From: Treponema sp.
Lineage (GTDB): Bacteria; Spirochaetota; Spirochaetia; Treponematales; Breznakiellaceae
Length of the DNA: 42,029 bases
Direction of reading: 5' to 3'
Assembly (NCBI GenBank): GCA_031288495.1
Contig: JAITRH010000183.1
Location: 1 to 42,029, forward strand
Of the stretch, positions 1 through 42,029 are shown one piece after another. A program made the position numbers and the translations under genes. The notes under the pieces are model-generated. The model was not told where the DNA came from and searched no databases. It was given only the letters and a program-made list of their open reading frames with translations. Numbering within the stretch: the first letter of the stretch is position 1; every line of letters begins with the position of its first letter.

Positions 1-806
1 ATATCCTTTGCGCAGGCATTCCCGGTGTTGATGATGATATTCCCGTGCCAGGGAGCCACCGCAGCCCCGCCGATCCGTAGGCCCCGTAAACCCAATTCAT
101 CCAGGATCTTTCCCGTGGGCTTGCCAAAATTCCGATTGTTCTTAAAGGCCGACCCTGCCGAGGGAAAACGGTAGTGGCCCTTGTGTTCCCGGTCAAGACG
201 GTACTGTTCCATTTCCTGCCGTATTGCGGTTGCTGGCCGCGGTATGGTCCTGACCCTGACGGACAGGATGAGCCTATCCTGGTTCTGGAAGGGACTCTGC
301 TTATAGCCATAATCCTCAGATCTATAGGGTAGTACGCACGGTTGAAAATCTGCATCCAGACATTCAGCGCTCACCACTACATCGGAAAGGGATTTTTCAT
401 AACACCGGGCGTTCATCCATAGGGCGCCCCCCAAAGAACCAGGCATACCTGCAAGGAATTCCAGGCCTCCTCGATTATGCGCCGCCAGGGTATCCAACGC
501 CGCAGGGATCCGGGTGCCTGAGCGGATGATCCCCTCATCCCCGGTAATGCGCAGCCCCGACCATCCGCCGGTATCCAGGACAATACCCCGAATACCCTGA
601 TCTGAAACCACCAGATTCGCCCCGCCCCCCAGTACAAAAACCGGGATGCCTTCAGCCTGAGCATGACGGAGCAGGAAAGCCCCGTATTCCGGGAAACACC
701 CTGCCTGGGGCCTTATCCACAGATCTGCAGGGCCTCCAACCTTAAAGGTCGTATGCAAAGCCAAAGGCTCATCATACCGGAGTGCTCCGGTAAATCCTAT
801 CTCCAT
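1..806 (-). CDS. murB: UDP-N-acetylenolpyruvoylglucosamine reductase, 3' end outside window
   Basis: Reduces UDP-GlcNAc-enolpyruvate to UDP-MurNAc with NADPH and bound FAD, the second committed step of peptidoglycan precursor synthesis in the cytoplasm. Read on the minus strand from an ATG at 806, the protein shows the MurB FAD-binding signatures: FKVGGPADLW (residues 21-30), LGGGANLVVSD (59-69), then a GMPGSLGGALWMNA block and, near the window edge, the PSAGSAFKN segment that carries the catalytic serine. About 268 codons are present and the C-terminus lies beyond base 1. The ATG at 806 is the first start that includes the conserved N-terminal TTFK segment; it has only a weak ribosome-binding site. 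It diverges from cysS with about 90 bp between the two starts. Family assignment is firm; the exact start is less certain. Confidence 0.9.
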   Translation of the reverse strand, partial: MEIGFTGALRYDEPLALHTTFKVGGPADLWIRPQAGCFPEYGAFLLRHAQAEGIPVFVLGGGANLVVSDQGIRGIVLDTGGWSGLRITGDEGIIRSGTRIPAALDTLAAHNRGGLEFLAGMPGSLGGALWMNARCYEKSLSDVVVSAECLDADFQPCVLPYRSEDYGYKQSPFQNQDRLILSVRVRTIPRPATAIRQEMEQYRLDREHKGHYRFPSAGSAFKNNRNFGKPTGKILDELGLRGLRIGGAAVAPWHGNIIINTGNACAKD

Positions 807-896
807 ATTGATTTTTTCTATGAATTTCCGTACGCTAATCATACTCATAGTAGTATAGCAGCATATACGAGCCGCGCAAACAGTAACGGAGGTTTC

Positions 897-2354
897 ATGG
901 CGCTCACCTTATTCAACACCTTAGGGCGAACCCTACAGCCCTTTGAACCCCTCAAACCTGGAAAGGTCGGTTTTTACGGGTGCGGCCCTACGGTATACAA
1001 TTACGCCCATATCGGGAACCTCCGGGCCTATGTGCTTCATGATATCCTGGTCAGGACCCTGCGTCGGGCAGGTTTTGAAGTAACCCATGTGATGAATATT
1101 ACCGATGTGGGCCACCTCTCGGGGGATAACGACGAGGGGGATGACAAAATGCTCAAAAGCGCGGAAGCACGGGGAAAAACCGTCTTAGAAGTGGCGGATA
1201 TGTATACCCAGCGCTTTTTCCAGGATACGGAACGGCTCAATATCCAAAAGCCCGGGGTGATCTGTAAGGCCACCGAGCATATAGCCGACATGATTGCCCT
1301 TATTAAGCGGATTGAGGAGCGGGGTTTCACCTACCTTGCCGCAGGCAACCTCTACTTCGATATTACCAAGTTCTCTACCTATGGGGAACTGGGCCGCTTA
1401 CGGCTGGAAGACCAGAAAGCCGGGGCCCGGATCGGGGTGGACAAAAACAAGCGCAACCCCCAGGATTTTGTGCTCTGGTTCACCAAAAGTAAATTTGAAA
1501 ATCAGGCCATGATATGGGACAGTCCCTGGGGAAGGGGCTATCCAGGTTGGCATATTGAATGTTCTGCCATGAGCATCAAATACCTCGGGGAGACCTTTGA
1601 TATCCATGCAGGGGGCATCGACCATGTGCCTATCCATCATACCAATGAAATTGCCCAAAGTGAAGCTGCTACCGGTAAACATCCTTGGGTGCGCTACTGG
1701 GTGCATAACGAATTCTTAGTCCTGGATAAGGGGAAGATGTCCAAATCTACGGAAGGCTTCTTGACCCTCCAAACCCTGATAGATGCAGGCTATGATCCCT
1801 TAGATTACCGGTATTTTCTTTTGGGCGCTCATTACCGGAGCCAGATACAGTTTTCCTATGAAGCCTTGACCGGCGCTCGGAATGCTCGGAAATCCCTGAT
1901 GGATCGTATCCGGGAGCGGATGAAGGCCCTGGGGAATAGAGGGTCCTTTCTCGGGTTAAGAAACACCCCCTTGCATCCTTCGTTTACTGAGGGCAAGGGG
2001 GGGGCCTATCTAGCTGCTTTCAATGCGGCACTGGATGATGACCTTGCAAGCCCCCGGTGTTTGGCCGAACTGTGGGGGATCCTTCGGGATCCTGCCGTAT
2101 CTGCGGAAGACGCCCTCCTTGGAGCCTGTAGTATGGATGAAGTTTTGGGGCTTAACCTGGCAGAAGAAGCGGAAACGCCGGTTCCGGTAGAAAGCCCAGC
2201 CCTACGGGATTCCATTGACGCCCTGATCGCCGAACGGGCCGCCGCAAAAAAGGTCCGAGATTTTACCAGAGCCGACCAGATTCGGCAAACGCTCAAAGAA
2301 CAAGGTATTATACTGGAAGATAGGCCCACTGAAACGGTATGGCGCCGTGGGTAA
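897..2354 (+). CDS. cysS: Cysteinyl-tRNA synthetase
   Basis: Class I aminoacyl-tRNA synthetase that charges tRNA-Cys with cysteine in the cytoplasm. The 485-residue product has the zinc-ligand cysteine at C29 (FYGCGPTVY), the HIGH-type motif HIGN at 38-41, a central HIECSAMS zinc-binding block, the HHTNE segment and the KMSKS loop at residues 280-284. The C-terminal part holds the helical tRNA-binding region, ending with a typical [17 protein letters not shown] segment. The reading frame stays open upstream to 663, but the ATG at 897 is preceded by a good GGAGG site at 888-892 and gives the usual family N-terminus, so it is chosen. No neighbour is co-transcribed in an obvious way; murB diverges upstream. 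Confidence 0.97.
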
Positions 2355-2417
2355 AACCGGTACTCCCCGGACGGCGCAGGAAGATTACCCGGTGGGTGTA
2401 ACGATTAAGGACAAATC

Positions 2418-2954
2418 TTGTTTTTAGCTATGGATGATAGGATACCTATGACGGAATTCCGTAGGCTGTATGAGACGGTATTCCCCATACTATTTAAGAT
2501 TGCCTATCGTATTGCTAATAGTGAAGAAGCAGCGGAGGATCTGTGCCAGGAGGCTTTTTTCCGGCTGTATGAAAAAAATATGGTTTTTCCCAATTCAGAT
2601 GAGGCGAAGTATTGGCTTATCCGGGTGGTTAAAAATGCCGCCCTCAATTATGCTAAACGTAAAGATAGAGAACGGAAGGCCTATCAAAAGGCGTTCCGTG
2701 AGGATATCAGGCTTGAAAAGACCGGAGAGCAGGTACTGATTAACCAAGAAACGCAGCGAGAAGTACAAAAAGCCCTGGAAAAATTGCCTGAAAATTTGCG
2801 TATCGTGTTAATATTAAAAGAATACGGTGAGCTGAATTATAAAGAAATTGGACGTGCCTTGGGCATCAGTGAGGGAAATGTAAAAGTTCGGGTATTTAGA
2901 GCCCGGGAGCGCTTAGCCGGGCTTTTATCGAAGGATGGTTCACATGTGTCCTGA
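2418..2954 (+). CDS. ECF-type RNA polymerase sigma factor
   Basis: Alternative sigma factor of the extracytoplasmic-function group, 178 residues. The sigma region 2 helix is visible around residues 36-53 (EEAAEDLCQEAFFRLY), followed by the WLIRVVKNAALNY segment. Region 4 with its helix-turn-helix covers roughly 124-167 (LPENLRIVLILKEY, then YKEIGRALGISEGNVKVRVFRARERL). There is no region 1.1 or 3, as expected for the class. The start is taken as the TTG at 2418 because an AAGGA site (2407-2411) lies six bases upstream; the ATG codons at 2430 and 2448 have no such site. Its 3' end overlaps the anti-sigma gene by 11 bp, implying translational coupling. By analogy with other ECF pairs it should drive its own operon in response to an envelope signal; target promoters cannot be read from this window. 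Confidence 0.93.
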   Translation: MFLAMDDRIPMTEFRRLYETVFPILFKIAYRIANSEEAAEDLCQEAFFRLYEKNMVFPNSDEAKYWLIRVVKNAALNYAKRKDRERKAYQKAFREDIRLEKTGEQVLINQETQREVQKALEKLPENLRIVLILKEYGELNYKEIGRALGISEGNVKVRVFRARERLAGLLSKDGSHVS

Positions 2955-3531
2955 TTATCGCATTCTTTCCGTATACTTTGACCAGGAGCTTCCTTCTCCA
3001 TGGAAAGAAAAAATGGAGTTGCATCTGATATCGTGTCCGGTATGTAATGCCCGGCTTGAACGGTTCAGACGGTGTTCGGAAGCCCTGCAGGATCCCCATG
3101 GGGAGGGGCTTACGCCGAAAATTCCGGATATGAAAGCTGCCCAGGATCGGGTTTGGCAGCGTATGGCCCGTCTAGAAACTAAAACCTGGGGCTGGAGGCA
3201 GGGCCATAGCCTTTGGCAGCGGACCCTTTCGATTCCCCTGCCGGTGGCAGCCGCGGCTGCGATCCTGTTCATCATGGCTTTTGTTCTGACCGTAACCAGA
3301 CAGTCCATCGGGATTCCGCCGCCTCAGGATGCCATGGCAGCCAGTGAGATGGTGGAGATGGAGGGTATTATCCCTACATCGAATATGCATGAGGTGTTAC
3401 AATACCTGGAGAACCAAGACATGAGCGATATAGTGATCATCCGCCTTCCCGAGACGAGGAGTTTCTCGAGTTCCGGGGAACCCACGATTTTGCGGGCTGC
3501 GGATTATACCAGGAGAAACAGAACCCCATGA
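2944..3531 (+). CDS. Zinc-binding (ZAS-type) membrane anti-sigma factor
   Basis: Predicted inhibitor of the ECF sigma factor encoded just upstream. The 195-residue protein starts with a cytoplasmic domain carrying the H-x3-C-x2-C zinc anti-sigma motif (H27, C31, C34). A linker follows, then one transmembrane helix around residues 99-117 (alanine-rich, PVAAAAAILFIMAFVLTV), and a periplasmic or extracytoplasmic tail of about 75 residues with no recognised domain. The ATG at 2944 is preferred over the in-frame ATG at 2935 because the AAGG at 2931-2934 has proper spacing only to 2944. It overlaps both neighbours (11 bp upstream, 4 bp downstream), so the four genes 2418-5788 form one translationally coupled operon. 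The assignment rests on motif, topology and position; the inducing signal is unknown. Confidence 0.85.
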   Translation: MCPDYRILSVYFDQELPSPWKEKMELHLISCPVCNARLERFRRCSEALQDPHGEGLTPKIPDMKAAQDRVWQRMARLETKTWGWRQGHSLWQRTLSIPLPVAAAAAILFIMAFVLTVTRQSIGIPPPQDAMAASEMVEMEGIIPTSNMHEVLQYLENQDMSDIVIIRLPETRSFSSSGEPTILRAADYTRRNRTP

Positions 3532-4133
3532 GATCCTACGCGCTTTTACGGCGGGTAACCCTCTTCGGAAGCCTGTTACTGCTTGCTACCCGAGGAGCAG
3601 CCCAGGAACCTGCGCTAGAGGAACTGCTGCCGGCTCTCAAAGAACGGGCGGTGGTCTTAGATATCATTGCCCGGGTCGTGGAGAAAAACCAGCAGGAGGT
3701 TTGGAATTCGGTTAATTCAAAGGTTACGATTCCTGGAAAGCCCGTAAGTTTGAAGCTGGTGGGCACTAATATTCTTGTGGTAGTGCAATTTACCCTCTAT
3801 TTCCGGGGCGACGGCAACAAGTTCTTGGTAGCTCAGGGGCAGATATGGGTAGATATCCCGAACCAAGGAATCCATTATCAGACCACTATACAGACGATAC
3901 CCCTGGAATTCGGGGAACAGATCTATTTTTTTCCCCTGGGTTCAGTGGATTCTCAAGATGAGGCCCATATAGAAATACAATTGGAATTACATCCCTACTC
4001 AAAAAATGCAAAAGATCCTGGGGAGACTAAGGAAGCCCCCTCATCCAAAGAGCCATCCCCGAATACGGTTCCTTCGGCTGTACCTGAGGAGGTGGTTCCG
4101 GTAAAGCCGGTAAGCCCTGAACATAACCCATGA
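3528..4133 (+). CDS. Exported protein of unknown function in the ECF-sigma operon
   Basis: No family recognised. The 201-residue product begins with a classic signal peptide: R2, R8 and R9, then a hydrophobic stretch LFGSLLLLATRGAAQ with a likely signal-peptidase I site after the GAA-type segment near residue 25. The mature part alternates short beta-like stretches (VTIPGKPVSLKLVG, ILVVVQFTLYFRG, KFLVAQGQIWVDIP, IHYQTTIQTIPL), suggesting a beta-sandwich domain. It ends in a proline/glutamate/serine-rich low-complexity tail of about 50 residues. Start and stop overlap the neighbouring genes by 4 bp each (ATGA), so it is made together with the anti-sigma factor and the downstream lipoprotein. 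Its position suggests an envelope role, perhaps in sensing or as part of the sigma factor's output; this is inference only. Confidence 0.75.
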   Translation: MRSYALLRRVTLFGSLLLLATRGAAQEPALEELLPALKERAVVLDIIARVVEKNQQEVWNSVNSKVTIPGKPVSLKLVGTNILVVVQFTLYFRGDGNKFLVAQGQIWVDIPNQGIHYQTTIQTIPLEFGEQIYFFPLGSVDSQDEAHIEIQLELHPYSKNAKDPGETKEAPSSKEPSPNTVPSAVPEEVVPVKPVSPEHNP

Positions 4134-5788
4134 AAAGTTCTATGGAAGGGCCTGTGGGCTTGAAGCGGATCCGGTACGGGTTCTTTTTTTCCTGGTTTTG
4201 CTTGTGCTTGTATGCCTGTAAAGAAGATAGGCCGTTTATTTTGTCGATTGAGCCCCGGATCGGCCTGAGTGGGGAGATCCTCACCATTGAGGGAAGCGGG
4301 TTTGGTACTGAACAGCATGAATCCTACATCACCATCGCGGGCATACCCCCTACGGGTTCTTCATATCTTAGTTGGCAGGATGATCGTGTTACCGTGAAAA
4401 TACCGGCATTGGGAGGATTCGGACTGGTCTATGTGCATAGGGATGGCAAGAAAAGTAATCCCCTGCTCTTTTCAAATCGGGCGGCCATGCCGGACCTGGT
4501 ACAGAACCAGGTTCTCGGTCTCGCTCCTCAAATCAGCTCGATAAAACCGGAATCCGGTTCCATTGGTGCCCTCATAAGCATCCAGGGAAGTGGTTTCGGT
4601 GCTTCCCGGGAAAAAAGGGGGGTGTTTTTCACTTGGAATGCTGAACCATCCCCTACCGCGCCTGAGGTAACGCAAGAGCCGGAAGTGGTAGAGGTCTTTG
4701 AAATGGAATTCGGTTATGAACTCTGGAGCGATCGAGAAATTCGTCTGCGCGTTCCCGATGGTGCGGTAAGCGGGAATATTCTCGTTCGGACCCCCTGGGG
4801 AAGCTCAAAGCCGGTCTTTTTTACGGTTACCGATAGGCCGGGAACTAAAACCTTCAAAGAAAAACACAGCTATACCCTTGCCTATACGGTGGATATCCAG
4901 GTACAAGAGGCGGCGGCCCCGAATACCCTGTACCTCTGGATTCCCCATCCGGTTAGTTCCGCTTCCCAGCGGAATGTTACCCTCTTATCCCGGAACCGAG
5001 AACCCTTTGCAGAACATTACCAGGGAACTACCCTGTTTCAATTAACCGATCTAGCCGCCAATACCAGGGTCCGCCTGAGCCTATCCTACCTGGTGGATGT
5101 GTACACCCTGGAGACTACCTTGAAGACTCAGGCCATTCGGCAAACCGGCGATTCTCCGATTCCCACGGTATATACCCTTCCTTCCGGGCTGATCCCTTCG
5201 GATAATCCTGAAGTAGTCGCAGCAGCGAATGCCATCATCGGCAAAGAGCGGAATCCCTACGAAAAAGCCCGGAAATTATACGAATGGCTGATACATGAAG
5301 GGGGCATCCAGGGGACACCGCTGCATACTACCGGCATACCGGATGCGTTGGTGCAAAAACAGGGGGATGCCTATTCCGGGGCACTCCTCTTCTGTGCCCT
5401 AGCCAGAGCAGTGGCCATACCGGCCATTCCTGTTGCAGGGGTGCTGATAAACCGCGCTCGTACGTCGAGTCCCCATTACTGGGCGGAATTCTGGATTGCG
5501 GGATTCGGCTGGATACCGGTGGATCCATGCTTAGGGGCAGGGATGGCTCCAGAGGACTTCCCTCTTCATGAAGAGCCGGCGGCTTATTATTTCGGCAATC
5601 TGGATAACCAGCGGATCACCTTTTCTCGAGGGCAGGAGGTGCTTTCCCAGATGGACCCTCGAGGGAGGATCACGGTACGTAACCGGGATTATGCCCTACA
5701 AAATCTCTGGGAAGAAGCGATAGGAGGCATAGAGTCGTATTCTTCCCTCTGGAGCGACATTACCATTACTGGTATGTACATACAATAA
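4130..5788 (+). CDS. Lipoprotein with two IPT/TIG domains and a transglutaminase-like domain
   Basis: The 552-residue protein has a signal peptide ending in the lipobox L-Y-A-C with C30 as the likely lipidated residue, so it should be membrane-anchored outside the cytoplasm. Two immunoglobulin-like IPT/TIG repeats follow, about residues 36-115 and 133-235, each with the IxPxxGxxG...I.GxGFG signature. A middle beta-rich region leads to a C-terminal transglutaminase/protease-like core at about 375-480. In that core the His and Asp of the usual triad are present (H449 in the HYWAEFW segment, D465 in IPVDP). The residue that aligns with the catalytic Cys is A414; C422 lies eight residues later. 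It is therefore probably a non-catalytic or altered member. Last gene of the ECF-sigma operon, overlapping the previous gene by 4 bp. A binding, scaffolding or sensing role at the cell surface is inference. Confidence 0.82.
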   Translation: MKSSMEGPVGLKRIRYGFFFSWFCLCLYACKEDRPFILSIEPRIGLSGEILTIEGSGFGTEQHESYITIAGIPPTGSSYLSWQDDRVTVKIPALGGFGLVYVHRDGKKSNPLLFSNRAAMPDLVQNQVLGLAPQISSIKPESGSIGALISIQGSGFGASREKRGVFFTWNAEPSPTAPEVTQEPEVVEVFEMEFGYELWSDREIRLRVPDGAVSGNILVRTPWGSSKPVFFTVTDRPGTKTFKEKHSYTLAYTVDIQVQEAAAPNTLYLWIPHPVSSASQRNVTLLSRNREPFAEHYQGTTLFQLTDLAANTRVRLSLSYLVDVYTLETTLKTQAIRQTGDSPIPTVYTLPSGLIPSDNPEVVAAANAIIGKERNPYEKARKLYEWLIHEGGIQGTPLHTTGIPDALVQKQGDAYSGALLFCALARAVAIPAIPVAGVLINRARTSSPHYWAEFWIAGFGWIPVDPCLGAGMAPEDFPLHEEPAAYYFGNLDNQRITFSRGQEVLSQMDPRGRITVRNRDYALQNLWEEAIGGIESYSSLWSDITITGMYIQ

Positions 5789-5884
5789 TGAAAAAGCCCT
5801 TCAAGGGGTTTAAGGGACTATTTCCTCCTGCCTCTTAAAGGGTACTTCTGGCATAGGCTTTCCATTTCGAGCAAGAGGAGTGTT

Positions 5885-6577
5885 ATGATTACGGTTATTT
5901 CTTTGGGCGGTTCTATTGTAGCCCCTGATAGGGTGGATGAACCCGTGGTGAAGGACTTGATCTCCCTCATCAGGATGTTTTTAGAAGAGGAATCTCAGCG
6001 CCGGTTTATTTTAGTAGTTGGCGGCGGTGGACCTGCCCGGATATGGCAACAGGCCTACCGGAGTATATCCGGGACCGCGGTTTCCCCTGAGCAGGCCGAT
6101 TGGATTGGCATCATGGCGACCCGGCTCAATGCGGAACTTATCCGGGGAATACTCGGTCCCTGGTGTACCCAAGCAGTGGTAACGGATCCAACCCAGGCGG
6201 TATTGGAGGGCCGGGTGCTGGTCGCAGCAGGATGGAAACCAGGATTTTCTTCTGATTATGATGCGGTCCTCCTGGCGGAACGGTTTAAGGCCGATAAAGT
6301 GATCAATTTATCCAATATTGAACGGATCTATACCGATGAGCCCCGTACCCATCCCGAGGCAAAACCCATAGACACCATAAGCTGGGCGGAATTTCGCACC
6401 CTTGTGGGCGATGATGAGTGGGTTCCGGGGAAGCATGTTCCTTTTGACCCTATCGCAAGCCGGCATGCAGCCCACATCAGCCTCCCGGTGATCTGCGCCG
6501 CAGGGCGTAACCTAGAGAACGTAAAAAAGATCCTTCGCGGAGAGTCCTTTATCGGTACCACCATAGGCCCCCTATGA
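5885..6577 (+). CDS. pyrH: UMP kinase, archaeal/spirochaete type
   Basis: Phosphorylates UMP to UDP using ATP in pyrimidine nucleotide synthesis. The 230-residue amino-acid-kinase-fold protein has the N-terminal SLGGSIV phosphate loop, the VVGGGGPAR segment (about residues 43-53), the GWKPGFSSDYDAVLLAE substrate region and the ADKVINLSNIERIYTDEPR motif typical of the fold. The sequence resembles the UMP kinase branch found in archaea and spirochaetes rather than the usual bacterial PyrH. A strong AGGAG site at 5876-5880 precedes the ATG. It stands alone on the plus strand after the ECF operon. Its stop codon lies inside the last codons of the convergent minus-strand gene (6-bp tail-to-tail overlap), with no terminator hairpin between them. 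Confidence 0.88.
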   Translation: MITVISLGGSIVAPDRVDEPVVKDLISLIRMFLEEESQRRFILVVGGGGPARIWQQAYRSISGTAVSPEQADWIGIMATRLNAELIRGILGPWCTQAVVTDPTQAVLEGRVLVAAGWKPGFSSDYDAVLLAERFKADKVINLSNIERIYTDEPRTHPEAKPIDTISWAEFRTLVGDDEWVPGKHVPFDPIASRHAAHISLPVICAAGRNLENVKKILRGESFIGTTIGPL

Positions 6578-7252
6578 TCGTTCAGAAATGGCAATGGCCA
6601 GTTCTACCTCGGATAGGCTGACCCCGAGTCGTGTGGCAATCAGGCTGGCTGAAAGCCCGGCCTTGGATAATTCCGCAACCTGTTCCGGGAAAGGAGGGGC
6701 TTGCGGCGTTATTTCCCGTTGCGCCCGCACAATACGGGGTCCTACCGGTTCCTGTTTTAGGGGGCTAGGCGTACTATCAGGGGGAGCGGTGAAGCCCACC
6801 GCAGCGCTGGCGGGGATCTCTTTTTCTGCAGCCTCTGGTTTTTGGGAATCCGCTTCTGCCCGGATTTTAGCAGAAGCGCCAGAAAAAAGATCATAAGCCT
6901 TGGGAAAAGGCTGGATCACCGCAGAAAAAGGGCTGGTCATGCTGCGCTTTCTGCCTAATTCAGCATAGGCTTCTTCCTGCAATTGCCGCCGATCCACTTC
7001 CCGCAGGTGGACGCTAATACGCTTATCTACCTCCTCTAAAATCGCCCGGAGGGTTTTTATCCGCTCTTCCACCAAAAGCGCATCTTTATCAGTGGCCGCA
7101 TCAATTTCGGCAATCAGTTTATACACCTCTTCCCGGAATTCGGCTAAAATCCGTTCTGATCCGGTACGGCGCCTCAGATAGGCTCTACAATATATAAAGA
7201 ACAAAATACATGCCATAAGCGTCGATACCGAAAGAACTATAGATACATTCAT
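6572..7252 (-). CDS. Membrane-anchored coiled-coil protein of the flagellar locus, unknown function
   Basis: A 226-residue protein with one N-terminal transmembrane helix (about residues 4-24, VSIVLSVSTLMACILFFIYC) followed by a charged, probably coiled-coil stretch (30-100). A proline/alanine-rich linker follows, and then a short C-terminal segment (about 188-222, AELSKAGLSASLIATRLGVSLSEVELAIAI) that looks like a helix-turn-helix of the kind seen in DUF2802/DUF6115-type proteins. It is the last gene of the minus-strand flagellar run, downstream of fapA and the small protein at 7285-7623. An AAGGTGG site sits upstream of the ATG at 7252. The link to motility is inferred only from position and from the presence of similar membrane plus HTH proteins beside flagellar genes in other bacteria. 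Confidence 0.7.
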   Translation of the reverse strand: MNVSIVLSVSTLMACILFFIYCRAYLRRRTGSERILAEFREEVYKLIAEIDAATDKDALLVEERIKTLRAILEEVDKRISVHLREVDRRQLQEEAYAELGRKRSMTSPFSAVIQPFPKAYDLFSGASAKIRAEADSQKPEAAEKEIPASAAVGFTAPPDSTPSPLKQEPVGPRIVRAQREITPQAPPFPEQVAELSKAGLSASLIATRLGVSLSEVELAIAISERS

Positions 7253-7284
7253 ACAACCACCTTGGCCTTAAGAACACGGGAGGC

Positions 7285-7623
7285 CTACCCATTTATATCG
7301 ATGTTTTTTCCTAAAGTCGGATCTCGTATGATGGAAACGGAATCGGTACTGCCGTCCTTTTCCTTAGTTCCTCCCGCTTCCTCCTGGCCGGTCTCGTCCT
7401 CTTCCGCGTGTTTGCGGGGATTGCGATCCCCCACCCCTTCAGCCCCTTCTCCGGTATTTGGGGTTTCATTTACCGATTGGATTTGGGCTTCCACCTTTTT
7501 CTGGATTTCAATGCCCTGCAAGGCTTGTTGAATAGCAAGCCCCTCTTTTTGGGATGCCTGAATTTTACCTACCTTATCCAGCTGCGTGAACAGGGTCTGA
7601 ATATCAATTGGTTGTATAGCCAT
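7285..7623 (-). CDS. Small hydrophilic protein of the flagellar locus, unknown function
   Basis: A 112-residue protein with no recognised domain. The first half is helical and glutamine-rich (QTLFTQLDKVGKIQASQKEG, then QQALQGIEIQKKVEAQIQ). The middle is acidic and disordered-looking (GEGAEGVGD, EEDETGQEEAGG), and the end is a short hydrophobic/charged segment (SIIRDPTLGKNIDI). There is no signal peptide or membrane helix, so it should be cytoplasmic. The start ATG at 7623 overlaps the 3' end of fapA by 20 bp, which supports co-translation with it and argues that the ORF is real. Similar small proteins lie next to fapA homologues in treponemes, so a role with the FapA-like protein is possible, but nothing in the sequence shows what it does. 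Confidence 0.62.
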   Translation of the reverse strand: MAIQPIDIQTLFTQLDKVGKIQASQKEGLAIQQALQGIEIQKKVEAQIQSVNETPNTGEGAEGVGDRNPRKHAEEDETGQEEAGGTKEKDGSTDSVSIIRDPTLGKNIDING

Positions 7624-9568
7624 CAGGACCTCGCTTTGCCTCTTCGTCGGGTTCTTCGTATTTAGTCACCCGTATGAGATCATTTTCAAGAATAAAAGTA
7701 GTCGCCCGGTATTCATTTTTTACATTCTCAATCACATCCCGGATTATGATTTTAACCCCTGGAAATATCTTATCCGATGCAGAGACCCGTCCCCGGATCT
7801 TGACCCCATTAATCAATTCTTGTATCTTATTGATGTTTTCATGGATTTCCTTTATTTCAGCCAAGAGGGTTTTGTGCCGTTCCATGAGTTCCTGCATTTG
7901 GATTTCTTTATCCTCAGGAAGGGTTTTGCGTTGTTGTAAAATATTATTAAGGGTCTGAAAGTCAAGTTTCAGCTGCTCGATTTCTTTTTCCCGGGTTACC
8001 TTATTCGCCATAAGGGTATCCAGCTCTTTCTTACTTTTGGGGTCAATACCGACTTCACAGATGGTTTCCGTACCGCTGGCAGCGCTGCCTATGACCTTGG
8101 CATTAATCTCTTCAGTAGCCCGCAGGTGCCCCCCGACGATGGTGGCCCGTTTACCCTTACAGACTATCCGCTTAAGGGCATCCACCCGGGAATTGATAAT
8201 ACCGTCAGACACAATCACCATATTCCCTGCTTCAATCACCGCATTCTCAATAAATCGTGCATAGACGGATTTCCCTGCCTTGACGGTACCGGTATTTCGG
8301 CCGGTAATACCCTTTTGGACGATAATATCCCCTTCTGCTTCCAGATTCGCCATTTCAACGGACCCTTTGACTTCGATATTTCCCTGGGCTTTAATGGAAA
8401 AGCCGTCCTCCACATTACCGGTTACAATGACGGTACCTAAGAAAATAATATTCCCCGTTTTAAGATTCACATTACCCGAAACCGTGTATACCGGTTCTAC
8501 ATTGATCATCCCAGATGTCAATATGACTTGCCCATTGATATCCGAAATAATAGTGGCCCGATCTTCACCGAGATGAACATTATTCCCCAGGGGAATCTCA
8601 ATATCATTGCCCGGTTTCGCGGAGAGGTATCCCCCTACCACGGTCCTACCCACGGTCCCCTCTTCAGGGGGAACTTTTCTTGCTAAAGGCTGGTCTTTGA
8701 CCACGTTCTGGATCGTATTAATATCCCTGAAATCGACCCTTCCATCCACTCCTTCATGAATCGGCCCCCGTTTCTGAGTAGTCTTAAAAAAATACTCTAT
8801 GTATGCATCTTTGCCGTTCTCTGCTTGACGACCCTCAGCCACTACCACGGGCACCCGATAGCTAGGACGGTCCAGAAAATTTGCTAGAAAATCTTCTTTA
8901 ATGCCATATACCACCCGATTCTCCCTCAAAACACTGATAACCGTTTCCAAAGACAAATCCACCCCTCCTGGACCCGGAGGCATCAGCGTAATATAGGCCT
9001 TCATATCTTGATCGCTGATGTTCACCGAAACCATACTATCGTTGGTGTATTTACGATTAAAACTACCGACTCGTACATATACACCCTTCGCCTCATTAAC
9101 CACGGTAGTAACCAAGTCTTCGTCAATATCTATAACTCCCCTGGCCTTGAGGGCTCTCATGGCTTCCCCTTTAGTTGCCCGTTTCCCTTCCATCACCGGG
9201 CCTACCACCTTGAGATTTGCCCCATCATCATCGAGGTGCACAAAAACATCCCCATCTTTATTCATGATCACCGGATCGGCAGTTTTCGTATCGGCGCTTG
9301 CTGAGACTGAGGCCACCACCACATCTTGCTTGGTGACCGATCGTGGATAGGCCCGGATTTTCCATTCTTTTTTACCGACCCCTAAAAAACCGGAAAATCC
9401 TTTTTCGGTAATTTCATAATCAATCCGTTTGACCGGAAGGTTGAGCAAGGTAGCGGCTTCTGCAATCGCCGCTTCCAGGGTAGGGCCTTCGGTATCAACC
9501 GTGCGTATGGCCCTATCCTGGGTCAGACGCTGCTTCATGATGGATTGAAGCTGAACAAAGTCAACCAT
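7604..9568 (-). CDS. fapA: FapA-family (DUF342) protein with N-terminal Jag-like domain
   Basis: A 654-residue cytoplasmic protein of the FapA/DUF342 family, whose members sit in flagellar or polar-assembly loci and have been tied to flagellar assembly. The N-terminal 60 residues resemble a Jag-N domain (TLEAAIAEAATLLNLPVKRIDYEI, then GFSGFLGVGKKEWKI). The middle (about 140-460) contains the DUF342 core, with repeated beta-helix-like stretches such as GTVIVTGNVEDGFSIKAQGNIEVKG and GDIIVQKGITGRNTGTVKAG. The C-terminal 150 residues include a predicted coiled coil (REKEIEQLKLDFQTLNNILQ onward). The ATG at 9568 has a strong GGAGG site. The gene is separated from upstream fliA by a 311-bp gap rich in dyads. 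Family assignment is good; the biochemical role is not established here. Confidence 0.82.
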   Translation of the reverse strand: MVDFVQLQSIMKQRLTQDRAIRTVDTEGPTLEAAIAEAATLLNLPVKRIDYEITEKGFSGFLGVGKKEWKIRAYPRSVTKQDVVVASVSASADTKTADPVIMNKDGDVFVHLDDDGANLKVVGPVMEGKRATKGEAMRALKARGVIDIDEDLVTTVVNEAKGVYVRVGSFNRKYTNDSMVSVNISDQDMKAYITLMPPGPGGVDLSLETVISVLRENRVVYGIKEDFLANFLDRPSYRVPVVVAEGRQAENGKDAYIEYFFKTTQKRGPIHEGVDGRVDFRDINTIQNVVKDQPLARKVPPEEGTVGRTVVGGYLSAKPGNDIEIPLGNNVHLGEDRATIISDINGQVILTSGMINVEPVYTVSGNVNLKTGNIIFLGTVIVTGNVEDGFSIKAQGNIEVKGSVEMANLEAEGDIIVQKGITGRNTGTVKAGKSVYARFIENAVIEAGNMVIVSDGIINSRVDALKRIVCKGKRATIVGGHLRATEEINAKVIGSAASGTETICEVGIDPKSKKELDTLMANKVTREKEIEQLKLDFQTLNNILQQRKTLPEDKEIQMQELMERHKTLLAEIKEIHENINKIQELINGVKIRGRVSASDKIFPGVKIIIRDVIENVKNEYRATTFILENDLIRVTKYEEPDEEAKRGPDGYTTN

Positions 9569-9879
9569 TTTCTCTCCTCCTTCCGTTTTTTCATGATTAT
9601 GGAACCTTTGTCAAAACCAAGATTATGCGGACCTTTGGTCCGATGCAAAAGGCTTTGGAATACCAGCCCAAGGACCGTTTTTCCTGTATCTTTTAGGGTA
9701 CTTTTTAAAAAACTGACATTTTGAAAAACCCCTCGCAGCCTAGAGCCAGTTTCAAAACCCGGGTTAGTGGGGAAACTTCCTTTTCCCTGAAAGGAGCTCC
9801 CCAACACGCGGCCTCAACCCCGCTTGTTCCCTTACCTCTCAAGGGATGGTTTCAAGGTGCCGCATTTTGCAAAGCCTCT
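9569..9879. repeat. Intra-operon gap with degenerate GAAAC/GTTTC dyads
   Basis: This 311-bp gap between fliA and fapA has no convincing gene; the open frame across it lacks codon structure and a start site. It contains a perfect 6-bp dyad CGGACC-TTT-GGTCCG at 9628-9642 and several GTTTCAAAAC/TTTTGAAAAA pieces (about 9719-9760). Its outer parts carry AGGCTTTGGAA (around 9651) and, inverted, GCAAAGCCTCTC (around 9870-9881). These resemble the gap elements at 22680 and 28236 and the dyad at 32955. It may be a degenerate copy of a dispersed repeat, or an mRNA processing or promoter region; neither can be shown from one sequence. Confidence 0.4.
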
Positions 9880-10668
9880 CTATATAATACCTTTACGAAT
9901 ATTCGTTAATTTTGACCGAAGCCTCAGTATTGCCTTGGTATGCAGTTGAGATACCCGAGATTCGGTTACTTCCAATACCTGGCCTATCTCTTTTAAGGTC
10001 AGATCCTCATAGTAATATAAGACTAAAATTTTTTTTTCCTTATCCGGTAATTCATTGATATGTTCTACAATGACCCGGCGGATCTCGTCTTTCTCGACAA
10101 TCACATCAGGATTGAGACTGATAGGAGCCTCAATGCTGTCCCCAATAGAAACTTTATCGTTTTCATCTCCTGAGAACCACACATCATTAAGGGAAAGGAT
10201 CGAAGTACCGGATATCTTCATCATGGTTTTAAGATATTCCCCCTCGTCCATACCCAAGGAGCCGGCAATCTCTTGATCCGTAGCGGTTCTGCCAAGCTGG
10301 GCTTCCAAGGATCCTATGGCATCCTCCACTTCCCGGGTTTTCTGCCGTACCGATCGGGGGACCCAATCAATAGAGCGGAGTTCATCAAAGATAGCGCCTC
10401 GGATACGGGTTACTGCATAGGTTTTAAATTTAACCCCCTTATCAGGATCAAATTTATCGATAGCATCCAAGAGACCAAATGCCCCGTAGCCTACAAGGTC
10501 ATCAAACTCCACATTATGGGGCATACCAATCGCAACTTTACCGGCCACATACTTCACCAAAGGAGCATATTGTTTAATAAAATGCTCCCGAATCTTCAAA
10601 TCCCGGTTTCGGTGATATTCCACCCAAAGCTCGTCTTCTCTTTTTTGTTCCAGGGGGACATTCCCCAT
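9880..10668 (-). CDS. fliA: Flagellar sigma factor sigma-28 (FliA/WhiG family)
   Basis: Alternative sigma factor that directs RNA polymerase to class III-type flagellar and chemotaxis promoters. The 262-residue protein has region 2 (about 25-95, including [21 protein letters not shown] and the [22 protein letters not shown] segment typical of the sigma-28 group). Region 3 covers about 105-150 ([23 protein letters not shown]) and region 4 about 205-255 ([37 protein letters not shown]). Located downstream of flhG and a treponemal membrane protein, as in Treponema pallidum. The ATG at 10668 lies 11 bp after the upstream stop and has a GGGGATAG-like site. A candidate promoter for this sigma factor is seen before flbB (29070-29097). 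Anti-sigma FlgM is not in the window. Confidence 0.96.
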
Positions 10669-10679
10669 AGCCTATCCCC

Positions 10680-11333
10680 TTATTCTTGTTTTAATATGGT
10701 CTGTATAGCGGACGCCATTTTTTTCGGATCCAGATGTTCTCCCCTGCTTTGCAACCCACTCGCATTCTGCGCCCTGCCTGAAGCGACGCCAGGGATATTT
10801 CCCGGAATCGCCTCATCGGTCGAGAAAAGAGGATTCGTTCCGACTACTCCGTCCATCCCTTGAGCAAGATCCTTGGACCAGGGTGCTGAAGGCACAAAAC
10901 CGGCAGGATCTACTGCTACCCCTTTTTGTTGAGTATACTCTTTTTTATGCTCCTGATCCAGAGATTCCTCATCATCGGTGAAAGAATCCTTCTTGCTCGC
11001 TATCTGCTCCAGAAGGGCTCCCGAAGTCTCAAATAAATCAATTCTTTCCTTATCGGTATCTGTCTCATCTTCCACGGAAATATCTACCCGGGAACCCGGG
11101 GCGTTGCTGGTTACCGATGATGCATCGGCGTCGGGGTTAAGCAGTTCCGGCAGAAAGGCACCAATAAGGCGCTGGGAAATCTCTATAAAAACAAAAAAAA
11201 ATACTCCAAAAATAAACGCCCGTACAAGAACAATAAGCACACTACCACCGCTGATAAGCCCGATGATACAGGACAGTATAAAACCGATCCCTCCGGCAAT
11301 ACCCTTTACCCTTACCTTTTTTTCCCCAAGCAC
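10680..11333 (-). CDS. Membrane protein of the flagellar locus, unknown function
   Basis: A 217-residue protein conserved in position between flhG and fliA in treponemes. Two closely spaced hydrophobic segments near the N-terminus (about residues 13-31, GGIGFILSCIIGLISGGS, and 34-56, LIVLVRAFIFGVFFFVFIEI) anchor it in the inner membrane. The remaining 155 residues are acidic and low in structure (VDISVEDETDTDKERID, then FTDDEESLDQEHKKEYTQQ) with no known domain; they end in a short helical segment PKKMASAIQTILKQE. The start is a GTG at 11333 following an AAGGTGG site. No function can be assigned; a flagellar link is inferred from the operon only. Confidence 0.68.
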   Translation of the reverse strand: MLGEKKVRVKGIAGGIGFILSCIIGLISGGSVLIVLVRAFIFGVFFFVFIEISQRLIGAFLPELLNPDADASSVTSNAPGSRVDISVEDETDTDKERIDLFETSGALLEQIASKKDSFTDDEESLDQEHKKEYTQQKGVAVDPAGFVPSAPWSKDLAQGMDGVVGTNPLFSTDEAIPGNIPGVASGRAQNASGLQSRGEHLDPKKMASAIQTILKQE

Positions 11334-11387
11334 CTTGGTAATCCACCTTATCTATTGCAATGTTTGGGGCCACATATCCCCATTCTG

Positions 11388-12281
11388 CTAGACCCGCCCA
11401 AAAAGCCGTCGGATCATAGCGGCAAAACCGTCGTTTTCGCTCCGAGACTCATGCTTTTCCATGCGTTCCACGATATGCTGAACACAGAGAGAGGCCTTAC
11501 ACTTAGCGTCGAGTACCATGAAGGGTTTCTGCCGCAGCACCGCATGGGAAACCATGGCATCATCGTAGATAAACCCTAAATAATCAATCCGAATGTTTAA
11601 AAATTGACCGGCAATATGGGTCATCCGATCGGCCACCTTCTTTGCCTCAGCCACCCCTCTTACCCGGTTCACCACCAATTTAAGCCCCATAGTAAGGCTT
11701 TCATATTCGGTGGCGATTATCTTGGTGATCCCATAGGCATCGGTAATGGCGGTGGGCTCGGGAGTCGCGATGATCACCGCGTCGTCTGCAGCAGCGATGA
11801 AATCGAGCACATTACTGGAAACCCCTGCGCTGGTATCAATAATAATAATATCCGCCTCAGAAAGAGAATCCAATTCATTGATGAAATACTGCCGCTCATC
11901 TTCGGTAAGATTGGCGATCTTAGAAAGCCCTGAAGCCCCGGCAACAATGGAAATACCATAATCGGTTTCCCAAAGGATTTCCTTCATGGTTTTTTGCTTA
12001 CGCATCACGTGGTACAGATTAAATTTGGGGATCGTGTTGAGCATGACATTGACATTGGCAAGACCCAAGTCCGCATCCATAACCACCACTTTTTTCCCCA
12101 GCCGGGCATAGGCTAATGCCATATTGACGGATATGCTGGTTTTTCCCACCCCTCCCTTGCCGCTCGTCACGGTGATAATCCGGGTTCTTTTGACTTCCTG
12201 GAGCTTTACCGGTTTAGGTTTCTCCTGGAAATCGGTTTTTTTACGCATGATTTCCCGTAGTTTTTCAGCCTGATCTTCCAT
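11388..12281 (-). CDS. flhG: FlhG, MinD-like ATPase controlling flagellar number
   Basis: ParA/MinD-family ATPase that works with the GTPase FlhF to set number and placement of flagella at the pole. The 297-residue product has a deviant Walker A motif [10 protein letters not shown] (residues 40-49), the [13 protein letters not shown] Walker A' segment, [10 protein letters not shown] Walker B and the usual NRV motif (KLVVNRVRG). The short N-terminal extension rich in Q, E and K ([15 protein letters not shown]) matches the FlhF-activating helix described in FlhG proteins. The ATG at 12281 is chosen because it lies two bases after the flhF stop and has a GGAG site six bases upstream; the earlier in-frame ATG at 12293 has none. 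Co-transcribed with flhF. Confidence 0.95.
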
Positions 12282-12283
12282 AA

Positions 12284-13558
12284 CTATCTCCATTGAATTT
12301 GTTCGGATTCATCAACCGGGAAAAGCCGCTCAATTTTTGCTCTATTGACCTGGAAGCCTTCAAGATTGATAAGAAAACGCACTACCGTGGCCTTCTGTAT
12401 ATTGCTGGGGACTTTCTGTCCATCGGTAATATAGGAAACGGATTTTCCCATATCCGAAAGCACACTGATCACATTACCCATCCGTATGGTTTCATCCAGT
12501 TTCGTGATGATCACCGACCGGTAATTAAAGGGTTCAAACTGCCGGATGATTTCCTTGAGATCGCTCGATTTTGTAGTCGCCGCCACCGCAAGATACAGCT
12601 CCGCGTGCGTCCCGCAGGCATCCAGAAGCTGCTTCATCTTCCCCAACTGGGCAGAATCCCGGGGGCTCTTCCCGATGGTATCTACCAGGATGAGATCCAC
12701 CCCTTCCGAGTACTGGGCAATGGTTTTCTTGAGATCATCATAATCTTCCACGTAGGAAACAGGGAGATCCATGATATTACCGTACTTTTCGATCTGTTCT
12801 TTAGCGCCGATCCTAAAGGCATCAATGGTGATCATCCGTACCGAAAGCGGACGCCGGTCCGCATTCCCAATTCCAAAAATGGCCGCCAACTTTGCAATGG
12901 TCGTAGTCTTACCCACGCCGGTAGGTCCCACCAGTACCATGATACGGGGGAGCCGCTGAAACTTTTCCTCTTTATGGATACTGATATTTTCACCAATCCA
13001 CTGGATGACCTTGTCCTGCACCGCTTTATAATCATTGAGGGTATCCAGAGAAAATTCTTTTTTAATCCGTTCCAGGATCATTTGGCTAAACCGGGGGGAA
13101 AAATCATTGTGCCCCAGCACCTCTCCAATACGGCTTAGGGTAGGATGTTCTTCCGGGGCTTGAGCAACCGGACCTGCATCGATCCGTTCCTTGAGGGTCT
13201 GCACCTCTTTCAAGACTAACTGCCAGCCGCTTTCGCCTTTATTCGCCGTATTCGCCGCATCCAGGACTTTGCGTTTTTCCTCTTCAAAATCCGGGGGTGA
13301 TTTCCGGGCCGCTCCTGCAGGATCCGATCCCGGGGGAGGACGGGAAACAACTGGTTCCGTACTTCCAAGATTGATATTTTTTATCACGCTGTTCGAGGTA
13401 AACCCGCTGATTTCTACCCCATCCTTGGCGAATAGCCCTAAAAATCCCCCCAAGCGAATGCTCTTATGGTTCAAGATTGAAAAGCGCTCCCCATACTTCA
13501 TACGGATCTTATTGAGGCATTCAGTATAGGTTAAGGCTTGTTCAGTAAAATATTCCAT
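12284..13558 (-). CDS. flhF: FlhF, SRP-type GTPase for flagellar placement
   Basis: SRP/FtsY-related GTPase that marks the site of flagellar assembly at the cell pole. The 424-residue protein has a basic N-terminal B domain (residues 1-110), a helical N domain (about 120-200) and the G domain. The G domain includes the P-loop [16 protein letters not shown] (about 209-224), a [12 protein letters not shown]2-type segment, [14 protein letters not shown] (G3) and TKLDE (G4). The C-terminal TDGQKVP segment is also typical. Located between flhA and flhG with only 2 bp to flhG and 16 bp to flhA, consistent with one transcript. An AAGGAG site lies 12 bases upstream of the ATG. Confidence 0.95.
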
Positions 13559-13574
13559 TTATTATGCTTACTCC

Positions 13575-15692
13575 TTAATGGTCCAACCTTATGACCCCTA
13601 CCGATTCCAAGGTAACATCCGCTACGATCTCCGGCACCGAGAGGACCACCAAGTCCGGGAGATCCCGATCGGAGGAAGACTTAACCAAGTATCGGGCAGA
13701 TTCTGAACACACGATAATCGGGTACCATCCATGTTCTTGGACCGCCGCGACCGACCGGGTAAGGGCCTTTATCCAGGCGTTTTGAACTGCCGGGTCCAGG
13801 GCTGACACGATCCCGGAACTGGTTTCCACCCGACTGTCGATGATCTTCTGTTCCAAAGCAGGATCCAAGGTAAGCACATGGAGCACCAGGTGATCGTCCG
13901 CATAACGATGGCAGATTTGTCTGCCCAGGGCTTGCCGGGCCTTTTCCGTAAGGAACCGGGTATCCCGGGTTACCGGGGCAAAATCCGCTAAGGCTTCCAA
14001 GATGGTCACTATGTTGCGGATGGAGACCTGTTCTTTGAGGAGTCCCTGGAGTACCTTCTGGATTTCACCGACGTTCAATGCCTTCTGGCTCTGAGCCTCC
14101 TCTACCAGCGCCGGGTATTCCCTTCGCAGGGTATCAAGAATAGCCTGGGTTTCCTGACGACCCAGGATTTCTGCAGCATGGCGCCGGATGATCTCCGTCA
14201 AATGGGTCGCGATCATGGAGGGAGGATCTACCACGGTGTACCCGGCCCGTTCCGCGGCATCCCGTTTATCCTCGCTAATCCACAATGCGGGAAGGCCAAA
14301 AACGGGCTCTCGGGTTTTTTCACCGGGTACCTCTTCCCGGACATTCCCCGGATTCATACACAGATAGTATCCCATCCGGATCTTACCCCGGCCTGTATCG
14401 ACGCCTCGAATCTTGAAACAATATTCCGAGGGTTCAAGTAACATATTATCAATGATCCGGATCTTGGGTATAACCAGTCCCAACTCTAAACCTGCTTGTT
14501 TGCGGATCCCCTGGACCCGTTCTAAGAGCTCAGCTCCCTTATCCTTATCAACTAAAGGGATGAGGCCGTAGCCCAATTCAAGGGATAAGGTGTCCAGGGG
14601 TACTACCGGAGAAAGTTCCCCGGTAGTACCTCCTTGGGGTTTCTTCGGGTCCCCCGTCTTACTCATCATGGCATCAAAATTCGCCTTTCGCTGCTGGGCT
14701 TGACCTAATTTAAAGGCAAAGAACCCTAACACCAAAGCCATGGGAATGAGCACATACCAGGGAAAACCCGGAAGCAGGGCGAACCCAAGGAGTACTAAGG
14801 CACCGATCCAATAAATCCGGGCGTCCCGGGAAAACTGGCTGGAAACATCTTCCCCAAAGGTACCGTTTGAAGCGGAACGGGTAACGGCGATACCCGTGGC
14901 AGTGGAAACCAGAAGCGCCGGAAACTGAGAGAGTAGACCGTCCCCCACGGAAAAGGCAATGTACGTACCTATGGCGGCGCTAAGGGGCTCTCCATGCAAG
15001 GCTGCACCGATGATGATTCCCCCCAGGATATTGATGGCGGTTATGAAGATCCCTACCTTCACATTACCGGACACAAATTTACTGGAACCGTCCATGGCGC
15101 CGTAAAAATCCACTTCCTTTTGCAGTTCCTGTTTCCGAATCCGGGACTCCTCTTCGGTAATTGCCCCGGAACTGTAGAGGCCGTCAATGGCCATTTGTTT
15201 ACCCGGCAGGGCGTCCAGGGCAAAACGGGCCGCCACTTCGCAGATCCGGGTGGAACCTTTGGTGATGACCACCACCTGGACCGCAATGATAGCGATGAAG
15301 ATAATGAATCCCACCACAAGGCCGTCGGTTCCGCCTGAACCAACCACAAAGGTGGAAAAAGCCCGGATCATCCGGCCGTCAAAGCGCGCACCCTGGGTGA
15401 GGATGAGCCGGGTGGAAGAAATATTCAGAGCCAGGCCGAAGACCGTAACGACCAGGAGGACCGTAGGAAAAACATTGAAATCGGTGGCCTTTTTGGTGTA
15501 AAGCACGATGAGGAGGATGAACAGGGATAATATCAGGTTCATAGCCATGAGGGTATCCAGTAAGATCGTGGGTAGGGGAACTATGATCATAATCACCACT
15601 ACCACGACGCCGATGGCGATGAACATATCCCGGGACTCCCCGATCAAATTACCCGGCTTGGATGTATTATGCGCATGAAGCCCATCGGCCAT
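13575..15692 (-). CDS. flhA: FlhA, major export-gate protein
   Basis: Inner-membrane component of the flagellar type III export gate; its cytoplasmic domain binds chaperones and substrates and its membrane part uses the proton motive force. The 705-residue protein has about eight N-terminal transmembrane segments (up to roughly residue 315). It carries the conserved family signature RICEVAARFALDALPGKQMAIDG, with GAITEEES just after it, and a C-terminal cytoplasmic domain of about 345 residues (from LGYGLIPLVDKDKG on). The frame is open to a TTG at 15716, but the ATG at 15692 has an AAGGAG site upstream and gives the usual start. A perfect hairpin (15728-15747) lies in the short gap after flhB. 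Confidence 0.96.
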   Translation of the reverse strand: MADGLHAHNTSKPGNLIGESRDMFIAIGVVVVVIMIIVPLPTILLDTLMAMNLILSLFILLIVLYTKKATDFNVFPTVLLVVTVFGLALNISSTRLILTQGARFDGRMIRAFSTFVVGSGGTDGLVVGFIIFIAIIAVQVVVITKGSTRICEVAARFALDALPGKQMAIDGLYSSGAITEEESRIRKQELQKEVDFYGAMDGSSKFVSGNVKVGIFITAINILGGIIIGAALHGEPLSAAIGTYIAFSVGDGLLSQFPALLVSTATGIAVTRSASNGTFGEDVSSQFSRDARIYWIGALVLLGFALLPGFPWYVLIPMALVLGFFAFKLGQAQQRKANFDAMMSKTGDPKKPQGGTTGELSPVVPLDTLSLELGYGLIPLVDKDKGAELLERVQGIRKQAGLELGLVIPKIRIIDNMLLEPSEYCFKIRGVDTGRGKIRMGYYLCMNPGNVREEVPGEKTREPVFGLPALWISEDKRDAAERAGYTVVDPPSMIATHLTEIIRRHAAEILGRQETQAILDTLRREYPALVEEAQSQKALNVGEIQKVLQGLLKEQVSIRNIVTILEALADFAPVTRDTRFLTEKARQALGRQICHRYADDHLVLHVLTLDPALEQKIIDSRVETSSGIVSALDPAVQNAWIKALTRSVAAVQEHGWYPIIVCSESARYLVKSSSDRDLPDLVVLSVPEIVADVTLESVGVIRLDH

Positions 15693-15727
15693 ACTGTATC
15701 TAGCGCTCCTTCTCAATCAATGGTCAG

Positions 15728-15747
15728 GCCCTTTCCGCAGAAAGGGC
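15728..15747 (-). other. Perfect 8-bp RNA hairpin in the flhB-flhA gap
   Basis: GCCCTTTC-CGCA-GAAAGGGC forms an uninterrupted 8-bp stem with a four-base loop, in the 66-bp space between the flhB stop and the flhA start. There is no T-run after it on the transcribed strand, so it is not a classical terminator. It may be an mRNA stability or processing element, or a remnant of a dispersed repeat. Confidence 0.5.
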
Positions 15748-15758
15748 GGAGAACCGGC

Positions 15759-16928
15759 TCATACGCGCTGGGCTCGCCGGCGTTCTTCGTTAATTTTCAT
15801 CACTTTACTCAATACCACCGCCACAATTTCCCAGTAGGCTTCTGGTACCATATCCCCGACTTTGGTCTCTGCATAGAGAGCCCGTGCCAGGGGCTTGTTC
15901 TCCACCAGGGGCACCCCATGATCCTGGGCAATACGGCGGATCCTCAAGGCCATTTCATCTTCGCCCTTAGCGGTAACTTGGGGAGCGGCCATATTGGCCC
16001 TGTTATACTCCAAAGCAACCGCCACATGGGTAGGATTGGTGATCACCACATCCGCCTTAGGCACATTGATAGCCATATTCTGACTCAAAAGCTCCCGCAT
16101 ACGGCTGCGGAGTCGGGACTTGATTAAGGGGTCTCCTTCATACATCTTGTGCTCTTCCTTGACTTCCTGTTTGGTCATCCTGAGGGATTCCCGGTACTGC
16201 CAACGCTGGAACATATAATCCGGAATAGAAAGCAGTAATAAGAGCAAAGCCGAGATGATGAGCATCCGTATGGCCAAGGAGGCCACGGTCTGTATCCCCA
16301 ACCACAAACTCGCCGTTTGCAGATTTGCCAGCTCTGCTATCCGGGAACGAATAAGAAAGAAGGCCACTCCCCCGATAATTACCATTTTAATAGTGGACTT
16401 AAAAAAATTAAATAGCCCTTCTGCAGAAAAAAGGGTTTTCTGGAAATAACGTCCAAAATGAGGAAGGATCTTGGAAAAATTGGGTATCAAGGGTTTGGTG
16501 GTAAAGAGTAAGCCGGTCTGTATGAGGTTTGAAAAGAGGGCCGCCCCCAGGGCTATGGCCAGAATAGGAAGACTCAGCCGAATATAATAGGAAAACACCA
16601 GGCCTAAGAGGATCCTGTTCTGGGTAGGGTCCAGGGCGCTTACCCGGAGCAAAAAAAACCGAACCATTTCTACACAGGTCCGCAACATGAAAGGCGCCAA
16701 AAAGAGGATACCCAAGGCCGGTAAGAGCAGCATCAGGGCACCGATGAGTTCTTGACTTTTGGCAACCCTGCCTTCCTCTTCCCGGGCTCTACGGATCTTA
16801 TATTCTGAAGGTTCCTCGGTCCGGCCTTCATCTTCCGCGGCAAACCATTGCAGATCCATAGCCGCAGCGGTTCTCAATGCGGACTGGGAATCATAAAACC
16901 GGTGGAGATGCAGGGCCGGATGGTTCAT
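15759..16928 (-). CDS. flhB: FlhB, export-gate substrate-specificity switch protein
   Basis: Membrane component of the flagellar export gate that autocleaves to switch secretion from rod/hook to filament substrates. The 389-residue protein has an unusually long N-terminal lead (about 30 residues) before the standard AEDEGRTEEPSEYKIRRAREEGxVAKSQE-like start. Four transmembrane segments follow (about 60-80, 115-135, 185-205, 215-240), and then the cytoplasmic C-domain with the autocleavage motif N298-P-T-H. Start ATG at 16928 overlaps the fliR stop by 4 bp (ATGA), supporting translational coupling and this long start. Interaction with FliK, encoded at 26684-28165, is expected from the family. 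Confidence 0.95.
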   Translation of the reverse strand: MNHPALHLHRFYDSQSALRTAAAMDLQWFAAEDEGRTEEPSEYKIRRAREEEGRVAKSQELIGALMLLLPALGILFLAPFMLRTCVEMVRFFLLRVSALDPTQNRILLGLVFSYYIRLSLPILAIALGAALFSNLIQTGLLFTTKPLIPNFSKILPHFGRYFQKTLFSAEGLFNFFKSTIKMVIIGGVAFFLIRSRIAELANLQTASLWLGIQTVASLAIRMLIISALLLLLLSIPDYMFQRWQYRESLRMTKQEVKEEHKMYEGDPLIKSRLRSRMRELLSQNMAINVPKADVVITNPTHVAVALEYNRANMAAPQVTAKGEDEMALRIRRIAQDHGVPLVENKPLARALYAETKVGDMVPEAYWEIVAVVLSKVMKINEERRRAQRV

Positions 16929-17752
16929 AAGGCCTCCCCAGCGCTACGGATTTGCAGCCCTATCTCGCGATAGAGGGTTTCCAAGGCCTGAAAGCCTGCA
17001 TCCACTACCCGGCTGAAGGCTTCCACCATGAACGGCAAGGTGGCAAAGATGAGCACAAAGGCTACGGTGATGGATATAGGAAACCCTTCTGAGAGAATAT
17101 TGATCTGCGGGGCAGCCTTGGAAATGAGCCCCGTGGAAAGGGAAGTCAAAAAGAGGGTCCCCAGAATAGGCATGGAAATGATGATGGCATCCAGAAATAA
17201 CCGAGAGAGCCCTGAAAGGACCATGCGAATCACCGATTCCCTGCCTTCTATGAGGTGTATGATGCTGATGGATTGCAGAGAATGCCAAAACCCTTCGAGA
17301 AAAAGCGCCCTAAAGCCCCCCATAGAAAGGAAAACCAACATGGCCACCAAATTGAGGTATTGACCCATGAGGGGATTCTCTACCTGGGAAAGAGGATCGA
17401 AGGTTTCTGAAGCCCCAAAGCCCATCTGGAGGGAGAAGAACTGTCCCGCCGTGGCAAAGGCTGAAAATATAAGGGTAAGAAAAAAACCCATAATGAGGCC
17501 GATAATGCCCTCTCCTAGCACCAGAAGCAAAAAATTCAGGCTATAAGGGCCTATATCCCTGTTTAATACCACCGCGCCTAGGGTATCCTCGGCTGCGGGA
17601 AAGGCCGCATAGGCAGCGAAGCCGGCTAAGGCAAGCTTTGCCGCCTGGGGAATTGCAGAAGAGGACAGGAGCGGGGCCGTTTCAATCATGGCCAGGGCCC
17701 TTACGGCGATCAGAATAAAAATCGGCCCCTGCATCAATACCTCTTCAATCAT
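16925..17752 (-). CDS. fliR: FliR, export-gate membrane protein
   Basis: Part of the FliP5-FliQ4-FliR1 core of the flagellar export gate in the inner membrane. The 275-residue protein is strongly hydrophobic, with about six transmembrane segments. It includes the typical MIETAPLLSSSAIPQAAKLALAGF region near residues 22-45, an FSLQMGFGASETFDPLSQVENPLMGQ segment (about 107-132) well conserved in FliR, and a hydrophobic C-terminal part with the usual LxTxLSTGLISKAAPQINI motif. The gene follows fliQ by 53 bp and overlaps flhB by 4 bp. Confidence 0.95.
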   Translation of the reverse strand: MIEEVLMQGPIFILIAVRALAMIETAPLLSSSAIPQAAKLALAGFAAYAAFPAAEDTLGAVVLNRDIGPYSLNFLLLVLGEGIIGLIMGFFLTLIFSAFATAGQFFSLQMGFGASETFDPLSQVENPLMGQYLNLVAMLVFLSMGGFRALFLEGFWHSLQSISIIHLIEGRESVIRMVLSGLSRLFLDAIIISMPILGTLFLTSLSTGLISKAAPQINILSEGFPISITVAFVLIFATLPFMVEAFSRVVDAGFQALETLYREIGLQIRSAGEAL

Positions 17753-17805
17753 AGGTTTTCCATGCCTTGCGGTTCTTCTTCACGCCGTCATCCCATGCTG
17801 TTTCA

Positions 17806-18075
17806 TTACCGCGCCATCTCCGGAATCATCCGAAATAATCGGATCGTATAATCTCCCAAAGAGGTAAACATCCATCCTCCCAAAAATGCCAGGACCAGCA
17901 GAATAGCGATAATTTTAGGGACAAAGGTAAGGGTCTGTTCCTGGATTGAGGTAGTAGCCTGGAGTATGGCCACTACCAGACCAACCACCAGCGCAGAAAA
18001 AAGCAAAGGAGCCGCCAGCAAGAGGACTTCCAAGATACCCCCTCGCAAGAGGGTCGTTATTTCACCGATACTCAT
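17806..18075 (-). CDS. fliQ: FliQ, export-gate membrane protein
   Basis: Small core subunit of the flagellar export gate. The 89-residue product consists almost wholly of two transmembrane helices (about 14-38 and 50-73) joined by the conserved ATTSIQEQTLTFVPKI loop that is the signature of the FliQ/SctS family. It sits between fliP (9 bp upstream) and fliR, and length and order match other treponemes. A GGAGG-like site (AGGAGGAAGGG) precedes the ATG at 18075. Confidence 0.96.
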   Translation of the reverse strand: MSIGEITTLLRGGILEVLLLAAPLLFSALVVGLVVAILQATTSIQEQTLTFVPKIIAILLVLAFLGGWMFTSLGDYTIRLFRMIPEMAR

Positions 18076-18084
18076 CCCTTCCTC

Positions 18085-18912
18085 CTATATAAAAGAACGG
18101 ACCAGCTGATCCGTCAAGAGTCCCCACCCATCGACGAGAATGAACAGGATGAGCTTGAAGGGCATGGAAATCATCACCGGAGGCAGCATGATCATCCCCA
18201 TGGACATGAGGGCACTGGCCACCACCATATCGATTACAATAAAGGGGATAAAAAGGAGGATCCCTATTTTGAAAGCCACCGTTAATTCATTCAAGATAAA
18301 AGCCGGAATCAGCACATAGGTAGGCACATCCGCCAAGGTTTCCGGCCGTTCCAGTCCCCGCATAGCCATAAACAGCCTGATATTATCCGGATGATTCCGC
18401 ATCTGATTGTACATAAAAAGCCGCAGCGGCCCTTCAGCGGCCCGATAGGCTTCTTCTATTGAAATGGTTCCCTCTGCCAAGGGCTGCACCGAGTCTTCGT
18501 AGATGGCTTCAAAGGTGGGCCACATGATAAAAATAGTTAAAAACAGGGATATCCCCAAAATTACCTGATTCGGGGGAACTTGCTGGAGGGATAAGGCCCG
18601 CTTAATAAAATCCAAGACTATAGAAATCCGCAAGAAGCTGGTCATCAAGATGATGATGCTGGGAGCTAAGGAAAGAACCGTAAGGAGCAGGAGAAGCTGG
18701 AGCGAAAAGGCAACTTCCTGTCCCGTTTCAGGGTTCCGGATCGAAAGATCAATGAAGGGAATCACCGGATTTACAGGAGGAGCGGGGATGCTTACGGTCC
18801 CAGAAGTCCCCATATCCGGGAATGTTTGGGCATGCGCCATAGGCACCCTCAGCAGCCCCAGGATACACAAGAACCCCAAACACCCTACCCGCAGGATCTT
18901 ACCCCAATACAC
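18085..18912 (-). CDS. fliP: FliP, export-gate membrane protein
   Basis: Main pore-forming subunit of the flagellar export gate, which makes a helical assembly with FliQ and FliR. The 275-residue precursor has an N-terminal signal peptide (about residues 1-28, ending near AHAQ). A short periplasmic part precedes four transmembrane segments, beginning with LLLLTVLSLAPSIIILMTSFLRI; the segment RISIVLDFIKRALSLQQVPPNQVILG and the C-terminal DMVVASALMSMGMIMLPP are both diagnostic of FliP. The fliO stop is two bases upstream of the start, so they are translated in tandem. Confidence 0.96.
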   Translation of the reverse strand: MYWGKILRVGCLGFLCILGLLRVPMAHAQTFPDMGTSGTVSIPAPPVNPVIPFIDLSIRNPETGQEVAFSLQLLLLLTVLSLAPSIIILMTSFLRISIVLDFIKRALSLQQVPPNQVILGISLFLTIFIMWPTFEAIYEDSVQPLAEGTISIEEAYRAAEGPLRLFMYNQMRNHPDNIRLFMAMRGLERPETLADVPTYVLIPAFILNELTVAFKIGILLFIPFIVIDMVVASALMSMGMIMLPPVMISMPFKLILFILVDGWGLLTDQLVRSFI

Positions 18913-18913
18913 C

Positions 18914-19528
18914 TTAGAGCCCCCTCAACCGTTCCCGCCGTTTACGGACATTTTCTGCCTTGAGTTTGGTCTGAGGATCCGGCCCTGCTTCTCCTCCCAA
19001 GCGACGAAGCAACTGTGAAAAATCGAGCAATTTACCCTCTCCTGTTTCAGCGTGTTTTCTGGACGCATCCAGGAGCATGGCATCTATGGTTTCCCTATCG
19101 CTTAGCTCGGCTATAAGGGAGACTCCCCCTTCGCCAGTTCCCACAAGCCAGGCTTTGGAACCTAGGGATACCACATGAATAAAACGGTTGGAACCGAGAT
19201 GCACCCCGGCTAATACCTTGAGATAGGGATCTTTTTGGTCAGGAGAACGGGCAATCCGTTTTAGAAAAAACACAACCCCATAAATCGCCCCTGCCGCCAA
19301 AGCAAGAACCAGGATCAGCCGGAGGATCACAAAAAAAGAAACCCCTCCTTGACCAGAAGGGATATCCCCTGTGGAGCCTGCTCCTAGAGAGATTGCCTGT
19401 TCCCCTGAACGAAGCCCCCCCCCTTCAGGATCCGTAAGTTCCCCTGTTCCCGACGGCGTATCTGCAATTTGCGCGGATAATTCGGTACTCCCTGTCCAGA
19501 GACTACCCATAAGTACCATAATGACCAT
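18914..19528 (-). CDS. fliO: FliO-like export-gate assembly protein
   Basis: FliO helps assemble the FliP ring. The 204-residue product has a long low-complexity periplasmic segment (rich in G, S, T and E, about residues 22-62), one transmembrane helix (about 64-88, FFVILRLILVLALAAGAIYGVVFFLKR) and a cytoplasmic domain with the FliO pattern LxVLAGVHLGSNRFIHVVSLGSKAWLVGT. The C-terminus is basic (NVRKRRERLRGL). The start is uncertain: the ATG at 19528 gives a hydrophobic leader without basic residues. The open frame upstream encodes K-K-L-G-S-F-R-I-I just before it, as in a normal signal peptide, but offers no ATG/GTG/TTG nearby. A 244-bp non-coding gap separates it from fliY. Confidence 0.85.
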   Translation of the reverse strand: MVIMVLMGSLWTGSTELSAQIADTPSGTGELTDPEGGGLRSGEQAISLGAGSTGDIPSGQGGVSFFVILRLILVLALAAGAIYGVVFFLKRIARSPDQKDPYLKVLAGVHLGSNRFIHVVSLGSKAWLVGTGEGGVSLIAELSDRETIDAMLLDASRKHAETGEGKLLDFSQLLRRLGGEAGPDPQTKLKAENVRKRRERLRGL

Positions 19529-19772
19529 GATTATACGAAAGGATCCCAGTTTTTTCCCCCTCTCACATACAAACTGAACTACAAAAAAATATGTTCCAGC
19601 CTATACATACCTGTTTGCGAGGTGAATGCAGTACTCATGTTATTTTATAATAAACACGCACCCTGTTTCAAACAAGTTGCCCGGGATGGAAAAACGTGCA
19701 TTTCCTACACTCCTCTCCATCAGGCAGGACTGTCGCCCCTTACTGAAACGAAACCTCAGGGTTCAAACCGGC

Positions 19773-20816
19773 TTAATCCTGCATACGCTTCATAGGAGAA
19801 ACAATTTCTGTAACCCGAACGCCAAAATTTTCATCAATGACTACCACTTCGCCTTTAGCGATAAGTTTATGATTCACTAAAATATCCACTGGTTCACCGG
19901 CAAGTTTATCCAATTCAATAATGGTACCCTCACCCATTTCCAAGATTTCCTTGATAAGTTTCTTGGTACGGCCTAATTCCACAGTCATTTCCATGAAAAC
20001 ATCCATGATAAGACTGATATTTCCCTGCTCTTGAGCTGTAGGATGAGGTGTAAGACCAGGGAACTGTACCGATTGTACCTGCGCTGGCTGCCCTATCATC
20101 CCTCTGTTATCTATACCTGACATACCCCCTCCTCTAGCAGACATAGTACTGTTCCTCGGAGACGATCCAGCCTTTGAAGCGCTATCCTTATCCAAGGAAC
20201 GAGCAATACTTTCTGATACCCGAGAACTATATATTTCCCAGAAGGGCTGCGCATTTCCGTCCCCCAGATCAAGCTGATAGAGGGCAGTGGAAAAATCACC
20301 CCGCGGTAAGGCAACGACCGCTTTAGGCACATTGCTTGTTTCAGGAGAAACCGAAGCAATGGACTTATTGCCGGTCTGTTTGGTCAGCGCGGTAATTTGG
20401 GTCCCTACCAAGTTAGATACCAGCTCTCCAATGACCGAAAGGGCCATAGCGTCCATCTGAATATCCTCTTCCTGGGTCATCCGCGCGGCAATAGCCTTGG
20501 CTGTAGCCTCCCCCATAATAAACAGGTGTTCCCCAGGAAAACCCGCATTAAAATCCGCCTTAACCACGGTAACCGTATCGGGAAGCTGTTCAACCAACGT
20601 ATCCTGATTGGTGAAGGATACTTCCGGCCCTTTGAGCGCCACTTCGGTAGCCGTTAATTGTGAAAAATTAGCGCTCAGGCTATCCGCCGAGGAAACGAGA
20701 AAATTCTGCAACAGCTGCCGTTCATGGTCGTTACCTCCTGCAAGGGCTACAGAACTCTCTCCTGTTCCGGCCAATAATGCATCAAGCTCAGCTTGCGAAA
20801 GTGTACCGTCACTCAT
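19773..20816 (-). CDS. fliY: FliY/FliN flagellar motor switch protein
   Basis: C-ring component of the rotor that takes part in torque generation, switching and export-substrate docking. The 347-residue protein begins with the FliN/FliM-type peptide LSQAELDALLAG. A CheC/FliM-like middle domain follows (about 30-205). A low-complexity linker rich in S, G, M and Q (about 215-265) leads to a C-terminal SpoA domain (about 270-345, with MTVELGRTKKLIKEILEMGEGTIIELDKLAGEPVDILVN). This long architecture is the FliY form typical of treponemes rather than short FliN. Its ATG overlaps the fliM stop by 4 bp. Confidence 0.94.
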   Translation of the reverse strand: MSDGTLSQAELDALLAGTGESSVALAGGNDHERQLLQNFLVSSADSLSANFSQLTATEVALKGPEVSFTNQDTLVEQLPDTVTVVKADFNAGFPGEHLFIMGEATAKAIAARMTQEEDIQMDAMALSVIGELVSNLVGTQITALTKQTGNKSIASVSPETSNVPKAVVALPRGDFSTALYQLDLGDGNAQPFWEIYSSRVSESIARSLDKDSASKAGSSPRNSTMSARGGGMSGIDNRGMIGQPAQVQSVQFPGLTPHPTAQEQGNISLIMDVFMEMTVELGRTKKLIKEILEMGEGTIIELDKLAGEPVDILVNHKLIAKGEVVVIDENFGVRVTEIVSPMKRMQD

Positions 20817-21844
20817 AGCATTTCCTCCCCATCAGATGCAATCTGGATAAAATCTTCTTGTTTTATTTCTGCGACCTTTTTAATGACCTGAACCGCCATC
20901 TTTTTTCCAATAATCCCCGGCCGACAGAGAAATTTCTTTTTGTTACCGATATTAAGGGAATAGGGATCTCCCACCTTGGTATTATATAGACAGATCACAT
21001 CCCCCGCTTGGAGACTCAATACATCCCGAACGGCTATTTGAATCGTCCCTATCTCAGCTACTACATTAACATCGACACTTGCCAACTTTTCCTTAAGGGT
21101 ATTCAGATTCTCCGTGGTGGTCCCTCGGCGTACTGAGGAGTACCAGAACTGGGCCGAAAGTTTACCGATTATCGGTTCAATGGTCAGATAGGGTATACAG
21201 AAATTCATCATCCCCTCTACTTCTCCTACCTTGGTTTCCAGGGTAACCAGAACCACCATTTCCGTAGGAGGTACGATCTGGGCAAATTGAGGGTTAGTGT
21301 CGATCTGACCGAGCCGGGGCCGCAGGTCTATGACCGTGGTCCAAGCCTCCCGCATATTTCCCAGGATACGGACGATAATCCCTTCCATGACCGATGTTTC
21401 AATATCTGTAAGCTCGTGCTGGACTTTGGTACCCTCCCCCGTACCGCCGAAGAGACGGTCAATAATGGAAAAGGTTATGGCCGGATCAATTTCCAAAATG
21501 GCATTCCCCTTTAAGGGGTCCATATTGATGATCGCCAAGGTGGTGGGAGTCGGAATAGACCGGATAAATTCTTCATAGGTGAGCTGATCCACCGAGGCCA
21601 CATGGACATGTACCATACTGCGCAGATTTGCAGAAAGCGCCGTCGTGGTGAGCCGAGCAAAGGTCTCATGCATAATTGAAACGGTTCGGATCTGTTCTTT
21701 AGAGAATTTATCAGGCCGTTTAAAATCATAGATCTTTATTTTACGGATATCCGCCGCCGGCTTGAAATCTTCAGTCTCGGTGTCTCCGGCATTAATAGCG
21801 CTCAGTAACTGATCTATTTCATTTTGAGAAAGAACTTCGGTCAT
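20813..21844 (-). CDS. fliM: FliM flagellar motor switch protein
   Basis: C-ring protein that binds CheY-P and controls the direction of rotation. The 343-residue product starts with the CheY-binding peptide region (VLSQNEIDQLLSAI, residues 4-17). The FliM middle domain follows (about 45-230), carrying the FGGTGE signature (DRLFGGTGEGTKV) and the DRxxxRL-like binding surfaces. The C-terminal SpoA domain is at about 255-330 (VDVNVVAEIGTIQIAVRDVLSLQAGDVI). It overlaps fliY by 4 bp. A 240-bp gap without a gene separates it from fliL upstream. Confidence 0.96.
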   Translation of the reverse strand: MTEVLSQNEIDQLLSAINAGDTETEDFKPAADIRKIKIYDFKRPDKFSKEQIRTVSIMHETFARLTTTALSANLRSMVHVHVASVDQLTYEEFIRSIPTPTTLAIINMDPLKGNAILEIDPAITFSIIDRLFGGTGEGTKVQHELTDIETSVMEGIIVRILGNMREAWTTVIDLRPRLGQIDTNPQFAQIVPPTEMVVLVTLETKVGEVEGMMNFCIPYLTIEPIIGKLSAQFWYSSVRRGTTTENLNTLKEKLASVDVNVVAEIGTIQIAVRDVLSLQAGDVICLYNTKVGDPYSLNIGNKKKFLCRPGIIGKKMAVQVIKKVAEIKQEDFIQIASDGEEML

Positions 21845-22084
21845 ACCCGTATTCTAAACCATCTAGTATTAAAATTCAATCGAAGGTACCCATATTACCA
21901 CAATTCGATTGCCCTAATTTAACCCGCCCTGCAGTGCGATCTTTTCCTCGGCACCACGGCGAGCTATTACGCTGTCCTGAGGAATTTGGCGCACTTCGAC
22001 CTTTTATGTACCGCTTACACCAAAACCATCCCCGACTCCAAGACGTTCTTCATAAGCCCCGGGACCATGAGTTTCACCCCGGCC
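21845..22084. other. Gene-free gap between fliL and fliM
   Basis: About 240 bp inside the flagellar operon. No plausible coding frame with a start site was found on either strand, and there is no clear terminator. It shares only short fragments with the other operon gaps. It could hold an internal promoter for the switch and export genes, but no convincing -10/-35 pair was seen. Confidence 0.35.
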
Positions 22085-22645
22085 CTACATCTCCACCGCT
22101 TCCAGTTGGTTAAACAAGATGGTCCGTACTTTTGCAGTGTTCAGTATCCGGGTATTGAGGAGCTCGATAATCTCCTGTTTTAAGCGGGCCTCGTTTTCAG
22201 GCTGCAGTTCCTCCGCATATTTACTGCTGAAATAACTCCGTACAAAATCCCGCAATTCATACAAACGTCCCGTTAATTCTGTTGCGGCCTGAGCATTGTT
22301 TAAATCATACCCGATGATCATTTCTACCACCACCGCATAGGGGGTCGGATCCTTGGTACGGGTACGGATTAAGCCAATAGCGCTAAACATGGAATACTGG
22401 GGCCTGGTCCCAATATAAGGGGAATTTTCTGGAACTACAGTCTGAGATTTTCCTCCTTTGTTGAGAATATTATAGGTAATCACTACCACGGTTACAATCA
22501 GTATCAACGCTCCCAGGCCAATCGCTACAAATTTGAGCAAATGGGGCAAAAAAGCGATTAAACCGGCAACTTTTTTTTTCTTAGAGGATTCCGCTTCCTC
22601 TTGAGAGCCTTCTTCCTGATTCTCAGTTGCTTGTGCATCAGACAT
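22085..22645 (-). CDS. fliL: FliL, stator-associated flagellar protein
   Basis: Inner-membrane protein that surrounds and stabilises the MotA/MotB stator. The 186-residue protein has a charged cytoplasmic N-terminus (acidic, then KKKK at about 23-26), one transmembrane helix (about 36-59, LKFVAIGLGALILIVTVVVITYNI) and a periplasmic stomatin-like domain (about 75-186). The usual features of that domain are VVVEMIIGYDLNNAQAATEL, ELRDFVRSYFSSKYAEEL and the C-terminal INTRILNTAKVR-type motif, here as LLNTRILNTAKVRTILFNQLE. It lies downstream of motA-motB, as in other spirochaetes, after a 241-bp gap that carries a repeat element. Confidence 0.93.
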   Translation of the reverse strand: MSDAQATENQEEGSQEEAESSKKKKVAGLIAFLPHLLKFVAIGLGALILIVTVVVITYNILNKGGKSQTVVPENSPYIGTRPQYSMFSAIGLIRTRTKDPTPYAVVVEMIIGYDLNNAQAATELTGRLYELRDFVRSYFSSKYAEELQPENEARLKQEIIELLNTRILNTAKVRTILFNQLEAVEM

Positions 22646-22679
22646 GCCCTGTTACCTCCACTTTATATTTTTACCCTAG

Positions 22680-22864
22680 AGAGGCTGTTTCAGAATGTCA
22701 AATTGTGAAACACCCGCCTCAGGGTAAAGGAAAAAACGGATCTGCAGCCGCTTTTTCGGGAACCCGTTTCACCGGAAAGGAAATTTCCTCACCCACCGGT
22801 TTTGAAACGAGCTTTAGAACCTTTTCCAAACATCCCTTAGGTTTGAAAAAGCCTCTGTATCTAT
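22680..22864. repeat. Intergenic element with imperfect inverted ends
   Basis: The motB-fliL gap holds about 185 bp bounded by GAGGCTGTTTCA at the left and, inverted, TTTGAAAAAGCCTC at the right. Inside is a 26-bp core beginning AGCCGCTTTTTCG and ending TTTCA (22746-22771). A core with 23 of 26 identical bases recurs in the fliK-flbB gap at 28295-28320. The left arm motif also recurs near 9880 (inverted) and at 32953. No coding capacity is seen. It is probably a degenerate dispersed repeat or MITE-like element; whether it still moves cannot be told. Confidence 0.5.
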
Positions 22865-22886
22865 TAACATAACCCTTCTATCCGGA

Positions 22887-23615
22887 TTATAAATGCCCAT
22901 CATCCAGTATAATAATATCCACCCGTCGATTATAGGCTCGCCCTTCAGGGGTGTCGTTTTTACTTATCGGCATGGTATCGGCGAATCCTGCTACCTGAAA
23001 ACGCTTTTCTTCCACCCCGAGATCCGTCAAATAATGCAATACCGCGATAGATCGGGCAGTGGAAAGCTCCCAGTTCGATTCCCAAGGACCATCCGGATCT
23101 ACCGGTACCGCGTCGGTATGCCCCTCAATCCTTAATTTCCGGCCCTGTAGTTCCTCCGCATTCAAAAGCCCTGCCAGCCGGAACAGGATATCCCGGGTTT
23201 CTTCTATATTGATTCGGGCGCTGGCAGGGGCAAAAAAAGCGTCCGATGCCAGGTTAATCACCAAGCCCCGTTCATCATGGGTGATACGCACCTTATTGGA
23301 CTTCACCTCCGGGCTGAAAAGGCTCATGGCCCGCCGCAGGGCCTGGCCTAAGACCCGGCCTCGTTCCATCGACGGTAAGGTATTGAGGGTATTCCCCAAT
23401 TCCACACTTTTACCCTCGGATAAGGTCATTCCCCCGCTGGAATTCCCCATCCCCACATTGGACAAGGCGGAAAGCAAGGCGGACATTCTCCCCGGATCAA
23501 CTTCACTCGCATCAAAAAGGGCGACGAAAAAACACAGCAACAGGGTAACCATATCAGAATAGGTTATAATCCAATCCCCTTTTACGCCTTCATCTTCTTT
23601 CTTTTTCCGTGCCAT
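22887..23615 (-). CDS. motB: MotB, stator protein
   Basis: Peptidoglycan-anchored half of the proton-driven MotA/MotB stator. The 242-residue product has a basic N-terminus (MARKKKEDEGVKGDW) and one transmembrane helix (about 17-37) with the essential proton-binding aspartate D21 in the TYSDMVTLLLCFF segment. A plug/linker region follows, then a C-terminal OmpA-like peptidoglycan-binding domain (about 110-240) showing the IEGHTDAVPVD and NWELSTARSIAVLHYL signatures. It follows motA by 61 bp. Confidence 0.96.
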   Translation of the reverse strand: MARKKKEDEGVKGDWIITYSDMVTLLLCFFVALFDASEVDPGRMSALLSALSNVGMGNSSGGMTLSEGKSVELGNTLNTLPSMERGRVLGQALRRAMSLFSPEVKSNKVRITHDERGLVINLASDAFFAPASARINIEETRDILFRLAGLLNAEELQGRKLRIEGHTDAVPVDPDGPWESNWELSTARSIAVLHYLTDLGVEEKRFQVAGFADTMPISKNDTPEGRAYNRRVDIIILDDGHL

Positions 23616-23676
23616 ACCGTATCCCTCTTTCTTTACTTTACCCGTTATTCCCGCTTCCCTCTGGAAACAGACAACC

Positions 23677-24459
23677 CTACTCCCTCAGCACTTCTTGTTC
23701 CACTCTCTTCCGCTCTAGGGGGGTAAGATAAGAAAGGAGTTTGGTAGCCAAAACCCGGGTGTTTTCCCCGGCCTGAATCGACAGGATCCCCTCAATTTCC
23801 ATTTCCTTGAGTTTAGCTTCCATGGCATCCCGGGCTTTCAATTTACCGGAAAGGGGAATCATGAGGATGTTGGCAATCAAGGCCCCATAGAGGGTAGTCA
23901 TCAGAGCCACCGCCATGTTAGGGCCTAAGGAGCTTTTATCTTCCAGGTTTTTCAACATGGCGATAAGGCCGACGACGGTTCCTATCATCCCCAGTCCTGG
24001 GGCTACGGTGCCCCACATGTTTATCACCGAGATTTTGCCGCTATGCCGCTCCTGGATTTGGTTCAGCTCATTTTCAAGCAGCTCCCGAATGATCGCCCCA
24101 TCCGTACCGTCTACCACGAGGCGCATCCCTTTCTTCAAAAACTCATCATCCAGGTCTTCCAATTCTTCTTCCAGGGCCAAGAGTCCTTCCCGCCGGGCCT
24201 TATCGGAAAAGGCCAGCAGCTTGGTGATGATGCCTTCTTCATTAAAGTTCGGGATCTTCATGCAAAGTCCCAGGGTACCGAACACTCCCAGGGTTTCTGG
24301 AATAGAACAGAAGATAAAAAGCGCAAGATACGAACCAATGACGGTCATAAAGAACGAAGGAAGATCGAGGTAGAGGAGGATGGTGCCTCCGGAGGTAAAA
24401 ATGGCCATAACCACCATACTAAAACAACCGACGATTCCAATTATGGTCGAAAGATTCAT
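23677..24459 (-). CDS. motA: MotA, stator protein
   Basis: Membrane subunit of the stator that couples ion flow to torque on FliG. The 260-residue protein has four transmembrane segments (about 3-25, 32-52, 148-170, 182-202) and a large cytoplasmic loop between the second and third with the conserved charged face. The APGLGMIGTVVGLIAMLKNLED segment is a strong MotA signature. It sits nine bases after flbD and directly upstream of motB, the standard spirochaete order. Confidence 0.96.
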   Translation of the reverse strand: MNLSTIIGIVGCFSMVVMAIFTSGGTILLYLDLPSFFMTVIGSYLALFIFCSIPETLGVFGTLGLCMKIPNFNEEGIITKLLAFSDKARREGLLALEEELEDLDDEFLKKGMRLVVDGTDGAIIRELLENELNQIQERHSGKISVINMWGTVAPGLGMIGTVVGLIAMLKNLEDKSSLGPNMAVALMTTLYGALIANILMIPLSGKLKARDAMEAKLKEMEIEGILSIQAGENTRVLATKLLSYLTPLERKRVEQEVLRE

Positions 24460-24468
24460 ATAAGGTAC

Positions 24469-24666
24469 TTACTCCTCGTTTTTAAAGGCGCCAATCTGGC
24501 GGCGGTATGCAACGATGCGCTCTATAACTACCGTTGCGGTTTCCCGCACCACCAAGTACTTCCCGGATAACATTAAAATCGTGGTATCCGGCCTCAGTTC
24601 CATGGATTCGATCTGATGCGGGTTGATATAGTACTCTGTTCCGTCAAGCCGGGTTACTTTGATCAT
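24469..24666 (-). CDS. flbD: FlbD-family small flagellar protein
   Basis: A 65-residue protein of the spirochaete/firmicute FlbD (SwrD) type, not the caulobacter regulator of the same name. The sequence MIKVTRLDGTEYYINPHQIE followed by E-x-x-PDTTILMLSGKYLVVRE is the family pattern, with a short helical C-terminus. In Bacillus the homologue SwrD raises flagellar motor power; the same role beside motAB is likely here but inferred. It is located between flgE (13 bp) and motA (9 bp). Confidence 0.93.
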   Translation of the reverse strand: MIKVTRLDGTEYYINPHQIESMELRPDTTILMLSGKYLVVRETATVVIERIVAYRRQIGAFKNEE

Positions 24667-24679
24667 CTAGGCGTACTCA

Positions 24680-26080
24680 TTATCGCTTGAGGGTCAAGAG
24701 TTCTTGCAAGAGCTGATCCGCGGTCTGAATGGTCCGGGAATTGGCCTGAAAACCCCGTTGGGTAACGATCATGTCGGTGAACTGTTCGGCCATATCCACG
24801 TTGGACATTTCCAAGACGCCGGAGACGATCTTCCCCTTGCCCGCGATTCCCGAAGGTCCAATGTTGGCCGCCCCGGAGTTGGTAGAAACCACATAGACGT
24901 TTTCCCCGGCTTTTTCGAGCCCTCCCTGATTGGTGAAACTAGCCAGGGCAATCTGGCCGATGGTCCGGTTTGAGCCGTTGGAATAGACCCCGGTAATGAT
25001 CCCGCTGGAATCGATCTTGAAGTTATCCAGGTAGCCCATGGAATACCCGTCCTGCATCACCGCTTTGGAGGAACTCTGTTCCGCATACTGGGTAATGGAA
25101 TTGACAAAGCCTCCCACGGTACCCAGGTTCAGGGCAAATGCTTGCCGCACCTGGGCCCCATCCGCATCAGGATCCGTGTTCTGCACATCATAGGCCACAT
25201 TCATGATCACGTTTCCTGCTCCGCCGGATTCATTCCCTGCCCCGTCTACGGTGCTGAGGAGGGTCCCGTTGTTAGAGAAATTTACCGTAAAGGCCGCCCC
25301 TTCCCCTGCTGCCGGCGCATCTTCTCCAAGGCCGATAGCGGTATTGGTAGCTACCTCGGCATTGGGATCCACCACCACTGCGGCGTTCCAGCTATTGGCC
25401 GTACCCGGCACCCGGGTAAACTCCACCTGCAGGGTATGCTCCTCTCCAAAGGTATCGTAAATCTTGATAGCCGTATTCCAGGTTCCCCGCTGAATATCCA
25501 AGGCAGTAGGGTTTTCGGGAATGACCGGGATCCGCTTATCCAGGTTACAGGCGAAGTTAACCATGGTGGTAGCCCGGGCCGGATCCTTGGATCCCACCGG
25601 GATTATCAGGTCTTCCACATCCCGGGAAACATCCAGGGTCTGTACCCCTTGTACGTCCTGAGCCATCCAGCCCTGTACCTTCATCCCGGTAGCAGGATTC
25701 ACCAGGGTTCCTGCCTGATCCACCGTAAAGGCCCCTGCCCGGGTATAATAGGAATTAGCTCCCTCTTTCAGCACAAAAAAACCCGTCCCATTAAGCGCCA
25801 AATCGGTCCCTACCCCCGTAGATTGAAAGGCCCCTTGGGTATGGACCGTATCAATGGAAGCGATGGACATACCAAGGCCCACTTCTTTAGGGTTTACCCC
25901 CCCTAAATCCTCGGTAGGCCGGGAAGCGCCCTGAAGCTGCTGAGAGAGGAGGTCCTGAAAATTAACCCGCCCCTTTTTGAAACCCACCGTATTGATGTTG
26001 GCAATGTTATTACCAATTACATCCATTCGAGTCTGGTGATTCTGCAGGCCTGATACGCCGGCAAACAATGATCGCATCAT
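24680..26080 (-). CDS. flgE: FlgE, flagellar hook protein
   Basis: Subunit of the periplasmic hook, the universal joint between rod and filament. The 466-residue protein has the N-terminal rod/hook motif ([20 protein letters not shown], then [18 protein letters not shown]) and the C-terminal coiled motif ending [35 protein letters not shown] central D1/D2 domain region lies between. It contains a single cysteine, C178, thirteen residues after K165; these are exactly the positions of the pair that forms the lysinoalanine crosslink in Treponema denticola FlgE. Two in-frame ATGs (26080 and 26077) follow a GGGAG site ten bases away. Exported by the flagellar type III system, so no signal peptide is expected. 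Confidence 0.97.
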
Positions 26081-26112
26081 ATCGTCTATACTCCCTTGAT
26101 TAAAAGTTCAGC

Positions 26113-26667
26113 CTATTCCTCAAGTACCTTGGTAACCTGGTTCCAGGAATAATAGGAACCCTGTACCAACACTTCAGGGTTATTCCCCCGGGTTACGGCC
26201 TTAACCGTACCCTGGATAAGCTTATCTCCCACGGCTATTTCCACGGATTTCCCCAGAGCGCCGGTAGCTTCACTGCCCGCAACCAGAGCCGCAAGCCGGG
26301 AAAAGTCCGTGGCCATACTGGTCATCTGATCCAAGGTGGAAAACTGGGCCATCTGGGCGATAAATTCCTTATCTTCCATCGGAGCCGTGGGGTCTTGATA
26401 GGAAAGCTGGGTAATCAGGAGCTTAAGAAAATCATCTTTCCCCAGATTCTGCTGAGGATTCTTCCCCTCGTGTATCTTACTGTTGTATTCTTTCACCCAT
26501 TGGGCAAGCTCTGCCTGCTCTTGGGGACTCAGGGTGGATTTAAGAAAATCATCTTTCCCCAGATTCTGCTGAGGATTCTTCCCCTCGTGTATCTTACTAT
26601 TGTGTTCTTTCACCCATTGGGCAAGCCTTGTCCGCTCTTGTGCATTCAGGGTACCTTGAACTTCCAT
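26113..26667 (-). CDS. flgD: FlgD, hook cap protein, with internal N-terminal duplication
   Basis: Scaffold that caps the growing hook and promotes FlgE assembly. The 184-residue product has the FlgD core DDFLKLLITQLSYQDPTAPMEDKEFIAQMAQFS (about 78-110) and a C-terminal beta domain. Residues 7-45 and 46-84 are a tandem duplication of 39 residues with 31 identities, so the DDFLK motif appears twice. The ATG at 26667 is chosen over upstream starts because of the AGGAGG site seven bases before it; this leaves 16 bp after the fliK stop. The duplicated unit is conserved in treponemes as a single copy at the FlgD N-terminus, as far as I know the family; the doubling looks specific to this lineage. 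Confidence 0.93.
   Translation of the reverse strand: MEVQGTLNAQERTRLAQWVKEHNSKIHEGKNPQQNLGKDDFLKSTLSPQEQAELAQWVKEYNSKIHEGKNPQQNLGKDDFLKLLITQLSYQDPTAPMEDKEFIAQMAQFSTLDQMTSMATDFSRLAALVAGSEATGALGKSVEIAVGDKLIQGTVKAVTRGNNPEVLVQGSYYSWNQVTKVLEE
26423..26656. repeat. 117-bp tandem duplication within flgD
   Basis: Copy one is 26423-26539 and copy two 26540-26656, each 117 bp (39 codons), so the frame is kept. The first 59 bases of the two copies are identical (they begin TTAAGAAAATCATC), and the rest differ at scattered sites. The identity at synonymous sites suggests a recent duplication or ongoing conversion. Confidence 0.95.
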
Positions 26668-26683
26668 ATAGTGCCTCCTTCCT

Positions 26684-28165
26684 TTATGCCAGCATATCGA
26701 TCGGGATATGGCCCGATGAACCGCCACTCCCGGCTGCCCTGAAGCCTAATTCCCCTTCCCCGTTCCTTTCCGAGGCTGCGTCATAGATAGACAGGGCAAA
26801 ACGTTCGGAAAAGAAGGGCCCTGCTTCTGGGTCTCTCTGGTGGGGATTTTCTCCATTCCCATCGCTTCCTGAGGCTAAGGACATATCCAGGCTGGTTTCT
26901 CCAAAACCCGAATCCTTAAAGGCCTGTTCCAGGGAATGTATTTCCCGCTCAAATGCCCGAAGCGCTTCATTACTTTCTACGATAATATGCCCTGTTATCT
27001 TCTTTTCGGCCAGTTCAAGTTGTATCTTTACATTTCCCAGTGTTTCCGGTCTGAGGGCAAGCCGTATGGTCCCTTCTCCCCCGTCCCGCAACAGCACCTG
27101 GGCCTGCCGGACAATAGCTCCGTTGAGATTCTGGGAAAGCTCCCGGGCAAGGAGATCCTCAAAATTACGGGTGAGGGGGGTCTCCCGGGGATTCTGCAGG
27201 GCTTCCCGGTCTTGGGTATCGGTGTGGAGATTCACCGTGAGTTCTAGGGTCTTGGTTTCTCCCCCTGATTTTGGATCTCCAGGACCCGGCGAAGGCCCTA
27301 CCCCTTCCTGGGAAGGGAAATCCCGAAGGTCCATCCGATCCCGGCGTTTATCCCGGACCTTGGCATCGGAATCCCTCTTGAGGCCCTTCCTTACCGGTTC
27401 TTTACCGGCCTCCATCCCCTGGGGAGGATTCGGGGAAAACCCCGCAGGATCGCCGGTTCCGGGGGACCGGCTTGGCCGAAAGAACCCTGCTTTGGGAGAA
27501 CCCGCTTTTTCAGCGTCCCTGCTATCCTGGATATTCCGATCATTCCCCTTGGGTTGGGAGATAGTCCCCTGGGAACCGGCTTCCTGAACCGAGGCTTGGG
27601 TCTGCACCGGGGGATTTCCGGCTGTCCGGGAAGCGGAAGCCGCGGCAAGGGGCTCCTGGATCTTCTCATAACGGGGGGAAGGGGAACGGTCTTTCTTTTG
27701 AAGCCCTCCCTGGGGGCTTTTTTCATCAGGACCCGGCCCTCCCTGAACAGCCGGGAACGCAAAAGTCCCGCCGGGATCCCGGCTCTCCCCGCCGCTTTGG
27801 CTCAGGTCTTGTACCGCTTCTCCGGAACGAGGCTTCCCCGGCGCCTGAAGGTCTCCGGCAACCGGGGAAGCCTTTCTTTGCGGATTTTTTTGAGCGGCTT
27901 TCCCCTTACCGGTATCACCCCTTCGGGCTGCTTCCGCACCGCGGCCTTCCCCCGGAACACTCCCCTTGGGGCCGGTTCCGGCGGGATTATTTTTGACGAG
28001 CCCTTCCAGAAGCCGGGCAAAAAAATCGAGCTTATCCTGTTTACGGGACTTTCCCTGGCCCTGCTTAGCCCTAAGGCCCTGGGGTGAGCCTCCCCCCGTA
28101 TCTATCCCGCCCATTCCCTCCCGGGAACCATCTGAACTGTGCGTCAGGGGAGATACCTCTATCAT
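26684..28165 (-). CDS. fliK: FliK-like hook-length control protein
   Basis: Secreted ruler protein that measures hook length and triggers the FlhB specificity switch. The 493-residue protein has a very long low-complexity N-terminal part (about residues 10-330, rich in G, P, K, R, S, Q). A folded C-terminal domain of the Flg_hook type follows (about 335-430, with GGEGTIRLALRPETLGNVKIQLELAEKKITGHIIVE). The low-complexity region is expected for a ruler and evolves rapidly. The ATG at 28165 is preferred to the GTG at 28168 because the AGGAGG site has better spacing. The gene is in the conserved order flbB-fliK-flgD-flgE; in treponemes it has also been called tap1. Confidence 0.9.
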   Translation of the reverse strand: MIEVSPLTHSSDGSREGMGGIDTGGGSPQGLRAKQGQGKSRKQDKLDFFARLLEGLVKNNPAGTGPKGSVPGEGRGAEAARRGDTGKGKAAQKNPQRKASPVAGDLQAPGKPRSGEAVQDLSQSGGESRDPGGTFAFPAVQGGPGPDEKSPQGGLQKKDRSPSPRYEKIQEPLAAASASRTAGNPPVQTQASVQEAGSQGTISQPKGNDRNIQDSRDAEKAGSPKAGFFRPSRSPGTGDPAGFSPNPPQGMEAGKEPVRKGLKRDSDAKVRDKRRDRMDLRDFPSQEGVGPSPGPGDPKSGGETKTLELTVNLHTDTQDREALQNPRETPLTRNFEDLLARELSQNLNGAIVRQAQVLLRDGGEGTIRLALRPETLGNVKIQLELAEKKITGHIIVESNEALRAFEREIHSLEQAFKDSGFGETSLDMSLASGSDGNGENPHQRDPEAGPFFSERFALSIYDAASERNGEGELGFRAAGSGGSSGHIPIDMLA

Positions 28166-28235
28166 CACCCAGCCTCCTTATACTATGCCCGCCGCTTACC
28201 CAACTTCGACCGTGTTTGTAGGGTTACCGGAAACT

Positions 28236-28354
28236 GTTTCAGCCGCGGACCTGTTGAAACAGTCCCTTTATGGTAAGGAACCACAGGGATCCTAAGCCGC
28301 TTTTTCGTGAGCCCCTTTCATTCTGCTTAAGGGGGTTTTGAAACCGGCTCATGC
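28236..28354. repeat. Intergenic dyad-rich repeat between fliK and flbB
   Basis: Contains an 8-bp inverted repeat CTGTTTCA/TGAAACAG (about 28241-28269) and a 26-bp core beginning AGCCGCTTTTTCG (28295-28320), with a GGTTTTGAAACCGGCTC end (about 28335-28351). The core matches the one at 22746-22771 at 23 of 26 positions, and the GAAACCGGCT-type end recurs as CAAACCGGCT near 19764. No gene is seen in the 245-bp gap 28169-28413. Confidence 0.5.
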
Positions 28355-28413
28355 GCTTGTGTATGGTTTCTCCTGCCTAAGACCGGATCCCCATCGAAAA
28401 AACGGTACCATCC

Positions 28414-29046
28414 TCAGTTGAGGGTAGCAGGCCTCCCCACCATCTTCCGCTGTAACTCCGCGGCTCGGTCCGCGGGTAAGAGGGACATCCAATACGAGAC
28501 GATAGAAGCGGTTCCTTCTGCCCGGGCCAGATCTTCGGCCTTCCTGAACACGTCGATAGCGTCCTGATCTTCCATCTCGACAATGATGCCCACCGCTTGC
28601 TGGGGGGGCATACCGGTCAGGTACCGGGCAACCTGCTCCACATTGTTACTCTTAGTTTCAGCGGCTTGCACCAGGGCGTTGAAAGAGGTCTCCCGTTCAT
28701 CCAGGGCTTTCTGGCGCTCTTCCAATGCCTGGGCCATTTGTTCTATTTCGCCCCGCCGGCTCTGAATCTCCTGTTCCTGTTTTTCCAGTTCCAAACTATG
28801 CAATTCCAGGGCTTCCAGCCGTATGGCAAGCCGTTCTGCGTCCAGGGAAAGCAGCTCATCATCCGCGGGAGTACCGCTGCTGCGGCCTTCCCGGCCTATG
28901 AAGCGGTACAGGGGGGATAAAAGGGTTTTAGCATCGATCACGTTGAGATAATCGAACCACACGAATCCTCCTCCGGCAAGGACCACGATGAGCAGTACGA
29001 GCACGATTATCTTGCCGAGAACCCGGGGTTTTCCGAATGAGGCCAC
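28414..29046 (-). CDS. flbB: FlbB-like periplasmic flagellar collar protein
   Basis: The 210-residue protein has a short basic N-terminus, one transmembrane helix (about 10-33, LGKIIVLVLLIVVLAGGGFVWFDYL) and a long coiled coil (about 62-125, LDAERLAIRLEALELHSLELEKQEQEIQ onward). A C-terminal MgtE-N-like helical domain follows (about 135-200, YLTGMPPQQAVGIIVEMEDQDAIDVFRKAEDLAR). This layout and the position just before fliK match FlbB of Borrelia, which forms the base of the motor collar and helps stator assembly. The start is a GTG at 29046 with AGGAG seven bases upstream. It is probably the first gene of the flagellar operon in this window, with a sigma-28-type promoter just ahead. Confidence 0.82.
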   Translation of the reverse strand: MASFGKPRVLGKIIVLVLLIVVLAGGGFVWFDYLNVIDAKTLLSPLYRFIGREGRSSGTPADDELLSLDAERLAIRLEALELHSLELEKQEQEIQSRRGEIEQMAQALEERQKALDERETSFNALVQAAETKSNNVEQVARYLTGMPPQQAVGIIVEMEDQDAIDVFRKAEDLARAEGTASIVSYWMSLLPADRAAELQRKMVGRPATLN

Positions 29047-29069
29047 CTCAATCTCCTTTACTTACTAAA

Positions 29070-29097
29070 TTAATCGGTTAAAAAAACCAATTCTTTA
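29070..29097 (-). promoter_or_regulatory. Candidate sigma-28 (FliA) promoter for flbB and the flagellar operon
   Basis: On the minus strand TAAA (29097-29094) is followed by a 15-base spacer and ACCGATTA (29078-29071). The classical sigma-28 consensus is TAAA-N15-GCCGATAA, so the -35 is perfect and the -10 matches six of eight. It ends about 24 bases before the GTG of flbB, with the ribosome-binding site in between. Confidence 0.6.
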
Positions 29098-29167
29098 GGC
29101 TGCCTTTTTTTAAAGTACTTCCATAAGCAAAAAGGAACTTCCAGAAAAAGCAGGAGCCTCCGGGACC

Positions 29168-29815
29168 TTAGCGTTCCCGAATATCTTCAACTTCCGTTTC
29201 CGGCATGGTGTGCAGGATAGCTTCTATATCTTTGAGGCCGATACCGGATATTTTGCAGGTTCCCCGCCGGTGGGAGAGGTTATCCCCCTCGGCGGAAACA
29301 AAAGACACGATGTTGCCCCCCTTTTCCGCGATGGCTCCGGCCAATTTCGCCAACTGGCCCGGCCGTTCGGTCATAGAGAGGGTAATCCGGACCCCGGGGT
29401 GGCGGGCGCCGAAGGCATTGATGAATACCTGCAAGAGATCCGTCCCGGTGATAATGCCCACAAGGAGGGAGCCCCGCATCACCGGAAGGCAGCTGATATC
29501 CTTATCCGCCATGATCCGGGCGGCTTCCTCCACCACCTCGTTTTCCGCCACGGTAACGACCGGCTTTACCATGATCTTCTCGACCTTGAGTTTGGAAAGG
29601 AGATAGCTTATCTCGTATATATCAAGGCTCGTGGCCAGGGAAGGCCCGGCCTTGAGCAGGTCCTTCCGGGTTACGATGCCGACGAGCTTATGGTTCTTAT
29701 CGAGCACCGGCAGGCGGCCTATTTTTACCTTGTCCATCAGGGACCGGGCGTCGTGCACCGATATATCGGGATGCACAAAGATCGGATTCTTGGTCATAAT
29801 ACGGCTGATAATCAT
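29168..29815 (-). CDS. CBS-CBS-ACT domain protein (AcuB-like)
   Basis: A 215-residue cytoplasmic protein with two CBS domains (about 1-60, SRIMTKNPIFVHPDISVHDARSLM; and 75-135, KVEKIMVKPVVTVAENEVVEEAARIM) and a C-terminal ACT domain (about 140-210, RITLSMTERPGQLAKLAGAIAEKGGNIVSF). CBS pairs commonly bind adenine nucleotides and ACT domains bind amino acids or similar ligands, so a small-molecule sensor role is likely. Acetoin-related function, as the AcuB name suggests, is not shown by the neighbours. The ATG at 29815 with GGAGG close upstream is preferred over the longer open frame, which runs into GC-rich non-coding sequence. It is followed, after about 120 bp, by the flagellar operon. Confidence 0.85.
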   Translation of the reverse strand: MIISRIMTKNPIFVHPDISVHDARSLMDKVKIGRLPVLDKNHKLVGIVTRKDLLKAGPSLATSLDIYEISYLLSKLKVEKIMVKPVVTVAENEVVEEAARIMADKDISCLPVMRGSLLVGIITGTDLLQVFINAFGARHPGVRITLSMTERPGQLAKLAGAIAEKGGNIVSFVSAEGDNLSHRRGTCKISGIGLKDIEAILHTMPETEVEDIRER

Positions 29816-29896
29816 GGAGCCCTCCATTGCGAGCACGCTGGTATATATTTCAAGGTATCGCTTTTTCCGGCATAGCTCAAGGGCAGAGCCGCATAA

Positions 29897-29925
29897 ACCC
29901 CCGGGACGGGGACGGCCCCCGGGGT
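29897..29925. other. Strong GC hairpin upstream of the CBS-ACT gene
   Basis: ACCCC(C)GGG at 29897-29905 pairs with CCCGGGGT at 29918-29925 around a 12-base loop, giving eight pairs with one bulged C. It lies about 80 bp ahead of the CBS-ACT start on its strand. There is no T-run. Its role is unknown. Confidence 0.4.
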
Positions 29926-30063
29926 GAAGGGTCTCAGGGGCCCCGCAAGGATTCCCGGGATCGACAGGGTACGCAAGGGGAAACCCAAAGGTCCGCCGCT
30001 TACGCCGATGAGCCGGATTTTTCATGCCGCAATGACCGGGCGGTATGGCCCTACCCCCTTGGG

Positions 30064-30294
30064 CCTTGGCCTGAGCGCCTTACGCCCTGGCCTGAATCCC
30101 TTACGCCTTGGCCTGAGCACCTTACGCCTTGGCCTGAGCCACTTACGCCTTGGCCTGAGCCACTTACGCCTTGGCCTAAACTCCTTACGCCTTGGCCTAA
30201 GCTCCTTACGCCTTGGCCTGAGCCGCTCACGCCTTGGCCTGAATCCCTTACGCCTTGGCCTGAGCGCCTTACGCCTTGGCTTGAGCGGCTCTCG
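30064..30294. repeat. 21-bp minisatellite, about 11 units
   Basis: Eleven tandem units of exactly 21 bp, ten well conserved and the last one degenerate. Each begins CCTTGGCCTGAG (with small changes such as CCTAAA) and ends in CTTACG, and most variation is at unit positions 12-15. Because the unit is a multiple of three, open frames run through it on both strands, for example a basic P-R-R-K frame on the minus strand and a T-P-W-P-E frame on the plus strand. None has a convincing ribosome-binding site, so it is called as a repeat, not a gene. The whole stretch 29828-30566 otherwise shows no gene. Confidence 0.93.
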
Positions 30295-30385
30295 AACAAT
30301 GAGCACGAGCGTATTCCTCCCTGCCAAGCGCTCACCTATCATGGCTCATGCTTCCTTGCCCTTTAACGGGAGGTGAGGCAAAGAA

Positions 30386-30408
30386 GCTAAAGCCCGCGGG
30401 CCTTTAGC
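30386..30408. other. Hairpin upstream of the PD-(D/E)XK gene
   Basis: GCTAAAG-CCCG and CGGGCCTTTAGC form an 11-bp stem with a single bulge and almost no loop. It lies just after the minisatellite and about 160 bp before the PD-(D/E)XK gene. No T-run follows on either strand. Confidence 0.4.
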
Positions 30409-30496
30409 CTGGGCTTACGGGGAAAGACCTCCTGGTTTCCGGTAAGCCTTCTGGCCTTAAGCAAGGTGATGAACATCTTCCTCCTGTTCCACTCAC

Positions 30497-30520
30497 GGGC
30501 CTTAAGCCCCCCGGGGGTTC
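30497..30520. repeat. Left copy of GC-rich near-direct repeat
   Basis: Begins GGGCCTTAAGCCCCCC and continues GGGGGTTC. A near copy, GGGCCTCAAGCCCCCGGG, lies at 31475-31492. The two copies enclose the PD-(D/E)XK gene and its upstream region, about 980 bp apart. Confidence 0.55.
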
Positions 30521-30566
30521 CCCCAAAGCATCCACAGAGCAGTATACTTGAGACAAGGAGCCGTAC

Positions 30567-31310
30567 ATGGGAACAATCCAAGAAACCGTAACGCCGCCTC
30601 TGGGAGAGGGCCTCACCTTTGAGAAAGTCTGGGCCGCCCTTATGGAGTTGCGGGAATCTCAAAAGGAGTCTCACCAGGAAATCGACCGTATCCTCAGGGA
30701 AACCGCGGAACAGATGCAAGAAACCGACCGGCAGATACAAGGTATGGGAGCGGAAACTGACCGGCGCTTGCAGGAAACCGCCGAACAGATACAAGAAACC
30801 GCCGAACAGATGAAAGAAACCGCGAAACAGATGCAAGAGACCGACCGGCGGATGAAAGAAACCGATAAACGGGTCGGGGAGATTACCCACCGCTTTGGCG
30901 ATATGGTTGAACACATGGTCGTCCCGAACCTGGTGGCGAAGTTTCGGGAACTGGGTTTTACCTTTATCAAGGCAGGTCCCAATGTGAAAGTCGCCGACCG
31001 GGAACACCATATCTTCACGGAAGTTGACGCTTTTCTGGAAAATGGCGATAAGGTGATGATCGTCGAAATCAAGACCAAGCCCACGACTGATGATATAAAG
31101 GATCACCGAGAGCGGATGAAGAAGCTGCGGGTCTTTGCGGATTTACACGATGACAAGCGGAAATACCTGGGCGCGGTTGCGGGGGTGGTATTTGACGAGA
31201 GCGTAAAGAACTATGCCCTGCAAAACGGCTTTTATGTGCTTGAACCCTCGGGAGAAACCTTCATCATCACCGAACCCAGGGCAAAAGGCTATGCTCCTCG
31301 GGAATGGTAA
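30567..31310 (+). CDS. Coiled-coil PD-(D/E)XK nuclease-like protein (DUF3782 type)
   Basis: A 247-residue protein with an N-terminal helical segment, then about nine heptad-like repeats (residues 45-105, with the repeating pattern ETAEQMQ or ETDRRMK) forming a long coiled coil, and a C-terminal domain (about 118-240) with a PD-(D/E)XK nuclease pattern: D154 in FTEVDAFL, and E167 and K169 in MIVEIKTK. This is the architecture of DUF3782-type proteins, which are often multicopy in treponemes and cyanobacteria; their biological role is not established. An AAGGAG site lies seven bases upstream of the ATG. The heptads are encoded by imperfect 21-bp DNA repeats. Flanking near-direct repeats suggest a mobile or duplicated cassette. 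No partner nuclease, methylase or transposase gene is next to it. Confidence 0.8.
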   Translation: MGTIQETVTPPLGEGLTFEKVWAALMELRESQKESHQEIDRILRETAEQMQETDRQIQGMGAETDRRLQETAEQIQETAEQMKETAKQMQETDRRMKETDKRVGEITHRFGDMVEHMVVPNLVAKFRELGFTFIKAGPNVKVADREHHIFTEVDAFLENGDKVMIVEIKTKPTTDDIKDHRERMKKLRVFADLHDDKRKYLGAVAGVVFDESVKNYALQNGFYVLEPSGETFIITEPRAKGYAPREW

Positions 31311-31474
31311 CAAGAGCAACGCCGCCTGCGGCGGACGTTACGAGGGCGGGCGGCGTAGGTCCCTTTGTTCCTCTATCCTGAGGAGGGTTCTCACCTATAC
31401 CGTGAGTGTGGTTCCAAAGCAGCAAAAACCCGATGTACAGGACGCCCCGCTTTCTTACCGCCCCGGCCCTTTAT

Positions 31475-31492
31475 GGGCCTCAAGCCCCCGGG
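31475..31492. repeat. Right copy of GC-rich near-direct repeat, inside the araC 3' end
   Basis: GGGCCTCAAGCCCCCGGG, matching the copy at 30497-30520 apart from one transition and one C. It supplies the stop codon and last codons of the convergent AraC-type gene. Confidence 0.55.
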
Positions 31493-32391
31493 CGGAGGTT
31501 CCATCCTGAAGGGGGAATGCCGGTTTTCTGTTTGAATAAGCGGGAAAAATAAAAGGGATCCGCAAAACCCAATGCAAAGGCCGCCTCTTTTATGGACAGG
31601 TCGGTTTGTTCCAGCAGGCGGCAGGCTTTATTGATCTTGATCTGAATGTAATACTGGTAGGGCGTCATGGAGGTGTACAGCTTAAAAACCTCGTTTAACC
31701 GGGAAGGGCTTATACCGATAGCCTGGGCGATGCTGGGGATGTCGATGCGTTTACAGATATTGGCTTCCATTAAATATTTCACTTTCTCCACAAGCTGCTG
31801 CTGGGAAGTGGCCGGTTCTTTTCTTCGTTCATAGGTGAGCAGTTCGGCGAGCAGCAAAAACACCTGGGAACAGGCTTTTACTTGATAGAGGGGATGCCGG
31901 GAACGGACTTCATCAAAAATATGCGTAAAAATCGAAAGTATAGAGTCCCGTAAGCCTATTTCAAAAAAAATACGCTCTTTAGAAAGGATCCCTTCCCTGA
32001 CGAGGCCGGTGAAAAAGCTGCCGGTAAAGCCCACCCAGTATTCGTGCCAGCCGGTTTCACGCAAGGGTCTGTACGCATGTTTCATACCAGGCAGCAGGAC
32101 CAGCAGAGAACCCGCTTGTATCCTATAGGTCTTGCCTTCCGCGTAAAAAACCCCTGCTCCATCACTAATGTATACAAACTGGAATTCCGGCAGGGTCCGG
32201 CCTTCGGCCACATCCCGGAATACCACAGGATGGGCGTTCTTATTCGGGGGGTATGCCGTATACGGGGGAACCTCCATAGCTCCCGCGGCGGTACATACCA
32301 TGCCCAGTTTTTCATCTTCTGCACTGTAGGGTATGTAATGAAAGAAATAGTCCCCTTGGTCACTGCGATTGTCCATGCGGGCTTTCATCAT
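31480..32391 (-). CDS. AraC-family transcriptional regulator
   Basis: A 303-residue DNA-binding regulator. The N-terminal half is a cupin-type ligand domain (about residues 35-125, with FVYISDGAGVFYAEGKTYRIQAGSLLVLLPGMKHAYRP). The C-terminal 100 residues hold two helix-turn-helix motifs typical of AraC/XylS (RIDIPSIAQAIGISPSRLNEVFKLYTSMTPYQYYIQIKINKACRLLEQ, then IKEAAFALGFADPFYFSRLFKQKTGIPPSGW). The ATG at 32391 has a GGGAGGAG site just upstream. It is divergent from the glycosidase/ABC operon and likely controls it in response to a sugar; the effector is unknown. Its last residues (NLRPGA) are encoded by a GC-rich repeat, so the original C-terminus may have been altered. Confidence 0.93.
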   Translation of the reverse strand: MMKARMDNRSDQGDYFFHYIPYSAEDEKLGMVCTAAGAMEVPPYTAYPPNKNAHPVVFRDVAEGRTLPEFQFVYISDGAGVFYAEGKTYRIQAGSLLVLLPGMKHAYRPLRETGWHEYWVGFTGSFFTGLVREGILSKERIFFEIGLRDSILSIFTHIFDEVRSRHPLYQVKACSQVFLLLAELLTYERRKEPATSQQQLVEKVKYLMEANICKRIDIPSIAQAIGISPSRLNEVFKLYTSMTPYQYYIQIKINKACRLLEQTDLSIKEAAFALGFADPFYFSRLFKQKTGIPPSGWNLRPGA

Positions 32392-33028
32392 TCGCTCCTC
32401 CCGGCAGATCCATAGCCGTTCGATAATGCCCATTATATTATGGAAAGTCCCTGGGTACAATAAAATTTTTTGACCCCCGGGCTAGCCGCCCGTTGAAAGC
32501 AGGGCTTGACGGAAAGTCCCTAAAGGTACGCTCGCAACGGTCCCCAGAATTCACGAACATTCGCATCCATTTGCGGACCCTCTGATATTCCATCAAGATC
32601 AGCGTATCCTAAAGCAATGTTTTTTCCATTATTTTAAGAGAATTGTCCATGTACATAGCGTAAAAAAACGGTTTATGTTGAATTCATTGTTAAGCTTATA
32701 GAAAGCTTTGTATTTCCTGGTGAGCAAGGAAGATCTTAAACTGAACCCTTTTGCTCCAATCTGGACATTCTTGGGGTAGAGGCATGGTATGCGGGTGCTG
32801 GAATTGGAAGTCCCCGGGACGCTTTACCCATTCCTAGACGTACTGGTACTATGGTTAGGCTTTGCTGAAAGAGACATAAGCCCTGGTGGGCGTAGGATTT
32901 TTCTTGCAAGGAGAATCGAAAGTTTTCTTATCGATCATTCATTCATTACGGAGAGGCTTTTTCAAAGGGTCATATCTTGAAAAAGCCCCCTTACTTACAG
33001 AGAAAACGGTGTAGGGGTGGAATTGAAG
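32392..33028. other. Divergent regulatory region between araC and the glycosidase operon
   Basis: About 640 bp without a convincing gene; one 63-codon open frame (32789-32980) lacks a ribosome-binding site. It should hold the promoters and AraC binding sites of both directions. AAGCTT occurs twice as a dyad (32692-32697 and 32703-32708) in an AT-rich part that may be promoter DNA, but no clear -35/-10 pair was found. The region ends with the dyad at 32955-32987. Confidence 0.45.
32955..32987. repeat. 11-bp perfect inverted repeat upstream of the GH4 gene
   Basis: GGCTTTTTCAA (32955-32965) and TTGAAAAAGCC (32977-32987) are exact reverse complements with an 11-base spacer. The left arm with its flank, GAGAGGCTTTTTCAAA, matches the ends of the element at 22680-22864. 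It could act as a terminator-like hairpin, an operator, or a compact copy of the dispersed repeat. Confidence 0.6.
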
Positions 33029-34426
33029 ATGATAAAACTCTGTTACATTGGCGGAGGTTCCCGCAACTGGGCCTGGGTGTTAATGCAGGACCTGGTGTTT
33101 GAGCAAGAAATCTCAGGGCATATCGAACTATACGATATTAAGCCGGAAGACGCGCAAACCAATGCAATCATCGGTAACGCCCTTTTGTCGCGGCATAACC
33201 CGGGACACTGGAAGTTTCACGCCAATCCTTCCCTGGAAGACGCCCTTACCGGAAGCGACGTGGTGTTTATCTCGATTCTTCCGGGGGATTTTGAAGAAAT
33301 GACGGTCGATGTCCATGCCCCGGAAGCGTACGGTATCTACCAGTCCGTGGGGGACACCGCGGGAGCAGGAGGTATTATCCGGGCGCTGCGGACCATTCCC
33401 CAGTTCCGCGCCCTTGCTCAAGCCGTAAAAAAATACGCCCCCGACGCATGGGTGATTAACTATACCAACCCCATGGCTATCTGTACCCGGACCTTGTACA
33501 AAGAGTTTCCCCAGATTAAAGCCGCGGGGTGCTGTCATGAGGTATTCAACACCCAGAAGCTGCTTGCAACGGTGCTGGAAATATCGGGATGCGCCCCCAG
33601 GGGCAGCATTAAACGGGAGGAAATCAATACCCGGGTGTTGGGCATCAATCATTTTACCTGGATTGACAAGGCTTCATGGAAAAACATCGACATCTTTCCC
33701 TACTATGGGCAATTCGTAGACCGTTATGGGGAATCGGGTTTTCGCGGCGCGGAAGCGGCCACTACCTTTGCCGCGGGAAGCCCTTCCGGGGACGATCCTG
33801 AGGAAGCGGTCCGGCGCAGACTCTTTTCCAGCGTGGAACGGGTCAAGATGGATCTCTTCCGCCGCTATGGACTCATTGCCGCGGCAGGAGACCGGCACCT
33901 CGCGGAGTTTTGCCCTCCTTCCTGGTATCTTGCAAGCCCTGAACAGGCGGAAAGCTGGGGATTTGCCCTTACGCCGGTAGCCTGGCGTATGGCAAACCGG
34001 AAGACCTTGATAGCCCAGGCCCAAGCCTACCGGGATGGGACGAAAACCATGATCCCGGTTGCCTCGGGGGAAGAAGGGATTAGAATTGTGAAATCCCTCA
34101 TGGGGCAGGGCAGCCTGATAAGCAACGTGAATATGCCGAATCAGGGGCAGATGCCGGATATGCCCCGGGACGCGGTCGTGGAAACCAATGCCGCCTTCTC
34201 GAGGGGTACTATTCAGCCCCTTGTGGGCGGAGAACTCCCCATAGACCTGCGGGATATGGTGATGCACCAAGTATTAACCCAGGAAGGGATCATCGAAGCG
34301 GTGTTTGAGCAGGACCAGGAAAAAGCCTTTCGGGTGTTTTCCCAGGATCTGGCGGTACAAACCTTGCCCTTGCAAGACGCCCGTACGCTCTTTGACCAGA
34401 TGTGCTCAAAAACCCTCAGGTCCTAA
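33029..34426 (+). CDS. Glycoside hydrolase family 4 (alpha-galactosidase / alpha-galacturonidase-like)
   Basis: NAD-dependent, metal-requiring glycosidase of family GH4, which cleaves alpha-linked (or 6-phospho) sugars by an oxidation-elimination mechanism in the cytoplasm. The 465-residue product shows the NAD-binding IGGGSRNW loop (7-14), an acidic residue after the second strand (ELYDIKPE), the GDTAGAGGIIRALRTIP segment (108-124), NYTNPMA (144-150), the metal ligand C169 in CCHEVF and H208 in GINHFTW. MelA-type alpha-galactosidase and LplD-type alpha-galacturonidase are the closest patterns; which substrate it takes cannot be read from the sequence. The ATG at 33029 gives the usual family N-terminus; a GTG at 33017 is an alternative. 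First gene of the sugar operon. Confidence 0.9.
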   Translation: MIKLCYIGGGSRNWAWVLMQDLVFEQEISGHIELYDIKPEDAQTNAIIGNALLSRHNPGHWKFHANPSLEDALTGSDVVFISILPGDFEEMTVDVHAPEAYGIYQSVGDTAGAGGIIRALRTIPQFRALAQAVKKYAPDAWVINYTNPMAICTRTLYKEFPQIKAAGCCHEVFNTQKLLATVLEISGCAPRGSIKREEINTRVLGINHFTWIDKASWKNIDIFPYYGQFVDRYGESGFRGAEAATTFAAGSPSGDDPEEAVRRRLFSSVERVKMDLFRRYGLIAAAGDRHLAEFCPPSWYLASPEQAESWGFALTPVAWRMANRKTLIAQAQAYRDGTKTMIPVASGEEGIRIVKSLMGQGSLISNVNMPNQGQMPDMPRDAVVETNAAFSRGTIQPLVGGELPIDLRDMVMHQVLTQEGIIEAVFEQDQEKAFRVFSQDLAVQTLPLQDARTLFDQMCSKTLRS

Positions 34427-34449
34427 TGGTACAAGCCGGGGAGACGAGG

Positions 34450-36534
34450 ATGGTGGATCGGCATAGATTGGTAAGCCGGCATAATCCGGTATACGGTACG
34501 GTTGAAACCCTGGCGCCTCTTTCAGTAGGGAATGGGAAGTTTTGCTTTACCGCGGACTGTACCGGATTACAGACCTTTTTTGACGCCTATAGCGCGCCGG
34601 AGGATGGGTTTCCCCTGTGTACCATGGCGGAATGGGGCTGGCATAGTTACCCCAATGCGCCGGAGGATGATTCCCGGCTTCGCCTTACCCCCTTGGACAC
34701 GTTTGGGAGAGCGGTCGGCTATGGGATAGATGAAACCGGGCAAGAGGAACTTTTTAGGGGCCTGCGCCAGAATGCCCACAAGTTTCATCTGGGGAAGATC
34801 GGCTTTACCCTTGAGGGGAAGCCCCCGGCCCTGGATACCTGTACGGTGCGAAAACAGACCCTCGATCTTTGGGAAGGCCGTTTATATTCGGAATGGACGC
34901 TGGCGGGTACGCCGGTACGCACCGAAACCTTGGTCCATCCCTGGGAAGACACCCTGTATGTGCGGGTTACCTCGCCTCTGGCAGCGGCGGGGAAACTGCA
35001 GGTGTCTTTGAGCTTTCCCTACGGCAGCCATAAAAAATCCGGCGCGGATTTTACCCATGTTTCAGGGCATAGGACCGTGCTTACCCGTAAAACCGGCGGA
35101 GGTGTAGAGATTGAGCGGGTGATGGACGGGACCAGGTACCGGGTTACGGTGGGTTTTACCGGTATATCCCCGGATACCCTGGGTGATACCGGTTTTCTTC
35201 CTTCCCATACCCTCACCCTGGGCGGAAAAACCGGGGGGCCTGATACCTGGGAAGTGGCTTTCCGTTTTGCGCCCCTTCATATACCGGTACTGGATAAGGA
35301 AGAGGACTTCAGGGAAGCGGGAAGGGAACAAAATCTCCCGTCCTTTACCCAAGCCCGGGAATCCTGCAGCGGGTTCTGGAAAGCCTACTGGATGAGCGGC
35401 GGGGCTATGGATTTTTCCGGTTCCGCCGATGCCCGCGCCCAGGAGTTGGAAAGGCGGCTGGTCCTTTCCCAGTACCTTACGGCGATTCAAAGCCGGGGCA
35501 GGTTCCCCCCGGCGGAAACAGGACTGAGCTGCAACAGTTGGTACGGCAAATTCCATCTGGAGATGCACTTTTGGCATTCCGCACATTTTGCCCTGTGGGG
35601 CAGAGCCGGGGTTCTGAAGAAAAGCCTGGGGTATTACAAAAAAATACTGCCCGCCGCCCGCCGCATTGCCGCGTCTCAGGGCTATAAGGGAGCGCGCTGG
35701 CCCAAGATGTGCGATCCCAGGGGGCTCAATTCGCCTTCGTCCATTGCGGTGCTTTTACTGTGGCAGCAGCCCCATCCGATTATGCTGGGGGAACTCTGCT
35801 ACCGCGCCGCGCCGGAGGAGGATTTTTTAGGGGAATACCGGGATATCATCCTAGAAACCGCCGAATTCATGGAAAGTTTTGTACATTGGACGGAGGGCGG
35901 TACCTGCGGGGTGTTAGGAGCGCCCTATATTCCTGCCCAGGAGCGGCACGATCCCAAAACCGTCCTGAACGCCCCCTACGAGCTTGAGTATTTCCGCTGG
36001 GGTCTGAAGCAGGCGGATCTATGGCTTGCCCGGCTGGGAGAAACGCCCCGTTTCGGGGATACGGCGGAGAAACTTGCCCCGCCGCCGCACAAAGACGGCT
36101 TGTATCTGGCCCATGAAAACTGCCCGGACACCTTTAGCGCTCCGCCCTTTTGCACGGATCATCCGGCAATGCTCGCCATGTACGGGGTGCTCAAGAGCGA
36201 AAAAATCGATCCTGCCCGGATGTCCGCCACCCTTGATAAGGCGCTTGCGGTATGGGATTGGAATTCCCTGTGGGGCTGGGACTTCCCCATGATGGCTATG
36301 ACCGCATACCGCCTGGGACGCCTTGAGGACGCGGTGGGCCTTTTGTTGCGGGATAGCCCCAAAAACACCTACCTTCCCAACGGGCATAACCGGCAAACCG
36401 GCTGTAATGACCTGCCCCTGTACCTGCCCGGGAACGGGGGATTGCTGCTTGCCGCCGGGATGATCGCCGCGGATAAGCAGGGTTTTCCCCGGGGTTTTAA
36501 CGTGCAAACCGAGGGACTCTATGCGTATCTCTGA
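34450..36534 (+). CDS. (alpha/alpha)6-type glycoside hydrolase-like protein, specificity unknown
   Basis: A 694-residue protein without a signal peptide, so cytoplasmic. The N-terminal half (to about residue 300) is beta-rich, beginning with a HNPVYGT...APLSVGNGKFCFTADCTGLQTF pattern seen in GH65/GH95-like enzymes. The second half is helical with conserved aromatic-rich stretches (LSCNSWYGKFHLEMHFWHSAHFALWGR, YKGARWPKMCDPRG, WNSLWGWDFPMMAMTAYRLG) typical of six-hairpin glycosidases. I could not place it in a numbered family with confidence. The ATG at 34450 has a GGGGAG site; an ATG at 34426 overlapping the GH4 stop (TAATG) is an alternative that would couple the genes. It probably acts with GH4 and GH43 on the imported oligosaccharide. 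Confidence 0.7.
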   Translation: MVDRHRLVSRHNPVYGTVETLAPLSVGNGKFCFTADCTGLQTFFDAYSAPEDGFPLCTMAEWGWHSYPNAPEDDSRLRLTPLDTFGRAVGYGIDETGQEELFRGLRQNAHKFHLGKIGFTLEGKPPALDTCTVRKQTLDLWEGRLYSEWTLAGTPVRTETLVHPWEDTLYVRVTSPLAAAGKLQVSLSFPYGSHKKSGADFTHVSGHRTVLTRKTGGGVEIERVMDGTRYRVTVGFTGISPDTLGDTGFLPSHTLTLGGKTGGPDTWEVAFRFAPLHIPVLDKEEDFREAGREQNLPSFTQARESCSGFWKAYWMSGGAMDFSGSADARAQELERRLVLSQYLTAIQSRGRFPPAETGLSCNSWYGKFHLEMHFWHSAHFALWGRAGVLKKSLGYYKKILPAARRIAASQGYKGARWPKMCDPRGLNSPSSIAVLLLWQQPHPIMLGELCYRAAPEEDFLGEYRDIILETAEFMESFVHWTEGGTCGVLGAPYIPAQERHDPKTVLNAPYELEYFRWGLKQADLWLARLGETPRFGDTAEKLAPPPHKDGLYLAHENCPDTFSAPPFCTDHPAMLAMYGVLKSEKIDPARMSATLDKALAVWDWNSLWGWDFPMMAMTAYRLGRLEDAVGLLLRDSPKNTYLPNGHNRQTGCNDLPLYLPGNGGLLLAAGMIAADKQGFPRGFNVQTEGLYAYL

Positions 36535-37444
36535 GATACAAATCCGCGACCCCTTTGTGGTACCGGAAGGGGGGAGGTACTACCTGTTCGGTTCTACCGA
36601 TAGGGACATCTGGAAAGGGCCGGGGACCGGCTTCGACGGATATGTCAGCGCCTTTGATGGGAGTTTAACCGATTTTGAAGGGCCCTTTCCGGCCTTTCGT
36701 CCTCCTGAGGATTTTTGGTCAGAGACGAATTTTTGGGCCCCTGAGGTACACCGGTACCAGGGAGGGTGGTATATGTTTGCCACCTTTAAACCCAAGAAAG
36801 GCAGCCGGGGGACGGCGATACTCAAAAGTAAAGGGGGTATTCTGGGTCCCTACGCCCCGTGGAGCTGGGCTGCCCCAGGGGTTTCAGGGCCGGTAACTCC
36901 TGGAGAGTGGGACTGTTTGGACGGCACTTTTTTTACCGAACGGGGAATCCCCTACCTGGTGTTTTGCCATGAATGGCAGCAGGTGGGAGACGGCGAAATC
37001 TGCGCCCTTCCGTTAAGCGGAGACTTACGCCGCGCCGCAGGTGCCCCGGTACTGCTTTTTCATGCAAGCGAAGCCCCCTGGTCCCATGCACTTGCGGGGC
37101 GCGCGCCGGGATCTTACGTTACCGACGGACCCTTTATGTACCCTACGCAAAAAGGGGGCTTACTTATGCTGTGGTCATCGTTTGATGCAAGGGGAAAGTA
37201 CTGTATCGGAGTAGCCCGTTCAGAAGACGGCGCCCTTACCGGGCCTTGGGTACAAGAGCAGGAGCCCTTATACCGTGGGGATGGCGGGCATGGGATGCTT
37301 TTCCCCAGTATCGAGGGAACGCTGTACTTGGCGCTCCACACTCCGAACCAGACCCCTTTTGAGCGGGCCCTCTTTGTACCGGTGCGGGAAGCCCCGGATA
37401 CCGGGGGTAAGGGTTCTCCCAAAACGTTGGTTTTGGCGGGATAA
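36521..37444 (+). CDS. Glycoside hydrolase family 43 protein
   Basis: A 307-residue five-bladed beta-propeller enzyme of the GH43 type, which includes beta-xylosidases, arabinofuranosidases and arabinanases. The general-base aspartate is D10 (IRDPFVV). The NFWAPEVH motif is at 70-77 and the second acidic position is D134 (WDCLDGTFF). The FCHEW segment with E151 and the TDGPF segment with D202 stand where the acid region lies, with Asp rather than the usual Glu in the latter. There is no signal peptide, so it works inside the cell on imported sugars. Its start lies 14 bp inside the preceding gene, indicating coupled translation, and the permease genes follow after 36 bp. Confidence 0.85.
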   Translation: MRISEIQIRDPFVVPEGGRYYLFGSTDRDIWKGPGTGFDGYVSAFDGSLTDFEGPFPAFRPPEDFWSETNFWAPEVHRYQGGWYMFATFKPKKGSRGTAILKSKGGILGPYAPWSWAAPGVSGPVTPGEWDCLDGTFFTERGIPYLVFCHEWQQVGDGEICALPLSGDLRRAAGAPVLLFHASEAPWSHALAGRAPGSYVTDGPFMYPTQKGGLLMLWSSFDARGKYCIGVARSEDGALTGPWVQEQEPLYRGDGGHGMLFPSIEGTLYLALHTPNQTPFERALFVPVREAPDTGGKGSPKTLVLAG

Positions 37445-37480
37445 ACCTGTAGGAATAGGATTAACCCCTAAGGAGGAAGT

Positions 37481-38410
37481 ATGTATACAAGCAAGAGTCT
37501 CTTTATCAAAGAACAGGTATCCTCTTACCTGTTCCTTGCCCCCTGGCTTCTGGGGTTTTTGGTGCTTACCCTGTACCCCATGATCTATTCGTTTTATCTT
37601 GCCTTTACGGAGTACACGATTTTGCAGCCCCCCAAATGGATAGGATTGCGGAACCTGTTCGTCATGTTTATCGGTAACGCCGAGTATCCCCGGGACGAGC
37701 GGTTCCTCAATTCCCTTTTTGTAACCCTGCGGTTTGTGTTTATTTCCGTGCCCCTCAAGCTGGCTTTTGCCTTGGCGGTGGCCATGCTGATGAACCAGAA
37801 GCTCCACCTTATTCCTTTCTACCGGACCATCTACTACATCCCCACCCTCTTGGGGGGTTCGGTGGCCATTGCGGTCCTGTGGCGCCGGCTCTTTGCAGGG
37901 GACGGCGCCATCAATACCCTCATCAGGATGCTCAGCGGGGGGGCGATAAACCCGCCCTCTTGGATTTCAAGCCCGATTTTCGCGATCTACACCCTGATAC
38001 TCCTGGCGGTGTGGCAGTTTGGCTCGCCTATGATCATTTTCCTTGCGGGGCTCAAACAGATACCCCAGGAATACTACGAAGCCGCCAGCGTGGACGGCGC
38101 GGGGAAGGTGAGGCAGTTTTTTTCCATTACCCTGCCAAGCCTTTCACCCATTATTTTCTTCAATCTGGTGATGCAGATGATAAGCGCCTTCCAATCCTTT
38201 ACCCAGGCGTATATCATCTCAGGAGGTAACGGCGGTCCTGTGGATTCCACCATGTTCTACAGCCTCTACCTGTATTTGCGGGGCTTTGCCCATTCCCAGA
38301 TGGGATACGCGGCGGCTATGGCCTGGGTACTGCTCCTCATCATTGCGGTCTTGACGGCCTTAACCTTTAGGGGTTCCAATACGCTGGTAAGCTACGGAGG
38401 GGGAGAATGA
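37481..38410 (+). CDS. Carbohydrate ABC transporter permease (MalF/UgpA type)
   Basis: Inner-membrane permease of a sugar ABC importer (CUT1 type), 309 residues with six transmembrane segments. The cytoplasmic EAA loop that contacts the ATPase is EAASVDGAGKVRQFFSITLPSLSP (about residues 205-228). A strong AAGGAGG site precedes the ATG at 37481. It pairs with the next gene, whose start overlaps its stop by 4 bp. No ATPase gene is in this operon; as in many CUT1 systems a shared MsmK/UgpC-type ATPase encoded elsewhere would serve. Confidence 0.94.
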   Translation: MYTSKSLFIKEQVSSYLFLAPWLLGFLVLTLYPMIYSFYLAFTEYTILQPPKWIGLRNLFVMFIGNAEYPRDERFLNSLFVTLRFVFISVPLKLAFALAVAMLMNQKLHLIPFYRTIYYIPTLLGGSVAIAVLWRRLFAGDGAINTLIRMLSGGAINPPSWISSPIFAIYTLILLAVWQFGSPMIIFLAGLKQIPQEYYEAASVDGAGKVRQFFSITLPSLSPIIFFNLVMQMISAFQSFTQAYIISGGNGGPVDSTMFYSLYLYLRGFAHSQMGYAAAMAWVLLLIIAVLTALTFRGSNTLVSYGGGE

Positions 38411-39255
38411 ACAAGCAGACTGGACAGGCGCTCAGATCCGGTATTTCCAATCTTATCATTATTGCGCTTGGTTTTGTGATGCTCTATCCGGTGATCTGGC
38501 TCATGACGGCTTCGTTTAAGGAAGGCTCCCAGATATTCAGCGATCCCGGTTTGCTGCCCAAGACCTGGACCCTGCAGAACTATATCAACGGCTGGGAAGG
38601 CATCGGTATTGTTCCCTTCAGTACCTTCTTTATCAATTCCTTTATCATTTGCAGCCTGTGCATTGGGGCCAATGCAATCTTCTGTTCTGTTACGGCCTAT
38701 GCCTTTGCCCGGCTGCGGTTTAAGGGACGGAATTTCTGGTTCGCCGTGATGATCCTCACCATGATGCTGCCGGGACACGTAACCACGATTCCCCGGTACA
38801 TTATCTTCCGTTCCTTCGGCTGGATCGATACGTTTCTCCCCTTTATTGTCCCTAAGCTCTTTGCTACGGATGCTTTCTTTGTGTTTCTCCTGGTGCAGTT
38901 CATCCGCAGCCTGCCTAAGGATATGGATGAATCCGCCCGCATTGACGGTTGCGGAAAGTTCGGTATTTACATCAGAATTATCGTACCCTTGAGCGTGCCT
39001 GCCCTGATTACCACCGTGCTTTTTACCTTCCTGTGGACCTGGGATGACTTCTTCAACCAGATGCTCTATCTCAATTCACCGGAAAAATACACCGTGCCTA
39101 TGGGTTTGCGGCTCTTTTTGGATTCTTCAGGGGTCTCCTCCTGGGGTTCCATGTTCGCCATGTCGGTTTTGTCTCTGATTCCCTGTTTTATCCTGTTCTT
39201 CTCGCTTCAGAAGTATTTTGTGCAGGGAGTCGCCACAACGGGTATCAAAGGGTAG
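38407..39255 (+). CDS. Carbohydrate ABC transporter permease (MalG/UgpE type)
   Basis: Second permease of the importer, 282 residues with six transmembrane segments. The EAA-type loop reads MDESARIDGCGKFGIYIRIIVPLSVPAL (about 176-203), with the usual substitution at the first positions. Its N-terminus has the typical MLYPVIWLMTASFKE pattern and its C-terminus the QKYFVQGVATTGIKG ending that marks MalG-like proteins. Translationally coupled to the first permease by a 4-bp ATGA overlap. Confidence 0.95.
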   Translation: MNKQTGQALRSGISNLIIIALGFVMLYPVIWLMTASFKEGSQIFSDPGLLPKTWTLQNYINGWEGIGIVPFSTFFINSFIICSLCIGANAIFCSVTAYAFARLRFKGRNFWFAVMILTMMLPGHVTTIPRYIIFRSFGWIDTFLPFIVPKLFATDAFFVFLLVQFIRSLPKDMDESARIDGCGKFGIYIRIIVPLSVPALITTVLFTFLWTWDDFFNQMLYLNSPEKYTVPMGLRLFLDSSGVSSWGSMFAMSVLSLIPCFILFFSLQKYFVQGVATTGIKG

Positions 39256-39286
39256 CTTACCCTTTAGGATATTTTTGGAGGTAAAC

Positions 39287-40579
39287 ATGAAAAAAGGCAT
39301 GTTTGTTTTGGTTGGGCTTGCCGTATCAAGCGCAATGATCTTTGCCAGCGGCGCTTCCCAGTCTAGGGCGGCTGCGGCTGCAGGGCCGGGAACCATACGC
39401 TGGTCTTTCTGGGGCGGGGAGGCCCGCATCAAGAACACCCAGCTCGCGATTGACCAGTTCACCGAAAGTACGGGGATCATCGTGGCGGCAGAGCCCGCTC
39501 CCGGAACCGGGGATCACTTCAACAAGTTCAAAACCCAGTTCGCGGGGGGCAATGCAGCGGACATCATCCAACTGGGCGGGGACTTTTCTAATCTGCAGGT
39601 CGGCGATGATGTGGGGTCCGTCCTCCTTCCGCTGGACTCCTTCGTAAAGAGCGGGATCATCGACACCTCTAAGGTGGACGCCTCGGCAATTACCGCAGGG
39701 ACCGTGAACGGCGTGCTCTACGCCCTTCCCTTGGCGGCCAATCTGCCGTCCCTGATCTACAACAAGGCCCTGCTCCAACGAGTAGGGGCTCCCTTACCCC
39801 GGGTTTCTATGAACTGGGAGGAATTTCGTTCCTGGCTTACCGCAGTAAAGGAGAAACTCCCTGCCGGCGTCTACCCCATGGCGGATAACAGCGCCAACTC
39901 CGACCAGTCCTTCTTCTTCGGGTATTGGTGCGGCCAGAACGGGACCGTCATGTGGGACGGCAAGCAGACCCACCTCACCGCCGCGGAGGCCCAGAAATAC
40001 TTCGACCTTTGGGCGGATTACCGCAGCGCAGGGCTTATTCCCCCTGCGGAGACCGCAGCGGATTATTCAGAAGTCAACGAGTCTTCTTCCTCCCTCATCG
40101 CGGGAAAGGTAGCGGTCTGTATCATCTGGTCGAATCAGCTACTGAATTACCAGAACGCCATAGCGGATGAACTGGACCTCATTGAACTCCCCCATGCCGC
40201 GGTAACCAAAGCCCTCTGGGGACAGATGAGCCAGATGATGGCTATCAGTAAAAACTCCAAGAACGCTGAAGCAGCGGCCAAGTTCATCAATTACCGGGTG
40301 AATGATTCCTCGGTATGGAAGATCATGGGCGCAGACCCTGGTACGCCGGTCAACTCCGAAGGCCGGGCCATTGTGGCTACCACTCCCGTTGCCAAGAAGA
40401 TCGCCGCCTACTTGGATGTGGCCGGTGCTCACACCCGGCCTCGGGACCCCAATATACCGGGGGATACCGAATGGAACAGCAGCTTTTTCCTGATTGCCCA
40501 GAATGTGGCCTACGGTAAGATCTCCAGCGCCCAGGCCGGTCAGCAGGTAATGGATCTCCTTGCACGGCTCACCCGTTAG
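39287..40579 (+). CDS. Carbohydrate ABC transporter substrate-binding protein
   Basis: Extracytoplasmic binding protein of the CUT1 family, 430 residues. The signal peptide covers about residues 1-20 (MKKGMFVLVGLAVSSAMIFA). The cleavage region ASGASQS looks like a lipoprotein site in which the cysteine is replaced, so the protein may be free in the periplasm rather than lipid-anchored. The mature protein has the bacterial extracellular solute-binding fold: TIRWSFWGGEARI near the N-terminus, DIIQLGGDFSNLQ, YALPLAANLPSLIYNKALLQRVG, and a C-terminal helix region around NAEAAAKFINYRVND. The GGAGG site at 39277-39281 supports the ATG at 39287; the longer open frame overlaps the permease and is not used. 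Last gene of the operon, before a strong terminator. Confidence 0.93.
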   Translation: MKKGMFVLVGLAVSSAMIFASGASQSRAAAAAGPGTIRWSFWGGEARIKNTQLAIDQFTESTGIIVAAEPAPGTGDHFNKFKTQFAGGNAADIIQLGGDFSNLQVGDDVGSVLLPLDSFVKSGIIDTSKVDASAITAGTVNGVLYALPLAANLPSLIYNKALLQRVGAPLPRVSMNWEEFRSWLTAVKEKLPAGVYPMADNSANSDQSFFFGYWCGQNGTVMWDGKQTHLTAAEAQKYFDLWADYRSAGLIPPAETAADYSEVNESSSSLIAGKVAVCIIWSNQLLNYQNAIADELDLIELPHAAVTKALWGQMSQMMAISKNSKNAEAAAKFINYRVNDSSVWKIMGADPGTPVNSEGRAIVATTPVAKKIAAYLDVAGAHTRPRDPNIPGDTEWNSSFFLIAQNVAYGKISSAQAGQQVMDLLARLTR

Positions 40580-40598
40580 GGATAGCCTGTATTGAGGG

Positions 40599-40645
40599 TA
40601 AGGCCCTTATTCATGGGGAATAGGGGTCTTATCCTTGGTTTTTTG
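40599..40645 (+). terminator. Intrinsic terminator of the sugar operon
   Basis: Bases 40599-40612 (TAAGGCCCTTATTC) pair with 40618-40631 (GAATAGGGGTCTTA) over 14 positions with two G-T pairs and a five-base loop, followed by a T-run at 40639-40644. It sits 20 bp after the binding-protein stop. Confidence 0.85.
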
Positions 40646-40805
40646 TAACTCCTTCGGGTGTTTCTTTTTGCTCCGCTCATAGCATTGGTGGTTCATCGGA
40701 GGTATCACTCTCCATACAGTCTTTTTCATGATAATCCATCCATTTTGTGGTATACTATGGACTTCTCTCCTCGTAGCTGACTTTACAAAAAAATGATTAG
40801 ATCTC

Positions 40806-40835
40806 TTGACAAAAATATATGATTTTTCATAAAAT
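40806..40835 (+). promoter_or_regulatory. Sigma-70 type promoter for the amino-acid transporter operon
   Basis: TTGACA (40806-40811) and TAAAAT (40830-40835) with an 18-base spacer, in AT-rich DNA. The -35 is perfect and the -10 differs at one position. Transcription should start near 40842, leaving a 5' leader of about 185 bases before the binding-protein ATG. Confidence 0.75.
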
Positions 40836-40856
40836 CCTAGTAAACTTATAGTTTAA

Positions 40857-40886
40857 ATATTATTATTATAACGATAGTAATAATAT
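40857..40886 (+). promoter_or_regulatory. 13-bp AU-rich hairpin in the mRNA leader
   Basis: ATATTATTATTAT (40857-40869), loop AACG, then ATAGTAATAATAT (40874-40886): thirteen consecutive pairs with one G-U. It lies about 15 bases after the predicted transcription start and six bases before the strong ribosome-binding site of the leader peptide. It may protect the mRNA 5' end or modulate access to that site. Confidence 0.6.
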
Positions 40887-40906
40887 GATATTAAGGAGGT
40901 AGTCTG

Positions 40907-40921
40907 ATGTGTTGTCAATAG
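40907..40921 (+). CDS. Candidate four-residue leader peptide M-C-C-Q
   Basis: ATG TGT TGT CAA TAG directly follows a near-perfect AAGGAGG site (40893-40899) at the ideal seven-base distance, inside the 5' leader of an amino-acid ABC transporter operon. Two of its three internal codons are Cys. Such a short Cys-rich frame could act as a cysteine-responsive leader. It overlaps, in another frame, a 26-codon reading frame starting two bases later. Evidence is positional; no homologues can be checked here. Confidence 0.4.
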   Translation: MCCQ

Positions 40922-40989
40922 GTGTGCTCGTAATAAGTCCGGTTCAAGAGGAAGGGTGTTGCAGTTACTTTTTACTGAGGTTCGATTAA
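40909..40989 (+). CDS. Alternative 26-residue leader peptide with a Cys-Cys pair
   Basis: A GTG at 40909, nine bases after the same AAGGAGG site, opens a frame of 26 codons ending at the TAA 40987-40989. It also contains tandem cysteine codons, TGT TGC at 40957-40962 (residues 17-18, in an EEGCCSYF context). Its stop codon sits at the base of a hairpin (40989-41016: AACA/TGTT and GCGG/CCGC stems) that ends two bases before the ribosome-binding site of the binding-protein gene. Only one of the two overlapping frames is probably used; ATG usage favours the shorter, its position relative to the hairpin favours the longer. Confidence 0.35.
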   Translation: MLSIGVLVISPVQEEGCCSYFLLRFD

Positions 40990-41028
40990 ACACAAGCGGT
41001 GATAAGCCGCAATGTTATGGAGGTTTTT

Positions 41029-41844
41029 ATGAAAAACAAGGGTTTTGTTTTATCTGTTTTGTTGTTTACAACGGTTATCGTGATCGCCGGCGCCGGCGGT
41101 TCATCCGATAAGGCGGGATCTTCCGGCGGGAAACCCCGGGAGATCATCATCGGTGCGGGTTCCGCCTACAATCCCTACTGGTTTCTGGATGAGAATAACC
41201 AGCTTACGGGCTTCGAGAAGGCGGTGCTGGACGAAATCGACGCCCGGCACCCGGAGTTCACCTTGACTTACCAGATTTACGATTTCGCGAATATTTTGCT
41301 ATCCCTGGAATCGGGGAAGATCGATGTGGCGGTCCATCAGTACGAGTACAACATTGAGCGGAATCAAAAGTACCTCTATGGCAAGGTGGGGTATACTACC
41401 TACCCTCTCTACCTGGCGGTCCGGGAAGAGGATAACAGCATCTATGGTTTTGAGGACCTCCGAGGGAAGACACTTGTCTCAACCAGTACCACTAGCAACG
41501 CCTACTACGTAGCCAACAAATGGAACGAGGATCATGGAAGGCCCTTCAACATTATCTTCGAGGCAACCGCCGCCCTGGCATTGGAGGATATCGCTTCCGG
41601 CAGGGCGGACGGGATAGTCGCCATGATACGGCTCATCGAGAGCTATAAACAGGAATACCAGGCAAAGATAAAGCGCGTCGGCGAACCGGTGAGCAATTCC
41701 AACGCCTATTATCTTTTTAACCGGCAGACCGGCGAGGAACTTCGGCAAATCTTTGACGCGGCTCTCCAGGAACTCAAGGACGACGGAACCCTGGTAAAAC
41801 TCTCCCACCAGTGGTTGGGCGGGGATTTCATCGTTAAGAACTAA
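41029..41844 (+). CDS. Amino-acid ABC transporter substrate-binding protein (family 3, cystine-type candidate)
   Basis: A 271-residue extracytoplasmic binding protein of the polar amino-acid family (SBP_bac_3). It shows the family pattern YNPYWFLDENNQLTGFEKAVLDEI, LLSLESGKIDVAVHQYEYNIERNQKYLYGKVGYTT, LEDLRGKTL-like FEDLRGKTLVSTST, and a C-terminal LQELKDDGTLVKLSHQWLGGDF. The overall look is closest to TcyJ/TcyK-type cystine binding proteins, but the ligand is inferred. The signal peptide ends in VIAGAGGSSDK, where a lipobox cysteine would be expected after AG but is absent. The mature protein contains no cysteine at all and almost no methionine. GGAGG at 41019-41023 supports the ATG at 41029. 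It is preceded by the Cys-Cys leader. Confidence 0.88.
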   Translation: MKNKGFVLSVLLFTTVIVIAGAGGSSDKAGSSGGKPREIIIGAGSAYNPYWFLDENNQLTGFEKAVLDEIDARHPEFTLTYQIYDFANILLSLESGKIDVAVHQYEYNIERNQKYLYGKVGYTTYPLYLAVREEDNSIYGFEDLRGKTLVSTSTTSNAYYVANKWNEDHGRPFNIIFEATAALALEDIASGRADGIVAMIRLIESYKQEYQAKIKRVGEPVSNSNAYYLFNRQTGEELRQIFDAALQELKDDGTLVKLSHQWLGGDFIVKN

Positions 41845-41853
41845 AGGGGGGGG

Positions 41854-41881
41854 CCGGGGGCGGTCTATCCAAGGTCCCCGG
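41854..41881 (+). other. Intercistronic hairpin after the binding-protein gene
   Basis: CCGGGG (41854-41859) and CCCCGG (41876-41881) form a GC stem around a 16-base loop, in the 66-bp gap before the permease. Without a clear T-run it is more likely an mRNA-stabilising or partial-termination element, of the kind that lets binding proteins be made in excess of permeases. Confidence 0.45.
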
Positions 41882-41910
41882 TCTTTCCATTCAAAAAAGG
41901 GAGATGGGGT

Positions 41911-42029
41911 ATGAATTTTTTCAGTTGGTCGTTCTTTGTTGTCACCCTGGTCCGTATTATAGGCCGCGTTCCGGTAACGCTGGGAATTACCGCCGGGGCG
42001 TTCTCCGCCGGGCTTGTCCTGGCCTTTGT
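41911..42029 (+). CDS. Amino-acid ABC transporter permease, 5' part only
   Basis: The first 39 codons of a membrane protein that runs past the window end. The start ATG at 41911 follows a GGGAGATGGGG site. The translation begins with a short aromatic stretch (MNFFSWSFFVVTLVRIIGR) and continues into PVTLGITAGAFSAGLVLAF, which is the pattern of HisM/GlnP-type permeases of family 3 amino-acid importers at their first transmembrane segment. Its place right after the binding protein supports that reading. Confidence 0.75.
   Translation, partial: MNFFSWSFFVVTLVRIIGRVPVTLGITAGAFSAGLVLAF

Follow-up and report, generated by a model that had tools for sequence, protein, structure and literature searches.

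A natural in-frame tandem duplication in the export leader of the hook-cap protein FlgD of a Treponema species

The stretch of DNA analyzed here, hereafter the window, comprises the 42,029 nucleotides of contig JAITRH010000183.1 from the Treponema sp. assembly GCA_031288495.1 (a fragmented draft of 252 contigs, 83% complete, in which the window is contig 154). Its closest named relatives are Treponema and Spirochaetaceae metagenome bins, of a kind that we take to come from termite guts. The gene of interest, flgD, encodes the hook-cap (hook assembly) protein and occupies positions 26113–26667 of the minus strand (184 codons and a stop), the strand to which all gene and motif coordinates below refer unless stated otherwise. 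In family profile searches the product scores approximately 80 bits against PF03963 (cut-off 27) and 157.8 bits against the FlgD equivalog NF007197 (cut-off 129), and a sequence search matches it to a solved FlgD of 232 residues at an E value of 1.5e-6. The reading frame begins at the ATG at 26667, with an AGGAGG ribosome-binding site close upstream (26674–26679), and is uninterrupted. It sits among flagellar genes, between fliK upstream (26684–28168; PF02120, 55.6 bits against a cut-off of 29.8) and the hook protein gene flgE downstream (24680–26080; NF004241, 593.5 bits against a cut-off of 469), and the frames of the neighboring fliK, flgE, and motB are all open, each scoring above its family cut-off.

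An earlier note on this DNA had described an in-frame tandem duplication of 117 bp in flgD, and the duplication is confirmed as real. TRF finds 2.0 copies of a 117 bp unit at 26423–26652 with a score of 397; the two 117 bp blocks are identical at 105 of 117 positions, the initial 59 bases without interruption, and residues 7–45 and 46–84 of the protein agree at 31 of 39 places. The repeat proper consists of codons 6–43 (copy 1, 26539–26652, the faster-changing copy) and codons 45–82 (copy 2, 26422–26535), identical at 104 of 114 bases and separated by codon 44 (S), with a period of 117 bp that preserves the frame. When the residues of this leader were shuffled, a tandem as good appeared in 0 of 300 shuffles. 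Codons 1–5 (MEVQG, 26653–26667) are single and, by analogy with residues 2–5 of Salmonella FlgD, would be the place of the N-terminal hydrophobic export signal (PMC8983047). An internal start yielding a single-copy FlgD was considered and rejected: over roughly the first 93 codons, the in-frame ATG, GTG, and TTG besides the start are limited to the GTG codons 19 and 58, neither of which is preceded by a clear ribosome site at the normal spacing.

What the duplication does to the protein depends on the position of the gate recognition motif (GRM), which has the general form F-x-x-x-hydrophobic. The sole complete GRM is FLKLL (F80–L84, 26416–26430), of which F80, K82, and L84, all in copy 2, are invariant across 62 aligned FlgD rows (the window and 61 of 78 usable loci). 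Residues 78–142 align with residues 34–101 of the solved FlgD, whose residues 36–40 fall on FLKLL provided that the match is indeed ungapped at its start. Copy 1 closes with a truncated GRM, FLKST (F41–T45, 26533–26547), in which the last position is non-hydrophobic; the comparison is with Salmonella FlgD, where the hydrophobic signal lies at residues 2–5 and the GRM, FLTLL, at residues 36–40 (PMC8983047). Since copy 1 stops inside the GRM, the protein keeps a single start (MEVQG), a single complete motif, and a single core, and the added length lies entirely between start and motif, such that the interval from the initial Met to the F of the GRM is 79 residues in the window FlgD vs. 40 in the 10 other genus members. 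The suggestion that the export-signal region has been doubled is right as to the in-frame tandem located there, but MEVQG and the complete GRM both remain single.

The AlphaFold model of the window FlgD (62 rows) has low confidence in the leader and block-mean pLDDT above 90 at residues 131–180. It contains a leader helix in each copy (residues 9–27 and 48–65), a GRM helix (77–89), a broken stalk helix (100–108 and 112–136), and then one beta domain of five strands, the stalk helix and this small, putatively tudor-like domain forming the single-copy core of the protein (26116–26415). The model of a single-copy relative (L032) has one leader helix (9–29), the GRM helix (38–50), the stalk (61–97), and strands. 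Modeling of the lengthened protein predicts an additional leader helix, one per copy, but a single GRM helix, stalk, and beta domain, with the leader itself at low confidence. A Foldseek search with the window model gave a T. cruzi MscS as its best match (E 0.023), followed by tudor and Sm-like folds, with nothing at E ≤ 0.001 and no FlgD entry among the best 50 matches listed. According to the available text on the Salmonella hook-cap crystal, FlgD could not be modelled over its first 55 to 65 residues (PMC8595650), so the extra 39 residues would fall within a segment disordered in the cap. A doubling of cap contacts, as had been proposed, is not borne out, because the repeated unit is the part ahead of the GRM, unmodelled in that crystal, and both the stalk helix and the C-terminal domain are single. 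The leader is nonetheless not inert, given that among ten-residue deletions of Salmonella FlgD variant 1 is unsecreted, swimming is poor in variants 2 and 3, and motility is lost in variant 4 (PMC8595650).

To place the duplication among its relatives, FlgD was searched for and matched in 49 of 58 genomes and in 163 of the 195 genomes of the family, the present genome being included in both counts; the leaders compared below come from a part of these. All 10 other genus genomes examined, one per species, have a single FlgD leader, so two copies are the derived state here. On a broader level, a survey of 147 loci (144 rows, with L128, L131, and L133 excluded for an R at the third place of the motif) yielded 100 distinct leaders, that of the window among them, of which 78 are 39–42 residues long and the window's is the longest. 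The surveyed loci are not independent, as many genomes are present in two collections, and they comprise best matches plus 20 chosen mainly because their frames were long or their matches began early, so that long leaders are over-represented if anything; three leaders of 24–28 residues (four loci) are wrong start choices whose frames extend further upstream.

Internal tandems were assessed in 14 leaders with 300 shuffles each, and in three of them (the window, L113, and L097) no shuffle was as good. The L113 leader, from another genus of the same family and identical in L041 (genome G153), carries a 22-residue tandem with 12 of 22 residues identical, and that of L097, a Treponema bin, a 14-residue tandem with 7 of 14 identical. 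The tandem of L126, which belongs to the genus of L113 and has a leader of equal length, is not significant (48 of 300 shuffles); L136 and L146 are borderline, with 10 and 11 of 300, and the rest of the 14 are not significant. The tandems of L113 and L097 beside that of the window mean that leader duplication arose more than once among the relatives examined, with different units, and the complete FLK(I/L)L motif is doubled in none of the three. Literature searches on FlgD duplication, structure, and export, which covered few subscription journals, turned up no description of such a duplication occurring naturally in an FlgD leader.

In a 15-row tree of the 38-codon unit, the two window copies are sisters with support of 92/92, just under the mark for strong support; the branch to copy 1 has a length of 0.078 and that to copy 2 a length of 0.021, and most other forks are weak. 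Taken together with the single leaders of all 10 relatives, this pairing indicates that the duplication arose on the lineage of the window. It also bears on the possibility that copy 2 is an assembly artefact or strain mosaic, namely a misjoin of two strain variants, for which the fragmented and incomplete draft and the 59 identical bases common to both copies could be cited. This we regard as very unlikely, since 10 of 114 positions distinguish the copies, the reading frame is unbroken, and the copies, besides pairing in the tree, share KIHEGK, a state absent from the 10 genus relatives, which have K/R-I/L-N-Q/E-GK.

The age of the duplication can be gauged from substitution rates, all drawn from few sites: dN is 0.080 and dS 0.151 between copy 1 and copy 2, and dN is 0.022 and dS 0.188 between the flgD core and that of the nearest species. 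On these values the duplication seems to date from around the divergence of the nearest sampled species, or from somewhat later. The description of the event as recent therefore holds only when time is measured by the species of one genus, and the duplication is not very fresh: dS between the copies is ~0.15, and dS to the nearest species over the remainder of the gene is 0.19 (again from few sites).

As to how the duplication began, no long microhomology template at the breakpoints was found in relatives. Between the leader start and the GRM region, the longest common stretches are 4–6 bases (13 genes listed), and in register, i.e., 117 bp apart, nine of the 10 genus relatives have a longest run of 2–3 bases and the tenth, L006, one of 5 (TTAAA); the ancestor may have held a five-base template. 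General repeat-proneness was also rejected as the cause. In sampled contigs, which were taken by number and are not a random sample, this genome has 42 tandem arrays over 362 kb (window excluded), G001 has 9 over 163 kb, and G008 has 28 over 255 kb; this genome is repeat-rich, but G008 is likewise, and both G001 and G008 have a single leader.

Other repeats were also noticed in this genome. The window holds 11 copies of a 21 bp unit at 30055–30286, apparently intergenic, and arrays of period 21, and also 23–24, with differing units recur among the 40 stretches of this genome that were sampled. On the plus strand of the window, a 247-codon open frame at 30567–31310 has heptad repeats (21 bp units at 30769–30864) followed by an end that gives the impression of a nuclease. 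Another contig contains a large tandem repeat of period 225/255 (L167:102-854) inside an open frame of 392 codons.

The differences between the flgD copies are unevenly spread, nine of the ten falling within the first 54 bases and a single one within the final 60 (Fisher p 0.006), whereas pairs of genus members differ evenly across the same two parts (means of 8.8 and 9.4 over 45 pairs). Plain drift does not predict this pattern, which needs conversion or local acceleration; on the sequence evidence, conversion may have homogenized the back halves or, alternatively, change at the front of copy 1 may have accelerated. A foreign donor for the front of copy 1 was looked for and rejected, as no genus member examined is close (8–18 differences in 54 bases). 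At the front of the copies dN is 0.185 and dS 0.201, and a ratio near 1 is the pattern expected for lost constraint. Between genus members, by comparison, dN/dS is 0.135 in leaders (mean dN 0.113 and dS 0.832, 44 of 45 pairs usable) and 0.118 in the core, so that purifying selection acts on the two alike. The upstream copy of the leader is drifting.

The near identity of the back halves is what conversion between copies would leave, and a perfect repeat of 59 bases could recombine, which raises the possibility of a contingency locus at which long-repeat recombination switches flgD between one, two, and more copies. We find this highly improbable: no sign of a varying copy number was seen in the genomes compared, none of the FlgD leaders examined has three or more copies, and any number of copies would be in frame, so the gene would not be switched off. 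The accumulation of amino-acid changes in copy 1 might alternatively point to an inactivated or decaying flgD, the duplication being harmful and the lineage in the course of losing its flagella. We give this almost no credence, as the core is conserved relative to the nearest species (of 101 codons, 11 carry synonymous and 5 carry amino-acid changes), the ribosome site is good, and the neighboring flagellar genes are intact by the measures given above.

The explanation we favor, and hold to be likely, is that a single in-frame tandem duplication on the lineage of this species doubled the FlgD export leader and has been tolerated as a nearly neutral change in length. By analogy with Salmonella, FlgD would dock at FlhB through the GRM of copy 2, the longer and slack tether would still reach the export gate, and the cap would be assembled normally, its disordered front end being longer. 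Several observations count against so simple a reading, namely the conservation of leader length and sequence in relatives, the impaired motility or secretion of the Salmonella leader deletions, the low confidence of the model in the leader, and the uneven differences between the copies, which sit poorly with plain drift. The conservation of leader length, along with the many amino-acid changes between the copy fronts and the recurrence of longer leaders among relatives (two of them clear duplications), could instead speak for an adaptive doubled leader, in which the longer tether alters the efficiency or timing of FlgD docking and export, or contributes an extra helix at the hook tip, and so tunes hook assembly in the periplasmic flagella. 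We consider this unlikely, because the front dN/dS of about 1 is that of lost constraint, the allele is seen in one genome only, and in the available text on Salmonella FlgD spacing far beyond the minimum leaves export unimpeded (PMC8983047). An altered cap or export rate is possible but unsupported.

The tolerated duplication that we favor has several known likenesses. The nearest Treponema-type FlgD proteins (~145 residues) have the same core, GRM, and beta domain, with 80–90% identity within the genus from about residue 42 to 184, and differ in having one leader of 40 residues before the GRM instead of 79. In Salmonella, the motility defect of an FlgD lacking residues 2–5 is suppressed by duplications and by insertions located between residue 15 and the GRM (PMC8983047). 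They place extra sequence in the same interval between signal and GRM as in the window FlgD, but were selected in the laboratory in a deletion mutant and amount to at least 6 residues, whereas the window allele is natural, adds 39 residues, and occurs in an otherwise normal protein. Deletion mutants of Salmonella FliE have likewise reverted through tandem duplications of a spacer in a flagellar export substrate (PMC8546590), although there the protein is a different one and a lost length (30 bp) was restored, while the window FlgD exceeds the usual length.

The duplication is probably an ordinary kind of protein change and no new kind of system. In Salmonella FlgD, a separation of 19 residues between the signal and the GRM is needed for detectable export and one of 30 for substantial export (PMC8983047), and a wild FlgD with about twice the usual interval and a single GRM is consistent with this minimum-spacing rule. 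The allele thus constitutes a natural test of the upper limit on the length of the tether and of the cost of carrying a second, broken motif.

Follow-up and report, generated by a model that had tools for sequence, protein, structure and literature searches.

A conserved mini-ORF opening with two cysteine codons, a putative cysteine gauge ahead of a likely sulfur-amino-acid importer in gut treponemes

The window, that is, the whole 42,029-nucleotide stretch of Treponema sp. contig JAITRH010000183.1 analysed here, closes on the beginning of an amino-acid importer operon. The features at and upstream of this operon are as follows.

40593..40645, + strand: terminator-like hairpin (40593-40637), then a T run, 3' of the upstream sugar-binding-protein gene
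40806..40835, + strand: promoter TTGACA-18-TAAAAT, 11 of 12 consensus bases matched
40830..40843, + strand: operator-like palindrome TAAAATCCTAGTAA; overlaps the -10 box and is common to the relatives' other sulfur genes
40854..40892, + strand: 5' UTR containing an inverted repeat rich in A+T, AATATTATTATTATAACGATAGTAATAATAT (from sequence and folding)
40893..40899, + strand: Shine-Dalgarno AAGGAGG of the mini-ORF, 7 nt before the AUG (from sequence reading)
40907..40921, + strand: mini-ORF ATG TGT TGT CAA TAG, encoding MCCQ (from sequence, orthologue comparison and shuffles)
40952..41023, + strand: degenerate copy of a two-hairpin, Shine-Dalgarno-linked element, best preserved at 40979-41011
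41019..41023, + strand: Shine-Dalgarno GGAGG of the importer gene, identical with the 3' end of the element copy
41029..41844, + strand: gene for a TcyK/YtmK-like amino-acid binding protein (from profile matches)
41911..42029, + strand: 5' part of the first permease gene, truncated where the contig ends; the complete operon was read in relatives

Because a terminator-like site with its T run follows the upstream sugar-binding-protein gene, the importer locus looks like a transcription unit of its own. Its 5' UTR would measure about 60 nt up to the mini-ORF, counted from the predicted start site. Positions 40893-40921, read directly in the window, run AAGGAGG TAGTCTG ATG TGT TGT CAA TAG, and the mini-ORF stop lies 107 nt before the importer ATG at 41029. 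The promoter, leader, AAGGAGG and mini-ORF that the first-pass annotation had placed before a binding-protein gene are thus all present in the sequence. Its statement that the leader holds no classical terminator also stands, as a terminator scan of the window found no such site between 40841 and 41031. In the orthologous leaders, read by eye, no terminator/antiterminator pair was seen, and no Rfam family matched the leader at either gathering or permissive thresholds.

The gene at 41029-41844 belongs to SBP_bac_3 (E 8.6e-23), and a profile search of solved structures placed it nearest to B. subtilis YtmK (214 bits) and Lmo2349 (202 bits), with other amino-acid binders at 91 bits and below. 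Two permease genes and an ATPase gene complete the operon in relatives; within NCBIfam, the cystine permease is the best match of the first permease and TcyN the second best of the ATPase, all of them below equivalog cut-offs. These matches bear out the earlier assignment of the binding protein to a type that includes cystine binders. Directly upstream in G006 lies a PatB-family C-S lyase gene (331 bits, cut-off 340), and a PatB-like gene is recognizable by sequence likeness at the same place in G050, G053, G105, G126 and G137; the G006 gene is the one that was scored and that of G137 is the most diverged, so that five relatives can be counted safely. The window has no PatB C-S lyase upstream, its neighbor being a sugar importer. 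In G010, a malY/patB-like remnant is located on contig C219; the starts of C219 and C214 share about 115 nt of overlap in the leader region, and the two contigs are adjoining pieces, not two copies. The importer thus probably carries cystine or a different sulfur amino acid, and the genes downstream of the leader would, judged by their sequences, serve cysteine or sulfur metabolism.

The importer gene, or its start, was recovered from nine genomes of the same family (G000, which is the window, and G006, G010, G050, G053, G105, G126, G137 and G188). In five of the nine, the strong ribosome-binding site and ATG-TGT-TGT are kept exactly while later codons drift, giving the peptides MCCQ (window), MCCTFRYR (G006), MCCYSASR (G010), MCC (G050) and MCCQSACPAKKLLC (G053), all behind AGGAGG in the common arrangement AGGAGG-N7/8-ATGTGTTGT. 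Across these five leaders every one of the nine columns of ATGTGTTGT is invariant, as against 3 of the 18 columns that follow, up to the stops of the longer ORFs. Over the remainder of the spacer the figure is 30 of 81 columns, and any two spacers are just 48-89% identical. The frame aligned to codons 4-8 stops at differing positions in four of the five leaders, which argues that the peptide tail is not selected. All ten conserved Cys codons are TGT, although the window's genes use TGT 42 times and TGC 36 times, and since every Cys codon of the conserved pair is TGT, these five related leaders do not tell a constraint on the amino acids from one on the nucleotides.

A sixth orthologue, G188, whose protein is 55% identical, has a leader that cannot be aligned with the others, yet it too presents a Shine-Dalgarno sequence and a tandem-Cys ORF, MNNKIKREIKYSEHCCK, a combination that 9 of 5000 shuffles reproduced. 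Dinucleotide shuffling of the window leader produced a Shine-Dalgarno-preceded short ORF with tandem Cys 30 times in 5000 trials, a chance of about 0.006 that includes no correction for scanning the whole window. The single instance in the window is hence only moderately surprising, and conservation is the stronger evidence.

In the remaining three of the nine orthologues (G105, G126 and G137) the leader is absent. The protein tree groups G105 with G053 (support 100/99), inside the leader clade; the leader was therefore most simply lost in G105, and it must be dispensable, since a genome without it nests among those that have it. At this locus (L034/L039) the mini-ORF and the two-hairpin element are both gone and the importer Shine-Dalgarno and ATG occupy the place of the relatives' mini-ORF Shine-Dalgarno, which makes it a natural deletion control; the loss may perhaps have come about by deletion between two AGGAG copies. 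Nine more distant orthologues, eight from a second family of the order plus G138 from the window's own family, carry no leader with a plausible Shine-Dalgarno sequence and tandem Cys. Nor is there a genome-wide set of MCC mini-ORFs: AGGAGG-N4-10-ATGTGYTGY had 18 matches in 200 genomes, about as many as the reversed control, and the inspected matches outside the locus were coding or belonged to longer unrelated ORFs. A conserved protein of 52-55 aa at L053 and L054 (g54 genomes), which starts MCC(Y/F)(Y/F)NGF.G behind a strong Shine-Dalgarno sequence, is unrelated to the leader. The comparison of orthologous leaders proposed in the first-pass annotation thus found the tandem Cys codons and strong ribosome-binding site kept in five, with G188 as a sixth of different peptide. 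Its cysteine-responsive reading fares well on these six leaders and on the cystine/sulfur character of the importer, and less well on the three of nine orthologues and the relatives in another family that do without a leader.

The stretch between the mini-ORF and the importer has a different affiliation, which the first-pass annotation does not mention. A covariance model built on the five leaders found matches in at least 65 of 200 family genomes, mostly to model positions from 50 on; these counts are lower bounds, with 15 candidates scored per genome. The matches define a dispersed element of about 68 nt with the consensus AGGAGTTATCATTAACACTTCGTGTTAATGTCCGATTTAACATAAGCGGCGATACCGCCGCTTTTTATAGGAGTTA, in which two hairpins lie between two AGGAG copies, and which often occurs in tandem runs with a period of 67-69 nt. 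Good copies are found at L125:1510-1585, L132:1496-1571 (minus strand) and L136:1505-1580, and tandem runs at L137 and L139. The element lies in gene orientation directly before start codons and carries its own Shine-Dalgarno sequence: 53 of 69 copies, a figure that overcounts independent sites as some were fetched twice, have a start codon opening an ORF within a few nt on their 3' side, the others being upstream members of tandem runs, copies at contig ends or a few with no visible gene. By eye, the genes 3' of the element look mutually unrelated (rpoC, adenylate kinase, NifU/IscU-like, argG, atpE, fabF, thioredoxin, aldolase and others). A strict pattern returned 56 copies in 26 genomes and none for the reversed control, and a few compensatory changes occur in the stems.

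A profile trained without the leaders recognized the element in all five of them (G010, 4e-22; G006, 2.8e-16; G053, 1.1e-14; G050, 4.9e-12; window, 7e-4). Since the leader-free profile matches there, the hairpins between mini-ORF and importer belong to the dispersed element and a reading of them as a cysteine attenuator is ruled out. The element is absent from Rfam as far as that was searched via the window. Among 30 Y1_Tnp loci scanned, one weak element match appeared (E 0.0046), which supports neither a Y1 transposase as its mover nor an IS200/IS605-derived or REP-type nature of the element. The element may be mobile, either targeting or carrying a Shine-Dalgarno sequence, and it is possibly a larger find than the Cys leader itself.

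The promoter offers a possible further link to sulfur. The eight promoters found all follow the pattern TTGAC-17/18-TANNNT then CCTAGTAA, with GGTAGTAA in G188; the seven besides the window's combine TTGAC with a 17-bp spacer. The palindromic CCTAGTAA overlaps the -10 box in the window (40830-40843) and, at L086-L088, L091, L094, L096, L098, L106, L113 and L114, those of sulfate, sulfonate, cystine-type, metK and nifB-like genes. In relatives, TAAATTCCTAGTAA, allowing one mismatch, precedes a sulfate-binding protein gene (519 bits, cut-off 288) as well as genes encoding an SsuA-like protein, a cystine-permease-like protein and permeases resembling SaoP/SsuC, and also metK and one nifB-like gene. 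The motif had roughly 40 matches and its reversed control 28, and because many are background the regulon claim draws on the promoter-placed ones; the other operator-motif genes showed no Cys leader. In these treponemes, we regard the palindrome as a candidate operator for a sulfur regulon. CymR is a sulfur regulator of the Rrf2 family, and Rrf2 genes occur in 10 of the 11 genomes of the genus, several of which have a tandem Rrf2 pair directly after a cystathionine gamma-synthase-like gene (L209, L211 and L213, read by eye); these tandem genes are candidate sulfur regulators. The assembly that contains the window, 83% complete, yielded no Rrf2 gene.

Several known systems resemble parts of this arrangement. 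In trp/his-type attenuation, a leader ORF with tandem codons of the regulated amino acid acts with a terminator/antiterminator pair; the treponeme leader shares the tandem codons and lacks the pair. In B. subtilis, the Rrf2 regulator CymR controls the ytmI (tcyJKLMN) operon for import of sulfur compounds, and the likeness extends to the YtmK-group binding protein, the cystine-type permease, the operator-like palindrome at the promoter and the Rrf2 genes in 10 of 11 genus genomes. Here the candidate regulator is seen only in genus relatives, the window's incomplete genome having yielded no Rrf2 gene, and we know of no Cys leader at ytmI. Closer in kind are the actinobacterial cys/cbs operons, which have short upstream ORFs with contiguous Cys codons and no obvious terminator (Seliverstov 2005, PMC1262725); actinobacterial Cys-rich leader ORFs are also the subject of Canestrari 2020 (doi 10.1111/mmi.14498), as cited in PMC9031893 and PMC9094748. 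The treponeme leader agrees with these in its short ORF, its run of Cys codons, its place ahead of sulfur genes and its lack of an obvious terminator, and differs in that its ORF is led by a Shine-Dalgarno sequence where theirs is leaderless, its Cys codons are at positions 2-3 instead of near the stop of a longer peptide, and its target is an importer, in the phylum Spirochaetota. Unlike the mycobacterial polycysteine ORFs, in particular, it would not start leaderless, given AAGGAGG and the predicted 5' UTR. In Rhodobacterales, uORFC-8-2 upstream of cysS has two conserved tandem Cys codons, usually codons 14-15, and an intrinsic terminator (PMC8632094); tandem Cys codons in an upstream ORF are shared, whereas the treponeme leader has neither that codon placement nor a terminator, and is not at cysS. 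Control by Cys-rich leader ORFs is thus of a known kind. For a spirochaete we found no earlier case in the literature searched, which covered few subscription journals.

With a little better than even confidence, we interpret the mini-ORF as translated and serving as a cysteine gauge for the sulfur-amino-acid importer. From the anatomy, its conservation, the drift of later codons and the sulfur context we infer translation, ribosome stalling and the sign of the response as follows. Transcription would start from the promoter whose -10 box overlaps the putative sulfur-regulon operator, and ribosomes would load at the strong AAGGAGG and, immediately after the AUG, have to read UGU UGU. A shortage of Cys-tRNA(Cys) would stall them at this point, while they still cover the start site, and importer output would go up; with ample cysteine they would complete the mini-ORF at once. 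The weakest step is the one downstream, which could be protection of the mRNA 5' end or a changed ribosome traffic toward the importer start. Our guess is that one of these is more likely than classical attenuation, because neither a terminator nor a fold that would unmask the Shine-Dalgarno sequence was found; mRNA protection specifically we consider rather unlikely.

The leader folds no better than its shuffles (z +1.14), and a structured riboswitch was rejected on that ground. Folding with a masked stalled ribosome, a calculation of folding only, gave no consistent gain in importer Shine-Dalgarno accessibility across six leaders, and the suggestion of a translational mechanism made in the first-pass annotation finds no structural support in either calculation. 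Reinitiation at the importer start was rejected as well, the stop-to-start distances of 85-116 nt being far beyond the 10-11 bp at which distances are reported to peak for leader genes (PMC4833913). Judging from G053 and G010, the mini-ORF stop would have lain close to the importer Shine-Dalgarno sequence before the element arrived, a position from which coupling would be simple. We envision, tentatively and as a possibility short of an expectation, that a three-codon frame, start-Cys-Cys-stop, is a sufficient sensor that stalls the ribosome in its earliest elongation steps and needs no attenuator hairpin and hardly any peptide, and that a mobile, Shine-Dalgarno-carrying element was inserted between sensor and gene without destroying the sensor.

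The cysteine-gauge reading has to be weighed against three others. The mini-ORF might be translated and sense nothing, acting as a ribosome-loading or mRNA-stabilizing start site in which the Cys codons are incidental. Shine-Dalgarno sequence and AUG are conserved as much as the Cys codons, with AGGAGG in all five leaders, and G105 lost the leader with no visible harm; however, codons 2-3 are invariant where codons 4 onward are not, the unrelated leader of G188 also has tandem Cys, and the downstream operon fits cystine/sulfur import, and we consider this explanation unlikely. A by-product is harder still to credit: here a mobile Shine-Dalgarno-linked element would have split the importer Shine-Dalgarno sequence from its start codon and left the mini-ORF as a remnant. 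The element copy does lie exactly between mini-ORF and importer start (leader-free profile 4e-22 to 7e-4), and G105, which has neither mini-ORF nor element, joins Shine-Dalgarno and ATG directly. A remnant would not, however, preserve ATGTGTTGT and nothing else over such a time, Cys-Cys occurs in G188 where the element is missing, and the strong-pattern search found no such mini-ORF beyond these loci.

The least probable, in our judgment very unlikely, is that ATGTGTTGT is kept as a nucleic-acid signal, whether a binding site for a protein or small RNA or a segment for RNA pairing, and not as codons. The unbroken run of TGT, despite the near-even usage in the window's genes, is what such a signal would leave, but the five leaders are related and their ten TGT codons are not independent observations; the Shine-Dalgarno-to-ATG spacing is kept besides, the folds offer no consistent pairing partner, and Rfam gives no match.

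If the cysteine-gauge reading is true, amino-acid control by leader ORFs would extend to spirochaetes and to a transporter, through a sensor close to the minimum, dependent on no more than the first two codons. The leader would also provide a clean system for a ribosome stalled right after initiation that acts on a gene about 100 nt downstream, and would predict the substrate class of the importer. The dispersed element, in turn, may help to explain how genes survive when short repeats insert precisely at their ribosome-binding sites.
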